DNA of 64,000 nucleotides, from the NCBI GenBank assembly GCA_029558835.1, contig JAKQDH010000060.1, positions 1-64,000 on the forward strand, read 5' to 3'. The position numbers and the translations under genes are program-made. Under the pieces are notes generated by a model. That model ran no database searches. It saw nothing but the letters and a program-made list of their open reading frames with translations, and was not told where the DNA came from. Positions 1 through 64,000 of the stretch are shown piece by piece. Position 1 is the stretch's first letter; each line of letters begins with the position of its first letter. The DNA is from Planctomycetota bacterium. GTDB lineage: Bacteria > Planctomycetota > Phycisphaerae > UBA1845.

Positions 1-2
1 GG

Positions 3-308
3 TGCAAGGTCACGCACGGGACACTCGACATCGATCCGTTCCCGATCGAGGTGCATGGCCGGCAGGAAGGCGGGGCGTACCACGGTTACTACCGCCGGAC
101 GATCTACCATCCGCTGGTGGCCAGCTTCAGCGCGGCGGGCGTGCTGTGGGACCGGCTACTGGCGCGGATTGAGCGGTGGTGGCAACCGTACCGTCTGCCG
201 ACCGGGCGACGTGGTGCCGAGTGCGTCTGGGGTCGGTCGGGGCCGCGGCCTCGGCGTTGGGTGCCGCCGCCACGGCATGCGCATGTGAGCCTCGTCCTGC
301 GTGAGTGA
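3..308 (+). pseudogene. IS1380-like transposase remnant, cut by window start
   Basis: The reading frame is open from the left edge and encodes LDIDPFPIEVHGRQEGGAY followed by HGYYRRTIYHPLVASFS. From memory, this resembles the segment around the second catalytic Asp of IS1380/DDE_Tnp_1 transposases (LDID...HG.Q.GAY.GYY....YHPL). After about residue 40 the match is lost: the expected GN.F.HA.LR.G region is absent and the frame runs into a Pro/Arg/Trp-rich tail ending at a TAG codon. I read this as a decayed or internally deleted insertion sequence marking the edge of an accessory region. The next 260 bases hold no supportable gene. I could not define a terminal inverted repeat, and the true 5' end lies outside the window. 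Confidence 0.5.
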
Positions 309-569
309 TTCCCCCGACAACCCGGCCCCCGACACTCTCCCCGGCCCCGTGTGGGCCGTGGGGGTAGGGGGTGGTTTGCGCGCAGCGCCGTCCCGCAGGC
401 CTGCTTCCGCCCGTCAACCCCCGATCTCGTCCTTGAATGCCCCCGCCGTGGCGCGTTACGCTATCAGCACCGGGATGGTGAATAATCCCGGTTCATTGGA
501 CCAATCCACGAGGGCAGAGCCGAGATCCCGCGCGACGTCTCCGTGGCTGTCGAGAGGCAAGAGCATTTC

Positions 570-2864
570 CTACGCACGTTCCGCAGCGACAGTCCTGGGC
601 CCTTCCAACGCCTCATCGCTTTCCGATCTGAGGGACCAACCGGTCTTCAGCCCCAGCACAAACCAACCGAGCGAGACGACTCCGACCGCGAAGATCGTAT
701 CGCCGACCACGCGCAGCCAGCGGAGTGTGTCCATAGGCGGCGCCTGCAGGAACTCCGCGGACCGAGCGTACCACATGCCGTGCTCGACACTCGCCCAGGT
801 CTGGAGCAGCCCGACCGGCAGCACGCTGATCAGCACCATCAGCGCCAGACCGATGTTGATCGCCCAGAAGGCGAACGCGACGGCGCCCGTGCGCCACTTG
901 CGGTGCACGGTCAAGCCTCGCAGGCAGAAGAGCATGAACCCGATGCCGAGCATGCCGTACACGCCGAATAGGGCTGTATGGCCATGGACGGGCGTGGTAT
1001 TCAGGCCTTGCATGTAGTAGAGTGCAATCGGCGGGTTGATCAGGAATCCGAACAACCCGGCGCCCACCAGGTTCCAGAACGACACCGCAACGAAGAAGTA
1101 GATTGGCCACCTGTAAGCAGAGACCCATGGGCGGGCGCGGCTGAGCGTCAGGCTCTCGTAGGCCTCGAAGCCGATTAGCACCAGCGGCACGACCTCAAGT
1201 GCGCTGAACGTCGCGCCCAGCGCGAGAATCGCGGTCGGCGTGCCCGCGAAGTATAGGTGGTGAAACGTGCCGATGATGCCACCGGAGAGGAAGATTGAGG
1301 TACTGAAAAGCACTGCGGCGGTCGCCGTCGCCACCCGCAACAGCCCCATGCGGGTGAACAGGAACGCGATCGCCACCGTGGCGAATACCTCGAAAAAGCC
1401 CTCAACCCACAGATGCACGACCCACCAGCGCCAGTACTCGGCGATGGCTAGGTTTGTCTGCCGTCCCCACATCAAGCCCGCGGCATAGAATAGCGCGATC
1501 GCCGAACACGCCACGAAGAACAGCCCCAACAGGCCGCGATTCTCGCCGACCCTCCGCAGCGCCGGCCACATCGCCCGTCCCATCAGAAACAGCCAGATGA
1601 ACAGCCCCGCCAGGAGGAAGATCTGCCAGAACCGGCCGAGGTCGACGTATTCGTAACCCTGATGGCCGAACCAGAAGTTCGCTTCGAGTCCAAGCCGCTG
1701 CTGCACGCCAAGCCATTGGCCGAACATCGAGCCAAGCACAATGATCAGCAGGCACACGAACAGGACATTCACGCCGAGCCGCTGAAACTTGGGCTCATAG
1801 CCGGAGACAGCGGGCGCGATGAACAGACCGGTCGCCAGCCACGCGGTGGCAATCCAGAAGATGCCAAGCTGCGTATGCCACGTGCGTGTGACCGAGTAGG
1901 GCAGCCACTTGGCCAACGGAATGCCGTAGAAGCCCTCGCCCTCAACGCCATAGTGTGCGGTGACGGCGCCAAGTCCGACCTGCGTGACGATCAGTGCGGC
2001 GACAACCCAGAAGTACTTGAGCGTCGCTTTCATCGACGGCGTTGGATCCAGCGCGAGTAGGGGATCGCGGCCGGGCACGGCGTGTTCAGGTTCCGATTTG
2101 TGCTTCTGCACAGCGAAGTACCAGGCCAATGCAGCGATTCCGGCCAGCAGCACAACGAAACTCACGACCGACCAGACGACAATCGAGCCGGTCGGACGGT
2201 TGCCGATCAGACTCTCGGCCGGCCAGTTGTTCGTGTAGGTAACGTCGCTGCCGGGGCGGTTGGTCGCACACGCCCAAGCCGACCAGAAGAAAAACGCATT
2301 GAGCTTCTCTTGGCGTTCAGGCGTTTTGATCGACTTGGCGGGAATCGCATAAGCGTTCCGGAGACTACCCAGTTCCGGGTCGTCACCAAACAGCGCGGCG
2401 TAGTGGTCGCCAACGGCCTCGATTGCCCGCGCGCGATCCGGAGAGACAACGATGTCTCCGGTGTCCTCGGCGTACGTGTTGTTCCGCAATTCATCTTTCA
2501 GACGAGCTTGCAGCGCAGCTTGCTGTTCGTCTGGCAGTTCGGCGAATGGAGTCCCGTGTTCCTTCTGGGACCAATTGTCGAGCAACCACTCGCATTCCCG
2601 GTGCAACCAGTCTGCGGACCAATCGGGCGCGACGTACGAGCCGTGGCCCCACACGCTGCCGACTTCCTGCCCACCCATTGATTGCCATACGTTCTGTCCG
2701 TCACGAATGTCCTGACCGGTGAACAGAACACCTCCATCGGCGGTGACGACGCGTTCCGGTACGGGGGGGGCTTGGCGGTAAATCTCCCTCCCGTAATAGC
2801 CCAGAACCGCGAATGAGCCGCCAATGACGACGATCAACGCAATCCACAAATTCCGATTGGCCAT
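570..2864 (-). CDS. norZ: Quinol-dependent nitric oxide reductase (qNOR)
   Basis: Single-chain NO reductase of the haem-copper oxidase superfamily, reducing 2 NO to N2O with electrons from quinol in the cytoplasmic membrane. The 764 residues match the usual qNOR length. An N-terminal TM helix is followed by a soluble NorC-like domain that lacks a CXXCH haem site (VWQSMGGQEVGSVWGHGSY), then about 12 TM helices. Visible metal-site motifs are RTWHTQLG (haem b), VVHLWVEGFFEVFA (FeB His plus the Glu of NORs), GTFHHLYF (FeB His pair) and HGHTALFGVYG (haem b/b3). The start has a good ribosome site (GGGAGG). It lies 12 bases after ric and is probably cotranscribed with it, giving a detoxifying pair rather than full denitrification, since no nir or nos genes are seen here. 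Confidence 0.95.
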   Translation of the reverse strand: MANRNLWIALIVVIGGSFAVLGYYGREIYRQAPPVPERVVTADGGVLFTGQDIRDGQNVWQSMGGQEVGSVWGHGSYVAPDWSADWLHRECEWLLDNWSQKEHGTPFAELPDEQQAALQARLKDELRNNTYAEDTGDIVVSPDRARAIEAVGDHYAALFGDDPELGSLRNAYAIPAKSIKTPERQEKLNAFFFWSAWACATNRPGSDVTYTNNWPAESLIGNRPTGSIVVWSVVSFVVLLAGIAALAWYFAVQKHKSEPEHAVPGRDPLLALDPTPSMKATLKYFWVVAALIVTQVGLGAVTAHYGVEGEGFYGIPLAKWLPYSVTRTWHTQLGIFWIATAWLATGLFIAPAVSGYEPKFQRLGVNVLFVCLLIIVLGSMFGQWLGVQQRLGLEANFWFGHQGYEYVDLGRFWQIFLLAGLFIWLFLMGRAMWPALRRVGENRGLLGLFFVACSAIALFYAAGLMWGRQTNLAIAEYWRWWVVHLWVEGFFEVFATVAIAFLFTRMGLLRVATATAAVLFSTSIFLSGGIIGTFHHLYFAGTPTAILALGATFSALEVVPLVLIGFEAYESLTLSRARPWVSAYRWPIYFFVAVSFWNLVGAGLFGFLINPPIALYYMQGLNTTPVHGHTALFGVYGMLGIGFMLFCLRGLTVHRKWRTGAVAFAFWAINIGLALMVLISVLPVGLLQTWASVEHGMWYARSAEFLQAPPMDTLRWLRVVGDTIFAVGVVSLGWFVLGLKTGWSLRSESDEALEGPRTVAAERA

Positions 2865-2876
2865 CGTTTCCTCCCG

Positions 2877-3617
2877 TCAGCCTTGATCGGCGGTTGTCGC
2901 TTGTGCCAAGGAAGCTTCCAACTCAGTGGCGCGGGGGAAGAGGATGTTATTCTCCTTGTGGATATGCTGATGGAGATCGGCTTCGAGTTCCGCCAGACCA
3001 TCCAGCATCGCCCGGTAGGTGTTGCAACCATCTTCCGGCATCCGGAAGTCGTTCGTCAGCCTCCGCATCTGCGCGAGAGCCGCACCTGCCGAATCGTGCT
3101 CGTGTTCCATGACCCGGATCGGGTTCCGCACGGAGCCGCAGTGTGCAGCCTCCACCGTCTGCAGTGACTCCATCGCCTGAACCAAGGGGAACAGTATCTG
3201 TTCCTCCTTCAGCATGTGCGCTTCAAGCTCCGCCCGGAGACCATCGTAGGTCTGGCGTACCTCGACGAGTTCGGGGTGTCGCTCTCCATGCACGCTGTGG
3301 ACCTTGGCGACGATCTCCGTTAGGCGAGGCAGTTCACGGCGCAGGTAGGCGTGGTGCTGGTCAAGGATGTTCGCGATCAGCTCCCTGAGCGTGGCATGCG
3401 TCCAATCGGTCTCATCCGGCGCGGCACGCTGCTGGTCGGCCTCATGCAGCGCGGCAGTGACTCGTTGTGTTTCAAGTCCCTGCGCGGCGCAGGCGTCACC
3501 TAGGGCTTGTTTGCCCCCGCAGCAGTAGTCGATGCCGAATCGCTCGAAAACACGGGCTCTGCTGGGGCGTTCGGCAACCAATTGTCCGACGGTCGTGCTA
3601 TTGGTGATCTCGGCCAT
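2877..3617 (-). CDS. ric: Iron-sulfur cluster repair di-iron protein (Ric/YtfE/ScdA)
   Basis: Hemerythrin-like di-iron protein of 246 residues that helps repair iron-sulfur clusters damaged by NO or oxidants. The N-terminal ScdA domain carries the diagnostic FGIDYCCGGKQAL motif near residue 30. The rest is a four-helix hemerythrin domain with spaced His and Glu ligands (QHHAYLRRE, HMLKEEQILFP, MEHEHDSAG, HIHKENNILFP). An ATG 105 bases upstream is also open, but I choose the ATG encoding MAEITNSTTVGQ because it has a GGAAAGGAA ribosome site and aligns with family N-termini. It lies upstream of norZ and divergent from the Rrf2 regulator, consistent with NO-responsive control. The call rests on motifs and is secure. 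Confidence 0.95.
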   Translation of the reverse strand: MAEITNSTTVGQLVAERPSRARVFERFGIDYCCGGKQALGDACAAQGLETQRVTAALHEADQQRAAPDETDWTHATLRELIANILDQHHAYLRRELPRLTEIVAKVHSVHGERHPELVEVRQTYDGLRAELEAHMLKEEQILFPLVQAMESLQTVEAAHCGSVRNPIRVMEHEHDSAGAALAQMRRLTNDFRMPEDGCNTYRAMLDGLAELEADLHQHIHKENNILFPRATELEASLAQATTADQG

Positions 3618-3802
3618 GACTGGGTTCCTTTCCGTTGTTCCAGGGCGAAGCGGGCGATCGGTGGCTGAGCGCATCGGGGGGAGAGTGACACGCCGTCTGG
3701 TCCATAACCACCGTACTGACAAAGACTAACGAGAGATCCGTAACCGCTCGGGGCATCCTGGGTTTCTCCTCGTATCCGGGAAGCGGATGAACCGCATAAA
3801 AC

Positions 3803-3865
3803 TCAACCTAGAGGTCCAGGTTGACTTTTAGACTGTAGCGTGAATAATCTGGATGTCAAGGTTGA
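3803..3865 (+). promoter_or_regulatory. Candidate promoter and operator for the Rrf2 regulator
   Basis: A perfect inverted repeat, TCAACCT (3803-3809) and AGGTTGA (3818-3824), is separated by 8 bases. Its right arm overlaps a TTGACT -35 box (3821-3826), with an AATAAT -10 candidate at 3843-3848. A further AGGTTGA half-site lies at 3859-3865, and both AGGTTGA copies are followed by a TTTAGA-like hexamer. Placement between ric-norZ and the regulator suggests autoregulation and shared control. This is inference from sequence symmetry only. Confidence 0.5.
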
Positions 3866-3937
3866 GGTTTAGAATGTCTTTGCGTCCGGGACGCCGGTCG
3901 AATCGACCGGGGATAGCACGATGCAGGAGAAGACGCT

Positions 3938-4366
3938 GTGACGATGTGCCAGAGTGCCGAGTACGCGTTAAGGGCGGCCGTGTGGCTGGCGGCCCATCCC
4001 GACGACAAGGTCAGTACGCCCGAGATTGCCAAACGCACCCAGGTGCCTCCCGGCTACATGTCCAAGGTACTGCAGGTCTTGGCGCGAGCTGGCCTCGTTG
4101 CGTCGAGTCCGGGGCGCGCCGGTGGTTTTCGGCTGACGCGAGCACCGGAGGGGATCTCAGTCCTGGATGTCGTAAATGCCGTGGACATGTTGGAGCGCAT
4201 TCGGCAATGCCCACTCGGTCTGAAGTCGCATCGTCATCAGTTGTGTCCGCTCCATCGGCGTCTGGACCGCGTCGCCGCGATGGTGGAGCAAGCGTACGCC
4301 GAGACGACGATCGCGGAAATCGTCGCCGAGTCCTCGCCCTTGCGAGCGCTTTGCGAGGCAGGCTGA
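3938..4366 (+). CDS. Rrf2-family transcriptional regulator (NsrR-like)
   Basis: Winged-helix regulator of 142 residues. EYALRAAVWLA begins the HTH domain, VPPGYMSKVLQVLARAGLV is the recognition region, and SSPGRAGGFRLTR is the wing. Rrf2 members such as NsrR and IscR bind an Fe-S cluster through three Cys. Here the ligand region holds only Cys91 and Cys103 (CPLG...LCPLH) without the middle Cys, with Cys4 near the N-terminus, so cluster coordination may be non-canonical. I chose the GTG start because AGGAGA lies 7 bases upstream; an ATG two codons later is possible. Divergent from ric-norZ, it is the obvious candidate to sense NO and control that operon. The exact ligand is inference. Confidence 0.9.
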   Translation: MTMCQSAEYALRAAVWLAAHPDDKVSTPEIAKRTQVPPGYMSKVLQVLARAGLVASSPGRAGGFRLTRAPEGISVLDVVNAVDMLERIRQCPLGLKSHRHQLCPLHRRLDRVAAMVEQAYAETTIAEIVAESSPLRALCEAG

Positions 4367-4411
4367 TCCGCGTGGACTTCGGCCCGGCCATCCTCGAAAG
4401 GAGTTGTTGGG

Positions 4412-4930
4412 ATGAAACTCGAACGCATATTGCTGCCGACCGATTTCTCTGAGTTGTCGGAGCGCGCGGCCGGTATCGCCCGTTCGCTGGCGCAGGCCAG
4501 CGCGGCGACGGTGCACGTCCTTCACGTGTGTGAACCGCTTGACGTGGAGATCGAGGCTCCGGAGGTCGGCTTTTTGCGCAGAAAGGTGCCGGCCGACGAG
4601 GCCGCTCAGAGACAGACGTTGGATGAGTTCACGCGGCGGTTCTTCACGGACTTCGGCGTGCCGACGGTGACGGCAACGGTCTCCGGTAAGCCCGCCCGGG
4701 AGATCGCACGCTATGCGCGCGACGCTTGCATCGACCGGATAGTCATCGGCACGCACGCCAAGGGCATCGTGCGGCGGATCTTCCATGGCTCGGTCAGTAA
4801 GTCGGTTCTGGAGCACGCCCACTGTGCTGTGGTCATGGTGCCATCGACAGCCGCCGCGATGCCGGGGGACCGAAGCGATACGCGCGAGCCATCGTGCGCG
4901 CTCGCGGCAGCAAGCTGTTCGACGGCGTGA
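4412..4930 (+). CDS. Universal stress protein UspA family
   Basis: Single Usp domain of about 150 residues with a short unrelated tail (172 in all). The N-terminus MKLERILLPTDFSELSERA is the classic first strand and helix. GTHAKGIVRRIFHGSVSKSV is a recognisable ATP-binding G-2x-G-9x-G-[ST] motif, so this is probably an ATP-binding member. AAGGAG sits 9 bases before the ATG. It is 45 bases downstream of the Rrf2 gene on the same strand and probably cotranscribed, which fits induction under redox or NO stress. The Ala/Ser-rich C-terminus after VVMVPS is not part of the fold and may reflect a slipped 3' end. Confidence 0.9.
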   Translation: MKLERILLPTDFSELSERAAGIARSLAQASAATVHVLHVCEPLDVEIEAPEVGFLRRKVPADEAAQRQTLDEFTRRFFTDFGVPTVTATVSGKPAREIARYARDACIDRIVIGTHAKGIVRRIFHGSVSKSVLEHAHCAVVMVPSTAAAMPGDRSDTREPSCALAAASCSTA

Positions 4931-5054
4931 CCGACTCTGGCCGACGAACATCCCATCCGTGCCAGGGGAGGTGTGCACCGGTGAGGCGAGAGCGGGACCA
5001 GACACGCCGTATTTCGCCCAGCCAAAAGTCTTCTGAACCCCCGGACGTTTGTGA

Positions 5055-6440
5055 ATGCTGATGCTGGCTATGGAACTCGACGTTGTTGAGCTCGCTCGCT
5101 TGCAGTTTGCTCTCACTATGGGCTTCCATTAGCTCTTCCCACCTCTGACGATTGGCCTAAGTGCGCTGATGATCATCAGCGAGGGGCTGTTCCTCGCCAC
5201 GCGAAACCACGAATACGAGGGCATGGCGCGATTCTGGACCAGGCTATTTGCGCTGACGTTTGCCATGGGCGTAGCCACAGGCATTGTCATGGAGTTCCAG
5301 TTCGGTACGAATTGGGCGACCTACTCACGTTTTGTCGGAGACGTGTTCGGTGCAGCGCTGGCGGCCGAGGGTATCTTCGCGTTCTTCCTCGAGTCGGGTT
5401 TCCTCGCGGTCGTCGTGTTCGGCTGGAACAAAGTCTCGCCCCTGAAGCACTTCCTGGCCACGGTGATGGTCGGGCTAGGCGCGACCTTCTCAGCCGTCTG
5501 GATCATCGTCGCCAACTCCTGGCAACAGACTCCCACCGGTTATCACGTAGTCACGACGGAGGCGGGTCGCCGCGCTGAGCTTACCGATTTCTGGGCGGCG
5601 GTCCTCAATCCATCGACGCTGGATCGGCTCGTGCACACGTTGATCGGAGCCATGATCATGGGCGGATTCTTCGTCCTGAGCATCTCCGCCTTCTGCCTGC
5701 TGCGCGGCCGGCACGAGGATTTTGCCAAAAGGAGCTTCGCGATTGCGCTGCCGTTCACGGCGTTCTTCTCGCTCGCCGCGGCCATCTCGGGACACTCGAA
5801 TGCCAAGATGGTCTCTCGCTACCAGCCGGGTAAGCTCGCGGCATTTGAAGGACAGTTCGATACCGCGCCCAGGGCCCCGCTGCACCTGTGGGGCTGGGCC
5901 GACGAAGAGGCCGAGCAGGTCCGCGGTGGCCTGGCCGTGCCCGGTTCACTCAGCTTCCTCGTTCACGGCGACACCGCCGCGCCGATCGCCGGGCTCAACG
6001 ACCCGAACACCGTCCCCGGTGGGCTGCCGGCGGGCGAGGCCGTCCGCGACTACTGGCCGCCGGTGAACCTCTCGTTCCAACTCTATCATCTGATGGTGGG
6101 GCTGGGCGTGGCGTTCATCGTGCTTACCGTAACTGCCATGCTTCTCTTGTGGAGGGGCACGCTTTTTCGCAAACGCTGGCTCCTGCGGGCGTTCATGTTC
6201 GCCGTCATAGGGCCGGTAATCGCAAACCAGGCTGGCTGGGCGGCGGCGGAGGTGGGCCGCCAACCCTGGGTCGTCTGGGGCTTGCTGTAGACGAAGGACG
6301 CCGTGTCCCGGTCGGTCCCCGGCGAGCAGATCCTCGGATCGATGGTCATGTTCGGGTTGATCTATGCACTGTTGCTGGTGCTCTAGCTGCACCTGTTGGA
6401 CATGAAGATCCGGCAGGGACCGGACAGTCCGCAGAAGCTG
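5055..6440 (+). pseudogene. cydA: Cytochrome bd oxidase subunit I (cydA), three in-frame TAG codons
   Basis: Reading from ATG 5055, 5061 or 5070 gives MELDVVELARLQFALTMGFH, then a TAG (5130-5132), then LFPPLTIGLS, so the N-terminal CydA helix with its haem-ligand His is followed at once by a stop. The frame then runs unbroken for 385 codons with strong CydA features ([62 protein letters not shown]), to a second TAG (6288-6290) and a third (6384-6386), before ending in LDMKIRQGPD. Family alignment from memory suggests Phe/Tyr/Ile at the first, Arg/Gln at the second and Trp at the third. There is no frameshift. The Q-loop is of the short type. No cydB follows: the sequence passes into an RHS-type ORF. 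Either a recent pseudogene or, less likely, amber readthrough; TAG ends normal genes in this window. Confidence 0.85.
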
Positions 6441-6522
6441 GCCACCGCGGCCCGTGCGCGGGGCGGTTGGCTGAGCGCGGCCGCAACGCACTCGGCGTCG
6501 TCCCCCAAGTCGCCGGGCGGCC

Positions 6523-8619
6523 GTGCACATCCTCGAACCGTACACGACCTACGTGTTGGACTACCGGGCTGGCACCGACGCGGTCAACTACTACCTGCTG
6601 GCCGCGTTGACCGACACCGGCGCCGACGCCTTCTCGAACGCCGGGCCGGCGCCCAGCGGGGTCTGGGCCGCGACGGGCAACTTCCAGGCTGCGGAGATTC
6701 CCGAGGAGTTCCGGCCGAGCCTGGAGGGCGGCGATGACCTGCCGCCGGACTTCTACCTGGCCCAGGTCCTCTCCGATGAGGTGACCGCGGGGTATGCGGG
6801 GCCGCGGGCGCCGCTGTGCACGTTCACCACCGGGCCGGCCGGGCGGGTGTACCTCGACCTGCGCATGTACCTCTGTGACCCGGACACCGGACAGTACGTC
6901 TGCCTGCGGGCCGGGCGGGGGTTCCTGGTGGCCGAGGAGATCGGCTTGCGCGGTGGCCGCCGTTCCCTTGTGGGCGAGGATTCCGCCTCGCGCGCCGCCC
7001 GCGGAGCCCTGACGCCCGAGGCCGTCGCGGCGTGTGTCGAAGGGGGCCCGGCCGGGCTCGGCTGGCTGGCGCGGCTGGCGGTATTGGCGGCCGCGGTCGG
7101 GCTTGATCCGCCGACCTGGCCCTCGGCCGACCTCGACGGCGACGGGGATGTCGATCTGGCGGACTTCGCCCTGCTGGCGAGCAGCTTCGGGGCGACGGGC
7201 GGGGCGACGTACACGTGGGACGCGGAGAATCGGCTCTTGGCCGTCACGCCCGCGTATCGGGTGATCGGCGGCGACCGGAAGGTCGAGTTTGGGTATGATT
7301 ACCTGGGGCGGCGGGTGGTGAAACGGGTCTACGCGTGGAACGGCTCGGCCTGGGTCCCACCCGTGAACGAGTGTGCAGTGCGCAAGTTCGTTTACGACGG
7401 CTGGCGGGTGATCATGGAGCTCGATGGGTCCAACGGTGACGCGGTGCTCCGCCAGCACACCTGGGGCCTGGACCTCAGCGGCTCGCTGGAGGGGGCTGGC
7501 GGCATCGGCGGCCTGCTGGGCACGCTGGACACCGCCGGCACCGTCACGACAGCCGACGACCGCACGTTCATCCACTTCTACGACGCCAACGGCAACGTCG
7601 GCCAAGTGCTGGAGACGACGCCCGGCCCCAACTTCGGCACCATCGCCGCCAGCTACCTGTACACGCCCTACGGCTCCCGCCTCAACACGCCGCCTTCCGG
7701 GCACGACGCCTACGACCAGCCCTTCCGCTTCAGCACCAAGTGGTTCGACGCGGAGACCGCCCTCGGCTACTGGGGGCGCCGCTACTACCACGCGGAAATG
7801 GGGCGTTGGATCAGCGAAGACCCTGTTGGCGAACGCGGCGGCTGGAACCTGTACCGTTACGTCCGATCCCGCCCCAACCAGTGGATCGACGCGATCGGCC
7901 TCCAGGTGCAGGATCCCGATGCGCAGCCCGGCCCTCGGCCCGCTGACCCGGAGCCCAATGTCGATGCACCTTGTCGCCCGGGCTTGTGGAAAGGTAAGCC
8001 TGACCCCCACACAAACTCCAGCGTCCAACCGCTACCCAATCCGAACTACAAGCGGCCGACCAACTGCTGCGACCGCAAGAAGAATGGAGAGGATGTTGTC
8101 TCCAAGCCCGACAACTGCTTCTTGATCGCTGGTTCCGCACAGACCGCACCCGGTCATTGCTCCGCCGGCCTTGAGGGCTGCATCGAGGGGATCGCCATCA
8201 CCCTGGTTGGGCATACTTTCGGGGCCCGCTACTGTTACGATGATTACCTGATTTCCGCCACAGACAAGGGGAAGGGCGCGATTTACGAGTGCTGCTGCCT
8301 GTCAGATGCCGAGAAGACGAAGCTCGAGACGCAGTTTGACGAGATCATCCGCACGGGCGGACGGACCGGCAAGCTTCCCGGGGTGTACCTGCCAACTGTC
8401 AACGACTGTAGCCATGCGGCCCTGGCGCTTGTCGGCGGCCTGGGTTGCCCCGCTCTTCCCACTAAACCGCCCGAGCCGACGCAGGAACAACTGGGAGAAC
8501 ACGGCGTGGCTTACCACGCTATGAAGGCTATGATGGCAAACAGCAAGTATTGCGGCGTGAAATACTGGATCGACGATCCGTACTACACATCCAGACCGAT
8601 TCAAGCTCACGGGAAGTAG
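6523..8619 (+). CDS. RHS-core protein with dockerin-like segment and variable C-terminus
   Basis: Probable 5'-truncated gene of 698 codons. The frame opens at a TGA just after the cydA remnant, and the GTG start has no ribosome site. Residues 1-195 are unrecognised. Residues about 199-222 (DLDGDGDVDLADFALLASSF) form a dockerin-like calcium repeat fused directly to an RHS core (TYTWDAENRL, FGYDYLGRRVVKRVY, YFYDANGNVGQ-like, YTPYGSRL, LGYWGRRYYHAEMGRWISED). The core ends at RPNQWIDAIGL, where polymorphic-toxin RHS proteins switch to a variable domain. The 238-residue tail is Cys-rich and contains LPTVNDCSHAALALVGGLG, faintly like a papain/NlpC-type Cys helix. Function of the tail is unknown. 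A small secreted protein follows 25 bases later, as an immunity gene would. Confidence 0.75.
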   Translation: MHILEPYTTYVLDYRAGTDAVNYYLLAALTDTGADAFSNAGPAPSGVWAATGNFQAAEIPEEFRPSLEGGDDLPPDFYLAQVLSDEVTAGYAGPRAPLCTFTTGPAGRVYLDLRMYLCDPDTGQYVCLRAGRGFLVAEEIGLRGGRRSLVGEDSASRAARGALTPEAVAACVEGGPAGLGWLARLAVLAAAVGLDPPTWPSADLDGDGDVDLADFALLASSFGATGGATYTWDAENRLLAVTPAYRVIGGDRKVEFGYDYLGRRVVKRVYAWNGSAWVPPVNECAVRKFVYDGWRVIMELDGSNGDAVLRQHTWGLDLSGSLEGAGGIGGLLGTLDTAGTVTTADDRTFIHFYDANGNVGQVLETTPGPNFGTIAASYLYTPYGSRLNTPPSGHDAYDQPFRFSTKWFDAETALGYWGRRYYHAEMGRWISEDPVGERGGWNLYRYVRSRPNQWIDAIGLQVQDPDAQPGPRPADPEPNVDAPCRPGLWKGKPDPHTNSSVQPLPNPNYKRPTNCCDRKKNGEDVVSKPDNCFLIAGSAQTAPGHCSAGLEGCIEGIAITLVGHTFGARYCYDDYLISATDKGKGAIYECCCLSDAEKTKLETQFDEIIRTGGRTGKLPGVYLPTVNDCSHAALALVGGLGCPALPTKPPEPTQEQLGEHGVAYHAMKAMMANSKYCGVKYWIDDPYYTSRPIQAHGK

Positions 8620-8644
8620 GATCTTGAATCGCGAGGGCAAACCC

Positions 8645-9112
8645 ATGAAGCTGTCGCGCTTGGCTATAACAACCATCGCCGGTGCTGTCCTGCTACCCGG
8701 TGGTTGCCATGAATGCGCCCCGAATCGCTTTGACCACGCAACAAAGTGGTACGAGTACGATTTTAAACCCGGGCCAGGGATCGCGGGGTTCACATATTCA
8801 TTTGCTGACAACACTGTGGTTGCTAGGATGTTTGTTGCTTCATTGCAGGATGGCGTGCTGCACGAGAGTGCTGAATACCAATATCAGATGACGATTCTGC
8901 AGAAGGTGGCCGACGGCTACTTGGTGGTTGCGCCCAGGGGTCGCGGCGTTGTGCGGTTTGATGGAGAGGACTTGCTTCTCGAATGGGATGGGCGTGGCGC
9001 GAATGAACCTGAAAGGAGGCTTACCTCCGCTCCCCCCAATATTCCCGAGCTGCGCAAGCAATGGGAAGCACAGGCCGGCATGTCGGTGGAGGAGTTCCTT
9101 AAGGACGAGTAG
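8645..9112 (+). CDS. Small putative lipoprotein after RHS tip 1 (possible immunity partner)
   Basis: 155 residues from the ATG with GAGGG upstream; an earlier start 7 codons back is possible. The N-terminus MKLSRLAITTIAGAVLLPGG runs into Cys-His-Glu-Cys, a signal peptide with a lipobox-like end, although Pro at -3 is unusual. The mature part is short, polar and beta-rich in appearance (TYSFADNTVVARMF, YQYQMTILQKVADGYLVV, GRGVVRFDGEDLLLEWDG). I do not recognise a family. Its position directly behind the variable RHS tail is that of an immunity or accessory protein. That role is inference by position only. Confidence 0.6.
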   Translation: MKLSRLAITTIAGAVLLPGGCHECAPNRFDHATKWYEYDFKPGPGIAGFTYSFADNTVVARMFVASLQDGVLHESAEYQYQMTILQKVADGYLVVAPRGRGVVRFDGEDLLLEWDGRGANEPERRLTSAPPNIPELRKQWEAQAGMSVEEFLKDE

Positions 9113-9217
9113 GGGGCACTTCGTACTCCGGTGCGGCGAATCTCGTGATGGGGCTGCTGGCTGCAGGGGCATTGGGCTGGAAAACAACGCGCGGGTGCAG
9201 AATACCTGGGGCGGCGG

Positions 9218-10288
9218 GTGTTGAAACGGGTGTACGTGTGGAACGGCTCAGCCTGGGCCGCACCCGAGGGCGACGGCGAGTACGCAGTGCGCAAGTTCGT
9301 CTACGACGGCTGGCGGGTGATCATGGAGCTGGACGGGTCCAACGGGGACGCGGTGCTGCGTGAGCACACCTGGGGCCTGGACCTCAGCGGCTCGCTCGAA
9401 GGGGCCGGCGGCATCGGCGGCCTGCTCGGCACGCACGACACCCTCGGGACCGCTGGTTCCGGCGACGACCGGACGTTCATCTACTTCTACGACGCCAACG
9501 GCAACGTCGGCCAAGTGCTGGAGACGACGGCCGGGGCGAACTGCGGCACCGTTGCGGCCCACTACGTCTACACCCCGTACGGCGCCCGCCTCAACGCGCC
9601 CGCCCAGAACGAGTACGCCCAGCCCTTCCGCTTCAGCACGAAGTGGTTCGACGAGGAGACCGGCCTGGGCTACTGGGGGTACCGGTACTACTCGCCCGAG
9701 CTGGGGCGGTGGATGAGCAGAGACCCAATCGAGGAACAAGGTGGGGTCAACCTGTATGAGTACGTTCAAAGCATGCCTCTGACGCTCAGTGATCCCACAG
9801 GGCTCAAGCCGCCGATCACATGCTGTTCTCACGAAGGTTGTAAGTGGTCCGGACAGGTGACTATTACGGGCTGGTCACTTCTGATCGGCGGGTTCTCAAG
9901 CGCTCGCATCGACGCGACGGCTATGGATACTACGGGCTGTATATACACTGTGTCCGGTGCCGGTACCAAACGTCTCTCTGGTGCTGTCTTTGGGGTTGGG
10001 TACTTCTCCACGTCAGGGACTTTCAGCGGAGTGGACGCACCCTGCCGCTGGCCAATCGCCCACGGGGATAGTGCCTCAGTCGCACTGCTCGGGTTTGGAG
10101 CTTCCGGTTCCGTCCCTATATCGATTAACACAGCTCATTTTACTGTTGGTAAAATCCAGTTCTTCGACTGGTGGGAGGTTGGTGGGGCCAATGTGTATTG
10201 CGCTGGTGGCGGTTTTACGGTTCCGTTGCAGACGGTGCAACGCGTGCAGAGCCCGTTGGACGATGACTGCAAGGAGTCAGTGGGATGA
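9218..10288 (+). CDS. Orphan RHS tip 2 with a different C-terminal domain
   Basis: Homology to the first RHS core begins abruptly near 9200 (YLGRRVLKRVYVWNGSAW) and continues at high nucleotide identity through GLGYWGYRYYSPELGRWMSR and LYEYVQSMPLTLSDPTGL, the canonical DPxGL end of an RHS core. The tail of about 160 residues then differs completely from tip 1: CCSHEGCKWSGQVTITGW followed by a Gly/Ser/Thr-rich, probably beta-sheet domain with several Cys. Without the N-terminal part of a full RHS protein this is a displaced 'orphan' cassette of the kind known from rhs/cdi loci. The TTG start is nominal, since expression may need recombination with an upstream core. Tail function is unknown. 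Confidence 0.7.
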   Translation: MLKRVYVWNGSAWAAPEGDGEYAVRKFVYDGWRVIMELDGSNGDAVLREHTWGLDLSGSLEGAGGIGGLLGTHDTLGTAGSGDDRTFIYFYDANGNVGQVLETTAGANCGTVAAHYVYTPYGARLNAPAQNEYAQPFRFSTKWFDEETGLGYWGYRYYSPELGRWMSRDPIEEQGGVNLYEYVQSMPLTLSDPTGLKPPITCCSHEGCKWSGQVTITGWSLLIGGFSSARIDATAMDTTGCIYTVSGAGTKRLSGAVFGVGYFSTSGTFSGVDAPCRWPIAHGDSASVALLGFGASGSVPISINTAHFTVGKIQFFDWWEVGGANVYCAGGGFTVPLQTVQRVQSPLDDDCKESVG

Positions 10289-10341
10289 TCTGGAATGGGC
10301 GGGCCCGAACATGAGTCCAGAAGGAATCTCGTGGTGTTGAG

Positions 10342-10863
10342 ATGCGAGTGGTGTACGGCTGCACTTCGCCCACAACGAAGCGTAGGCGACTAACCGTCAC
10401 TACCCTTTCGCTGTGTGGCTCTGCTGTGGTACTCGCCCTAGTCGGCTACATCGCCTTCGTCGGCTATCGGCACCGCGCCATTATCCGGGATGCTCGCGTT
10501 GCCTACGAAACGAGCCGACCGAATCCCGCATGGTCACCCGGGTCCCTCGATTTCCTCACATTCGGCCTCGGCGCAGGGCAAACGGAGACCGACGTGAATC
10601 GTGCGTTACCGGCTCCAACAGCGACAGTGATGCACGGAAGCCAAGTGGATCCGCCGTGGAAGGGGTTCGTCAACCGCTACGAGTATAGACGGGGTCCGAT
10701 ATTCAACGTACCGTGGCTGGGGATCCAGCGTTTCGAGAGCATAGAGATTCTGTACGTCTACTTCGATGAATCTGGCAGGGCGGTGCGTATGAGGGTACAT
10801 CATCACGGGCTAGCCGCTCGCCCCAGTGATTCCGTCGAAGACGTTCTGCTGCCTGCTCCCTGA
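10342..10863 (+). CDS. Membrane-anchored hypothetical protein after RHS tip 2
   Basis: 173 residues. A short basic N-terminus precedes one TM helix (TLSLCGSAVVLALVGYIAFV), then a soluble domain of about 125 residues ending in LYVYFDESGRAVRMRVHHH. The segment FLTFGLGAGQTETDVNRALP resembles the start of small BamE/SmpA-like folds (G.s..eV...lG.P), and YEYRRGPIFN...ILYVYFDESGRAV continues that pattern, but I could not test it. It lies 53 bases after tip 2 and, like the protein after tip 1, is exported or membrane-bound. Possible immunity or accessory partner, by position only. Confidence 0.6.
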   Translation: MRVVYGCTSPTTKRRRLTVTTLSLCGSAVVLALVGYIAFVGYRHRAIIRDARVAYETSRPNPAWSPGSLDFLTFGLGAGQTETDVNRALPAPTATVMHGSQVDPPWKGFVNRYEYRRGPIFNVPWLGIQRFESIEILYVYFDESGRAVRMRVHHHGLAARPSDSVEDVLLPAP

Positions 10864-10871
10864 AAATACGG

Positions 10872-11100
10872 TTGACTCCCCTGCTGGCCAACAGCTTCGG
10901 GGCGACCGGCGGGGCGACGTACACGTGGGACGCGGAGAACCGGCTGGTGGGCGTCACGCCGGCGTATCGGGTGATCGGCGGCGACCGGAAGGTGGAATTC
11001 GGGTATGATTATCTTGGGCGGCGGGTGGTGAAACGGGTGTACGTGTGGAACGGCTCGGCCTGGGTCGCACCCCAGGGCGCGGGCGAGTTCGTGATGTGGT
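10872..11100 (+). pseudogene. RHS core fragment 3 (truncated copy)
   Basis: A third copy of the same core starts inside the dockerin-like motif (LLANSFGATGGATYTWDAEN) and stays nearly identical to 7174-7370 through FGYDYLGRRVVKRVYVWN. It breaks off after APQGAG, where copy 1 continues into AVRKFVYDGW. Beyond about 11090 the frame encodes unrelated sequence. No tail or partner gene is attached. This is a decayed or rearranged cassette and marks the right end of the RHS array. Confidence 0.7.
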
Positions 11101-11115
11101 TCGCGGACCTCCTGA

Positions 11116-11469
11116 GCACGACCGGATTCCCCGGGGCCCTTCACATTCGCCGAGTTCAGGGCGGCCGTCGAGGACCTGACGGGCTTCTGCGCGGCCCACC
11201 TCAGCCCGGCCGACCGCGCGGGACTGATCTGCCTGCTGCAAGGCCCCCAGCGTGCCTACGCCAGCGAGCAGGTCGAGGCACTTATCCCCGACATTGTCGC
11301 GGCTTTGCAGGAGCGCCCCGGCCGGATAACCTATCAGCATGTTGAAGAACGCCTCGTGAGCGCCGGGATCCCCCGCGATCCGTGCGGCAGGGGCATCGCG
11401 TGTCGGCCGCAGGGGGCCGACGCTACTTGTTCAACAGACTGCTGTGCGAGCGTGGGCGGCGGGCGCTGA
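11116..11469 (+). pseudogene. Unrecognised ORF remnant without start codon
   Basis: In a different frame from RHS fragment 3, an open stretch of about 117 codons encodes FTFAEFRAAVEDLTGFCAAH, LSPADRAGLICLLQGPQRAY and VEALIPDIVAALQERPG, helical and protein-like in composition. It lacks an ATG or a usable GTG near its 5' end and closes with a Cys-rich tail. It may be the 3' part of a gene truncated by the RHS rearrangement. Family not recognised. Confidence 0.3.
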
Positions 11470-11556
11470 GACTCGTCCGCCGTCGGCGCGTTGCCGCCGG
11501 GATCGCCGGCAGCCGCGCTCGTCCGAGGGGTCGCAGACCGTTACCGGGGTCCGATC

Positions 11557-12513
11557 ATGGCTCAGAGCAAGCTTATCGTCGTGGCATTGGGCGGCAACGC
11601 CATTTCCAAGCCCGACCAGCAGGGCAACGTGGCCGAGCAGTTCGCCAACTCCCGGGCGACGGCCCGGCAGCTTGCCGACCTCATCGAGCAGGGCTACCAA
11701 CTGCTGGTCACCCACGGTAACGGACCCCAGATCGGCAACTTCCTGTTGCGTAACGAGGCGGGCGCGGGCTTGATCTACCCCCTGCCGATGGAGGTGGCCG
11801 TCGCCCATGTGCAGGGCGGCATGGGCTACATGATCGCCCAGACGCTCAGCAACGAGCTGCGGACCCGCAACCTCGACCGGATCGTCAGCACGATCATCAC
11901 CACGGTCCTGCTGGACCGGGCGGACCCCGCCTTCGCCAATCCGACCAAGCCGGTGGGGCGGGTTTTCGATCGGGCCGACGCCGATAGGTTCGCCCGCGAG
12001 GGCTGGCACATCAAGGAAGTCGAGCCCGGCAAGTTTCGCCGCGTCGTGCCGTCACCGTTGCCACGACAGATCATGGAGATCGAACTCATCCGCGAGGCGG
12101 TGGCAGCCGGGCATACGTTGATCGCCTGTGGCGGCGGCGGCGTGCCCGTGGTTCGCCATGACGACGGTGACTTGACGGGCACGGCGGCCGTCATCGACAA
12201 GGACCTGGCCAGCGCCCTGCTGGCCGCCCAGCTTGGTGCCGCTGCCCTGCTGATTCTGACCGCCATTGAGGCCGTCTGCGTCAACTACAATCGTGCTGAT
12301 GCCCGGCGTCTGGACCGCATGACGGTGTCCGAGGCGCGTCGCTGGCTGGCGGAGGGACAGTTCCCGCCCGGCTCGATGGGCCCCAAGATTCAGGGGGCAA
12401 TCGACTTCCTCTCGGCAGAGACCCACCCTGACGCGTTCGTTGCCATCGGCCCGCTCGAACGCGCGCTCGACACGCTGGCGGGACGCGTCGGCACGCGCAT
12501 CACACACGGCTGA
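11557..12513 (+). CDS. arcC: Carbamate kinase
   Basis: Amino-acid-kinase fold enzyme of 318 residues that makes ATP and carbamate from carbamoyl phosphate and ADP in the cytosol, or the reverse. Diagnostic motifs are VVALGGNAI near the N-terminus, LLVTHGNGPQIG, MGYMIAQTL, LIACGGGGVPVV with a following VIDKDLASALLA, and PGSMGPKIQGAIDFL near the C-terminus. Length and motif order fit ArcC. A start 22 codons upstream is open, but MAQSKLIVVALGGNA matches the family. No arcA, arcB or arcD is adjacent, so the source of carbamoyl phosphate is not shown. The only deiminase-like gene nearby is the secreted one at 14.4 kb on the other strand. Confidence 0.95.
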   Translation: MAQSKLIVVALGGNAISKPDQQGNVAEQFANSRATARQLADLIEQGYQLLVTHGNGPQIGNFLLRNEAGAGLIYPLPMEVAVAHVQGGMGYMIAQTLSNELRTRNLDRIVSTIITTVLLDRADPAFANPTKPVGRVFDRADADRFAREGWHIKEVEPGKFRRVVPSPLPRQIMEIELIREAVAAGHTLIACGGGGVPVVRHDDGDLTGTAAVIDKDLASALLAAQLGAAALLILTAIEAVCVNYNRADARRLDRMTVSEARRWLAEGQFPPGSMGPKIQGAIDFLSAETHPDAFVAIGPLERALDTLAGRVGTRITHG

Positions 12514-12595
12514 ACGGCGGACCACGACCGGCCAACCGCCGCAGCGCAGTGCGAAGCGGGTGTGTCGGCCCGCGCGGCGGGCACCGCGTCCCGCG

Positions 12596-14179
12596 TTAGG
12601 GTCGCGCAGGTGTCGCCGGCGGTGGAGCCTGGGAAGGCGACGCCGCCCCGGACGAGGTCGGAGTGGGACCGGCCTGAGAACCAGTACTCGGCGCCGGCAC
12701 CCTCTGTATTCTAGGCTGCTGTCCCCGCTCCGGGAGCTTGCCGGCGAAGGTCACAGGAACGTGCAACGCGGGAAACCCGGGGTCATCGATGTCGATGACG
12801 ACGTCGGCCCGGGGGCCGCCCTGACGCACGAAGTTTGCCGGAATGGACAACACAACGACCTGCCCGCCGGCCGGCAGGTCCTTCACCTCCACCGACAACT
12901 GCGCGTCGGTTACGCGCGCCCCCTTGATGGGTCGGGGTCGTTGGTCGTACCACGTTACCCGGATTTCCTCGGTCCGGGCGGTGGGCACCGTGGCGGGGAC
13001 GGCAATCTGGGGCGGCTGTGCCTGAGCGTAGGGAGGCAGGTCATAGGTGAACGGGATCGTGGTTTCCGGTGCCTGCTCCACGCCCGTTCGGATGCGGACC
13101 CAACCGCGCCGGATTCCCTTGGGCCACGGCGCAGACAGCGTGATGTCCACCGCGTACCTCTCACCGGGAACCAGCTCCCGTGCCACGGCGCGGACCACGT
13201 CCGGCTCGCTCGTCCTGACAACCTCGATTCGCAGCGGGCCCCCGTCACCGCGCAGCAGAGACACTGTGGTGCTCCGTTCCGACTCCGTGCGCTCGATCCG
13301 CCCGAAGGCAACGTACGTCGGATCACTGCGGAAAGGCGCGAGGACCTTGGTCAGGCAGCGCAGGGTCTCACGCCGGTGGTCGGGGTCATTGGTGTTAACC
13401 GTAACACCCTTCGATAGTTCCCCCGACAAGTTGTTGGTGGAAATCGTTACCGTGAATCGCTCCGTGGCTCCGGGCGCCAGCACGCGGTCAGCCTGACCGC
13501 TGATCTTCATGCCTCACCCACCTTTGAGATTGACCTGCAAGTCGCCCGTGCCTTCGTTGCGGATTTCAAAAGGGAACTCGGCCTTGGCACCCTGCCAGAC
13601 GGGATCCAATCGGACGTTGGGCCTGGCGCAAGCGAACCGCGGCTGCCCCGCGGCAGGCGGTGGCTCCGAAGCGTTGCTTGCCTGGGCCGCTTCTTCCTCC
13701 TTGCTGGGAGGCGAAACGTCGCCACAGCCGGCGTGGGGACCGGCCGCGGAGGGCTTGGCCGGCGCCGCTGCCGCTGTGGCGGGCTCGAGCACAGGAGGCT
13801 TGTCCTGGACGGCAACCCGGGCGTCGCCGGCCGTCGAACCTCCGGATGGCGCCGACGAATCGACGTTCACCGGGCGGGCACTCGTCACCGCGCCCGACGC
13901 ATCGCCGCCGGCCACACCTCTCGTGACACGCATCCGCTCTCGGGGCGCCGTCGGCCCAGCCGCAGGAGCCGGTATTTCAGCGGGAGAGACAGGCGTCGCC
14001 GGTGGCGCGGCCGTGGAGGACGGCGGCGCGGTCGCTGCCGTAGACGGGCCGGCCGTCTGCCCAGTAGAGGTACAGCCGATAACCAGCAAGGTCAGCGTCA
14101 CGCCCATAACCAGGGCCACCCGCCAACCAGCGCCGGCGTGCACAAACCGGGACGACTCACGCTCCGGTGCAGCGTACAT
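12596..14179 (-). CDS. DUF1573-like lipoprotein with in-frame TGA at codon 222 (candidate selenoprotein)
   Basis: Read as one frame this is 527 residues. The first segment (221 codons from the AAGGAG-preceded ATG) has a TM/signal with lipobox LLVIGC, an Ala/Pro/Ser/Thr-rich linker, then ARPNVRLDPVWQGAKAEFPF and EIRNEGTGDLQVNLKGG, the start of a DUF1573/Ig-like domain. A TGA (13514-13516) follows, then GMKISGQADRVLAPGATERF in the same frame, which continues the same domain (VTVNTNDPDHRRE) and two more beta domains to a Pro/Thr/Ser-rich end. In DUF1573 proteins a Cys-Gly pair sits at this point, so TGA replaces the Cys codon. A 7-bp hairpin lies 13 bases downstream. Alternatives: a nonsense mutation, or reinitiation at ATG 13508-13510, which follows GGTGGGTGAGG. 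Confidence 0.7.
13484..13500 (-). other. SECIS-like hairpin downstream of in-frame TGA
   Basis: On the minus strand, starting 13 bases after the TGA, GCGGTCA and TGACCGC form a perfect 7-bp stem closed by a GGC loop. The TGA-to-loop distance of 20 bases and a G in the first loop positions fit the published bacterial SECIS consensus (apical loop roughly 16-37 bases after UGA, G among the first two loop bases). The stem is made of Ser-Gly-Gln-Ala-Asp-Arg codons, so it could also be chance in GC-rich coding DNA. Confidence 0.4.
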
Positions 14180-14423
14180 CGCGGTCTCCTTGACGTTGGG
14201 CTACAAACACCCGGCCACATCAGGTCGGGATGAAAGGCGCGCGCCCCTCAGTCTCTTCGGCCATGCGGGCCGCGGGAATGAAGACGGCGGCGCCTGCCAA
14301 ACCGGCCATTGTAGGCACAGGTGAACCGGCCGACCAGCACCGCAGACTGCCGTTGTTACGCGCGCGTGACAGACCTTCGGTGCGCCTCCGGCCCCGCGAT
14401 GACGCAACCTCTCTCACACGCCC

Positions 14424-15761
14424 TTAGAAGAGCAACACGAACTCGGCCCAATCCTCGAGGTCCACGTCGCCGTCACGGTCCAGATCGGCCATCAGGAAGT
14501 CGTAGGCATCGCAGCCCGAAGGGGGCGTGGTGACGTCCGGGCCGGCGAGGCACTGCTGGAACGTCGGGTAGTCCGCAATGGTCACGTCGCCATCGTGACT
14601 CAGATCACCGGGCACCGGGTACTTCGGCACGTGCATGACGATGCAGTGCATCGCCCCGGCCGCGCCGATGATGCTGGCGCAGTTCACCTGAATCAGCGTG
14701 TAGCCGGGAAACGCGGTCTGAAACACCGCCAGGGCTTGCGCGTCCTGGGAGGTGTACGAGCCTCCGAATCGCGGGACGAGCACCAGGTCATTGATCACCA
14801 CAGCGTTGGTGTACGTGTAGTGCGTACCCCCGGAATTCCAGCCCGGCGTGCGGTAGACCGTGTAGCCCCGCGCCGTCAGCGTCGTCACCGCGTTCTCGGT
14901 AATCGTGTACGGTGTGCCGGCCGACGACGGATACTGCCCGATGATCACCTTCTTGTTGGCCACCGGCAGCATCCACATGTCGATATGCCCGGTCGAGTCG
15001 TAGCTCGACGGAAACCGGTTGAAGATCGTCAGGTTGAGGTTCTGGTACTGGTGGTAGAGGTCGATGACGTTCTGGGCGGTGAGGCCGGGATTCTCGTCCA
15101 GAATCAGCGTCGTCATGAACGCATCGCGATCGGCGAACAGATGGAAGTTGCCACCGCCGTGCGTGAGCGGGATGTCGTACTGCGTCTCACCCCATTGTGC
15201 GCTGATGTAGTCGTTGAGCAGGTTGTCGTTGGGCCGCGGACGGTTGTAGGTGTGGTCGATGATCGCCCGTCGGCGGTTTTCGAAGATGAACCGCGGTCCG
15301 TAGTCGCGAATCCACACCGTGTCCGTCGTGCGGACGAGGAAGCGGACCTGCGTCATGTCGGCGCCCGCCGCGGTCAATGTACTGGTGACCGAAGTCTGCT
15401 CGGAGGCGGTGTCGACGACCATGTAGACGATCGCCGTGGGATCCAGCGTCGTAATGTTCACGGTCATCGTCGTCAGAATGTCGGTGTAAGCCTCCCAGGA
15501 CATGAACAGGCCCTGCTGCGGGTCGTACTCGGACGGGCAGTACACCGCCCCGGTCGGAGGGGCCCGGTAGATGAAGTCCTCTCGGCTCGGCGTCTCGAAC
15601 GGGATGAGCGCCTCTTCCGGCGTCAGGTACTTGGGCAGCCCGTCCGGGTAGTTCTCGGCCACCCAGTCCGGCGACTGCTCGGCGCCCACTTGGGCCCAAC
15701 TCGGCGTCCCCAAGACTCCCCCCACCACCAGCAACACGACGAGCGCAAGCCGGCGACTCAT
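14424..15761 (-). CDS. Secreted agmatine-deiminase-like (PPAD-type) enzyme with dockerin-like tail
   Basis: 445 residues. A signal peptide (RLALVVLLVVGGVLGTPSWA) is followed by a guanidino-modifying enzyme domain of the Porphyromonas peptidyl-arginine deiminase/agmatine deiminase family. TDTVWIRDYGPRFIFE supplies the substrate-binding Asp, LTHGGGNFHLFAD the GGN loop, STGHIDMWMLP the HxD pair, and GAMHCIVMHVP the nucleophilic Cys. The C-terminal 60 residues are a type-I dockerin-like pair (DLSHDGDVTIADYPTFQQCL and DLDRDGDVDLEDWAEF). Cytosolic AguA enzymes lack both signal and tail, so this member probably acts outside the cytoplasm on agmatine or peptidyl-arginine. GGAAGGAG precedes the chosen ATG; the longer open frame upstream is not supported. 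Confidence 0.85.
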   Translation of the reverse strand: MSRRLALVVLLVVGGVLGTPSWAQVGAEQSPDWVAENYPDGLPKYLTPEEALIPFETPSREDFIYRAPPTGAVYCPSEYDPQQGLFMSWEAYTDILTTMTVNITTLDPTAIVYMVVDTASEQTSVTSTLTAAGADMTQVRFLVRTTDTVWIRDYGPRFIFENRRRAIIDHTYNRPRPNDNLLNDYISAQWGETQYDIPLTHGGGNFHLFADRDAFMTTLILDENPGLTAQNVIDLYHQYQNLNLTIFNRFPSSYDSTGHIDMWMLPVANKKVIIGQYPSSAGTPYTITENAVTTLTARGYTVYRTPGWNSGGTHYTYTNAVVINDLVLVPRFGGSYTSQDAQALAVFQTAFPGYTLIQVNCASIIGAAGAMHCIVMHVPKYPVPGDLSHDGDVTIADYPTFQQCLAGPDVTTPPSGCDAYDFLMADLDRDGDVDLEDWAEFVLLF

Positions 15762-16270
15762 ATGGAATGCTCCTTCCGCCAAAGGTACCCCCCGAGAGGA
15801 TTCCCCCCCCCGCTCCAGCCAGGCAGGTTCCGGACGCACGCCCACCCCCGCAGGCGGCTTTCCCGGACCGACGCGAAGTATCCATTCTAGCGGAAAGACC
15901 ACCACGAGGCAACCCGCCACCGCGACGTCGGGCCCGTCCGGGGCACGAAGAGCGTTCCGCCGGGGTAGTCCAGGTCCGACCTCAGCGGCGTACCACCTCC
16001 ACCCTTCAGATGCGCTGGCATCGAGTGCAGGGGCTATCGGCCCTCTCTCGGACCCTCCGACCGGCGCATCCACCCGCCGCTGGTTGCGGCGGCCGGTACG
16101 CCGCATCGCCCGAGGCTGCCGCGTGGTCCCTCCGCGCTCCCGGTCAACGCTCCACCGAGCGTCCTGCCTTGCCCGCCCGGGTGCCGGCAGTAGACTCCCC
16201 CAGGATCGCCGGCCGTGCACCACCCGGGCAAGGTGTGCAACCCGCCCACGGTCCGCGGGAGGATCCGCCG

Positions 16271-16885
16271 GTGTCGCAGCGCATCGGTCTCTACGGTGGC
16301 AGCTTCGATCCCATTCACCACGGGCACCTCATCATTGCGCGCAGTGTCGCGGAGCACCGCTCTCTCGACCGCGTCATCCTGCTACCGTCGCTGTTGCCGC
16401 CCCACAAGCAAACGACGCACCTGTCGCCCCCCCACCACCGGGCGGAAATGGTCCGGCTCGCCATCGCCGGCGAACCGCTGTTTGAGTTGAGTGACTACGA
16501 CCTGACGCGGCCGGGGCCCAGCTACACGATCGACACCGTGGCCCACTTCCGCAGCGCACTGGGCGCGGCCACGGACTTGTTCTGGATCATCGGGGCGGAT
16601 TCACTCGCCGAGTTGCCGACGTGGCACCAGGCGGTGGAACTCGTGGATGCGTGTCACATCATCACGGCGCGGCGCGCCGGCGACCTGGCCCCGGACTGGG
16701 ACCACCTGCGCGCGGCACTGGGCGCGCCGGTGGTCGAGAGGCTCCGCGCCGGTTTGCTCGATACGCCGGTCATCGACATCAGCGCCACCGACGTCCGGCG
16801 GCGCGTGCGCGAGGGTCGCTCCATCCGCTATCTGGTGCCGGCACCCGTGGGCGACTACATCGCCCACCATGACCTGTACCGCTGA
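16271..16885 (+). CDS. nadD: Nicotinate-nucleotide adenylyltransferase
   Basis: Nucleotidyltransferase of 204 residues that joins nicotinate mononucleotide and ATP to deamido-NAD in NAD synthesis. The N-terminal GLYGGSFDPIHHGHLIIAR carries the (H/T)xGH signature; ILLPSLLPPHK, YDLTRPGPSYTIDTV, FWIIGADSLAELPTWHQ and IDISATDVRRRVREG (the ISxTxxR motif) complete the family pattern. The start is GTG with GGGAGGA upstream; a longer open frame to 15767 is Pro/Arg-rich and lies antisense to the deiminase promoter. Usual neighbours rsfS and proA are absent. Confidence 0.96.
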   Translation: MSQRIGLYGGSFDPIHHGHLIIARSVAEHRSLDRVILLPSLLPPHKQTTHLSPPHHRAEMVRLAIAGEPLFELSDYDLTRPGPSYTIDTVAHFRSALGAATDLFWIIGADSLAELPTWHQAVELVDACHIITARRAGDLAPDWDHLRAALGAPVVERLRAGLLDTPVIDISATDVRRRVREGRSIRYLVPAPVGDYIAHHDLYR

Positions 16886-16914
16886 CCGGGGCGACGCAGA
16901 AGCAGTGGGCGGGC

Positions 16915-17016
16915 GGGTGGCATGGCCAAGCGCAGCGCCGCCATGCCTTCAACGGGTGGCTGGTGCGTCAGCATGCGGGCCGGCAGGCAGGCGCCTTCGA
17001 CTTGGCCATGCCACCC
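16915..17016. repeat. 102-bp inverted-end element, copy 1
   Basis: GGGTGGCATGGCCAAG (16915-16930) and its exact reverse complement (17001-17016) bound the element. The left inner part (CGCAGCGCCGCCATGCC) recurs in the copies at 21171 and 52797. No ORF inside. It lies between nadD and a convergent lipoprotein gene. Similarity to copy 2 continues about 30 bases past the right end. Confidence 0.8.
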
Positions 17017-17055
17017 TCGCGGTTTCCTAATTGCGTGGTCCGATTTCGGTGTCCT

Positions 17056-17718
17056 TCATGGACGCGTTTCGGGCTCGGCGTCGCTCTCGGCCGCCGGGTC
17101 CCCCGCTTCGACAAGGCCTGCCCGCGCCATGATCCAGCGACGGACCGCCTTCGGGGCTCTGGCCAATCTCCACGCCCCGCGTTCCTGCACGGCCATCAGC
17201 ACCACGTGACGCACCGCCAACGCTTCCGGCGGCAGACGCTCGGGATCCAGCCGCACCTCCACCGCGAACGCATACCCCACCGCTCCGTCGGCTTGATCCC
17301 GCAACCGCTCCAGCGCCAGCACGCGAATCTGCTGCACGGCGTGCCAGCCGTAGTCGAATTGCTCGCGGGTTACCGGCTCCTGAGCGACGCTCCAGCGCAG
17401 GCGCAGGCCCTCATAATCGCCGGCCACGCACGTCTCCAGCGTCTCCAGCATGAAGTTGTTGAGCGCCGGGTCGTCGGCCCGCAGCTCCTCGGGAAACACC
17501 ACGACCTGCGCGGGCTCGGCGGGACCGCCGGCCGGTGCCCCGCCGCCACGTTCCCCGTCCCGCCGGCACGCCCCCATCACCAGCGCCGCAGTCGCCACCC
17601 CCAGCACCAGTACATCTGTCCATCGCGCCAGGCGAAGTCGCACCGCCCGGGCTGAACCAGAGAGCGCCCCCGCCGCCTGACGCGACCTAGTCACAACGGT
17701 TGGACCAGTCTTAGTCAC
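17056..17718 (-). CDS. Hypothetical lipoprotein
   Basis: 220 residues from the first ATG; the hydrophobic stretch TDVLVLGVATAALVMGAC ends in a plausible lipobox (VMGAC). The mature domain (ADDPALNNFMLETLETCVAG, DYEGLRLRWSVAQEPVTREQ, YGWHAVQQIRVLAL, AFAVEVRLDPE) looks like a small alpha+beta domain and ends in an acidic tail. The long Arg/Ser-rich region before the signal suggests that the real start could be a later codon. I do not recognise the family. No operon partner: the methyltransferase is 170 bases upstream on the same strand. Confidence 0.6.
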   Translation of the reverse strand: MTKTGPTVVTRSRQAAGALSGSARAVRLRLARWTDVLVLGVATAALVMGACRRDGERGGGAPAGGPAEPAQVVVFPEELRADDPALNNFMLETLETCVAGDYEGLRLRWSVAQEPVTREQFDYGWHAVQQIRVLALERLRDQADGAVGYAFAVEVRLDPERLPPEALAVRHVVLMAVQERGAWRLARAPKAVRRWIMARAGLVEAGDPAAESDAEPETRP

Positions 17719-17888
17719 GAGTTGCTCGCTCGCCCCTGCTCAAGGAGGCGACCCTTCACGGACGAATCATGCAGCGCCCGGCGTGGAGGAACATCGACGA
17801 ACCGCCAACGCCTTTGCTACTCCGCGCGCACACCGCCGGCGTGCGGAGCCACCATCGTGCAGAGTATCCGCAGAACCCGGGGAGCCCG

Positions 17889-18890
17889 TCAATGGGCGGC
17901 CACCCGCTTCCGCCACAGCCTTTGCTCCGCGAGCCGCACGTACTCTTCCTTCAACTCGATGCCAACGAACTTCCGGCGCAGGCCCAGGCAAACCTGTCCC
18001 ACCGTACCCGATCCGAAAAACGGGTCCAGCACGGTATCGCCGGAGTCCGACCCCGCCAACACGCACAACTCGACGAGGCCGGGCGGAAACGTGGCAAAGT
18101 GCGCCCCGTGGAACGCCTCGGTATTGATGCTCCAGACGGTCCGGCGGTTGCGGAGCCGGCCCCGGCCATTCGTCATCTCCCGGATGGCGTCATGGCGATA
18201 CAGGTAGCCTTCGGCCTTCGACAACAGAAACAGGTACTCGTGCGCGCGCGTGGGACGATCCTTGACCGACTCCGGCTGACAGTTCGGCTTGTGCCAGATG
18301 ATGTCGGAACGCAGGTACCACCCGTCGGCTTGCAGCGCCAGCGCCAGCCGCCACGGGATGCCAATAAGGTCCTTCGGCTTCAGGCCGCGCGGCGTGGGCG
18401 GACGATACGACATCGCCCGGGCGGGGTTCTTCTTATCCGAGTCGCGCCAGCGCCGGTTGCCGCTGGTGTAGGAGTCACCCAGGTTGATCCACAGCGTGCC
18501 GTCGCTGCGCAACACCCGACGAACCTCCCTGAAGACCGCCGTGAGGCGCTTCAGATACTGCTCGACATCCTCTTCCGCACCGATCTGCTCTGGGTGGCCG
18601 TAATCGCGCAGCCCCCAGTACGGTGGGCTCGTTACGCAGCAGCGAAAGGTTCCCGCGGCAAGACGCGGAAGGACTTCGGCCGCATCCCCGACGATGACCT
18701 CGCCACCCTCCGGGCACGGGTCGGACACTTGTAGTCCAAGCGATGCAACTGTGCGCGGTTTCACGCCCGGCTCCGTGTACTCACTGCGCCGGACCCGACC
18801 ACACCCGGGACTCTCGTGCGAGCCCGCCCTCGGCGCGTTGCATACCGGGACACCGTGGATTCCCACGTCGGCCACGGGGGCCGACGCCAC
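17889..18890 (-). CDS. DNA methyltransferase (beta class, SPPY; N4-cytosine or N6-adenine)
   Basis: 333 codons. The catalytic motif IV TSPPYWGLRDYG lies near residues 87-98, and the SAM-binding motif I LDPFFGSGTVGQV near 290, which is the motif order of beta-class methylases. VIWHKPNCQPESV-type sequence and RAHEYLFLLSKAEGYLY (target recognition and motif regions) lie between them. SPPY more often goes with N4-cytosine transfer, but N6-adenine enzymes use it too, so the target base is open. The first 55 residues are not conserved-looking; the GTG near VKPRTVASLG is a likely true start. No restriction endonuclease or specificity gene is nearby, so it appears to be a solitary methylase. Confidence 0.88.
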   Translation of the reverse strand: MASAPVADVGIHGVPVCNAPRAGSHESPGCGRVRRSEYTEPGVKPRTVASLGLQVSDPCPEGGEVIVGDAAEVLPRLAAGTFRCCVTSPPYWGLRDYGHPEQIGAEEDVEQYLKRLTAVFREVRRVLRSDGTLWINLGDSYTSGNRRWRDSDKKNPARAMSYRPPTPRGLKPKDLIGIPWRLALALQADGWYLRSDIIWHKPNCQPESVKDRPTRAHEYLFLLSKAEGYLYRHDAIREMTNGRGRLRNRRTVWSINTEAFHGAHFATFPPGLVELCVLAGSDSGDTVLDPFFGSGTVGQVCLGLRRKFVGIELKEEYVRLAEQRLWRKRVAAH

Positions 18891-18918
18891 GGCCGGAGGG
18901 CCAAACGGCGCTGCCGAC

Positions 18919-20565
<1,647 letters not shown>

Positions 20566-20567
20566 AG

Positions 20568-20603
20568 TGATTGTCGATTGGCGATTGTCGAGTGTCGATT
20601 GTC
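20568..20603. repeat. ATTGTCGATTG cluster, copy 1
   Basis: Tandem short words (GATTGTCGATTG, GCGATTGTCGAG, TGTCGATTGTC) sit immediately upstream of the glyQS start codon. The same vocabulary recurs at 31404-31437 after maeB and at 55393-55472 at the end of the kinase gene. Confidence 0.7.
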
Positions 20604-20634
20604 AGAAGCCGTAGGGTGGGCACCGCCCACCACC

Positions 20635-20715
20635 GAATGCAGAATGTCGAAGTCAGAATTCAGAAAGGGGCAGGGCAGCTCTCTTTCTGAATTCTGACTT
20701 CTTCCTTCTGCATTC
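20635..20715. repeat. Long hairpin repeat, copy 1
   Basis: A perfect 19-bp stem (20649-20667 with 20683-20701; arm GAAGTCAGAATTCAGAAAG) is nested in an outer 10-bp stem GAATGCAGAA (20635-20644) with TTCTGCATTC (20706-20715). It is A/T-richer than its surroundings. A related hairpin follows groEL2 at 49733. There is no U-tract, so it is not a standard terminator. Confidence 0.85.
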
Positions 20716-20765
20716 CGGCGGGCCAAGCCCGCCGGCTAAGGAAGCTGGGTTGCGCCGGCCGCCGC

Positions 20766-20924
20766 CTACGGCAGCATCGCGCCCAGAAGCGCCGAGGCCA
20801 GGTATTGCACGTAAGCCGTGCCCACTTCGGACAGCGTCTCCTGCAGTTGCGTCGAGCAGGTAGTGGCAACCAAAGTCGGACCGGCAACCCCGACCAGCAA
20901 CGCCCACTTCATGAACCTCTTCAT
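20766..20924 (-). CDS. Very small secreted or lipid-anchored protein
   Basis: 52 residues. MKRFMKWALLVGVAGPTLVA is followed by Thr-Thr-Cys, then 29 residues ending in VGTAYVQYLASALLGAMLP. The ATG has GAGGAG 9 bases upstream, which sets the start and argues that it is real. It resembles in size and plan the 76-residue lipoprotein at 36888 (Cys, then about 35 residues rich in Val/Ala/Leu with a V..L.S.L.G core). Possibly a family of minimal planctomycetal lipoproteins. Function unknown. Confidence 0.55.
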   Translation of the reverse strand: MKRFMKWALLVGVAGPTLVATTCSTQLQETLSEVGTAYVQYLASALLGAMLP

Positions 20925-21170
20925 CTGCGCTCTCTCCTCAATGCAAAAGCCGGGCAAACACCCACCCTGGATGCGGCACCAAACCGCTAGAGTCCGTGTT
21001 CACTCGCAAGTAACGATTCCGCCCCCCTGACAGGGCAACAGGACACCCCCTGCCCGCCCATCTGCCCCACCGCGTCCCCTCCCACCGGGCGTTCTTGTGC
21101 CCGGCAGAGCAGGTGTGGTACACGACCACCTGAGTGGCTCCACCCGATGGCGAAACTCGGCGACCGGACC

Positions 21171-21269
21171 GGGTGGCATGGCCAAGCGCAGCGCCGCCCT
21201 GCTCTCGCCTGGGTGAGGGACAGGTTCCCGCCCCCGCATGCCGGCGCCTTCGGCTCGGGCATGCCACCC
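21171..21269. repeat. Inverted-end element, copy 2
   Basis: The left end GGGTGGCATGGCCAAG is identical to copy 1; the right end matches 14 of 16 bases of its reverse complement. The inner left part is shared (CGCAGCGCCGCC). Homology to copy 1 beyond the right end (CGGTTTCC..) reaches the spoVG stop codon. The rest of 20925-21297 holds no gene that I can support. Confidence 0.75.
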
Positions 21270-21297
21270 CCCCGGTTTCCCGTCTGCGGGGTCCAAT

Positions 21298-22356
21298 TCA
21301 GACCAACCCCACGCCGAACGGCGCTGCGTCTTCCTGATCAGTGGACTCTGGCTGCGGCGGGGGCGCCGCCTCGGCGGCGGGTCCATTCGCGCGGGCCGTC
21401 CTGCTCGCGACGCCGGCAGCAGGCTGCGGCAGCCTGCTGCGGGTGCTCGGCGAACTCGGCATCGCCGGCGGCGACGCAGTCGGCGTCTCAATCAGCCCGG
21501 CCCCGAAGTCGCTGGGCGGCTGGCTTGACACGTCGGCGGCGCTGCCGCCGTGAGGGTCCTCGTAAGGCTCGGGCAACTCTTCGACGCCGACGTTGGTTTG
21601 CGCCGGGTGACCCGCCCGCTCTTCACGGCCCCTGCGCCGCGGACGCCGTCCGCGCCGCCCACCACCACCGCCGCCGCGGCTCTCGCCCGCCGGTTCGCCG
21701 ACGGGTGCCTGACCTGGCCGCGGGCCACCGCCTTGTTGCGAGTGCCCGCCGCGCCGGCGTCCCCGACCCTCGCCGCTCGCGCGCGGGGGGCCCCCGGGGC
21801 GCTCGGCCGGACGGTCAGACCCTCGCTCCAGCGAACCCCGGCGCAGGTCGGCGATCAGACTGCTGTACTCGTCCCGGAAATCCCCGACCTCATTGCCGAA
21901 GGCGGCCTCTTCGCTCACGCCCTCGTCAGGCTCAGGCATGACCTCAGGCTCCGGCATCACCTCCTGCTCGTCGGACGCGGCAGGCTCCTCCTGAAGCCCG
22001 GCAAGGTACGCCTCGATCACCCGGCGCTGAATGACTTCTCGGAACGTAGCGTTGATCGGGTGGGCCATTTCGGTGTGCAGTCGCGCGCGGCCTTCCGCGT
22101 CCTTCGGGATGTTCATGGTCGGCAGCTTCGTGCCGCACTCGTTGCAGTAACGCGCCCGCAGGTGATTCTTGTGACGGCACGTCGGACACGCTTCCGTGAG
22201 CTTCCGCGACGGCATCGCCACGAACAAACCGCCCGTCCCTCCTACGATCTTCAGGTCGCGCACCACGAAGCTGTCGTCAAAAGTGATCGTGCAGAAGGCC
22301 TTGAGCGACTCACCTGCGTCGCGCACCGGCCTGATCCGAATGTCTGAAATCTCCAT
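21298..22356 (-). CDS. spoVG: SpoVG-domain protein with zinc ribbon and Arg/Gly-rich tail
   Basis: 352 residues, far longer than the usual 85-100 of SpoVG. Residues 1-50 are SpoVG (ISDIRIRPV, LKAFCTITFDDSFVVRDLKI, GGLFVAMPSRKL). A zinc ribbon is inserted at once (CPTCRHKNHLRARYCNECG, four Cys) before the second SpoVG part (HTEMAHPINATFREVIQRRV). From about residue 125 the chain is an acidic stretch, then an RGG/Arg-Gly and Pro-rich disordered tail (GGGGGRRGRRPRRRGRE). SpoVG proteins bind DNA and RNA, so added zinc and RGG modules suggest a nucleic-acid-binding regulator. It starts 6 bases after the ispE stop, so translation is probably coupled; ispE-spoVG pairing is common in bacteria. Confidence 0.9.
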   Translation of the reverse strand: MEISDIRIRPVRDAGESLKAFCTITFDDSFVVRDLKIVGGTGGLFVAMPSRKLTEACPTCRHKNHLRARYCNECGTKLPTMNIPKDAEGRARLHTEMAHPINATFREVIQRRVIEAYLAGLQEEPAASDEQEVMPEPEVMPEPDEGVSEEAAFGNEVGDFRDEYSSLIADLRRGSLERGSDRPAERPGGPPRASGEGRGRRRGGHSQQGGGPRPGQAPVGEPAGESRGGGGGGRRGRRPRRRGREERAGHPAQTNVGVEELPEPYEDPHGGSAADVSSQPPSDFGAGLIETPTASPPAMPSSPSTRSRLPQPAAGVASRTARANGPAAEAAPPPQPESTDQEDAAPFGVGLV

Positions 22357-22362
22357 TCACCT

Positions 22363-23256
22363 CTACTCCTTACTGACGATAGGCGGTAGCGGCACAGGAG
22401 CGGGAACCACGAAGGTGCCCGCGCCGATGCCGGCCGCCTCTACCCGGCGCGCCGTGGCCTGTGCTGACTCCTGGTCGTCGAACAACGTGTACAGCACTGA
22501 ACCAGCACCACTGACGCGCACCGGACCAATCCTCAGTCGCAACAGTTGCTCGTGTACTTCCGCCACACGCGGCTCCACCCGGAACACGGCCGGCTCCAGG
22601 TCGTTACGCAGCCACGGTGCGAGTTGGGCCGCCCTCTGGGCCGTACGCGCCGCCGCCTCCGCGTCCGCGCTCGAACCCTGCTGATCGGTCGGACGCCATG
22701 CCCGATACACCGCCGCCGTCGACACCGGCATTCCGGCCCACACCAGCAGCGCCCAACCGCGCCACCCCATCCCCACCGGCTCGACGCGCTCTCCCCGCCC
22801 CGTCATCACCGCCGCGGGCAACGCGAGAAACAGCGGCACGTCCGAGCCAACCGACGCGGCCACCGCCGACAACGCCTCGCGGGGCAGTTCCGGCCGCCAT
22901 AGCCGTCGCAGCAGACGCAGAGCCGCGGCCGCGTCGCTGCTACCCCCTCCCAGTCCTCCGCCTACCGGAATTCGCTTGCTGAGCTCGAACCGTACCCCCG
23001 GTCGTCGTTCGCACCGCTCGGCCAGGCATTCCGCCGCCCGTGTCACCAGGTTCTCCGGACCCGCCAGCGACACATCGTCACACGCTAGTTTCAGACGCCC
23101 GTCTCCTCGTGGAACACATGCAAGCGCGTCACACAACCCGATGCCCACAACCAGAGACCGCAGGTCGTGATAGCCGTCCGCTCGCCGGCCCAGAACCTCC
23201 AGCGTCAGATTGAGCTTTGCGGGCGCCTGCGTTGTCAGCTCGATGCCTTCGGACAT
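22363..23256 (-). CDS. ispE: 4-diphosphocytidyl-2-C-methyl-D-erythritol kinase
   Basis: GHMP-family kinase of 297 residues for the ATP-dependent 2-phosphorylation step of the MEP isoprenoid pathway. Visible are APAKLNLTLEVLGRRADGYH (N-terminal IspE signature with catalytic Lys), PVGGGLGGGSSDAAAALRLL (the GHMP phosphate-binding loop near residue 100), VGSDVPLFL (catalytic Asp region) and VSGAGSVLYTLFDD (third GHMP motif, usually SGSG; here SGAG). Complete in length. It is the upstream member of an ispE-spoVG operon. Confidence 0.96.
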   Translation of the reverse strand: MSEGIELTTQAPAKLNLTLEVLGRRADGYHDLRSLVVGIGLCDALACVPRGDGRLKLACDDVSLAGPENLVTRAAECLAERCERRPGVRFELSKRIPVGGGLGGGSSDAAAALRLLRRLWRPELPREALSAVAASVGSDVPLFLALPAAVMTGRGERVEPVGMGWRGWALLVWAGMPVSTAAVYRAWRPTDQQGSSADAEAAARTAQRAAQLAPWLRNDLEPAVFRVEPRVAEVHEQLLRLRIGPVRVSGAGSVLYTLFDDQESAQATARRVEAAGIGAGTFVVPAPVPLPPIVSKE

Positions 23257-24044
23257 ACGGCCAGCCCTGCCGAGCTGCTGGATCCGGGCCGGCCTCGCAC
23301 AACCGGCATTAGCCGTCCACCCGGCACGGGAGCGTCCGGCGCCCCACCCGGCACCGCTTCGTTGTCCACCGCCCCGCGGAGCCGCCTGGGGCGTCCAAGG
23401 TCACGCAGACGGCACCTCCCCGCGCAGCCGCCGCCCTTCACACCCGCTAGCAACGGCGGCACACACGCGAAGCCCCGCAGGCTGGGCGTATGATAGGAGT
23501 GGCGCAGCAGGTGTCAATCTGGAGCATCAAACCGCGCTGTCCAGTAACGCCCCCCCCCTCAATCCGCAGACTCAGCGCCGCCAACCCAAGCCTGTCGAGT
23601 TGCACGGCGGCCGCGTACCCCCCTGGGAGGCGGCCAAAGGCATCTCGTCCGGCCACAGCGACCACCTCGGTGGCCGAAACTGACGCGGGCACCGCCCCTT
23701 ACTCGGGGTCAACGATGTTCCTCCCCCATAATCGTGCCCGCGGGCCGATGTGCCCTGCCGGCCACACCGGGTGTGGCGTTGATACCACGGGCAGGCGCAG
23801 ACCACCCAGGCGGGACAACCGGAAACTGATTGTAACTCATTGCCCGGAAGCATTTTATGAACATAGCCTCCTAACCTCGCGGCACCGGCGGTCAGTTTGC
23901 CGGCCTTGGGTTGTCGCGGACCGTCGGGGTTGGGACGCCGGACGGCGGCCGGGGTGCGCGTTGCGGCGTGCCGGCATCGGCCGCGGGGACGGACGTTCGG
24001 TGCCCGGCTGAAACCCGGGCGACCGCGCGAAGGAGGGGCTCAAC
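23257..24044. other. Intergenic region, no gene supported
   Basis: Nearly 790 bases upstream of ispE and of the 24045 gene. Open frames here are Pro/Arg-rich and do not resemble proteins. I see no tRNA or recognisable riboswitch. It holds short GC hairpins and an A/T-richer patch near 23825-23860 that could contain promoters for either side. Confidence 0.5.
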
Positions 24045-24497
24045 ATGATCGGTCCACTTTCAGGACTAGGCGGCTATGACACCGGCGGGCTCGGCGCCCT
24101 TCAGGGGCTTGAGTCGGGGAGCGGGTCGGGGGCCACGTCGGCGTCAGCGCCAGCGACCGCAGGTACGGGTTCGACCGCCGGCAGCATCGACTCGATCGTC
24201 CAGGCCGTCGGCCAGCTCTTGCAGCAGATCGGCGGTGGTCTGGAGCAGGACAACACGCTGCGCATGCTCGTGGCGCTGCTGATTCTGGCGGCCCTGTGGC
24301 AGCAAGAAGCCCAGCAGTGGGTAGAAGGCCTCTGGCAGAACCTGGCGGGGTCGCAGAGCGGCAGCGTCGCCTCCGGGTCGTCCACGGCCATGTTCTTCTC
24401 GTCCACAACCGTCAGCGTGACCCAGACGGTGGCCTACCTCGGCAACGTGACGGGGCCGACGGACGCCTCGGGTGGCCAAGTGGACCTCACCGCCTGA
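24045..24497 (+). CDS. Hypothetical protein with Gly/Ser-rich N-terminus
   Basis: 150 residues after GAAGGAGG and an ATG. The first 45 residues are Gly/Ser/Ala-rich (LGGYDTGGLGALQGLESGSG). A helical segment follows (IVQAVGQLLQQIGGGLEQDN then TLRMLVALLILAALWQQEAQ), and the end is Ser/Thr-rich. The hydrophobic run is short for a TM helix and contains Gln and Trp, so it may be an amphipathic helix. The good ribosome site supports expression. Family and role unknown. Confidence 0.6.
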   Translation: MIGPLSGLGGYDTGGLGALQGLESGSGSGATSASAPATAGTGSTAGSIDSIVQAVGQLLQQIGGGLEQDNTLRMLVALLILAALWQQEAQQWVEGLWQNLAGSQSGSVASGSSTAMFFSSTTVSVTQTVAYLGNVTGPTDASGGQVDLTA

Positions 24498-25012
24498 ATG
24501 ACCGCACGGCCGCACGACCTCGGCGGCCATCACGAACCACTCGTCCCGTTCGTGCGCCGGCCGGTTCCGTCGGGACGCGGCAGCCGTACACGTACCGCTG
24601 ACAGCCCCCCTCAGGCCGTCCGAAACTCCCCGCCACTGTTCCTCTGGCTCCGGTACGCAACCGCATACCTGTGGCCATCAGGCTTCACGATGGGACCGCC
24701 GCAACACAGCCCAGTGGGTGAACCAGACCCACGTCCCTGCGGGGCACGCCCACGATCCGGTCTGTTTAAGCTATAGCCAGCCTGATTCGGGTCTGGTACG
24801 CTCCCGGCGGCGCGGGTGTCTTCCCCGGGCCTGCATGCCCCGGAGAAGACAGGGTTGTGAGTTTGGGCACGCCGGCTTCGTTTTGGCGCAGCGAAGGACG
24901 TGCCAGTGGGATAACCGGTTTATCGGAACAAGGATGAGGCTGTCGGCGCCGCCGGCGTGGACCGCAGGCGGGGTCCGACGCGCGCTACTCCAGCAGGAAG
25001 CGAGGTGCAAGA
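24498..25012. other. Intergenic region with a hairpin at 24817-24851
   Basis: No protein gene is supportable. TGTCTTC (24817-24823) pairs with GAAGACA (24845-24851) around an inner CCGGG/CCCGG stem and CCTGCATG loop, giving a stable hairpin without a U-tract. It may end transcription of the 24045 gene or act in the leader of the lipoprotein at 25013. Confidence 0.45.
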
Positions 25013-26032
25013 ATGGTTTCGGCGTTGAGGTCTCTGATTGGTGTGTCGGTGCTGATTGCGACGTGCCTGCTGCTCACGGGGGTACCAGGCTGTGTCCTGC
25101 CGACGGTGGATGAGATTCTGGCGGAGGCGGCCACCCGGGCCCGGGCGCTCGACCGCGGCGCGATCATCGTGGCCGTCACGGGCGTGAACGGGGCGAGCCT
25201 GGACGGCACGGGCAGCGAAACCCTGGCGTGGGAGTTCATCGCCGTCGACCCGAACGCCGCGGACGCCTACCACGTCCTCAACTTCGACGGCACGAACTGG
25301 ACGACGGAGACGATCAATGAGCTCCTTGTCGGAATCGCCTACTTCGATCTGACCGAAGTGGACATGACCGAGCTGGAGGCCCGCGCCCTGCTGGCCGCGG
25401 CGGGTCATGCGGATGACTTCCTCGGTTGGTCACTGAACCAGCCGCTGCATCCCGATTACCCCAACCCCCTGTACACGTTCACCTATGCCGACAAGGGCGT
25501 CATCATTGACACGGTAACCGAGGCGGTCACCGTCTCAACGCCACCCTTGGGCGGCGGGGGCGGTGCCGTTCCCGGGGCCGACGACATCAGTCTGGCGTTG
25601 ATCGCGTTTGCGACTGAGCGGATTAACGACGAGGACCCGGCCGCCATGATCGTCTGGGCGGGCGGGCGTGACTTGGCCGGACAGCCTCTTGCCGCGGCCG
25701 CTGATACCACCACCTGGGACTTCGAGGCCGTGGCAGTCGCGGGGACCGATGTTCAGGCCTGGAGTCTCAACTACGTTGACACCCCTGTCTGGACCGTCAC
25801 CGAGTTGGGCGTTCCACCCTTCGGCGTCCAGTTCGTCAATCTGACGAGCTTGACCATGGACGTGGTGGAGGCCTGGGACCTCGCCGTCGCGGCGGGTTAC
25901 GCGGGGCCCTTCGACTGGTGGTGCGTCTTCCAGCCGCTGTACCCAGGCGTTGACAGCCCGATGTACGTGTTCCCGATCGCCACGGGTTACGTGCTGGTGG
26001 ATTCGCTGACCGGCGAAGTCATCGAAGAGTAG
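25013..26032 (+). CDS. Hypothetical lipoprotein with two duplicated domains
   Basis: 339 residues. SVLIATCLLLTGVPGC is a lipoprotein signal. The mature protein is an internal duplication: domain A (about 40-175) and domain B (about 190-335) share the order helix, ETLAWEFIAVDP / TTTWDFEAVAVA, FDGTNWTTETI / VDTPVWTVTEL, FDLTEVDMTELEARALLAAAG / LTSLTMDVVEAWDLAVAAG, FLGWSLNQPLHPDYPNPLY / FDWWCVFQPLYPGVDSPMY, then DKGVIIDTVTEAV / GYVLVDSLTGEV. The repeating W/F..QPL.P....P.Y line is distinctive. The fold recalls small PepSY-like units (the last strand ..vlvDs.TGev), which I cannot confirm. GAAGCGAGG precedes the ATG. Surface-exposed, function unknown. Confidence 0.75.
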   Translation: MVSALRSLIGVSVLIATCLLLTGVPGCVLPTVDEILAEAATRARALDRGAIIVAVTGVNGASLDGTGSETLAWEFIAVDPNAADAYHVLNFDGTNWTTETINELLVGIAYFDLTEVDMTELEARALLAAAGHADDFLGWSLNQPLHPDYPNPLYTFTYADKGVIIDTVTEAVTVSTPPLGGGGGAVPGADDISLALIAFATERINDEDPAAMIVWAGGRDLAGQPLAAAADTTTWDFEAVAVAGTDVQAWSLNYVDTPVWTVTELGVPPFGVQFVNLTSLTMDVVEAWDLAVAAGYAGPFDWWCVFQPLYPGVDSPMYVFPIATGYVLVDSLTGEVIEE

Positions 26033-26583
26033 CGGCGAGCCCCGCGGCGCCCGCATACGGTGCCGCAGGCAATCCGCGTTCGAGAAACGGTCTCGCTCGG
26101 ACTTATCATCCGGGCGAGGCCGCTCTTGCGCTACCGAAGGCCCACCCGCCAGGCTGGTAGCCCCGTGGCAACGTCCGGGCCCGGGGTGCCGAACGCGATT
26201 CGGCGCGGGTGATCAGAACCGCCGCCGTCCGGCGGTGCGAAAGACGCGAACCGGCAGATGCATGCGGGGCACGCAGGAGGCGGAGGGCGCCCCGGGCGAG
26301 ACTCGCGGCGCTCTCCCGGCGGCGCTGGCACGGGGTATCGTAACCGGGGCCGTAGATGGTTCGTCCCTGGCGGGCTCGTTGCCGACGCGCTGAGACGCGG
26401 CCACCCGCAACACTTGACGAGATCACGTCGCCGGCGACGATGACGCGACTGTCAACACACATTGGACCGCACCAGGAACGGATCATCAACCGCGCCGACA
26501 AGATCGAGTGCCTTCGCTCGGCAACCCCCGGGGTGTGGCCGGAACCAGCCAAGTAGGGACTGGACAAGACGGGGAAACGAAGA
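26033..26583. other. Intergenic region, no gene supported
   Basis: About 550 bases with several GC-rich inverted segments but no credible ORF, tRNA, SRP RNA, RNase P or riboswitch that I can recognise. Possible promoter material for the downstream methyltransferase. Confidence 0.4.
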
Positions 26584-27333
26584 GTGAACAACACTCCTCG
26601 GCTCTATTCCGACTTGGCCTGGCTCTGGCCCTTGTGGGGCGACGCCACCGTCGATTACGCGCATTACTGCGGTCGGGTCACCCAACTGATCCGGCAATAC
26701 GCTCGACGCCCGGTCGGCACGCTGTTGAACATCGGATGCGGAGGCGGCAAGAACGTCCTCAACCTGAAGAAGCACTTTCGAGTTACGGGGGTGGACTTGA
26801 GCCCCACCATGATCGACCAGGCCAAGACGCTGAATCCCGACTGCGAGTTCATCGTAGGAGACATGCGGTCCTTCGCACTGGGGAGGACCTTCGATGTCGT
26901 CTTGATGGACGATGCGATCTCCTTCATGATCGGCCACGACGATTTGTCGGCCGCGTTCCGCACCGCAGGTAATCACCTGAATCCTGGCGGCGTGCTGATC
27001 GCCACACCCGATGTGACGACTGAGGCATTCCGGCAGAACCAGACCACCGTCACCCCCGCCGCGGTGCGGTTGAAGCCCGCCAACCTGGACGTCATCTTTA
27101 TCGAGAACTACTACGATCCTGATCCGTCGGACAACCACTACGAGGCAACGCTGCTGTTCTTGATCCGGGAAGACGGCGTCCTTCGCGTGGAGAGCGACCG
27201 GCACCAGCTTGGCCTTTTCTCTCTGGATGCGTGGAGAAGCATCCTCGCTGCAACAGGCTTCGTGACGCATGAAGAGGAATACGCGGACGGTCAGAACGAG
27301 TACACGGTCTTTGCATCCGTCAAGCCCGAATGA
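26584..27333 (+). CDS. Class I SAM-dependent methyltransferase
   Basis: 249 residues from a GTG start. Rossmann methyltransferase motifs: TLLNIGCGGGKNVLNLKKHF (motif I), VTGVDLSPTMIDQAKTLNP (Asp for the ribose), CEFIVGDMRSFALG and FDVVLMDDAISFMIGHDDLS (motifs II-III), LNPGGVLIATPDV (post-III). The C-terminal beta region (NYYDPDPSDNHYEATLLFLI, LFSLDAWRSILAATGF) is as in small-molecule methylases of the Methyltransf_25 group. The substrate cannot be read from sequence, and the gene has no operon partner. Confidence 0.9.
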   Translation: MNNTPRLYSDLAWLWPLWGDATVDYAHYCGRVTQLIRQYARRPVGTLLNIGCGGGKNVLNLKKHFRVTGVDLSPTMIDQAKTLNPDCEFIVGDMRSFALGRTFDVVLMDDAISFMIGHDDLSAAFRTAGNHLNPGGVLIATPDVTTEAFRQNQTTVTPAAVRLKPANLDVIFIENYYDPDPSDNHYEATLLFLIREDGVLRVESDRHQLGLFSLDAWRSILAATGFVTHEEEYADGQNEYTVFASVKPE

Positions 27334-27573
27334 AGGCGCTGCGCGAAGTCCGGATCCGCTCATGGCCCCGGCGCGAACGAGTCTGTAAACCGAGCGCAGG
27401 CTGCCTCGAAGAAGACCCAGGTTCGGGCCGTTGCTCTCGGCAGAGCGGCCGACGCCCAACGCCGGTGACGCGCGTTCCCGGCCGCGCAGCGGGGTCGAAG
27501 GCCGCCCCCGCCGGTGCGTTGGACAGCTCCGACGTGGGCCGCAGGGGACCCACGCTGCATGGCCAGCGGGCCA

Positions 27574-27876
27574 TCAGCGCTTGGGGTGTCCGAATCGGTC
27601 TACGTTCTTCTTCCAGGTCGGGATGCGGTCGTCGTAGATCCGGTACCCCAGCCAGACGATGCTCAGGATGCCGAGGATGCCCACGGCCGCCCCCATGAGC
27701 ATCATCAGCCCCGGCAGCGTGAACACCGGCTGCACGCCGGTCGCCGGGTCGCCCGTACCCGTAAACCGCCGCTCGATCACGGTGGCCCCGATAAACAGCG
27801 CCGGCGCCACCACCACGCAGCCGACTACGGCGGCCACGATCTTCCAGATCGGCACTCGCCCTGACTTCCGAATCAT
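27574..27876 (-). CDS. Small two-helix membrane protein
   Basis: 100 residues with two TM helices (IWKIVAAVVGCVVVAPALFI and LMMLMGAAVGILGILSIVWL), a short exported loop between them and a basic cytosolic end (WKKNVDRFGHPKR). Planned and sized like many uncharacterised planctomycetal membrane proteins. No motif points to function. Confidence 0.6.
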   Translation of the reverse strand: MIRKSGRVPIWKIVAAVVGCVVVAPALFIGATVIERRFTGTGDPATGVQPVFTLPGLMMLMGAAVGILGILSIVWLGYRIYDDRIPTWKKNVDRFGHPKR

Positions 27877-28138
27877 CGCCTGAAACCGACCTCGCTACGC
27901 CTGACGGAGCCCCTCGTCCGCTACAGAGGCAAACGGCGCGGGTGGGACGCCCACCAGGCATTCCCCCACTCCACGCGCCCCCGCCCCGAAGAGGTCACGT
28001 GAGAGCACCTCGGGGCGCGAGCCCGCCTCGCCACCGGGTCCCCGCCGCGGCACACCCGTGTGGACCCCGCACCACGTAACGCATCACTAAGCCGTACCGC
28101 CGCGACGCGGTTATGCTGCGTCCGATGCCTCTGGACCT

Positions 28139-28867
28139 CTACGGCTGCGCCTCGCCCTTCGGCTTGGCCTCCTCCTTCTCGATCTGCGGCGGGGTACCTT
28201 CCTTCGCACCCTGGGCGTGGCCGCCCTCCGCAGGCTTACCCGACGCGTCCAGGAGACGTACCGACTTGATCAGCACCGTTTCCACGGGCGTCACGGGACC
28301 CATGCCGACCTTCGGATGCTGGGCCACCGGCACCTCACGGATCTTGTCCACGACGTCCATGCCCTCCACCACGCGCCCGAACACGGCGTAGGCCGCACCG
28401 TCCGGCTGCGGTGCGTCCAACCGGGGGTTGTCCACCACGTTGATGAAGAACTGCGACGTGGCGGAGTTCGGCGAATCCGGTCCGCCGCCACGCCGGGCCA
28501 TGGCGATCGTCCCCCGCACGTTCTTCAGCCCGTTCTCCCACTCATTCTTGATCGGCGCCCGCAGGCCCTGGGTCTTCTGGTTCAGTTCAGCGTCGTACCC
28601 GCCGCCCTGGATCATGAACGTCTTCATGACGCGGTGAAAAACGGTTCCGTCGTAGAACCCGTCCCGGACATACGCCAGGAAGTTCTCCACCGATATCGGG
28701 GCCTTCGCGGCGTCCAGTTCCAAGGTGATGCTGCCCAGCGAGGTCTCCATCAGCACACGCGGGTTGGCCACTTCAACCTCCTTCTTCGGTTCCTGCGGCT
28801 GGTTCTCCTGCGCCCAGGCCAGGCTTACACCCAACAGTAGCACCAGCATGCACAACGAACGAGTCAT
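28139..28867 (-). CDS. Periplasmic cyclophilin-type peptidyl-prolyl isomerase
   Basis: 242 residues. Signal peptide [16 protein letters not shown], then a cyclophilin domain: [40 protein letters not shown] (with the catalytic FHR), [50 protein letters not shown]. The Trp of human CypA is missing, as in other bacterial forms. A Lys/Glu/Pro/Gly-rich tail of about 40 residues follows. GGAGG precedes the ATG; the longer open frame upstream is not supported. It speeds Xaa-Pro isomerisation of exported proteins. Divergent from maeB. Confidence 0.93.
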
Positions 28868-29011
28868 TTCTGCTCCTCCAAGGTACTTCTCACGGCATCC
28901 GCCGGCCCGCCCTTGGACCCAAAGGACGTCATCCGCAGGCCCGACGCCGGAGGCAGAAGGATACCACCGGCGTACCGCCCCGGCAATCCCACCCCCCGAC
29001 CGGACCCGCCG

Positions 29012-29039
29012 TTGCCCGGCGGCCGGTGTAGCGTATAAT
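29012..29039 (+). promoter_or_regulatory. Sigma-70 type promoter for maeB
   Basis: TTGCCC (29012-29017), a 16-base spacer and a consensus TATAAT (29034-29039). It implies a leader of about 100 bases before the maeB ATG. A clear -10 box is rare in this GC-rich sequence, which supports it. Confidence 0.6.
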
Positions 29040-29147
29040 GCCACTCTCCCGGTCCCGGTGGACGCTCCCGACAGGAACCAGAGCATCCCCGCCGACCGCT
29101 CGGTGCGGAGGAACCCGAGTCCATCTTCCCTGCGGAGTACGTCGACC

Positions 29148-31403
<2,256 letters not shown>

Positions 31404-31744
31404 ATTGGCGACTGGAGATTGACGATTGTCGATTGTAGAGGGGGCATGGCCCACCACCGAAAGGGCGAATCCTCAAGAGCAAGCAGGGAATGCAGGAGCC
31501 AGCAGGGGTAGGGCGGGCTCAGCCCGCCGGACCGGGCAACCTCGAACAGCGGCGCCGGTATCCGGCATGCCCGGATCTCCGATGGCATGACCGAGGCCCC
31601 GGTGCCTTGGCGGGCTCCCAGGTGGCATCATCAGACGCGCGGTGAGCCTGCCACTGCCGTTCACGGCACGTGTCAGCCGGCAAGGGGCGACCGGCGACGT
31701 TTGCCCCTGCTGCCCTGACGCGACTCATTCACCGGGAGCCAGGC
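31404..31744. other. Intergenic region with ATTG-word repeat at 31404-31437
   Basis: ATTGGCGACTGGAGATTGAC and GATTGTCGATTGTAG directly follow the maeB TAG, the same vocabulary as at 20568 and 55393. The remainder is GC-rich with no supportable gene; GGGCGGGCTCAGCCCGCC (from 31510) can fold into a small hairpin. Confidence 0.55.
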
Positions 31745-33382
31745 ATGCGTGGATGGCGCAGGCTTGCCGGCCTCCTAATCGCTCTGGGGCTCGTCCTGAC
31801 GACACGCGCGCCGAGCGTCGGCCCGGACGCCACCAAGCCGCCGAACCCCGTCGACGACGCCGCCGGCACGCCGACGCCGTTCCGGATCACAGTGGTGGAT
31901 TCGAAGACCGGCCGCGGGGTACCGCTCGTCGAACTCTCCACCGTCAACGGCATCGTGACCATCACGGACAGCGCCGGCGTGATCGCCTTCACCGAGCCGG
32001 GCCTGATGAACCACGACGTGTTCTTCACCGTCAGAAGTCACGGCTACACATTCCCCAAGGATGGCTTCGGGTACGCGGGCACGCGGTTGCACGTCACGCC
32101 CGGCGGGTCGGCCAAGCTGTCTGTTGACCGCGTGAACATCGCCGAGCGCCTCTACCGCATCACCGGCGCGGGTGTCTACCGCGATAGTGTGGTCCTTGGC
32201 GACCGCGTGCCCACCCGCATGCCACTGCTCAATGCTCAGGTCCTGGGCCAGGACAGCGTGCAGACCGCCCTGTACCGCGGGAAGATCTACTGGTTCTGGG
32301 GCGACACCAACCGGGCGGCCTACCCCCTGGGCAACTTCGGCATGTCGGGAGCCGTCTCCGAGCTCCCGCGCGATGGGGATGGCGGCGGGCTTGACCCCGC
32401 CGTCGGGATCGACCTGACGTACTTCGTCGGCCCCGACGGGTTCTCGCGCCCCATGTGCCCGATCGAGGACCGGCCGGGACCGGTCTGGTGTGACGGGCTG
32501 GTGACCTGCACCGACGATACCGGCCGGGAGCGACTGCTGTGCCGCTTCGCCCACATGAAGTCGCTGGGCGAGATGTACGAGCAGGGGATTGCCCAATACA
32601 ACGACGAGAAGGAAGGCTTCGAGCCGATGTCCCGCTTCCCGCTGGACGCTCCCCTGAGCATGCGCGGCCAGCCGCTGCGCGTCCGGGAGCGCGACGGCGA
32701 GTACTGGTACTTCGCGCTGCCGTTTCCGCTGAGCCGCTGCCGGGTGGACTGCAAGAGCCTGCTGGACGTGACGCAGTACGAAGCGTTCACCTGTCTGGAA
32801 CCAGGGGCACGCTACGACGCGGAGAGGCCACGGCTGGAGCGCGACCCGGCCGGCCGGCTCGTCTACGGCTGGAAACGCGACACCGGTGTCATCCTCCAGA
32901 AGGAACAGAACGAGCTGATTCAGAAGGGCGTGATGAAGCCCGAGGAGGCGTTGATCCAGCTACGCGACGTGGAGACGGATAAGCCGGTGTTGGGGCACTC
33001 GGGGACGGTGGCCTGGAACGCCTATCGCGGGCGCTGGGTGCTGATCGTACAAGAGGCGTTCGGCACGTCCTTGTGCGGCGAAGTCTGGTACGCCGAGGCG
33101 CCCGCCCTGACGGGCCCCTGGGGCCGGGCGCGAAAGATCGTCACCCACGACGACTACTCGTTCTACAACGTGGCCCACCACCCGTTCTTCGATCAGGACG
33201 GCGGGCGGCTGATCTACTTCGAGGGGACCTACACCATGGCGTTCTCGGGCACCGAGGTCCCCACGCCGCGGTACGACTACAACCAGATCATGTACCGGCT
33301 CGACCTGAGTGACGAACGGTTGCGCTCTGTCCAGACCAGCGCTCAGCCCGAGCCCGCGCCGACGCAACCGCCCTATCCGTAG
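31745..33382 (+). CDS. Secreted protein, carboxypeptidase-regulatory-like plus beta-propeller (DUF4185-like)
   Basis: 545 residues from the ATG encoding MRGWRRLAGLLIALGLVLTT, a signal peptide. Residues about 45-115 (FRITVVDSKTGRGVPLVELS, GIVTITDSAGVIAFTEPGL) are an Ig/transthyretin-like CarboxypepD_reg-type domain. The main part looks like a five-bladed propeller of the DUF4185/GH43-like kind: LLNAQVLGQDSVQTALYRGK then YWFWGDTNRAAYPLGNFG, WCDGLVTCTDDTGRERLLCR, GTVAWNAYRGRWVLIVQ, EVWYAEAPALTGPWGRARKI, FYNVAHHPFFDQDGGRLIYF. Repeated short Trp/Tyr beta strands fit glycan-binding or hydrolytic propellers. Enzymatic activity is not established. GGGAG precedes the start. Confidence 0.8.
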   Translation: MRGWRRLAGLLIALGLVLTTRAPSVGPDATKPPNPVDDAAGTPTPFRITVVDSKTGRGVPLVELSTVNGIVTITDSAGVIAFTEPGLMNHDVFFTVRSHGYTFPKDGFGYAGTRLHVTPGGSAKLSVDRVNIAERLYRITGAGVYRDSVVLGDRVPTRMPLLNAQVLGQDSVQTALYRGKIYWFWGDTNRAAYPLGNFGMSGAVSELPRDGDGGGLDPAVGIDLTYFVGPDGFSRPMCPIEDRPGPVWCDGLVTCTDDTGRERLLCRFAHMKSLGEMYEQGIAQYNDEKEGFEPMSRFPLDAPLSMRGQPLRVRERDGEYWYFALPFPLSRCRVDCKSLLDVTQYEAFTCLEPGARYDAERPRLERDPAGRLVYGWKRDTGVILQKEQNELIQKGVMKPEEALIQLRDVETDKPVLGHSGTVAWNAYRGRWVLIVQEAFGTSLCGEVWYAEAPALTGPWGRARKIVTHDDYSFYNVAHHPFFDQDGGRLIYFEGTYTMAFSGTEVPTPRYDYNQIMYRLDLSDERLRSVQTSAQPEPAPTQPPYP

Positions 33383-33625
33383 ACAGGCATGGGGTCACGG
33401 GGGTCAACGCACGGGCGTCAACTTGACAATTGACACCTGGCGGCCTTCCGACGCACGTCGAGGCCGGACCGGCAGCGTATTCACGCCCAACTCGTGGCAA
33501 TGGACAACAGCCACTCTACACGCCCGGCATGAAGCACACTGCCCACGCGCGCGGCGTGGTACGCCAGTGGACTGCCCAAACCCCGGCGCTTCGACACAAC
33601 GCCTCACAATCGGCCACCAACGCCA

Positions 33626-33653
33626 CACGCCCGCGCTTCGTCGCGCGGGCGTG
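33626..33653. terminator. GC-rich hairpin between convergent genes
   Basis: CACGCCCGCGC (33626-33636) pairs perfectly with GCGCGGGCGTG (33643-33653) around TTCGTC. It lies between the converging propeller gene and maeA, 35 bases from the maeA stop, and could end transcription from both sides. No U-tract, so at best a weak intrinsic terminator. The rest of 33383-33687 holds nothing recognisable. Confidence 0.5.
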
Positions 33654-33687
33654 CTTCGCGGTGGTCAACTCTCCCGTCTGATTGCGT

Positions 33688-35415
33688 CTACGTTGCCCGC
33701 GGCTTGGCGACGATCGGGACGTACTCGGGATACCACATCGCCACTTTCACCACCTCGTCAATCTGGTGCTCGGGGATCATGCGGCCCAGGTGGTTGTGGC
33801 TGGCGTAGCGGATGACCGCGGCCGCGATCCGCGCGCTTACCTTTCGCAGGTCCTCCTGCGGCGGATACAGCGCGCCTTGGTTCAGGCGGTCCTGGCTGAC
33901 GCAGTCCGCCAGCGTGCGGGCGGCAATCGTGAACACCTCCCACGGAATCTCGCGCATTTCCGCGATCAGGGCCCCCAGCCCCACGCCCGGGAAAATGAAC
34001 ACGTTGTTCGACTGGCCGATCACAATCCGCCGACCCTCGAAGTCCACCGGCGGGAACGGACTGCCGGTGGCCACCAGCCCGCGTCCCTTCGTCCAGCGGA
34101 TCGCCTCGCTCGGCGTGCATTCCGCCTTGCTGGTCGGGTTGCTCATCGGCATGATCACCGGCCGGTCCACGTGCTTGGCCATCTCCTCGATCATCGCCTG
34201 GCGGAACACGCCGGCCGTCGCCGTCGCCCCGACCAGCACCGTCGGCTTGAACAGGGAAATCACCTGCTCCGGCGTGGTGTGCTGCGGATGAATCTTGTAG
34301 TACTCCAGCACGTCCCGGGTGGCCACGAAGTCCCGGTTGTGCGCGCCGCGAATCTCGCGTTCATCGTAGAGCAGTCCGTCGATGTCGAACATCATCTGCG
34401 AGCGGCGGATGACCTCGCGCGACACGCCGTCCGATTCCATCGCCGAGGCGATCACGCTCGCAATGCCCGTGCAGGCCTCGCCCGCACCCATGTAGAGGAT
34501 ACGCTGCTCGGCAAGCGGCTGCCCGGTGATGCGCAGGGCCGCAAACACGCCGGCCGCCCCCACGCCCCCCGTCCCCTGAATGTCATCGTTGAAGCACGGC
34601 AGCCGCCGCCGGTACCCCTCCAGCAGCTCGAACGCCCGGTCCACGTGGAAGTCCTCCCACTGCAACAGCGCCCGCGGGAACACCTCCTTCACCCCCTGCA
34701 CGAAGGCCTCCAGGAACTCCGCGTACTCCGCCCCGCGCAACCGCCGCTCACGATACCCCAGGTAGAACGGATCATTCAGCAGCGCCGCGTTGTCCGTGCC
34801 CACGTCCAAGTCCAGCGCCAGGCACTTCGACGGATGAATCCCCGCCCCGGCCACGTACAACGCCAGCTTCCCGATCGGGATGCCCATGCCGCCCGCCCCC
34901 TGGTCGCCCAGACCCAGGATGCGCTCGTTGTCCGTCACCACGATCAGCCGCACGTCGCTGCGCGGCGCGTTCCGCAACACCTGCGGGATGCGCTCCTTGT
35001 CATCCGGCGTCAGCCAGATGCCCCGCGCACTGCGGAAAATGTGACTGAACCGCTGGCACGCCTTGCCGACCGTCGGCGTGTACACGATCGGCATGTACTC
35101 CGCCATGTTCTCCACCAGCACGCGATAAAACAGGACCTCGTTGCGGTCCTGCAAGACGGCCATGCCGATGTACTTCTCGAGGTCGTCCGGCTTCGCCGAC
35201 AGATGCTCCTTCTCGAGCTCCACCTGCTGGTCGATCGACAGCAGGCGCGGCGGGACCAGCCCGCTGAGCCCAAACGCCTCCCGCTCCTCCAGCGGGAAGG
35301 CCAATCCCTTGTTTACGGCCGGGTTCTTCAGCAGCCACACGCCGCGCTTGCTCGTGTGAATGCACTCCGGCGGACAGATTGAGCACAGTTCCGCTGCGCG
35401 TCGTCCATTCCTCAC
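33688..35415 (-). CDS. maeA: NAD-dependent malic enzyme (SfcA/MaeA type)
   Basis: 575 residues of the large malic-enzyme class, which oxidatively decarboxylates malate to pyruvate. Key stretches: KNPAVNKGLAFPLEEREAFG, MPIVYTPTVGKACQRFSHIF, LIVVTDNERILGLGDQGAGG (with MGIPIGKLALY), LLQWEDFHVDRAFELLEGYR (metal-binding), LPCFNDDIQGTGGVGAAGVF, ILYMGAGEACTGIASVIASA and MPMSNPTSKAECTPSEAI. Start: GTG at 35415 has GAGGAG 8 bases upstream and is preferred over GTG 35424 three codons earlier. Its N-terminal 25 residues (CSICPPECIHTSKRG) hold three Cys, unusual for the family. A second malic enzyme, maeB, lies 2.3 kb away on the other strand. Confidence 0.95.
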   Translation of the reverse strand: MRNGRRAAELCSICPPECIHTSKRGVWLLKNPAVNKGLAFPLEEREAFGLSGLVPPRLLSIDQQVELEKEHLSAKPDDLEKYIGMAVLQDRNEVLFYRVLVENMAEYMPIVYTPTVGKACQRFSHIFRSARGIWLTPDDKERIPQVLRNAPRSDVRLIVVTDNERILGLGDQGAGGMGIPIGKLALYVAGAGIHPSKCLALDLDVGTDNAALLNDPFYLGYRERRLRGAEYAEFLEAFVQGVKEVFPRALLQWEDFHVDRAFELLEGYRRRLPCFNDDIQGTGGVGAAGVFAALRITGQPLAEQRILYMGAGEACTGIASVIASAMESDGVSREVIRRSQMMFDIDGLLYDEREIRGAHNRDFVATRDVLEYYKIHPQHTTPEQVISLFKPTVLVGATATAGVFRQAMIEEMAKHVDRPVIMPMSNPTSKAECTPSEAIRWTKGRGLVATGSPFPPVDFEGRRIVIGQSNNVFIFPGVGLGALIAEMREIPWEVFTIAARTLADCVSQDRLNQGALYPPQEDLRKVSARIAAAVIRYASHNHLGRMIPEHQIDEVVKVAMWYPEYVPIVAKPRAT

Positions 35416-35579
35416 GGATACCACTCCTCAAATGCCGGTCAATCTTCACCGCTGAATTTATCGGCTGTTGGCGACCCCGGCTTGGCCATCCAGCGCACAG
35501 TGACGCTGTTGTGCAATTCCCATGCCGCAAATGCCCCAGTCCCCTCCGGTGCCAACCAACGCGGGCTTACGGTGGCCGA

Positions 35580-35615
35580 CCCCTCTCCCCGCGGGAGAGG
35601 GGCTGGGGTGAGGGC
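35580..35615. repeat. CCCCTCTCCC palindromic repeat, copy 1
   Basis: CCCCTCTCCCC pairs with GGGAGAGGGG around a GC loop, followed by CTGGGGTGAGGG. The same palindrome plus GGGTGAGGG tail occurs at 42765-42803, and a variant at 57516-57551. Lies between maeA and the TauE-type gene; the remainder of 35416-35725 shows no gene. Confidence 0.75.
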
Positions 35616-35725
35616 CGCGGACCCAACGACCCACGGTCAGGCAAGACCCGCTCCCCCGCTGCACGGACGACGCCACCCACGTACCTCCACGCGTACCGGA
35701 CTGGACATCCCCGACGCATGCCCCC

Positions 35726-36643
35726 ATGATTCCCCCGGCGCCCACTATGACCCCCACCGAATTCGCCATGCTCGTCGGAATCGGCCTCGTCGCCGGCGTC
35801 GCCGGCGGGATGCTCGGCATCGGCGGCAGCATCGTCATGATTCCGGCCATGACGGTCCTGCTGGGCCCCGCCCAGCACCTCTACCAAGCCGCCGCGATGA
35901 TTGTGAACTTCTTCGTCGTTGTGCCGGCCGTGTATCAGCACCGCCGGGCCCGGGCCATCCATTTCGCCACCGTCACGAGGCTGGTGCCACTCGCAGTTTT
36001 CAGTGTCATAGGCGGGGTAATCTTCAGCGAACTGCCCATATTCACCGACGACAACGAGGTGTACCTCCGCGGCCTGTTCGGTGTGTTCCTGTTCTGGGTG
36101 GCCGCCACCGACCTCTACCGCCTCCTGCGGCCATCCGGTTTGGTTTATGCGGCTGCATTACCAGGCGACATGCCTTGGTTGAAAGCCGCGGCCGTGGCCA
36201 TCCCGACCGGCATCGTCGCGGGGCTGCTCGGGGTCGGCGGCGGTATCGTGGCCGTGCCGCTCCAGCGCCGCCTCCTCCGCATCCCCGTGCGGATCGCCAT
36301 CGCCAACTCAGCCGCGACCATCATCGCCGTCAGTGTTGTCGGCGCGACCGTAAAGAACTACCGGCTCCTCACCAGTCACAACTACACGACCGAGCCGTTG
36401 GTGCTGGCGGCTGTGCTGATCCCCACCGCCATTGTCGGTGGTCTGCTCGGGGCCCGCCTCACCCACCGTCTTCCCGTGCCCGTTATCAAGGCCGCTTTCG
36501 CGGTCGTCCTGATGCTTGCCTCCATCCGCATCACGCTCGGCGCCTATCAGTCCCTGCCGGTCGCGACGCCCCAAACCAGCCAAGCACAACCCAGCGAGCC
36601 CGCTGAGCCGCTGCAACCCGCCCCGCCGCTGTCGGACGGGTAG
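35726..36643 (+). CDS. TauE/SafE (DUF81) family permease
   Basis: 305 residues with about eight TM helices in the two-fold repeat of this family: GLVAGVAGGMLGIGGSIVMI in the first half and PTGIVAGLLGVGGGIVAVPL in the second, each carrying the G..GG..GGGGG-like signature. AAMIVNFFVVVPAVYQHRRA and ANSAATIIAVSVVGATVKNY follow the same pattern. A Pro/Gln/Ser tail of 35 residues ends the chain. The family exports or imports sulfite, sulfoacetate, taurine-derived or other organic anions; the substrate cannot be assigned. ATG 35726 or the second ATG at 35747 may be the start. Confidence 0.9.
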   Translation: MIPPAPTMTPTEFAMLVGIGLVAGVAGGMLGIGGSIVMIPAMTVLLGPAQHLYQAAAMIVNFFVVVPAVYQHRRARAIHFATVTRLVPLAVFSVIGGVIFSELPIFTDDNEVYLRGLFGVFLFWVAATDLYRLLRPSGLVYAAALPGDMPWLKAAAVAIPTGIVAGLLGVGGGIVAVPLQRRLLRIPVRIAIANSAATIIAVSVVGATVKNYRLLTSHNYTTEPLVLAAVLIPTAIVGGLLGARLTHRLPVPVIKAAFAVVLMLASIRITLGAYQSLPVATPQTSQAQPSEPAEPLQPAPPLSDG

Positions 36644-36887
36644 CGCTCTCCTGAAGCACTACACCCGAACTCGCACGCCCAGCGTCTAACCTGCCGCCCT
36701 CCGCACCCGGCAACCTTCGCCTCAGCCCGACCGCCCCGCGCAACCTGCCGCAGACTCAACTTATCGGCCCCGGCGCACCGATAGCACCCAGGGGCTACCG
36801 TGTCCGGCCGCGCGCCCGCTACCGGCCTCCACCAGTGGTAACGCGGTCAGCCCAACCGCTCGAGTACACCCAGCAGGGACCCGACCT

Positions 36888-37118
36888 ATGACTCACAGCA
36901 ACGTCGAGCGTGCCCGGTCGTCGCGCCGAGGGCCTGTTCGTCCGACCTCTCGCCTCGTCGGCCTGACCTTCGCCATGGCCCTTCTGCTTCTGCCCGGCTG
37001 CACCGTCCTGACAGACGAGTTCCGAGCCACGGCCGTCCCCGCCCTGCACAGTGGGGTCCAATCGATCCTCTCAGGCATCGTGGACGGCTTCTTCGCGGTG
37101 GTGGAGCCTGGCACTTAG
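36888..37118 (+). CDS. Small lipoprotein
   Basis: 76 residues. A basic N-terminus is followed by LVGLTFAMALLLLPGC, a good lipobox, then 38 residues (TVLTDEFRATAVPALHSGVQ, SILSGIVDGFFAVVEPGT). It shares plan and a hydrophobic V..L.S.L.G-like core with the 52-residue protein at 20766-20924. AGGGA lies upstream. Function unknown. Confidence 0.6.
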   Translation: MTHSNVERARSSRRGPVRPTSRLVGLTFAMALLLLPGCTVLTDEFRATAVPALHSGVQSILSGIVDGFFAVVEPGT

Positions 37119-37173
37119 GCCGTGCAGGATTGATCCAATCTCATACAGCCACAGCGGCGGGACGTCACCTGCA

Positions 37174-37743
37174 CTAACATGCGCCATGACGCGATGGTAG
37201 CACTGCGTCCTTGGTTACCGTACCTGGACTCAGCGATACCTCCAGACGTACGAGCCGCTGCTCCGGCCCCTGTGGCAGGAATCGGTGAAACTCCTCCCCC
37301 ACCGCGTGCAGGCCTGCCCGAGCGTAGCAGCGGAGCGCTGTGGTGTTCCCCGGGAAGACGATGAGCACCACCCGCTCGGCCGAGGCGCGGTCCCGTGCCC
37401 AGGCCAGCACGGCACGAACCAGCCGGGTGCCGTAGCCATGGCCGCGCTCTTGCGGCCGCACGACGACGTGGCCGAGCCAGTAGTGGAACGCCGCCCCCCG
37501 CATGGGATTAAGCTCGGCGTAGCCGATGGGTCCCGCTCCGCTCTTCGGCCACCACAGCAGCGGAAACCCGTCGGGGCGTCGCCAAGCCCGGACCTTCTCG
37601 GCCGTCAGGGGGGGCAGGGTACTCGGGGCAAGCCAGTGCAGTTCTTCGTCCGTGGCCACCCACCCGGCCACGAGGCCAGCCTGCGCAGGCTCGAACGGTC
37701 TCAGTTCAGCGCAGTCGTCGGTAACCTGAGTGGTGTCGTTCAT
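37174..37743 (-). CDS. GNAT-family N-acetyltransferase
   Basis: 189 residues from the ATG encoding MNDTTQVTDDCAELRPFEPA; the open frame extends 35 codons upstream but is not protein-like. WLGHVVVRPQERGHGYGTRL is motif A with the R/QxxGxG/A acetyl-CoA loop, followed by VRAVLAWARDRASAERVVLI and FPGNTTALRCYARAGLHAVG (motif B). Substrate unknown; the layout resembles RimI/RimJ-type or small-molecule acetyltransferases. Confidence 0.88.
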   Translation of the reverse strand: MNDTTQVTDDCAELRPFEPAQAGLVAGWVATDEELHWLAPSTLPPLTAEKVRAWRRPDGFPLLWWPKSGAGPIGYAELNPMRGAAFHYWLGHVVVRPQERGHGYGTRLVRAVLAWARDRASAERVVLIVFPGNTTALRCYARAGLHAVGEEFHRFLPQGPEQRLVRLEVSLSPGTVTKDAVLPSRHGAC

Positions 37744-38195
37744 CTGTCCAACCCGAACGGCGCGGGCCGCCTGTAGGCGGCCAATCACGAGGCAGCGCGG
37801 TGAATGGCGCCGGCCGTCGCTAGCGGGAGTGTTCATCGACCCGGGCAACCGGGCGACTGCACGAAGGATGCCATACCCACGGCGCGACCCCGATTCGTCG
37901 CCCGTTACCCGGCATGCACACCGTCTCCGTCACGGTTCCTGGCGAGCGAACCGCCAAGGACCAAACGCCAGTGCTTGTGCCGCTGCAACGCAGTCACTGA
38001 ATTCCGCAGGCGCTGTATAGTCTCCACCTCCGCCACACTTCCTCACCTTACCTCGCCCCTAGGTTGGTCGGTGCTCTTGGCATGCAGAACCGGGCGCCGT
38101 GCGTCCCGGAACGGCCCGCGCGGGGCGTCCACCGAAGGTTGGCGCACGCTGTTACGGTTGGCCCCTCAAGATCACGTGTGCAGAAGGAGGTCTAC
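37744..38195. other. Intergenic region, no gene supported
   Basis: About 450 bases between the GNAT start and tRNA-Leu. GCTGTATAGTCT near 38016-38027 has a -10-like TATAGT but no convincing -35. Nothing else recognised. Confidence 0.4.
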
Positions 38196-38283
38196 TGCCC
38201 GGGACAGGACTTGAACCTGCACGTTCGTTTAAATGAACACAAGCACCTCAAGCTTGCGCGTCTGCCAATTCCGCCACCCGGGC
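38196..38283 (-). tRNA. tRNA-Leu (anticodon GAG)
   Basis: An 88-base cloverleaf on the minus strand. Acceptor GCCCGGG/CCCGGGC with discriminator A; D-arm GGCGGAATTGGCAGACGC; anticodon stem CAAGC/GCTTG around loop TTGAGGT (anticodon GAG, reading CUC/CUU); a long class II variable arm (TGTTCATTTAAACGAACG); T-arm GCAGGTTCAAGTCCTGT. CCA is not encoded. Confidence 0.95.
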
Positions 38284-38301
38284 TGCCTGGTCCGTCACGG
38301 A

Positions 38302-38329
38302 AGGCTACCACGTAATCGGCGGGAATCAA
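38302..38329 (-). promoter_or_regulatory. Promoter for tRNA-Leu
   Basis: On the minus strand, TTGATT (38329-38324), a 16-base spacer and TAGCCT (38307-38302) end about 18 bases before the mature tRNA 5' end. This fits a tRNA promoter. Confidence 0.45.
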
Positions 38330-38436
38330 GCGTGGCCCGGCGGGCAGTGGCGCGACGCTATCGTGGGCTGCGGCCAGGGACCGTCGGGGCGGTGTCACGC
38401 GGGCCCGGCCCCGGCAGAAACACGGGGCCCGGCGGG

Positions 38437-38465
38437 TTGCATCCCGGCGAACGGTTCACTATATT
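38437..38465 (+). promoter_or_regulatory. Promoter for the coiled-coil/mre gene cluster
   Basis: TTGCAT (38437-38442), a 17-base spacer and TATATT (38460-38465). It would give a leader of about 270 bases before the first gene at 38742. The rest of 38284-38741 shows no other gene. Confidence 0.55.
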
Positions 38466-38741
38466 CGTACCGCTCGCGTGCGTGGGCTTGCATGCGGCGG
38501 TTTGCTGCGATATACGGGCGCCGGTGTCGGTGGGCGGCGCTGGGAGGGTGTAGCGTCCCAGGCGGCCGGGATGCGCCGGCGGTCGGCGCCGCGGCAGACG
38601 GATGCTGCCAGCCGCAGCCCCCAAGCCAGAACGTGGCCCAACTGCCGTGGTGAGGGCTGCCCTGCCAGGGCGTGCCCCCGCGAAGGCGGGCGGCTTCCGG
38701 ACCTTGTGGTGCGACGTTGAGTCGCACAAAGGAGACCCCCC

Positions 38742-39635
38742 TTGAGCACCGTGACGAAAGTCTTCGTCGTCCTGCTGGTCGTGTTCAGCATCGCTTTCAC
38801 GATGATGACCGTCGCCATCGCGGCGAGGACGCCCCGGTGGCGGGAGGTGGCCTCGGCCTACGAGGAGCACGCCAAGGTGGCGGATGCCAACCTGAGGCAG
38901 TTGATTGCGTCGAACGCGGCGGAGCTGGCCTCCGTGCGCGACACCATCAAGGCACAGATGGACCGGGTGGCCAAGCTCGAGAGCGAGGCCCAGAAGCTGC
39001 GGAACGACCTGGCCCAGGCGAACGCGAAGCTCGAGCAGGTTACGGCCGAGAAGAGCAGCGCCGAGGCCATCAGCCGCGGCCTGCTCGCCCAGCTCGAGGT
39101 CAGTGAGGCCCAGCGTGCCGAGTACCGCAAGCAGCGGACCGAGCTGGAGAACTCCAACGTCGAACTGACGCGGCGTAACATCGACCTGAACGAGCGCGTC
39201 AACGAGCAGACGGCGCAGTTGGCGGTCCTGCTGGCCGAGAAGCGCCAATTCGAGCAGCAGATCAACATTCTGCGCTCGGAGAATGAACGACTGGCGCAGG
39301 CGGCCCGCCAGGTCTCCGGCGGCATGGTGGCGGAGGACGTGTCGGGCGCGGCCATGGCGGGCGTCGAGGCGCTGACGCCGGTGGCAGCCACGCCGGTACG
39401 GGGCAAGGTCCTCGAGGTGGCCGGCAACCTGGTCACGATCAGCGTCGGCTCGGCCGACGGGGTGAAGAGCGACATGGTGTTCGTCATTCACCGAGACGGG
39501 CAGTACGTGGCCGACGTGAAGATCAGCGTGGTCGATCCGAACCAGGCGGCCGGACGCGTCGTGCAGAAGAGCAGTGATCCGCAGCCCGGCGACCAGGTGA
39601 CGGACGCGCTTACCCTGGCGACACGGCGCGGGTAA
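38742..39635 (+). CDS. Membrane-anchored coiled-coil protein with MreC-like end
   Basis: 297 residues from a TTG start with AAAGGAG upstream. One N-terminal TM helix (VFVVLLVVFSIAFTMMTVAI) is followed by a continuous coiled coil from about residue 50 to 190 (LESEAQKLRNDLAQANAKLE, LLAEKRQFEQQINILRSENE). The C-terminal 80 residues are beta-rich (VRGKVLEVAGNLVTISVGSA, DGVKSDMVFVIHRDGQYVAD, KISVVDPNQAAGRVV), resembling one MreC-type beta-barrel domain. The plan of TM, coil and beta domain matches MreC but it is a different gene from the mreC downstream. It heads a cluster with a 50-residue membrane protein, mreB and mreC, so a role in the cell-envelope scaffold is a fair inference. Confidence 0.75.
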   Translation: MSTVTKVFVVLLVVFSIAFTMMTVAIAARTPRWREVASAYEEHAKVADANLRQLIASNAAELASVRDTIKAQMDRVAKLESEAQKLRNDLAQANAKLEQVTAEKSSAEAISRGLLAQLEVSEAQRAEYRKQRTELENSNVELTRRNIDLNERVNEQTAQLAVLLAEKRQFEQQINILRSENERLAQAARQVSGGMVAEDVSGAAMAGVEALTPVAATPVRGKVLEVAGNLVTISVGSADGVKSDMVFVIHRDGQYVADVKISVVDPNQAAGRVVQKSSDPQPGDQVTDALTLATRRG

Positions 39636-39720
39636 CGACGCCCGCTCGGCGGCGCGGAGCCGGGCCGGCGCGAGTGCAGCCTTCGGCGACCGGCGGCACA
39701 AGAGAACGGAGGTACGTGGC

Positions 39721-39873
39721 GTGAGTGAAGGTCCCGCGGGTGTACAACCCGAAAGTGATATCTACACCGTTCTGCTGATCATCGCCACGCTGATTGTCGT
39801 GGCGAGCACGGTGTATCTCGCGGTTTGCAGCCAGTCCCTGTTCGGCACGTGGAACCCCTTCAGCGCGGTCTAA
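39721..39873 (+). CDS. 50-residue single-TM protein upstream of mreB
   Basis: A GTG start with GGAGG 11 bases upstream. The translation is a short acidic N-terminus (SEGPAGVQPESDIYT), one TM helix (VLLIIATLIVVASTVYLAVC), then a short end SQSLFGTWNPFSAV. It lies between the coiled-coil gene and mreB, all on one strand. Small TM proteins in mre clusters could act as adaptors, but nothing in the sequence proves it. Confidence 0.65.
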   Translation: MSEGPAGVQPESDIYTVLLIIATLIVVASTVYLAVCSQSLFGTWNPFSAV

Positions 39874-40041
39874 CCCCCGCGGGGCCGGTCGTTAGGCCGA
39901 TCAGCACGCGGGGATGAAGTCCACGCCGGCGGGCGGCAGGGGTATGGCTCGTGATCCGGCCGGCGGCTGGCCCGTGCGTTTCGGCACGCCGGCGCCGCTT
40001 CGGTCGGACACCCATCCATCCGGCGTGGAGAGGAAGCTCCC

Positions 40042-41094
40042 ATGATCTTCGACTCCTTCCTGGGCATGTTCAGCGTGGACATGGGCATCGACCTGGGAAC
40101 CTGCAACACGCTGGTCTGCGTGAAGGGTGAGGGGATCGTCCTGAATGAGCCTTCGGTCGTGGCGGTCAAGCGCGGCACCAACCGCGTGCTCTACAACGGC
40201 AACGCCGTCGGTCTGGTGGCCAAGGAGATGCTGGGGCGCACGCCCGGTTCGATCAGCGCGATCCGCCCACTCAAGGACGGCGTCATCGCCGACTTCGACA
40301 TCACCGAGGCCATGCTGGGTTACTTCATCCGCAAGGTGCACGGGCGCAGCCGGTTCGTGAAGCCGCGGGTGGTGATCGCGGTGCCGTCGGGCATCACCGC
40401 GGTGGAGAAGCGAGCGGTGTACAACTCGGCCGAGCGCGCCGGCGCCCGCCGCGTGTACCTCGTCGAGGAACCGATGGCGGCCGGCATTGGCGGCGGGCTG
40501 CCCATCTCCGAGGCCACCGCCTCCATGATCGTCGACATCGGCGGCGGGACGACGGAAGTGGCCATCATGTCGCTGGCCGACATCGCCGTTTGCCGCAGCA
40601 TCCGCGTCGCCGGCGACGAGATGGACGAAGCCATCGTCACCCACATGCGCAAGAACTACAACCTGATGATCGGCCTGCAAACGGCCGAGGCCATCAAGAT
40701 CGACATCGGTTCCGTCGCCCCGACGGATGGGGAGACCACGCGCGAGGTGCGCGGGCGGGACCTCATCGGCGGTCTGCCGCGCAAGTGCGTGGTGACCAGC
40801 GAGGAGATCCGCGAGGCCCTGCGCGAGCCGGTCGGTCAGATCGTCGGCTGCGTCATCGAGACGCTGGAAACGGCCGAGCCGGAACTGGCCGCCGACCTGG
40901 TCGAGAACGGCATTCACCTGGCGGGCGGCGGAGCCTTGCTGCGCGGCATTGCCACCGTCCTGGCCGAGGCGACCGGGCTGGACGTCCGTCTGGTCGACGA
41001 TCCACTGACGTGCGTGGCGCGGGGCACGTCGGTGTACCTGGAGAACCTTGCCACCTGGAAGGACACGATGGAGTCGGACGCAGACGAATACTGA
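40042..41094 (+). CDS. mreB: Rod-shape protein MreB
   Basis: Actin-fold filament protein of 350 residues that positions lateral cell-wall synthesis at the inner membrane. MGIDLGTCNTLVCVKGEGIV is phosphate 1, VVIAVPSGITAVEKRAV and LVEEPMAAGIGGGLPI follow, MIVDIGGGTTEVAIMSLADI is phosphate 2, MRKNYNLMIGLQTAEAIK and HLAGGGALLRGIATVL (adenosine site) complete the pattern. The N-terminal amphipathic segment FDSFLGMFSVD could bind the membrane. A strong GGAG ribosome site precedes ATG. Presence of mreB with mreC suggests an elongated or at least mre-using cell; many planctomycetes lack ftsZ. Confidence 0.97.
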   Translation: MIFDSFLGMFSVDMGIDLGTCNTLVCVKGEGIVLNEPSVVAVKRGTNRVLYNGNAVGLVAKEMLGRTPGSISAIRPLKDGVIADFDITEAMLGYFIRKVHGRSRFVKPRVVIAVPSGITAVEKRAVYNSAERAGARRVYLVEEPMAAGIGGGLPISEATASMIVDIGGGTTEVAIMSLADIAVCRSIRVAGDEMDEAIVTHMRKNYNLMIGLQTAEAIKIDIGSVAPTDGETTREVRGRDLIGGLPRKCVVTSEEIREALREPVGQIVGCVIETLETAEPELAADLVENGIHLAGGGALLRGIATVLAEATGLDVRLVDDPLTCVARGTSVYLENLATWKDTMESDADEY

Positions 41095-41111
41095 GCCGCG
41101 CTGGTGAACCC

Positions 41112-42059
41112 ATGACCCGTCGTCGCCGTCCCAGGCCGTATCTGCGCACGATTCTCATCAGCCTGCTTGCCCTATCCCTCCTGGGTCTGCTGCTGCCCCG
41201 CTCGTGGACCGCGCCGCTGATGAGCCTCGTGCAGGTGCTGGCACCGTTCCAGGCGGCCACGCAGGCGGTGGCCGATGGGGCCCAGGCACGCACCGCGGGC
41301 GATACGCCGCCCCCCACCGCCGAAGAACACCAGCAGCTTCGACAGCAGGCCGAGGCCCTCCGTCATCAGGTCGCCGCCCTCAGCGCGCACGCGGTGGCGC
41401 TCGAGGAGGAGAACGCGCTGTTGACGGCCGTGCGGCTGCGCGGGGAGGGCGGCAGCGCCCTGGGCGCCCGTGGTCGGCTGATCCCGGCGCGCGTGATCGC
41501 CCAGGACGTGGTGGCGTGGCGCAGCTCGCGTCTGATCGACGCCGGGACGCTACGCGGCGTGCAGCCCGGGGCGATCGTGACCTCGCGGGCGTTTGACATC
41601 AACCAGGGCGAGGAGATCGGCTTGCGTCCCGGATTGGCGGTGCTGCTGGCCGAGACGCTCGTCGGCACCGTGGAGAAGACCGGCACGCACACGGCCCGCG
41701 TCCGGCTGCTCAGCGACATTACGAGCGCGCGTCGCGTGCGGATCGGGCGTTTCGTGGAGGACCGTTTCGCGCTGGTGGAGCCGGTTTTCTGGCTCATCGG
41801 CACCGGGCGCGGACGCATGGAACTCCGCGACGTGGACCGCCGGCTGGTGCAGGACGGCCTCGTGGCGATCGGCGACATTGTGCTGTCGGACCCGACCGAC
41901 GAGATGCTCCCGGCCGCCCTGACGATCGGCAAGATCACCATGGTCGAACCGGACCGCGGGAACCCGTTGTTGCGGGTGCTGACCGTCGAGCCGGTGGTGC
42001 CGGAAACACAACTGCAACGAGTGTACGTGTACGATCCTTCGCCGGCCGGCAACGAATGA
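41112..42059 (+). CDS. mreC: Rod-shape-determining protein MreC
   Basis: 315 residues. Basic N-terminus, one TM helix (TILISLLALSLLGLLLPRSW), a short coiled coil (EEHQQLRQQAEALRHQVAAL, AVALEEENALLTAV), then the two beta domains (RLIPARVIAQDVVAWRSSRL, DAGTLRGVQPGAIVTSRAFD, GTHTARVRLLSDITSARRVR, GDIVLSDPTDEMLPAALTIG). It lies 17 bases after mreB, and its stop overlaps the next gene by 4 bases. It links MreB to periplasmic wall enzymes. No mreD, pbp2 or rodA follows here. Confidence 0.92.
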   Translation: MTRRRRPRPYLRTILISLLALSLLGLLLPRSWTAPLMSLVQVLAPFQAATQAVADGAQARTAGDTPPPTAEEHQQLRQQAEALRHQVAALSAHAVALEEENALLTAVRLRGEGGSALGARGRLIPARVIAQDVVAWRSSRLIDAGTLRGVQPGAIVTSRAFDINQGEEIGLRPGLAVLLAETLVGTVEKTGTHTARVRLLSDITSARRVRIGRFVEDRFALVEPVFWLIGTGRGRMELRDVDRRLVQDGLVAIGDIVLSDPTDEMLPAALTIGKITMVEPDRGNPLLRVLTVEPVVPETQLQRVYVYDPSPAGNE

Positions 42060-44020
42060 GCAGCGTGCCGCCCCATCCCACCACCTCCCTCCCACTCCGC
42101 GCCGGCGGACTGAGCCGGACGGGCTGGGTATTCGGCCTGCTCCTGGCAACGCTCGCGGGCGCCGGCCTGCGGTTCCTCGGCCTGGGCGGCCGCGACTTCT
42201 GGTTCGATGAGAGCTGCACGTTCATCTACGTGCATCAGCTTTTCTGCTGGCCGGAGGGTTCGAGCCTCCTGCGGGAAAGCACGAACCTGCCCTACTACTT
42301 GTTGCTTTCAGGCTGGACGTGGCTGTTGGGCGACTCGGAGGCGGCCTACCGTTCGCTTTCCGCGCTGGCGGCCACGCTCACGGTGCCGCTGCTCGGGGTC
42401 GTGGCGTGGCGTCTCGGCGGGCGCGCGGCCGGGCTCGTTGGCGCGGCGTTGGCGGCCTGCAACCCGCTGCATGTCTACTATGCGCATGAGGCCCGGGCCT
42501 ATGCCCTGTGGGTCCTGTTGCTGGCCGTGATGCTGTGGCTGCTGGTGGAGGCCGCCCGGCGCGAGCGAAGCGCGGTCTGGTGGGTCACCTATGCGACCAT
42601 GGCGCTGCTGGCGTTGCACGTCCATTACTACACTGTCTTCTTCCTGGCCGCAAGTGTCTCCGTCGTGGCACTCAGATGGCCGCGGAGAACCCCTACTGGA
42701 ACGGATGAAACCCCTCTCTCACGTGGCGCAGATAAGATCCCTCTCCCCCGTAGGGCGGATAAGACCCCTCTCCCCCATGGGGGAGAGGGCAGGGTGAGGG
42801 GGGAGGGCCCGACGCGGCCGCCATCCCCGCTGGAACAGGAACAGACGCTGCCCCGGGATGCGACGCGTGTCCCACCCTCCCCCGACGCCTCCCTCGAAGG
42901 GAGGGGAGTTCCGCCAGCGGCTCCTGGGGAAGATTGGCGTCGCACCCTGCGCCGTTGGCTGGTAGTAACTGGCATCATCGCCGTCGCGTTCGTACCGTAC
43001 TCCCTCCTCGCGGTGCTGCCCGCGGCGGGCGGCGGCGGCAACGTCTGGCTGGCCGAGCAGTGGCAGCCGCGCTCAGCGCTCGGGCACAGCCTGTGGGCGT
43101 TCTTGCCGGCAGGTGATTATCCGGCACACCTGCGGGGGTTGTCGCTCGCGTCGCCGGACACGCGACCCGTCGGCAGTCCGGGGCTCGTGGCCATCGCGCG
43201 GATCGCGCCGGCGCTGTTGCTGCTCGCGCTGCTCGCGTTGCTGGCACGGCAGGCAGCGGCACCGGCAACCCAACCCGACAGTGCCGCAGACGTGGATGCC
43301 GAAGCCGACACTCCCGTTGCTATCCGCGGGCGTCACTTCTTTCTCAGCGTGCTGACGCTGGGGCCGTTGGTGCTGGCGTGGTTGTATTCGGCGCTCATAC
43401 GGCCGATCTACCTGCCCGGCCGGTATGATCTGGTCGCGTGGCCCGCGTTTGCGGTGTGGATGGCCGTGCTCGTCGCCCAATCGGCGCGGCTCTGCCGGCC
43501 GCCCCACCAGTGGCGCTGCCCATTGGTGCTGACGGTGGTGCTGGTCGCGTGTAGCGCGGTACCCCTGGCGCGGCTTCTGCTGTGGCGGCCACCCCCTTCG
43601 CCGGCACACTTGCGGGCGGAGAAGCTGACCCGTCTGGCAGGCAGCGGCGGCCTGGCCATCGCCTTCTCCTACGACCGAGACTACCTGCTGTACTACCTGC
43701 ACCGCGCGGGCTTCGCCGGTCGGATCATCAGCTTCCCGACGTGGCTGGACGAACAGATCGGCTGGGTGGATACCGAGGCGGACCTGGCGCGGGCGGCCAC
43801 CGGTGCTCTTGACCGAGAGGTCGAGCGCGTGCTGCGCGAAGTAGAGGGCTGCCGGGCGCAAGGCGACCGCGTGTTCCTGCTCGGCGACTCGCTGGACCCC
43901 CTGGGCACCGGCCCGCGCGAGGTCTTGCATCAGCGCTTGTTCAGGGCGCTGCGCGAAGGTAAGTACGACACTCTGGCCGCGGATTCCGAACACCACATCT
44001 GGGAATTGCGGTCGCCATAA
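42056..44020 (+). CDS. GT-C membrane glycosyltransferase (GT39/ArnT-like) with translated repeat insertion
   Basis: 654 residues with about 10 TM helices. The first exported loop GRDFWFDESCTFIYVHQLF carries the catalytic-type Asp-Glu of GT-C enzymes, and NPLHVYYAHEARAYALWVLL is the usual second conserved stretch. Such enzymes transfer sugars from polyprenyl phosphate on the outer face of the membrane. Between TM helices, codons about 215-285 encode low-complexity ETPLSRGAD, KIPLPRRAD and KTPLPHGGE units plus RVRGEGPTRPPSPLEQEQ, which is a dispersed DNA repeat inserted in frame. It starts inside the mreC stop (ATGA overlap), so translational coupling to mreC is likely; a role in envelope glycan synthesis is inferred. 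Confidence 0.82.
   Translation: MSSVPPHPTTSLPLRAGGLSRTGWVFGLLLATLAGAGLRFLGLGGRDFWFDESCTFIYVHQLFCWPEGSSLLRESTNLPYYLLLSGWTWLLGDSEAAYRSLSALAATLTVPLLGVVAWRLGGRAAGLVGAALAACNPLHVYYAHEARAYALWVLLLAVMLWLLVEAARRERSAVWWVTYATMALLALHVHYYTVFFLAASVSVVALRWPRRTPTGTDETPLSRGADKIPLPRRADKTPLPHGGEGRVRGEGPTRPPSPLEQEQTLPRDATRVPPSPDASLEGRGVPPAAPGEDWRRTLRRWLVVTGIIAVAFVPYSLLAVLPAAGGGGNVWLAEQWQPRSALGHSLWAFLPAGDYPAHLRGLSLASPDTRPVGSPGLVAIARIAPALLLLALLALLARQAAAPATQPDSAADVDAEADTPVAIRGRHFFLSVLTLGPLVLAWLYSALIRPIYLPGRYDLVAWPAFAVWMAVLVAQSARLCRPPHQWRCPLVLTVVLVACSAVPLARLLLWRPPPSPAHLRAEKLTRLAGSGGLAIAFSYDRDYLLYYLHRAGFAGRIISFPTWLDEQIGWVDTEADLARAATGALDREVERVLREVEGCRAQGDRVFLLGDSLDPLGTGPREVLHQRLFRALREGKYDTLAADSEHHIWELRSP
42708..42805. 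repeat. CCCCTCTCCC palindromic repeat, copy 2, inside a coding sequence
   Basis: Three successive 27-bp units (AACCCCTCTCTCACGTGG-type, ATCCCTCTCCCCCGTAGG-type, ACCCCTCTCCCCCATGGG-type) end in the full palindrome CCCCTCTCCCCC/GGGGGAGAGGG plus CAGGGTGAGGG. Total length keeps the reading frame of the glycosyltransferase. Same palindrome as 35580 and 57516. Confidence 0.8.
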
Positions 44021-44216
44021 CGGCCCGTGGAAGAGCGGTCGAACCGTAGGGGATGGCCTGAGAACCCCAGGTTTGACGGTCCCCGTGTCGGCCGCGGAGG
44101 GCCGACGCGACTTCTCCAACAGGCCGCTGCGCGCACGCGCAACGGTGATTCAGCGTCTCCGGGGGCCCGTGAACCCAAGCCACAAGGAAGTGCGACGCGT
44201 GGCGTGCGCGAGGACC

Positions 44217-44741
44217 TCACCCACCGGTGGTGAAGCCCGGGGCCTCGTAGATGACGTACTCCGTCGGCTGCATGCCGAGGGAGCGATAGCAGGTCAGGGC
44301 ACGCCGGTTCTCGCGGTGCGCATAGAGGCGAAGGGCAACGACCTGCGGGTCGCGTCGGGCGAGCGTGCGCACGTGCTCATACAACGTTTGAAAGACGCCC
44401 CGCTGCCGGAAGGCCGGCTCCACGTACACGCTCTGAATCCACCAGATCCAGCCGCAGCGCCAGTCGCTCCACTCCCGCGTGATCATCGTCTGGCCGACGA
44501 GCCGCCCGGCCGCCTCGGCATCCGTGAACTCCGCCACGTAGTATTGCCCGCGCAGCGGATCGGCAAGCACGTCGCGCACGCCCGCGGCCACAACCGCCGG
44601 ATCGAGCGCGAGCCCCTCACTCTCGAGCGCCACGCCGCGATTGAAGGCGGCGATGGTCTCCACATCGTCGAGCCGCGCGCAGCGCACGTAGAGGCGCTTC
44701 GCTTCCGCCCTGTCGGAGGCCCGGTCCGGTCCCGTCCCCAT
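44217..44741 (-). CDS. GNAT-family N-acetyltransferase
   Basis: 174 residues from the ATG that follows GGAAGGA; a longer frame is open for 22 codons upstream. VRCARLDDVETIAAFNRGVA opens the fold, WWIQSVYVEPAFRQRGVFQT is motif A with the QxxGxG/A-type loop (here RQRGVF), and LYAHRENRRALTCYRSLGMQ is motif B. The form YYVAEFTDAEAAGRLVGQTM suggests a one-domain acetyltransferase of unknown substrate. Convergent with the glycosyltransferase gene. Confidence 0.88.
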   Translation of the reverse strand: MGTGPDRASDRAEAKRLYVRCARLDDVETIAAFNRGVALESEGLALDPAVVAAGVRDVLADPLRGQYYVAEFTDAEAAGRLVGQTMITREWSDWRCGWIWWIQSVYVEPAFRQRGVFQTLYEHVRTLARRDPQVVALRLYAHRENRRALTCYRSLGMQPTEYVIYEAPGFTTGG

Positions 44742-45039
44742 GGGGTCTTCCTTCCGCAATGCGTCCACGTCGGGCCCACAGGCTTTCCGACCGCGGCGCG
44801 TCGCCACGGCCGTTCCGCATGATCATGCTGCCTTCGGCCGCGCGCCCCCAATCGTCTTACGCCTGCGGCACCGCAACCTCGGCCCGGGTGGCACAGGAGC
44901 CCACTGGGCAGCTTGTATCGAGAACCACAGCGCTTGACAACGGGCCTGTGGCATCTACAACCCGGCACTGGATGGGTATCGGATCGCCGGCGCCGAGCCG
45001 CGCCCGGTGGTTCAGGCTGGTGCTACCAGGAGATTACCG

Positions 45040-45657
45040 ATGCAATTCGACCAGATTGTCCAGGGCCGGCGCTCGGTGAAGTCCTATGACCCCGAGCATC
45101 AGATCAGCGACCGGGAACTGGCGGCCATCTTCGCCAAGGTCTTGTTGACGCCGTCCTCGTTCAACTTGCAGCATTGGCGGTTTGTAGTGGTCCGCGACCA
45201 GGCGTTGAAGACCCGCCTGCGGGCGGCCGCGTTTAACCAGGAGCAGGTAGAGAAGGCCGCTGCGGTGGTGGTCGTGCTGGGGAAGCTCAACGCCCACGAG
45301 GACGGGCCCCGCATCTATGCCGATGCTCCGGATCCCCTCCGCCGGGCCCTGCTGCCGATGATCGAGCAAAGCTACGCCGACCAACCGGCCCGCCAGCGCG
45401 ACGAGGCCATTCGCTCCGGCTCGCTGGCCGCGATGACCCTGATGTACGCCGCCTACGACCTGGGCTACGCATCGGGGCCGATGATCGGGTTCGACCCAGG
45501 GCAAGTCACCCGCCTGATCGGGGCGGATGAGCACCACATCCCCGTGATGCTGGTCGTCCTGGGCAAGCCAGCTGGCCAACCGCACCCGCGTCCCACCCGC
45601 CTGCCGCTGAGTGAGCTGGTCAAGCTGGAGGCGTGGGGCGGCCAGGGACTCGGCTGA
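45040..45657 (+). CDS. Nitroreductase-family flavoprotein
   Basis: 205 residues from ATG with AGGAGA upstream; an earlier GTG is open but adds nothing. RRSVKSYDPEHQISDRELAA and LLTPSSFNLQHWRFVVVRDQ are the FMN-binding N-terminal signature of NfsA/NfsB-like enzymes, AAAVVVVLGKLNAHED is the central strand, and AAMTLMYAAYDLGYASGPMI then FDPGQVTRLIGADEHHIPVM are the C-terminal conserved helices. It reduces nitro compounds, quinones or similar with NAD(P)H. It stands 270 bases upstream of groEL1 but separated by its own control region. Confidence 0.9.
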   Translation: MQFDQIVQGRRSVKSYDPEHQISDRELAAIFAKVLLTPSSFNLQHWRFVVVRDQALKTRLRAAAFNQEQVEKAAAVVVVLGKLNAHEDGPRIYADAPDPLRRALLPMIEQSYADQPARQRDEAIRSGSLAAMTLMYAAYDLGYASGPMIGFDPGQVTRLIGADEHHIPVMLVVLGKPAGQPHPRPTRLPLSELVKLEAWGGQGLG

Positions 45658-45783
45658 AACCCTGTCAATTTGGCTTTCGCGGGGCGGCCGGCGGGGGGTC
45701 GGCTGCCAAGCTGGCAGCGGGCCGGCGGTGGGCGCGGCCACCAGCGGCACCGTAACCTTCGTCACCTCAATAGGTTGCATCCA

Positions 45784-45858
45784 GTACCGGTACGGGTTCG
45801 GCGTGGTCCGCAGCATGCTCTATAGGGGGGTACGCACCGGCTGGCTCGGTACCGGTAC
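45784..45858 (+). promoter_or_regulatory. Candidate groEL1 control region with paired GTACCGGTAC palindromes
   Basis: Two identical 10-bp palindromes GTACCGGTAC (45784-45793 and 45849-45858) flank a TTCGGC/TATAGG pair (45797-45802, 45821-45826; 18-base spacer). The centre-to-centre distance is 65 bases. No CIRCE (TTAGCACTC-N9-GAGTGCTAA) is present. Regulator unknown. Confidence 0.4.
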
Positions 45859-45930
45859 GAGTAGCAGTCTATCCGCAAGCAACGGATCGGATCGAATCCC
45901 ACAAACCAACGCATTCGTGAGGAGGCACAT

Positions 45931-47577
45931 ATGGCGGTCAAACAGTTGGCCTACGAGCAGGACGCCCGGCAGGCGTTGTGGCGGGGCGTCGAGAAGCTCG
46001 CCAACGCGGTCAAGTGCACGCTGGGCCCCCGCGGCCGGAATGCCGTCATCGACAAGGGTTGGGGCGGACCCAACGTCACCAAGGACGGCGTCACCGTGGC
46101 CGAGGAGGTCGAACTCACCGACAAGTACGAGAATCTTGGTGCCCAGCTCGTGAAAGAGGCGGCCAGCAAGACCAGTGAGCTGGCCGGCGACGGCACCACC
46201 ACGGCGACGGTCCTGGCCGAGGCCATCTTCCGGCTCGGGCTGAAGAACATCGTGGCCGGGACGGATGCCAACGCCATCAACCGGGGCATCGAGCAGGCGG
46301 TGCGGCAGGTCGTGGCGAAGCTTAAGGACCTGTCCCGCCCGGTGAAGGTCACGGCCCGGGAGGACCTGGTGAACGTGGCGTCCATCTCGGCCAACGCGGA
46401 CCAGTCCGTGGGCAAGCTGATGGCCGACGCGTTCGAGAAGGTCGGCAAGGACGGGGTCATCACGGTCGATGAGGGCAAGAGTTCCGAGACGGTGATTGAC
46501 CTGGTGGAAGGCATGCAGTTCGACCGCGGGTTCCTGTCACCGCACTTCGTGACGGACGCCGAGTCCATTCAGTGCGTGCTGTCCAAGCCGTTCGTGCTGG
46601 TGCACGAGGACAAGATCACCAACGTCCAGAAGCTCATCCCGCTGCTGGAGAAGGTGTCCAAGGCCAAGCGACCGCTGCTGTTGATTGCGGAGGACGTGGA
46701 AGGCGAGGCACTGGCGACGCTGGTGGTCAACAAGATCCGCGGCATCCTGGACATCTGCGCGGTCAAGGCGCCGGGCTACGGCGATCGGCGCAAGGCGATG
46801 CTCCAGGACATCGCGATTCTGACCGGCGGACAGGCGATCATGAAGGACCTGGGCATCGACGTGGAGAAGATCTCCATGTCCGACCTGGGCCAGGCCAAGA
46901 AGGTCATCGTCGACGCCAATAACACCACGATCATCGAGGGCGCCGGCTCGACCGACGCCATCAAGGCGCGGATTGCCCAACTCACCGCGGAGATCGAGGC
47001 GACGACGTCGGATTACGACCGCGAGAAGCTCGAGGAGCGGCGGGCGAAGCTGGCCGGCGGCGTCGCGCAGATCAAGGTCGGGGCGGCCACCGAGACCGAG
47101 CTGAAGGAGCGCAAGGCCCGGATCGAGGACGCTCTGCACGCGACACGGGCGGCGTTGGAAGAGGGCATCGTGCCGGGCGGCGGCGTGGCCCTGGTGCGGG
47201 CCCGGGCGGTCCTCGCCGATCTCAAGCTGACGGGCGATGCCCAGATCGGCGTGGACATCGTCCGCGAGGCACTGGCCGCCCCCCTGCGGCAGATCGCCCT
47301 GAACGCCGGCGTAGAGCCCGGCGTGGTGCTGCACAAGGTCGAGGGCAAGAGCGGGTCGTTCGGCTTCAACGCCGACACCATGCAGTACACCGACCTGGTC
47401 AAGGACGGCGTCATCGACCCGACCAAGGTGGTACGTACCGCCCTGGAGAACGCCAGCAGCGTGGCGCGCATCCTGCTCAGCACGGACGTGTGCATCACGG
47501 CCAAGCCGGAGAAGAAGAAAGAGGCCGAGGGCGGCATGGGCGGCCCCGGCATGGACGAAGACATGGACATGATGTAG
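45931..47577 (+). CDS. groEL1: Chaperonin GroEL, copy 1
   Basis: 60-kDa chaperonin of 548 residues that forms the ATP-driven folding chamber with GroES. Standard motifs are [34 protein letters not shown] (catalytic Asp region), [16 protein letters not shown] (phosphate loop), [18 protein letters not shown] (apical domain) and [19 protein letters not shown]. The C-terminus is a Gly/Met tail ([15 protein letters not shown]), the mark of the typical folding GroEL. A GAGGAGG ribosome site precedes the ATG. The N-terminus [20 protein letters not shown] departs from the usual MAKxIxFxxxAR. First of groEL1-groES-groEL2. Confidence 0.97.
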
Positions 47578-47693
47578 TCCCGCGGTCGGCTGCGCACCGA
47601 CGGGTGGCAGACGGCAAACGGACGGATTGCTAACCGGCCCGCAGGCCGCGACCGGCGGCCGGGCCCGCGAACGCAAGAGGGAGTGAACGGAAC

Positions 47694-48017
47694 ATGGCAA
47701 CGGCGACCAAGAGCAAGGCGAAGATTAAGTTCCGCCCCATGGATGATCGGGTGCTGGTGGAGCCCAGTGAGGCGGATGAAGTGACCACGGGTGGCATCAT
47801 TCTGCCCGACACCGCGCGGGAGAAGCCGCAGCGGGGGACGATCCTGGCCGTGGGGCCCGGCAAACTGCTGGACAGCGGCAAGCGCGGCGAGATGGGCGTG
47901 CGCATCGGCGACGAGGTCTTCTACGGCAAGTACTCGGGCACCGAGATCGAGTACGGCCCCAGCAAGTACGTCGTCATCCGGGAGAGCGACATCCTGGCGG
48001 TCGTGGACAACGGGTAA
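47694..48017 (+). CDS. groES: Co-chaperonin GroES
   Basis: 107 residues that cap the GroEL ring. KIKFRPMDDRVLVEPSEADE is the N-terminal signature, EVTTGGIILPDTAREKPQRG contains the mobile loop that docks on GroEL, and YGKYSGTEIEYGPSKYVVIR followed by ILAVVDNG ends the fold. About 10 residues longer than average at the N-terminus (MATATKSKAK). It lies 116 bases after groEL1 and 84 before groEL2, so one groES serves two chaperonin genes. GAGGGAG upstream. Confidence 0.97.
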   Translation: MATATKSKAKIKFRPMDDRVLVEPSEADEVTTGGIILPDTAREKPQRGTILAVGPGKLLDSGKRGEMGVRIGDEVFYGKYSGTEIEYGPSKYVVIRESDILAVVDNG

Positions 48018-48089
48018 ACGAGGTTGACGGGGCGGGCGGTCGGGCGGGTCGCGGACCCGACCCGGGCGGCCGGCCCCTCTTCAGGATAA

Positions 48090-49712
<1,623 letters not shown>

Positions 49713-49732
49713 AGGCAGAATGCAGAAGGAAG

Positions 49733-49781
49733 AAGTCAGAATGCAGAAAGGGGCGCGGTAGCCCTTTCTGCATTCTGACTT
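49733..49781. repeat. Long hairpin repeat, copy 2
   Basis: AAGTCAGAATGCAGAAAGGG (49733-49752) pairs over 20 bp with 49762-49781. Upstream, GCAGAATGCAGAAGGAAG (49715 on) repeats the arm sequence. It matches the hairpin at 20635 in arm sequence (GAATGCAGAA, AAGTCAGAAT). It lies directly after the groEL2 stop. Confidence 0.85.
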
Positions 49782-49835
49782 GTGATTGCATCCTTGCAGG
49801 CCTGGCGCAGGTGTGGTGGGGTTTGCGCATTGGGG

Positions 49836-50966
49836 GTGCTTTTGGACAAGCGTGACTATTACGAGGTGCTGGGCCTCTCGCGGGAGGCGACGCCCGAGGA
49901 GGTCAAGAAGGCGTTTCGTCGTCTCGCCCACAAGCACCACCCGGACCGCAACCCCGATGACCCCTCCGCGGAGGACAGGTTCAAGGAAGCGTCCGAGGCC
50001 TACGAGGTCCTCTCCGACCCCGAGAAGCGACAGCGTTACGACCGGTACGGGCACGCCGGCCTGTGCGGCACCGGCGTGCGCGACTACTCCCACATGGGGG
50101 TCGAGGACATCTTCTCGATGTTCAGCGACCTCTTTGGTCAGGACTTCTTTGGGGGCGGACGCCGCCGCGGACGCGGCGCCGACCTGCAAACGCAGGTGGA
50201 GTTGACGCTGCACGAGGTCGCCACCGGCGCCACGCGCTCGATTGAGTTCGAGCGCACTGATTTCTGTGATGGCTGCGGCGGGACGGGGGCCGCGCCGGGT
50301 TCCGAACGACGCGGCTGCGCGACGTGCGGCGGCTACGGGCAGGTCGAACACAGCGGCGGTTTCGCCGGCTTGTTCGGGCGTATGATCACCGCGTGCCCGA
50401 CCTGCCGCGGCCGGGGCTGGATGCTCACGAAGGTTTGCGACCGCTGTCGGGGCAGCGGACGCGCGCTGAAACGGCGCGTGGTCCAGGTGCAGATCCCCGC
50501 GGGCATTCACGATGGTCAGGGCGTCCGCGTGAGGGGTGAGGGTGAACCCGCATCGGAGGGCACTGAATGCGGCGATCTGTACTGTTACGTTCGCATCCGA
50601 GCGCACCCGTTCTTCGAGCGCCACAAGCAGGATCTGCTCTGCCAGGTGCCCATCAGTTTCACGCAGGCGGCGTTGGGGGCGGTGGTGGAAGTGCCCACGC
50701 TGAGCGGCAAGGCAGAACTCAGAATCCCCGCCGGCACCCAGGCCGGGGCGGTCTTCCGCTTGCCGGGGCAGGGTTTGCCGGACGTGCGTTCCGGGCGGAC
50801 GGGCGACGAGCTGGTGCAGGTAACCGTGGAAATCCCCAAGAAGCTCAACCGCGACCAGGAGAAGCTCCTCCGCACGTTCGCGGCCACTGAGGACAAAGCG
50901 GTGTTGCCTGAATCACGCGGGTTCTTCGAGAAGCTGAAGGATTACCTGGCGGGCAAGTTGGAGTAG
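49836..50966 (+). CDS. dnaJ: Chaperone DnaJ
   Basis: Hsp40 co-chaperone of 376 residues. J domain at 1-70 (RDYYEVLGLSREATPEEVKK, HKHHPDRNPDDPSAEDRF with the HPD triad). The Gly/Phe linker is short and poor in Phe (GHAGLCGTGVRDYSHMGVED). Four zinc motifs follow: CDGCGGTG, CATCGGYG, CPTCRGRG and CDRCRGSG. The C-terminal substrate-binding barrels (VQIPAGIHDGQGVRVRGEGE, QVPISFTQAALGAVVEVPTL, FRLPGQGLPDVRSGRTGDEL) are complete. The start is GTG 49836 or TTG 49842, neither with a strong ribosome site. It stimulates DnaK, which is not in this window; grpE follows. Confidence 0.95.
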   Translation: MLLDKRDYYEVLGLSREATPEEVKKAFRRLAHKHHPDRNPDDPSAEDRFKEASEAYEVLSDPEKRQRYDRYGHAGLCGTGVRDYSHMGVEDIFSMFSDLFGQDFFGGGRRRGRGADLQTQVELTLHEVATGATRSIEFERTDFCDGCGGTGAAPGSERRGCATCGGYGQVEHSGGFAGLFGRMITACPTCRGRGWMLTKVCDRCRGSGRALKRRVVQVQIPAGIHDGQGVRVRGEGEPASEGTECGDLYCYVRIRAHPFFERHKQDLLCQVPISFTQAALGAVVEVPTLSGKAELRIPAGTQAGAVFRLPGQGLPDVRSGRTGDELVQVTVEIPKKLNRDQEKLLRTFAATEDKAVLPESRGFFEKLKDYLAGKLE

Positions 50967-51039
50967 GCACCCGGGGCAGGCGACCGCCCCGGTGGGCCCT
51001 GAGTGGTTTCGACCTGTAGAGGGTTACGACTCGGTCACC

Positions 51040-51879
51040 ATGAGGAAGAAGACGCACATTCCGGCAGCCATGAATGAGCAGACCGCGACGCCCCACGCGG
51101 AGCCGACCGCTGGACCGCCGGCATCGGGCACGCCGCGCGCGACGGCGGACGACACCGCGCGCATAGCAGCCCAGGACGCGGGCACGAACACCGAGGCGCA
51201 GAGGCAGCCCGAAACCGTTGCGACGCAGGCGCCGGAGGCCGCCCAGGTTGCCGAGTCACTGCGGGCACGGATCGCCGCCCTGGAGGAGCAGGTGCTGCGA
51301 GCCCGGGCGGATTACCAGAACCTCCAACGTCGCGCGGCCGGCGAGCAGGCAGAGGCCATCGCCTACGCCAACGCCGACCTCGTGCGGGCGTTGTTGCCGA
51401 TCCTGGATGACTTTGAGCGCTCATTGTCCGCCGGCACGAACGCGGATGGGGTGGAGACCGTTCTGGCCGGGCAGCGGCTCATCCACGCGAACCTGACCAA
51501 GGTGCTCGAACAGTTCGGCATCGAGCGGATTGCCGCGGTGGGACAGCCGTTTGATCCGCACGTGCACGAGGCACTGATGCAGATGCCATCAACAGCGCAC
51601 CCGCCGTCAACCGTCGTGGAAGAGGTCACGAAGGGGTATCGTCTGCGGGAGCGCGTGCTGCGTCCGGCCCGGGTCGTCGTCTCCGGACCGCCGGGTGGAA
51701 GCAAGCCGGCCGGCGGCAACGAACCGGCGAGCGAGAGCAGGCCGGCTCATGCGAGCAGGCCGCCCGGTGGAAACGAGTCGGCTGGTGGAAGCGCGTCGGC
51801 CGGCGGGAGCGCGCCGGCGGCCGGGAGCGCGTCGGCCGGCGGGCGCGCGTCGCCGGCCCCTGCGGAGGGTGCCGTCTGA
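51040..51879 (+). CDS. grpE: Nucleotide exchange factor GrpE
   Basis: 279 residues if ATG 51040 is used; ATG 51070 is also possible, and neither has a clear ribosome site. A disordered Ala/Thr-rich N-terminus precedes the long helix (SLRARIAALEEQVLRARADY, NLQRRAAGEQAEAIAYANAD) and the head (LVRALLPILDDFERSLSAG, VGQPFDPHVHEALMQMPS, VVEEVTKGYRLRERVLRPAR, VVVS). GrpE normally ends there. Here 65 more residues of Gly/Ser/Ala/Pro repeats (GGNESAGGSASAGGSAPAAG) follow. The TGA stop lies in the first unit of a 21-bp tandem repeat, so the tail may have grown by repeat expansion. Confidence 0.92.
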   Translation: MRKKTHIPAAMNEQTATPHAEPTAGPPASGTPRATADDTARIAAQDAGTNTEAQRQPETVATQAPEAAQVAESLRARIAALEEQVLRARADYQNLQRRAAGEQAEAIAYANADLVRALLPILDDFERSLSAGTNADGVETVLAGQRLIHANLTKVLEQFGIERIAAVGQPFDPHVHEALMQMPSTAHPPSTVVEEVTKGYRLRERVLRPARVVVSGPPGGSKPAGGNEPASESRPAHASRPPGGNESAGGSASAGGSAPAAGSASAGGRASPAPAEGAV

Positions 51880-51969
51880 AATCTCAAATTTGCCATCTGA
51901 GATTGCAGACTTGCCATCTGAGATTCGAGATTCGCCATCTGAGATTTCAAATTTGCCATCTGAAATCGC
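51875..51969. repeat. 21-bp tandem repeat, about 4.5 units
   Basis: Units TCTGAAATCTCAAATTTGCCA (51875), TCTGAGATTGCAGACTTGCC (51896), 51917 and 51938, with a partial unit at 51959. It starts inside the grpE stop codon region and reaches to within 50 bases of the FmdB start. A/T-rich against a GC-rich background. Confidence 0.85.
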
Positions 51970-52015
51970 TACTCTGCATCCCGCGTCACCGGATGCACCA
52001 GGGAGTAACCGGTCG

Positions 52016-52444
52016 ATGCCAACCTACGAATACCAATGCAAGAAATGCGGCAAGGTGTTTGAGCTGTTCCAGGGCATCACCGCGCGGCCCAGGAAGTGGA
52101 TCGAGACGGATTGCCGCCAGTGTGAGAACCGAGCGCCGGTGGTCCGCCTCATCGGTATCGGCGGCGGCGTTATCTTCAAAGGCAGCGGCTTCTATCAGAC
52201 CGACTACCGTAGCGAGAAGTACAAGCAGGCGGCCAAGGCGGAACGGGAAGCATCATCGGCGCCGGTCGCCGGTGGCAACGGTGGCCAATCGCCGGGGAGC
52301 GCGAAGCCCGCGGGGGACGGCAAATCGACCGGTAGTGACAAGTCCAGCGCCCCGGACAAAGCGCCCTCCGCGGAAGTGAAGGCACGCAAGCCCCGCTCCG
52401 GCGCGGGCACCGGCAGGGCGAAGCGTGCCACGCGTGGCGACTGA
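52016..52444 (+). CDS. FmdB/CxxC-type zinc-ribbon protein
   Basis: 142 residues. MPTYEYQCKKCGKVFELFQG and CRQCENRAPVVRLIGIGGGV carry the paired CxxC motifs of the putative regulatory FmdB/zf-RRP1_C4 family; FKGSGFYQTDYRS is the usual end of the fold. The last 75 residues are a Lys/Ser/Ala/Gly-rich disordered tail. The ATG has GGGAG upstream; the frame also reads through the 21-bp repeat upstream, which I exclude. Proteins like this bind zinc and perhaps nucleic acid, but no defined role is known. Lies between grpE and yacG. Confidence 0.85.
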   Translation: MPTYEYQCKKCGKVFELFQGITARPRKWIETDCRQCENRAPVVRLIGIGGGVIFKGSGFYQTDYRSEKYKQAAKAEREASSAPVAGGNGGQSPGSAKPAGDGKSTGSDKSSAPDKAPSAEVKARKPRSGAGTGRAKRATRGD

Positions 52445-52464
52445 CAAGCCTGCAACCTGGGGGC

Positions 52465-52701
52465 ATGAACGTGCCCACGTTTGAATGTCCAACCTGCGGT
52501 AAACTGTTCACAACGGAGCGCAACGAAGACGCACCGTACCGCCCCTTCTGCTCTCAACGCTGCCGCCTCATCGACTTGGGCCGCTGGCTGGACGGCGAAT
52601 ACTGCATCAGCGACCCGCTCGTGCCCCCGGCACCGCAGGAAACTGAGATAGACCTCGGGCCGCGCGACCAGCGACACGACAACAACGAAGCCCCCGACTG
52701 A
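52465..52701 (+). CDS. yacG: DNA gyrase inhibitor YacG
   Basis: 78 residues. FECPTCGKLFTTERNEDAPY and RPFCSQRCRLIDLGRWLDGE give the four zinc Cys (CPTC...CSQRC) and the RLIDLG.W signature of YacG, then EYCISDP. In E. coli YacG binds GyrB and blocks DNA binding. The C-terminal 30 residues are Pro/Glu/Asp-rich. Twenty bases after the FmdB-type gene, likely in the same transcript. Confidence 0.92.
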   Translation: MNVPTFECPTCGKLFTTERNEDAPYRPFCSQRCRLIDLGRWLDGEYCISDPLVPPAPQETEIDLGPRDQRHDNNEAPD

Positions 52702-52734
52702 ACCAAACTGCGTAAAGCGGGAACCGCTGGAGTC

Positions 52735-53015
52735 GGCTGCCCAAGCCCAAGCGGGTGCCATGCCCAAGCCCGTGGGTGCCATGCCCAAGCCCGTGCGGGT
52801 GGCATGCCCAAGCCCGCCTGTAGCGGGCGCCGGCATGCTATACAGGCACACACCTGCTTGCGCAGCGAAAAGGCATGGCGGCGCTGCGCTTGGCCATGCC
52901 ACCCCGTTCAGCGACACACTGGGGGCCACGCTCAAGCCGGGCTGAGTGCCATACCCAAACCCGCCTGGGTGCCCTACCCAAGCCCGCGCGGGCATGCCCA
53001 AGCTCGCCCGCGGCT
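52735..53015. repeat. Tandem GGGTGCCATGCCCAAGCCCG array with inverted-end element, copy 3
   Basis: Three or more units of about 20-24 bases (GGGTGCCATGCCCAAGCCCG) precede copy 3 of the inverted-end element (52797-52904, minus orientation; ends GGGTGGCATGCCCAAG and CTTGGCCATGCCACCC). Degenerate units continue to about 53015 (GTGCCATACCCAAACCCGCC, GTGCCCTACCCAAGCCCGCG). The units look like multiplied ends of the element. The rest of 52702-53147 holds no gene. Confidence 0.75.
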
Positions 53016-53147
53016 TGACCACGCCACGGTCCGCATGGTACACATGGCGCCCGGTTGGCCGTGACTGCGCGCCGGCGACCCGACCCGCGGGTCGCAGGGC
53101 CGCCGCGGCCCGATGGATGGGTAACCCTGTCTATGTAGGAGCCTCTC

Positions 53148-55388
53148 ATGCACCCCCTGCGACTGAACCGATCGGCGTGTCTGTTGCTGTGGGCAGTCCT
53201 GCCGTGCGGCGTCACGGCCCTGGCGGCCGAGCCGCGCGACCCCGCCACGTTCCTGCCGAAGGAGACACTTGCCTACGTGGGCTGGTACGGCTGCGACCAG
53301 ACCAAGGACGCCTTGGCCGAGACCGCCTGGGGCATGACGCTGGCTGACCCCCAGGTCAAGCGATTCAAGGAGCAACTCTGGTACGTCGCCGACTTCTTCG
53401 CGAAGCGGGCGGCCGCGGGCGAGGAGGCCACCGCGCAGTACGAGGCGCTTCGGCGCATCCTGCAAACGCTGGTGCAGCGCCCCACCGCACTGGGGATCGT
53501 GGACTTCGGCCTCTCGGAGACGGGGCCGGGCGTCAAGGCAGCGATCGTGTGCCACATCGGCGAAGGTGGATCGGCATTCCTGACGGACGTGCAGGCGTTG
53601 CTGGCGGCCGCCCAGATGCCGCAGGGCGTGCCCTTCACCATCGAAGATAAGACGCTGTATCAGCTTCCGGTCCCGCTGCCGGGCGGGTTGTTCTACGGCC
53701 TCGTCGGTGAGCACTTCCTGGTGGCCGTCGGAGCCGAGACGGCCCAGGGCATCGTCAAGCAGATCGGCAGCCCGGGACCCTCGCTGGCGCAGAACGACCG
53801 CCTGCTCGCCTGCCGCAAGAAGATCGGCGGCAGCGACCGGACCCGCGCAATGACCATCTTTGTCGATCTCAGCGGCGCTCTGGAGCGCGTGCAGAAGACC
53901 CTCCCGATTGTGCTGGCTGACGATCCGCAGAAGCTGGACTGGGCCCGCAAGGTGATCTCGCTTGTCGGCGCCGACAGCCTCGACGCGCTGACGTGGGAGC
54001 TGCACTTCAAGGACGGCGGGTGCTATCACGCTTCGTATCTTCGTTACCAGGGGCAGGCGAGCGGCGTGTTCGCGCTGGCATCCACCACGCCGCTGACGGA
54101 TGCCGACCTGGCCGTCGTGCCCAGGCAGCCAAGCTGGGCTTTGGCGTTCAACCTGGACTGCCGAAGGTTCTGGGGAGAGATCCGCGAACTCGTGACCAGA
54201 CTGGACCCTGACGCAGGCGCGGAGATCAGCGAGAACATCGGCAAGGCCGAGGCGAAGCTCGGCCTGCGCTTCGATGAGGACCTCCTCAACCTGCTGGGCG
54301 ACACGTTCGTCATCTTCGACGCCCCCGAGAACGGCGGTCTGTGGCTCACGGGCGTGACGCTCGCGCTGGACACCCACGACCCTGCCCGCTTCCAACAGAC
54401 GCTGGACAAGCTCGTGCAGCTCCTGGCAAGAGAGATCGAGGACCGCAGCATCCGCATGCAGGTGTCCTCCACAGAGTATCGCGGTCATCTGGTGAAGTTC
54501 GTCAACCTCACCGGGGTGCCGATGCCGGTGGCGCCGGCCTGGACGGCCCACGAGAAGCGGCTGATCGTCGCCCTGTATCCGCAGATGGTCACGACGGCCC
54601 TGGACCGCCTGCTGGATGGCGACCCGCGGAAGGACTCGCTGCCGGCCAATGCCGACTTCCAGCGTGGGGTGAAGGTCATGGGCGGGCTGGGGTCTGCGGT
54701 GCAGTACATCGATACCCCGCGTGGAGCCGGGCAACTGTACACGCTCCTGCTGCCCGCAGTTCAGATGGGTGCTGCTATGGCCCAGGGCGAGGGCGCCACG
54801 GTGGACATAGCCGTGTTTCCGACCCGCACCGCCCTGACGCGACACCTGTTCGGACACGTGCAAACCACGCGTTGCGATGCCGAGGGTGTGCTCAGTTGCG
54901 CGTTCGGCCCCCTGCCGGTGCCGGTGCCGGCGCTGACGGAGGGCGGTGGGTTCACCGCGCCGATGCTGGTGTCCATTTTGCTGCCCTCGCTCTCCCGAGC
55001 GCGGGAGTTGGCCAAACGCGCGGTCAGCGCCAGTAATCTGAAGGGCATCGGCACGTGCTGCCAGATCTACGCCAACGACAACCAGGATCGGTTCCCGCCG
55101 GATTTGCAGACGCTGGTGGCGCAGGGGTACCTGCCTGAGGAGCAGTTGCGCTCACCCAAAGACGGACCGGGGCAAACGTCATACGTCTACATCGCCGGGC
55201 AGACCGCCAACGACGATCCGCGCAACCTCCTGGCCCACGAACGCGAGGACCTCAACTACGGAGAAGGCGTCAACGTGCTCTATGTCGACGGCCACGTAGC
55301 GTTCCAGAAGCTCCCCGTCTTCCAGGAGGAACTCCGCGCCACGCAGGAACGCCTGAGCAGAAAGAAGGCACGAACAGTGGGAAGCTGA
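53148..55388 (+). CDS. Large secreted protein, DUF3352-like body with DUF1559-type C-terminus
   Basis: 746 residues with a signal peptide (SACLLLWAVLPCGVTALAAE) and a strong GTAGGAG ribosome site. The body consists of repeated alpha+beta units (FLPKETLAYVGWYGCDQTKD, VAVGAETAQGIVKQI, MTIFVDLSGALERVQKTLP, LGDTFVIFDAPENGGLWLTG, GVTLALDTHDPARFQQTLDK) like DUF3352 proteins of bacteria. The C-terminal 130 residues resemble planctomycetal DUF1559 pseudopilin domains: LPSLSRARELAKRAVSASNL, GIGTCCQIYANDNQDRFPPD, and the end VNVLYVDGHVAFQKL (the YxDGH motif). The N-terminal pilin helix is absent, so it is a fusion using the C-terminal part only. Role unknown, probably envelope-associated. Confidence 0.75.
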   Translation: MHPLRLNRSACLLLWAVLPCGVTALAAEPRDPATFLPKETLAYVGWYGCDQTKDALAETAWGMTLADPQVKRFKEQLWYVADFFAKRAAAGEEATAQYEALRRILQTLVQRPTALGIVDFGLSETGPGVKAAIVCHIGEGGSAFLTDVQALLAAAQMPQGVPFTIEDKTLYQLPVPLPGGLFYGLVGEHFLVAVGAETAQGIVKQIGSPGPSLAQNDRLLACRKKIGGSDRTRAMTIFVDLSGALERVQKTLPIVLADDPQKLDWARKVISLVGADSLDALTWELHFKDGGCYHASYLRYQGQASGVFALASTTPLTDADLAVVPRQPSWALAFNLDCRRFWGEIRELVTRLDPDAGAEISENIGKAEAKLGLRFDEDLLNLLGDTFVIFDAPENGGLWLTGVTLALDTHDPARFQQTLDKLVQLLAREIEDRSIRMQVSSTEYRGHLVKFVNLTGVPMPVAPAWTAHEKRLIVALYPQMVTTALDRLLDGDPRKDSLPANADFQRGVKVMGGLGSAVQYIDTPRGAGQLYTLLLPAVQMGAAMAQGEGATVDIAVFPTRTALTRHLFGHVQTTRCDAEGVLSCAFGPLPVPVPALTEGGGFTAPMLVSILLPSLSRARELAKRAVSASNLKGIGTCCQIYANDNQDRFPPDLQTLVAQGYLPEEQLRSPKDGPGQTSYVYIAGQTANDDPRNLLAHEREDLNYGEGVNVLYVDGHVAFQKLPVFQEELRATQERLSRKKARTVGS

Positions 55389-55392
55389 CCGG

Positions 55393-55472
55393 ATTGTCGA
55401 TTGCCGATGGCAGCGCGCCGATCGGCATCCTCCTATCGCCAATCGACAATCGTTGATCGTCAATCGCCAATC
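55393..55472. repeat. ATTGTCGATTG cluster, copy 3, at the kinase stop codon
   Basis: ATTGTCGATTG (55393-55403) and its exact reverse complement (55440-55450), followed by GATCGTCAATCGCCAATC. The minus-strand kinase gene ends within this stretch: its last residues Gly-Ile-Gly-Asp and the TGA are encoded by repeat words. Confidence 0.75.
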
Positions 55473-56842
55473 CCCCAGGATCCGATCCACGCGCGCAGCC
55501 GCGAGAGCAGCAGTGCAAACGCGACGAACCCCAGCACCCACGGGACGGTGCGCAGCAGCGCCAGGATGACCTGTGCCCTGTTGGGCCCGCCGAGGGCCGG
55601 CGCTTGGCGGGCGGGCTCCCCACCCTCGGCGTCGTCGAAGAGCGTGTGGAACGGCTGGTCGCCGCAAGCTTCCAGGTCCTCCAGCATCTCGGCGGCGGAG
55701 GGGTATCGTTTGCCCGCCTCCGCCGCACAGGCTCGCACCAGCACGTCGCTGACCTTCTCCAGGTCCCAGCGCAGGCTGCCGTAGCGCAGCTCCGGCGGCA
55801 GGGCCGGAAACACCGGCGCCTCCCGCCCGCAGATCATCTCATGCAGCATCTTGCCCAGCGCGTAGGTATCCGCCGATTTGTCCATGACGTGGTCCGGCGG
55901 CATGTAGCGCGGCGTGCCCACCACCTCGCGGCTCTCGCTGCGCGGAGTGATCATCCCGATATCCGCCAGCTTCGGGCGACGCTGCACGATGACCACGTTG
56001 GCCGGCTTGATGTCCCGATGCACCAGGTCCAGCTGGTGCAGCCGGATGAGGCCGCGCAGCAGCCGCCGCGTGATCTCCAGGGCCGTCTCCGGCCGAATCC
56101 GCCGGCGATGCATCACGGTCGCCAGCGTCAGCGGCTCATAACGCGCGGGGAATGCGTCGCTCACGGGGGCCTTGTTCAGGTCGTTGTCGGCCAGCTCCAT
56201 CGTGTAGTACAGGGAGTTGCCCACCATGCCCACGTGGAAGATCTCGATGAGGTACGGGTGTCGCCCCACCTGCCGACAGTACGTCTCCAGGGCAGCGCTT
56301 TCGCGACATCCGGTCCGGGTCGCATCGAGCCGCCCCATATCGATGATCTTGAGTGCCCGATGCACGCCGACGCGATCACGTACCGCCCACACGGAGCCGT
56401 AGGCGCCCTCGCCGCAGAGCTGCACCCGTTCATAGTCGGGAATCAGCCAGTTCGTCGCCTCCGTGAGGGTGCCGAACGGACCGGCGGTCCCCACGGTATC
56501 GGCAAACAGCACGGGTCGCCCGGGCTGCTGCACCGCCTGCAACGCGGCAGGGTCCCCCACCCCGTGCGCTCCGCCGGCCGACGTGTCCGCCACTCCTGCC
56601 GCCCCGCGTTCCAGAGCCACGGGCACCTCGCCCGCCCGTTGCCATTCCCGCCAGGACTCCTCAAACGCGCGACGCAGGGCCTGCACCTCCGTGTCTCGAG
56701 CGCGAATGCCCTCCAGCACGTCACGACACAGCCCGCACTCCCGCAGGTGTTCGTCAATCGTTCCCGCCTGGGTGTCGCTCAAGGCACCGGCCTCGTAGGC
56801 CGCCAACGTCCCCCGCGCCGGATGACTTGACGACTTGCTCAC
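55460..56842 (-). CDS. Ser/Thr protein kinase with N-terminal ZAS-type zinc motif and C-terminal TM
   Basis: 460 residues. Residues 25-45 contain H32-x3-C36-x2-C39 (HLRECGLC), the zinc anti-sigma (ZAS/zf-HC2) motif. The kinase domain spans about 138-410: GEGAYGSVWAV (G-loop), ALKIID with Lys165, LVHRDIKPANVVIV (catalytic Asp277), and LADIGMITP, where the metal-binding DFG is DIG as in some active kinases. The APE motif is weak (TPRYMPPD). A TM helix near 425-445 (LLRTVPWVLGFVAFALLLS) anchors it. Its GTG start overlaps the ECF sigma stop (GTGA). The pairing suggests that the kinase's ZAS domain binds the sigma factor. The 3' end lies in a repeat. Confidence 0.9.
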   Translation of the reverse strand: MSKSSSHPARGTLAAYEAGALSDTQAGTIDEHLRECGLCRDVLEGIRARDTEVQALRRAFEESWREWQRAGEVPVALERGAAGVADTSAGGAHGVGDPAALQAVQQPGRPVLFADTVGTAGPFGTLTEATNWLIPDYERVQLCGEGAYGSVWAVRDRVGVHRALKIIDMGRLDATRTGCRESAALETYCRQVGRHPYLIEIFHVGMVGNSLYYTMELADNDLNKAPVSDAFPARYEPLTLATVMHRRRIRPETALEITRRLLRGLIRLHQLDLVHRDIKPANVVIVQRRPKLADIGMITPRSESREVVGTPRYMPPDHVMDKSADTYALGKMLHEMICGREAPVFPALPPELRYGSLRWDLEKVSDVLVRACAAEAGKRYPSAAEMLEDLEACGDQPFHTLFDDAEGGEPARQAPALGGPNRAQVILALLRTVPWVLGFVAFALLLSRLRAWIGSWGIGD

Positions 56843-57420
56843 CGCGAAGCCCCGTACAGCTTGTCGATCAACCGGCGATACGCCTCGCGCAGCCGGCGCA
56901 TCACCCGACTCTTCGCTACGTAGATCTGGTTCGGTGTCATGCCCAGCAGACGCGCAATCTCCGCCACGGGCAGTCCTTGCAGCACATACAGCTCGAACGC
57001 CTGCAACGTATGAGGGGCAAAATCACTGCGCAAGGCGGCCAGGCAGTAGAACAGGTGAGTGCGGTCCCACTGCTGCTCCCAGATTTGTGCCGGCGACGGC
57101 TCCGTGGCCGGCGCCTCCTCCAGCCACTCCGGCCCCAGCGACAACGCCCGCCTCTGCCGCGCCAGATGCTGATTGACCTTGTGGTCCACGATCCGGTGCA
57201 GCCAGGCGCGGAAGCTCAGTCGCCGCTCGAAGCCCTGGATCTTGGCAACGAGAACCTCCAGGCACTCCTGGGCGATCTCCTCGGCGTCGGCCGGGCTCAA
57301 ACCGCGCCGCCGAGCGTACAGCATCAGCAGCGGCCGGTAGAGCTTGTCGAACTGGGCCCAACCGCTCGCGTCGTCCAGGTCGCGCACACGCTCCAACAGG
57401 CTGAGCCGGGTCGTGTTCAT
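56839..57420 (-). CDS. RNA polymerase sigma factor, ECF subfamily
   Basis: 193 residues from ATG with GGGAG 8 bases upstream; earlier open codons cross a palindromic repeat and are excluded. Region 2: QFDKLYRPLLMLYARRRGLS, DAEEIAQECLEVLVAKIQGF, FRAWLHRIVDHKVNQHLARQ. Region 4: LQAFELYVLQGLPVAEIARL, GMTPNQIYVAKSRVMRRLRE. A short linker (LGPEWLEEAPATEPSPAQIW) lies between. It resembles the planctomycete ECF groups linked to Ser/Thr kinases rather than to classical anti-sigma factors. Target promoters cannot be read here. Confidence 0.93.
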   Translation of the reverse strand: MNTTRLSLLERVRDLDDASGWAQFDKLYRPLLMLYARRRGLSPADAEEIAQECLEVLVAKIQGFERRLSFRAWLHRIVDHKVNQHLARQRRALSLGPEWLEEAPATEPSPAQIWEQQWDRTHLFYCLAALRSDFAPHTLQAFELYVLQGLPVAEIARLLGMTPNQIYVAKSRVMRRLREAYRRLIDKLYGASR

Positions 57421-57515
57421 CCCGGGCTCTCCCATGCCCCAGATCCGCACACCTAGTGATTCTAGCAGAACGGCAACGTGTCCGGCGAGCGAAAACACGG
57501 GCGGGCTGCACACAA

Positions 57516-57551
57516 CCCCTCTCCCTCGGGGAGAAGGGCACGGAGTGACGG
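57516..57551. repeat. CCCCTCTCCC palindromic repeat, variant copy 3
   Basis: CCCCTCTCCCTCGGGGAGAAGGG followed by CACGGAGTGACGG is a diverged form of the palindrome at 35580 and 42765. It lies just upstream of the ECF sigma start (minus strand). Confidence 0.6.
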
Positions 57552-57644
57552 CAGCCGAGGACGAACAGAGCCCCTCGGGCAACCGGCACGCTTACCCCGG
57601 CCGCGCGCACGGCGGCGAAGCACGGCACGCCTTCGACAGGCCGT

Positions 57645-58157
57645 CTAGCGTTTGGAGAACTGGAACCGCCGGCGGGCACCGGCCTGGCCGTACTTCTTCC
57701 GCTCAACCCGACGCGGGTCGCGCGTCAACAGGCGTTGCTCTTTCAGCTTCGGCGCCAACTGCGGCTCCGCGACCGCCAGCGCCCTCGCCAGCCCGAGCAT
57801 GATCGCTCCGGATTGACCGGTCGGCCCGCCTCCGTCCACGCGGACGAAGATGTCGTAGGTGCGCTCGGCCCCTGCCACCTTCAGCGGCGTCCGGACCGCT
57901 TGGCGGGCCGGCTCGACGCGGAAGTAGTCGTCGATCTCCCGCTCATTGATGAGGAACTTACCCTCCCCGGGACGGATGCGCACGCGTGCAACGGCCGACT
58001 TGCGTCGCCCCGTACCCCAGATGAAGGGATTGCTCGGGCCCTTCTTGGCCGTCGCCTCCGCCGGGTCCGGTCGAGCCGTCGCCGCAGCCGCGTCGGCGGA
58101 ATCCTTCGGGGTTTCGGGCGTCGCTATCTCAGGCGTCGGTTTGGGTTGCTCGGTCAC
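57645..58157 (-). CDS. rpsI: Ribosomal protein S9
   Basis: 30S subunit protein of 170 residues. The S9 domain (FIWGTGRRKSAVARVRIRPG, GGGPTGQSGAIMLGLARALA, LTRDPRRVERKKYGQAGARR, RFQFSKR) is complete to its universal KR end, which reaches the P-site tRNA. A 44-residue Pro/Thr/Ala/Glu-rich N-terminal extension precedes it, uncommon but seen in some phyla. It follows rplM by 33 bases in the standard rplM-rpsI operon. Confidence 0.97.
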   Translation of the reverse strand: MTEQPKPTPEIATPETPKDSADAAAATARPDPAEATAKKGPSNPFIWGTGRRKSAVARVRIRPGEGKFLINEREIDDYFRVEPARQAVRTPLKVAGAERTYDIFVRVDGGGPTGQSGAIMLGLARALAVAEPQLAPKLKEQRLLTRDPRRVERKKYGQAGARRRFQFSKR

Positions 58158-58190
58158 GACTAGGGCTCTCCGGGTCCCACAGGCAAGGGG

Positions 58191-58634
58191 CTAGAAGTTA
58201 AACGGTTCCGGCTGCTGGGCAGCGTGGGGGTGCGTATCCGAGGCGTACACCTTCAGCTTCTTGAGCAGGTGACGCGCCAGGGCATGCTTGGGCAGCATGC
58301 GCCGCACCGCCTCTTCAATGATCCGCTCCGGGTGCTCGGCCAGCATCCGGCGGAATGGAATCTCGCGGTACCCACCGGGGTGGTACGAATACCGTGGATA
58401 CACCATGGTTTCGGTCTTGCGCCCCGTGACCCGTACCTTCCCGGCGTTGGTCACCACGACGAAGTCCCCCGTGTCCACGTGTGGCGTATAGGTGGGCCGG
58501 TGCTTGCCGACCAGCACGCGCGCGATCTTCACGGCGAGCCGTCCCAGCACCTGTCCCTGCGCGTCCACATGGTACCAGCGCTGCTCCACCTCGCCCGGAC
58601 GGGCACAGTAGCTCTTGGGCTTCCCTTTCGACAT
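58191..58634 (-). CDS. rplM: Ribosomal protein L13
   Basis: 50S subunit protein of 147 residues. [80 protein letters not shown] and [20 protein letters not shown] are diagnostic. I choose ATG 58634 ([12 protein letters not shown]); a start 8 codons earlier (MLCGCNKP) is possible. Preceded by a clear promoter. Confidence 0.97.
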
Positions 58635-58681
58635 GGGCTTATTGCATCCGCACAACATTCCTGAACGTTCGTAGTCGCGTC

Positions 58682-58709
58682 AGTTTAACCAGACCGCGCC
58701 CCCGGTCAA
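58682..58709 (-). promoter_or_regulatory. Promoter for rplM-rpsI
   Basis: On the minus strand, TTGACC (58709-58704), a 16-base spacer and TAAACT (58687-58682), about 40 bases before the rplM start. Good match to the sigma-70 consensus. Confidence 0.65.
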
Positions 58710-58821
58710 GCCCCCCGCGCAGGAATCTCGACCCGGCAACCCGGCGGCGGTACCGCCCGCTCCGACACCCACCGGCCGCCCCGCCCGGCCGCCTGCGGGA
58801 AAACCCGTAGTCCCCTGCGCG

Positions 58822-59823
58822 TCAGCCCCGCGACTCGAACAGGTTGGCCAAGCCTCCCAGCAGCGACCCTTCGTCCTTCCCGCCCTTCCCCGGCCGCAGG
58901 TTGGCGAGAATCCGCCCGGCCAGCCGGGTAAACGGGAGTGACTGAAGCCATACCGTCCCCGGGCCCCGCAGGGTCGCCAGGAACAGCCCCTCCCCGCCGA
59001 AGATCGCGTTCTTGATGCCTCGCTGGAGCTGGATATCGTAGTCCACGCCGGGTTGGAAGGCGACCAGACAGCCCGTATCCACGCGCAGCGTGCGCCCGGC
59101 GGGCAGGTCCAGGCGATGAATCGTCCCCCCGGCGTGCAGCAGCGCCAAGCCGTCTCCGGTCAGCCGCTGGAGAATGAACCCCTCGCCCCCAAACAGCCCG
59201 GTCAGGATCTTCTTCTGGAACGCGATACCCACCTGCACGCCCCGGGCCGCACAGAGGAACGCCTCCTTCTGGCAGATCAGCTCACCCCCCAACTCATCCA
59301 GGCGCAACGGGATGATCTTGCCGGGATACGGGGCAGCGAAGGACACCCGCTCACGTTCCTGGCCGCCCGCCGTGAACGTCGTCAGGAACAGTGACTCGCC
59401 CGTCAGCACCCGCTTCCCGGCGTCCACCAACTTCCCGAACAGACCCTGCTGCTTGCTCGGGTCACCAAAGACGGTCTGCATCTGGATGCCGTGCGTCATG
59501 TACATCATCGTGCCGGCCTCAGCGATGACGGTTTCGCCCGGGTCCAGCGTAACTTCCACGAACTGCATGTCGTCGCCGAACAGCTCGTAGTCGATCTCGT
59601 CGGCACGCCGCGGGCTCACCGTCCGGGGCGGAGGCGGCGCCCCCGCACCCGGGGATGCGCTCAGCGCCGGCACGTGTCGCGCCTCGGTCCATTCGGCCAC
59701 GCCGGGGCCCCAAACGAGGGTATGCGGCCCTTGTGCAGCCGGCAGGGCGCGCGCCAGCTCCTCCTCACTCAGGGGTCCGACTGTCCGCCCGTCTCTTACG
59801 TAGTACCACCCGCCTGCGGCCAT
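58822..59823 (-). CDS. AIM24/TIGR00266 family protein with GYF_2 N-terminus
   Basis: 333 residues from [20 protein letters not shown], which with ELARAL and [18 protein letters not shown] is a GYF_2 domain (WYY..DG...GP). A Pro-rich linker follows, then the AIM24 beta-helix-like fold: [120 protein letters not shown]. The family is widespread and of unknown biochemical role. The frame is open for 76 codons upstream, but that part is low-quality coding. Convergent with nothing close. Confidence 0.88.
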
Positions 59824-60161
59824 GGTCTTTTGGCCCCCACTCCGGTCGTCTAGCCGAAACCCAACGTCGTCCCGGCCGGGCCGGTGCCGCATGGTACCCA
59901 CCGTGCACCCCCGTGCCAAGCCGTGCCCGCAGCGCAGCCAGCCCGTGGCGGAACAGACGGGTTGCCGAGCAAGGCAGGATGGGTCTGGGTGCAGCGCCCC
60001 CCCGCGGGCGACGTGGGGCACCGCCGCGTTGCGGCGCACGGCATCGGCCACCGGGGGCCGAGGCTACGTCTCTCGCCCGCCGGGCCCGCCCCTTGCGTCG
60101 CGCAGCCCGCCCGACCATCCGCCCAGCCCGTGTCCATCACCGCGCAGCCAGTCCAGCGCGC
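59824..60161. other. Intergenic region, no gene supported
   Basis: GC-rich spacer between the AIM24-family gene and the terminator at 60162. Open frames here are Arg/Ala/Pro-rich and not protein-like. Confidence 0.4.
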
Positions 60162-60198
60162 AAAAAAAGCCCCTCGCAGCCGCACGACTGCGAGGGGC
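60162..60198 (-). terminator. Rho-independent terminator of the 60272-63499 gene
   Basis: On the minus strand GCCCCTCGCAG and CTGCGAGGGGC form a perfect 11-bp stem around TCGTGCGG, followed by seven T (60168-60162). It lies 74 bases after the gene's stop. The clearest intrinsic terminator in the window. Confidence 0.92.
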
Positions 60199-60271
60199 AC
60201 GAAAAAGAGGTTATGGTTTGCCGCTGCCGCGACGAGGGGCGTGCGGCCCCCGCGTCACGTGGGCTGACTCA

Positions 60272-63200
60272 CTACGGGCAACCCACGCCGGTCGGCTTCG
60301 GCGTACCGAACCAGATGTCGTACTGGGTCGCACCGTTGAGCAGGTTGATCAACGCGGTCAAGTCCGCCACGGTGATCGAACCGCTCTGGTTGATGTCCGT
60401 CTCCCACAGCAGCACCGACCCGCCGCCCAGCGCGATGTTGAGCCGCTGGATGAGCTGGGTGATGTCCTGGGCATTCGTAAACGACGACCCATCGACGTTG
60501 CCCGGGTGCTTGTAGTACTTCACAAACGACCCGCCATTGTACTGGATCGTCGTGGCGTGCCCGACACCCACGGCCGGCGCCGGAGCGCCCACGTCATAGG
60601 CCGAGATACCATGCGCCAGGTTGATCGTGTACACGCCCGCCGGGCCTTCCACCACGCTGGTGATGGAGTTCGCCGCGCACGCCGGCGAGAACCCGGTCTC
60701 GCACAACGACCAGCACGAGAGGTCCGTAGCGCCGGAAACACCCAGGTTGATGGTGATCGGCACCCAGCCGCCCGGCTGACCAATACCCGCGCACGGCGTC
60801 AACGCCGAAATCGGGTGCGCCTGCGTGGCGTCCGTGATCCCGTCCGGCGGGTACGCAACGAACACCGCGTTGGGCGGGCAGACTTCGCACGTGCAGTCCG
60901 GCTTGCAGAGGCCGGTCGCGCAGTTGCCGGCGTCGGTCCCGTCGCACTCCTCAGTGCCCTCGCGGATCCCGTTGCCGCACTCCTGCGCCTGGCCACCGCA
61001 GGTCACCGTCGCCAGGTACCTGTCGTTCTCCCCGCAGGTGACGATGGTGTCCCAGTCACGCGGCCCGACCCACAGCCACAGCGGGCCCGCTTCGTTGATC
61101 GTGCCGGCGATCTCCACCTCGGCGCACGTCTGCGCCGAATCCGCAGACGCCAACTGCTCGTAGTCGACGCAGTCGCCACTGACCGGATCCATCACGAAGA
61201 TCAGGACCGGGTACTCGGCTACGACCAGGAAGGAGAACTCACCCACGGGTACGTCAATCTCGAACCAGTCAGTGTCACGGTTCGTACCGTCGCACGTGCT
61301 CGAGCCGCAAACCGTCGTGTTGCAGAGGAACGTCTCGAACGGATAGGTCGGGTCGTCATTGCACCCGCCGTTCGTGTCAGCGCCGCACGCCTCGAGTTCC
61401 GCCACGCTGTCCGGCGGGCACTCGAAGGTGCACGGGCACGGGTTGATCGGCTCGCACATCAGACCCTCGGCCGCGTCATGCCACACACCTTGCAGGTTAA
61501 TGCAGTCGACCTCGGCTTCCAGGTACACGCACTCGCGCTCGACGCCCGGCAGACAGCAGGTACCCCAGCCGCACGGCGGGACCATGTCGTCGCAGGTAAC
61601 GCCCGCCTGGAACCGGTAACCCGGCTGGTTGCAGGTGCTCAGCGGAAGCGGGTCCACGCAGAAGGGCTCTGGGCCCGTCATGTTGCAGCAGGCGCCCAGC
61701 GGATCGATCGCGGTGCCCGTGATGCACAGGCTCAGGTCGAACGCCTCCGTCGTCCACGTCGTGCCGTCATAGAACAACGACTGGAGGTCCTGACCCGTGG
61801 AGCTCATCCACAGGAAGTAGCACCCGCCCGCGGGACTCACGGCCTGGATCGACACGTGACCCGCGTACAGCCCCGCCGGGATGATCGGGCTGAGGTTCGT
61901 CGAGAAGTAGTACAGCGGGTACGTCCCATACAGGTCGCCCGTCGCCACCGGGGTCAGCGTCACGGTGTAGGTGGAACCTACCTGCGCGCCCGGCTGCCCA
62001 CTGGCATCCTGGTAGAACTTGATCTCGAAGGTCATCGGCGACTCGGTGCAGGCCTCCCAGCCCGTGGTGAAGGACAGCGTCAGGCCCCACCAGTGCAGAT
62101 CCTCGATGTCGCCGTACAGGTCCCAGAACTTCTCGTACCGAATGTAGCCGACCTCCAGGTCCGAAGTCCCCGCGCTCCAGCTATCGTCCGTGCCCGCCAC
62201 CGGCTGCCCGAACAGCGTGTTCGCCGGGCAGAACGCGTAGCAGGGGACGCAGTCCACCGTCACCACGTAGTCGATCTCGCCGTACGGGTTGCTGCACGGC
62301 CAGTCCTCCCAGGGCTTGCTCACGAAGAAGAAGTAAATCCCGCCCGGCATGCACGGGATATTCAGCGTCTTCTCCTCACAGGGACCCGCGGTCATGTACG
62401 GTTCGATGTAGCCGGTGGTCTCATTGCAGTTGCCCGAGCCCTCGAAGCCGGGATTGTACTCAATCAGGCCCACGATCGCGCCGAACTCGGCCGTGACCGT
62501 CATGTCGTACCTCGTGTCGCCCGTGGTCGTGATCTTGTACCAGTCGGTGTCACGCGTGGCCGTCGTCGAGTACGACGTTCCACACACCGGCTGACCGCAC
62601 GTGATCACCTCCGCCTCGAGGCAGGAGCCGTTTACGCTTTCCCCGCATGCTTCGTTCTCCACGTGCGCGCCACCCGGGCAGGTGACTACGCAGGAGCAGG
62701 TGCAGTCGGACTTGCACGCCGTGCCGAGGCAGTTGGCGTTGTCCGTCCCGTCGCACTCCTCCGTGCCCTCGCGGATGCCGTTGCCGCACACGGCCGCCGT
62801 GTTCACCCAGATCCTGAACCAAGTGTTGTAGGCGAAAACCGGGTCGCTACCCCCAGCGTACTTGGCCCAGACGCCGGTCGATTCCGTCCGAACCCAGAAC
62901 AGGTTCTCGGAGCTGCCCAACTCCACCGGCCCCGCGTAGGGCAGACCAATGTTGTCGTTGTTCGTGTCGAACGCGGCAAACACCAGATCCGGCAGGGTAA
63001 CGCCGGAGAAGGTCTGCGTGAACGTCTGCACCGTCGAGGCGGTGGCCAACGTCACGGTTCTCGAGGTCCCACCGATCGCCGCAGTGGGCCCCCCGGCCGT
63101 GGTACCACTCCAGAGGCTGACAGTGCACGACTTGCCGCTACCCCCGCCGTAGTTCCACAGCACCAACTCGTACTGGAGCATGCTCCGGTCGGAGCCGGCC

Positions 63201-63499
63201 AGATAGCAGTCGTCCCCGAACGTATACGTCGCGTACGGGAGCAGGAACCAGTTCGTGGGGTTAATGGTATTCGCGTACGCCAAGCCCATTGCCTGGGTAT
63301 CACGGTAACCCGCTTCGCCCTCCGCCTCACCATACACTTCGGTGCCCGCGGGAAGTTGGACCACCGACATGACCCTGCCCGCCGCGGTGTCCGTCGACGC
63401 CGCAGTGCTCCCGCTCACCGACGCCGCAGGTGTATCGGCCCAAACACCGGCCGTACACCACAAACCCACCGCCAGCATACACAACAGTCTCTTACCCAT
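60272..63499 (-). CDS. Large secreted Cys-rich protein with CGNGIREGTEECDG repeats and dockerin-like end
   Basis: 1075 residues from ATG with AGGAGG upstream. Signal peptide LLCMLAVGLWCTAGVWA. A beta domain (about 30-220) is followed by the first CGNGIREGTEECDGTDNANC Cys-rich repeat (Myxococcus-type/DUF4215-like), then pre-peptidase-like domains (RDTDWYKITTTGDTRYDMTV; PGGIYFFFVSKPWEDW), a central beta domain, Cys-rich stretches (LGACCNMTGPEPFCVDPLPL, GWGTCCLPGVERECVYLEAE), a second pre-peptidase-like unit (RDTDWFEIDVPVGEFSFLVV), a second CGNGIREGTEECDGTDAGNC repeat, and a C-terminal dockerin-like end (GNVDGSSFTNAQDITQLIQR, DINQSGSITVADLTALINLL). It is a large surface or extracellular protein, function unknown. 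It is monocistronic, with its own promoter and terminator. Confidence 0.85.
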   Translation of the reverse strand: MGKRLLCMLAVGLWCTAGVWADTPAASVSGSTAASTDTAAGRVMSVVQLPAGTEVYGEAEGEAGYRDTQAMGLAYANTINPTNWFLLPYATYTFGDDCYLAGSDRSMLQYELVLWNYGGGSGKSCTVSLWSGTTAGGPTAAIGGTSRTVTLATASTVQTFTQTFSGVTLPDLVFAAFDTNNDNIGLPYAGPVELGSSENLFWVRTESTGVWAKYAGGSDPVFAYNTWFRIWVNTAAVCGNGIREGTEECDGTDNANCLGTACKSDCTCSCVVTCPGGAHVENEACGESVNGSCLEAEVITCGQPVCGTSYSTTATRDTDWYKITTTGDTRYDMTVTAEFGAIVGLIEYNPGFEGSGNCNETTGYIEPYMTAGPCEEKTLNIPCMPGGIYFFFVSKPWEDWPCSNPYGEIDYVVTVDCVPCYAFCPANTLFGQPVAGTDDSWSAGTSDLEVGYIRYEKFWDLYGDIEDLHWWGLTLSFTTGWEACTESPMTFEIKFYQDASGQPGAQVGSTYTVTLTPVATGDLYGTYPLYYFSTNLSPIIPAGLYAGHVSIQAVSPAGGCYFLWMSSTGQDLQSLFYDGTTWTTEAFDLSLCITGTAIDPLGACCNMTGPEPFCVDPLPLSTCNQPGYRFQAGVTCDDMVPPCGWGTCCLPGVERECVYLEAEVDCINLQGVWHDAAEGLMCEPINPCPCTFECPPDSVAELEACGADTNGGCNDDPTYPFETFLCNTTVCGSSTCDGTNRDTDWFEIDVPVGEFSFLVVAEYPVLIFVMDPVSGDCVDYEQLASADSAQTCAEVEIAGTINEAGPLWLWVGPRDWDTIVTCGENDRYLATVTCGGQAQECGNGIREGTEECDGTDAGNCATGLCKPDCTCEVCPPNAVFVAYPPDGITDATQAHPISALTPCAGIGQPGGWVPITINLGVSGATDLSCWSLCETGFSPACAANSITSVVEGPAGVYTINLAHGISAYDVGAPAPAVGVGHATTIQYNGGSFVKYYKHPGNVDGSSFTNAQDITQLIQRLNIALGGGSVLLWETDINQSGSITVADLTALINLLNGATQYDIWFGTPKPTGVGCP

Positions 63500-64000
63500 A
63501 AATCGTCTCCTCCTTAAACTCACAGGAACAGACCTCAATACCATCCCCCACTCCTACAGCCGGAGCGTGAGCCACAACAAGACAGGTCTACGCCCCCCGT
63601 CCGAGGGCGCTGGTGCGTCCTAAGAGCCTCCCCAAAAGAACGCGCGCACGCCGCCGGAAGTCTCTCCGCAGCGTGCCGCCGGCTTCCCGATGCCCCGCTT
63701 CCAACCTACTGACAAGAGCTCCGTTTCCTCTCTCAGCTTGCGACTGCCTCTTTCCCTGATCTCACGTCAATACGAAGCGGAGAACGACAGAGATGTTCGT
63801 CTCCCCACCTGCCGTCCGGACCAATGCCGGTAGGCCCCCCTGACTCACTGGCGGCGACCAAGGCTGCGGGCAGCCGGCGCTGCAACTCTCCGGGACCTGC
63901 CCCCCCACAACGGCCGTCCGCTCTTCTCAGCCTAGCGCACTTGACGGCCCCAGTCTAGCGGAAAAGCCCACGGCCGTCAACGTTTATTTGGCATCCCAGG
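63500..64000. other. Long 5' leader region of the 60272-63499 gene
   Basis: No ORF is supportable. If transcription starts near 63945 (see the promoter), the mRNA has a leader of about 445 bases. It is pyrimidine-rich on the plus strand. I recognise no known riboswitch. Confidence 0.45.
63941..63980 (-). promoter_or_regulatory. Strong promoter flanked by a 9-bp inverted repeat
   Basis: On the minus strand, TTGACG (63980-63975), a 17-base spacer and TAGACT (63957-63952). GGCCGTCAA (63972-63980) and TTGACGGCC (63941-63949) are exact inverted repeats, one covering the -35 box and the other around the expected start point. That is operator-like geometry. It points toward the gene at 63499. Confidence 0.6.

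What the first reader, a model, noticed from the sequence alone, without database searches (positions are those of the whole stretch)
12596..14179. DUF1573-like lipoprotein with TGA at a conserved Cys-Gly position and a SECIS-like hairpin
Seen: one reading frame of 527 codons is interrupted only by TGA at 13514-13516. The protein sequence continues the same domain on both sides (..DLQVNLKGG-stop-GMKISGQADR..). A perfect 7-bp stem with a GGC loop lies 13 bases downstream, 20 bases from TGA to loop. Known: bacterial SECIS elements sit directly 3' of UGA with this spacing and a loop G. Inference: a new type of selenoprotein, in which Sec replaces the DUF1573 Cys. Competing readings are a nonsense mutation, a sequence error, or TGA-ATG reinitiation (ATG 13508-13510).
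Basis: partly seen in the sequence, partly recalled or inferred. Interest (0 to 1): 0.72.

Follow-up and report, generated by a model that had tools for sequence, protein, structure and literature searches.

The report
Selenium protein with single-selenocysteine DUF1573 domain
An apparently broken gene in a Phycisphaerae-type (Planctomycetota) bacterium is almost certainly an intact selenium-containing exported protein, one of a whole clade of such genes in which an RNA hairpin tells the ribosome to read the stop codon UGA as selenocysteine and in which the usual partner cysteine is missing.

Summary
On the minus strand (14179 to 12596), one 527-codon frame is interrupted only by TGA (13516-13514), and a perfect 7-bp hairpin with loop GGC starts 13 nt downstream. 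It is not chance. In 37 loci from the window's order (window gene included), UGA sits at the same codon. With two related UGC forms, 38 aligned sequences give a stem with 98.1% of cells paired and 37 double changes (0/500 shuffles), largely synonymous. The protein stays under purifying selection after the UGA. The genome has tRNA-Sec(UCA), selA, selB and selD, and one selD itself carries an in-frame TGA. The only Cys form inside the clade lacks the hairpin. So UGA is very probably read as selenocysteine.

"New type of selenoprotein" is overstated: DUF1573 selenoproteins (OS_HP2, motif UGC) are published. What differs is a separate, fully supported clade (100/100) in which Sec stands at the first Cys of the DUF1573 CxC motif while the second Cys is replaced by Thr, Val, Met or others. 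It was found only in the window's order. Its Cys cousins are often fused to thioredoxin/redoxin domains, which suggests periplasmic one-selenol redox chemistry resolved by an external thiol. That function is inferred.

The parts
12596..14179 (-). Selenoprotein gene, 527 codons with TGA at codon 222 read as Sec; stop codon at 12596-12598
   Evidence: homologues on both sides of the TGA
14072..14179 (-). N-terminal signal with lipobox LVIGC; Cys36 at 14074-14072, likely lipid attachment (inferred from motif)
13370..13618 (-). DUF1573 domain, residues 188-270, containing the Sec
   Evidence: PF07610, 29.0 bits against a cut-off of 26.1
13514..13516 (-). In-frame TGA, Sec codon 222, at the position of the first Cys of the DUF1573 CxC motif
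13484..13500 (-). SECIS-type hairpin: 7-bp stem GCGGTCA/TGACCGC, loop GGC at 13493-13491, 13 nt after the TGA
12743..13648 (-). Three tandem Ig-like beta-sandwich domains (about residues 178-281, 282-382, 383-479); the first is ASH/PapD-like (HYDIN type) and carries the Sec
   Evidence: AlphaFold2 mean pLDDT 91.3; domain 1 against HYDIN 2ys4 Z 11.5, rmsd 1.9, 99 residues

Best explanation
The gene encodes an exported lipoprotein in which UGA at codon 222 is translated as selenocysteine. SelB with Sec-tRNA(UCA) is recruited by the hairpin that begins 13 nt after the UGA. The Sec lies after a strand of the first, ASH/PapD-like Ig domain (DUF1573), exactly where relatives have the first Cys of a CGC motif; the second Cys is replaced (Met here). 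The gene belongs to a distinct clade that keeps Sec almost without exception. Most likely mode of action (inferred): a single reactive selenol in the periplasm or at the cell surface, oxidised by a substrate (disulfide, peroxide or similar) and recycled by an external thiol partner such as a TlpA/ResA-like thioredoxin, the kind of domain fused to many Cys-type DUF1573 relatives. Shown: UGA conservation, hairpin covariation, Sec machinery, clade. Inferred: Sec insertion itself, lipidation, redox role and partner. The confidence given is for the Sec-decoding selenoprotein; for the redox role with an external thiol partner it is about 0.5.
For: UGA at the same codon in 37 loci of this clade from the window's order, including a second copy in the same genome. 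Hairpin: 98.1% of cells paired against 85.3% in shuffles and 15-41% when slid; 37 cells with changes on both sides, 0/500 shuffles. The first-pair column shows A-T, G-C, T-A and C-G with synonymous third-position tracking. Cys forms L078 and L085 lack the stem. dN/dS after the UGA is 0.20-0.50, like before it, in the four pairs with measurable dS. tRNA-Sec 68 bits against a cut-off of 47, ARAGORN anticodon tca; selB; selA; selD twice, one with in-frame TGA in ...SCAG-U-AGK.... Tree: UGx clade 100/100, 37 Sec rows and 1 Cys row. All ten Cys relatives scanned by Pfam carry DUF1573 plus redoxin/thioredoxin domains.
Against: No protein or expression data. Presence of selA does not discriminate: 86 of 100 relatives have a selA hit, and 4 of 30 genomes with the gene show none (assemblies 63-87% complete). 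No conserved gene neighbour points to a partner. No second Cys is strictly conserved: two other Cys positions occur in 27 and 30 of 40 sequences and vary independently. The redox role is by analogy.
Confidence: 0.95

Rival explanations
1. Canonical OS_HP2: simply another member of the published DUF1573 selenoprotein family, with nothing distinct about it.
For: Same domain, same UGA position and the same hairpin geometry as the UGC forms L086, L087, L150, L152, L153 and L155; NF041425 matches all 32 members scanned.
Against: The clade is separated from all UGC and CGC proteins with 100/100 support; the second Cys of UxC/UGC, listed as the family's motif in PMC2398784 and PMC13188914, is missing; NF041425 scores 42 bits for the window protein against 83-97 for UGC/CGC forms.
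Confidence: 0.3
2. The selenocysteine is a metal or metalloid ligand (for example copper or mercury) rather than a catalytic redox residue.
For: Exported Ig-like domain with a single selenol; loss of the second Cys fits a role other than an intramolecular dithiol/selenenylsulfide cycle; no conserved enzyme partner nearby.
Against: Cys relatives are fused to thioredoxin/redoxin domains, which points to thiol redox chemistry; no conserved His/Met ligand set was identified.
Confidence: 0.25
3. UGA is a real stop: the gene makes a short 221-residue lipoprotein and a second protein starts at ATG 13510-13508.
For: An ATG lies two codons after the TGA and gives a 304-codon frame.
Against: ATG at that codon in only 5 of 38 aligned sequences; the break would fall inside one Ig domain; hairpin with synonymous covariation; same codon in 37 loci; Sec machinery present.
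Confidence: 0.02
4. Sequencing error or recent nonsense mutation (pseudogene).
For: The genome is a draft of 224 contigs.
Against: The same TGA occurs in about 30 genomes and in a paralogue on another contig; dN/dS stays low after the TGA.
Confidence: 0.005

Closest known systems
OS_HP2 / DUF1573 selenoprotein family (NCBIfam NF041425, Pfam PF07610; PMC2398784, PMC13188914)
   Same: DUF1573 domain, Sec at the first Cys of the CxC motif, same hairpin position
   Different: Published motif is UxC/UGC; here the second Cys is Thr, Val, Met, Phe, Ile or Ser; separate clade; scores less than half of the NF041425 cut-off
Cys-type DUF1573 proteins fused to thioredoxin/redoxin domains
   Same: Homologous domain and following Ig-like region
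   Different: CGC motif, no UGA, no hairpin, C-terminal AhpC-TSA/Redoxin domains that the Sec form lacks
ASH / PapD-like domain of HYDIN and CEP192 (PDB 2ys4, 6fvi) and P. gingivalis protein 2qsv
   Same: Fold of domain 1 (Z 11.5, rmsd 1.9, 99 residues for 2ys4); 2qsv matches two domains (Z 11.8, rmsd 12.4, 193 residues)
   Different: About 12% identity; the eukaryotic proteins are structural and not known to me as selenoproteins; a shared fold shows no function

Membership tests
Bacterial selenoprotein | In-frame UGA aligned with Cys of homologues | tested here: met
   Cys at this column in L078, L085 and the CGC relatives
Bacterial selenoprotein | SECIS hairpin just 3' of the UGA with a loop G | tested here: met
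Bacterial selenoprotein | tRNA-Sec, SelA, SelB and SelD in the genome | tested here: met
Bacterial selenoprotein | Demonstrated Sec in the protein | not testable with these tools
   needs mass spectrometry or selenium-75 labelling
DUF1573 (PF07610) | Whole-protein score over the curated gathering score | tested here: met
   29.0 against 26.1 bits with C written for U; the DNA search of the same place gave 24.4 bits, just under; all 32 clade members match at E up to 0.001
DUF1573 (PF07610) | CxC motif typical of the relatives | tested here: not met
   UGM here; UGT/V/M/F/I/S in the clade
OS_HP2 selenoprotein (NF041425) | Score over the curated cut-off of 100 bits | tested here: not met
   42.1 bits; the cut-off also excludes the UGC and CGC forms scanned (83-97 bits), so it is a strict test
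OS_HP2 selenoprotein (NF041425) | UxC / UGC motif | tested here: not met
   second Cys absent in the window gene and in the whole clade

The most novel reading that the evidence does not exclude
The UGx clade is an undescribed, near-obligate selenoprotein subfamily: an exported Ig-domain lipoprotein or secreted protein whose only invariant redox-capable residue is a lone selenocysteine, with no resolving Cys. Its chemistry would then differ from the dithiol-type CGC/UGC relatives, and current annotation would split its members at the UGA or call them pseudogenes.
Probability: 0.6. Interest if true: 0.55.

Novelty: new variant of a known kind. Interest (0 to 1): 0.46.

Why it matters
It adds a coherent clade of hidden selenoprotein genes in Phycisphaerae-type bacteria, with one to two copies in about a third of sampled genomes of the order. 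It shows Sec kept where the partner Cys was lost, so the DUF1573 function does not always need the CxC pair. Standard gene calling is expected to cut these genes at the UGA.

Tried and rejected
Reinitiation at the downstream ATG (not conserved). Hairpin significance by folding energy in context (z near 0; not informative). Rfam search of the region: no match. Sequence search of solved structures: no match. Conserved operon partners: none; the largest shared neighbour cluster covers 3 loci. selA co-occurrence test: not discriminating (Fisher p = 1). Co-varying Cys pair as resolving disulfide: 22 both, 8 and 5 one only, 5 neither, no clear link. Protein alignment as query for the named-genome scan failed for lack of conserved stretches; the DNA pattern of UGA plus hairpin was used instead, and its hits labelled with other phyla gave no protein match to the query. 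Two further pattern hits elsewhere in the phylum are unrelated.

Full report
What is there. The gene lies on the minus strand, 14179 to 12596. The frame of 527 codons is open except for TGA at 13516-13514, codon 222. Thirteen nucleotides after the TGA begins a perfect 7-bp stem GCGGTCA/TGACCGC with loop GGC. In the whole 64-kb window it is the only one of 1,537 TGA triplets with that geometry and a loop G, and none of about 7,100 control triplets has it.

The genome can make selenocysteine. The assembly (224 contigs, about 91% complete) holds tRNA-Sec over Rfam's cut-off (68 bits) with anticodon TCA, selA and selB on one contig, and two selD genes. One selD has an in-frame TGA in ...ASCAG-U-AGKLP..., which fits the known Sec form of SelD (own knowledge).

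The UGA is conserved. A search of 100 relatives found the best matches almost all interrupted by one TGA. Alignment shows it at the same codon each time, in the context (K/R)xGUG(T/V/M)...DR.I.PG, including a second copy in the window's own genome at G000:C189. With L062 there are 37 loci of this UGx kind from 30 genomes, the window gene included. Conservation runs on both sides of the UGA: dN/dS after it is 0.20-0.50 in the four pairs with measurable dS, like before it. This excludes sequencing error and a recent nonsense mutation.

The hairpin is conserved as RNA. Over 38 UGA-bearing sequences (36 UGx, 2 UGC) 98.1% of cells pair, 4 of 7 pairs have changes on both sides, 37 cells carry double changes, and no shuffle of 500 reaches the covariation score; sliding the partner by 1-3 columns drops pairing to 15-41%. 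Many changes are synonymous: the third base of an Arg codon follows the second base of the codon at the foot of the other arm, and Ser/Ala third bases follow Arg (CGG) or Gln (CAG). The two Cys versions examined, L078 and L085, have no such stem. A Cys version in the UGC group (L170, G065) still carries a 5-bp remnant GGTCA-GTA-TGACC, which reads like a recent Sec-to-Cys change (inference).

Which family. With C written for U, PF07610 (DUF1573) scores 29.0 bits over a cut-off of 26.1, and all 32 clade members scanned match it. NCBIfam's OS_HP2 (seleno)protein model also matches all 32, but the window protein reaches 42 of the 100 bits required; UGC and CGC forms from the same order reach 83-97. 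The literature lists DUF1573/OS_HP2 as a selenoprotein family with UxC or UGC (PMC2398784; PMC13188914; PMC9312934). So Sec in DUF1573 is known. Here Sec takes the first Cys of that motif, and the second Cys is Thr (20), Val (8), Met (5), Phe, Ile or Ser among the 36 aligned UGx sequences.

Phylogeny and range. In trees of 62 and 71 sequences the UGx proteins form one group with 100/100 support, containing one Cys protein (L078) nested deep inside, which suggests a secondary Sec-to-Cys change. The UGC proteins mix with CGC proteins on the other side of the tree. An exact DNA pattern scan of about 85,000 named species genomes returned family members only in MAGs labelled Phycisphaerae/Phycisphaerales or Planctomycetota, or merely 'bacterium' (L126). 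Outside the window's order, 199 genomes of the phylum gave no protein match at 1e-22 and 392 gave no pattern match in the family. The pattern scan sees only the commonest hairpin sequence, so it is a lower bound.

Structure and export. The window protein has a lipobox (LVIGC); some relatives have one too and others look like ordinary signal peptides (by eye). AlphaFold2 gives three Ig-like domains, mean pLDDT 91.3. Domain 1 matches the ASH/PapD-like domain of HYDIN (2ys4: Z 11.5, rmsd 1.9, 99 residues). The Sec lies between the strands at model residues 45-50 and 55-58.

Mechanism. Shown: conserved UGA, covarying hairpin, Sec machinery, one clade. Established knowledge: bacterial SelB binds such hairpins and delivers Sec-tRNA at the UGA. 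Inferred: a single selenol acting outside the cytoplasm. The best clue to chemistry is that all ten Cys-type relatives scanned carry DUF1573 followed by one or more thioredoxin/redoxin domains; the Sec clade lacks such domains and no neighbour gene is conserved, so its electron donor would act in trans. Metal binding remains open. Two further Cys positions occur in 27 and 30 of 40 sequences but do not vary together.

Verdict. A genuine, conserved selenoprotein gene. The claim of a new type is reduced to a new variant: a resolving-Cys-less sister clade of the known DUF1573/OS_HP2 selenoproteins.

Noticed in passing
L159 (G000:C161:29563-30486): One of the two selD genes in the window's genome has an in-frame TGA in SCAG-U-AGKLP, apparently a Sec-containing SelD; the other copy (L158) has no TGA and lies in a 779-codon frame fused to an upstream aminotransferase-like (NifS-like, by eye) sequence.
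   Followed up: partly
L078 (G087:C4), codon 288 of the frame at 6900-8600: The only Cys form nested in the UGx clade reads KPCCGAK (CCG instead of GUG) and has lost the hairpin: an apparent Sec-to-Cys change.
   Followed up: partly
L170 (G065:C1), near the CGC motif: A Cys-type (CGC) protein nested among UGC selenoproteins keeps a 5-bp remnant of the hairpin after the Cys codon, like a fossil SECIS.
   Followed up: partly
L056 (G017:C19), 7184-9685: Two UGx selenoprotein genes stand in tandem in one genome.
   Followed up: no
window 11491-12513 (+) and 14424-16223 (-): The flanking genes are an amino-acid-kinase family protein (carbamate-kinase-like) and a Porphyromonas-type peptidyl-arginine/agmatine deiminase with a C-terminal dockerin-like tail; no equivalent pair was seen among the shared neighbour clusters of the other loci.
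   Followed up: partly
window 6523-11345 (+): Several RHS/YD-repeat-like C-terminal fragments in a row (DxxGRRVxKRVY...LGYWGYRYY motifs) with different tails, which looks like a polymorphic toxin-type cassette array; Pfam gave no match for two of them.
   Followed up: no
G053, G059, G063, G066, G081, G084 selA hits: In six genomes of one family (f4), selA matches as two pieces split near model position 260 within one frame, which suggests an insertion inside SelA.
   Followed up: no
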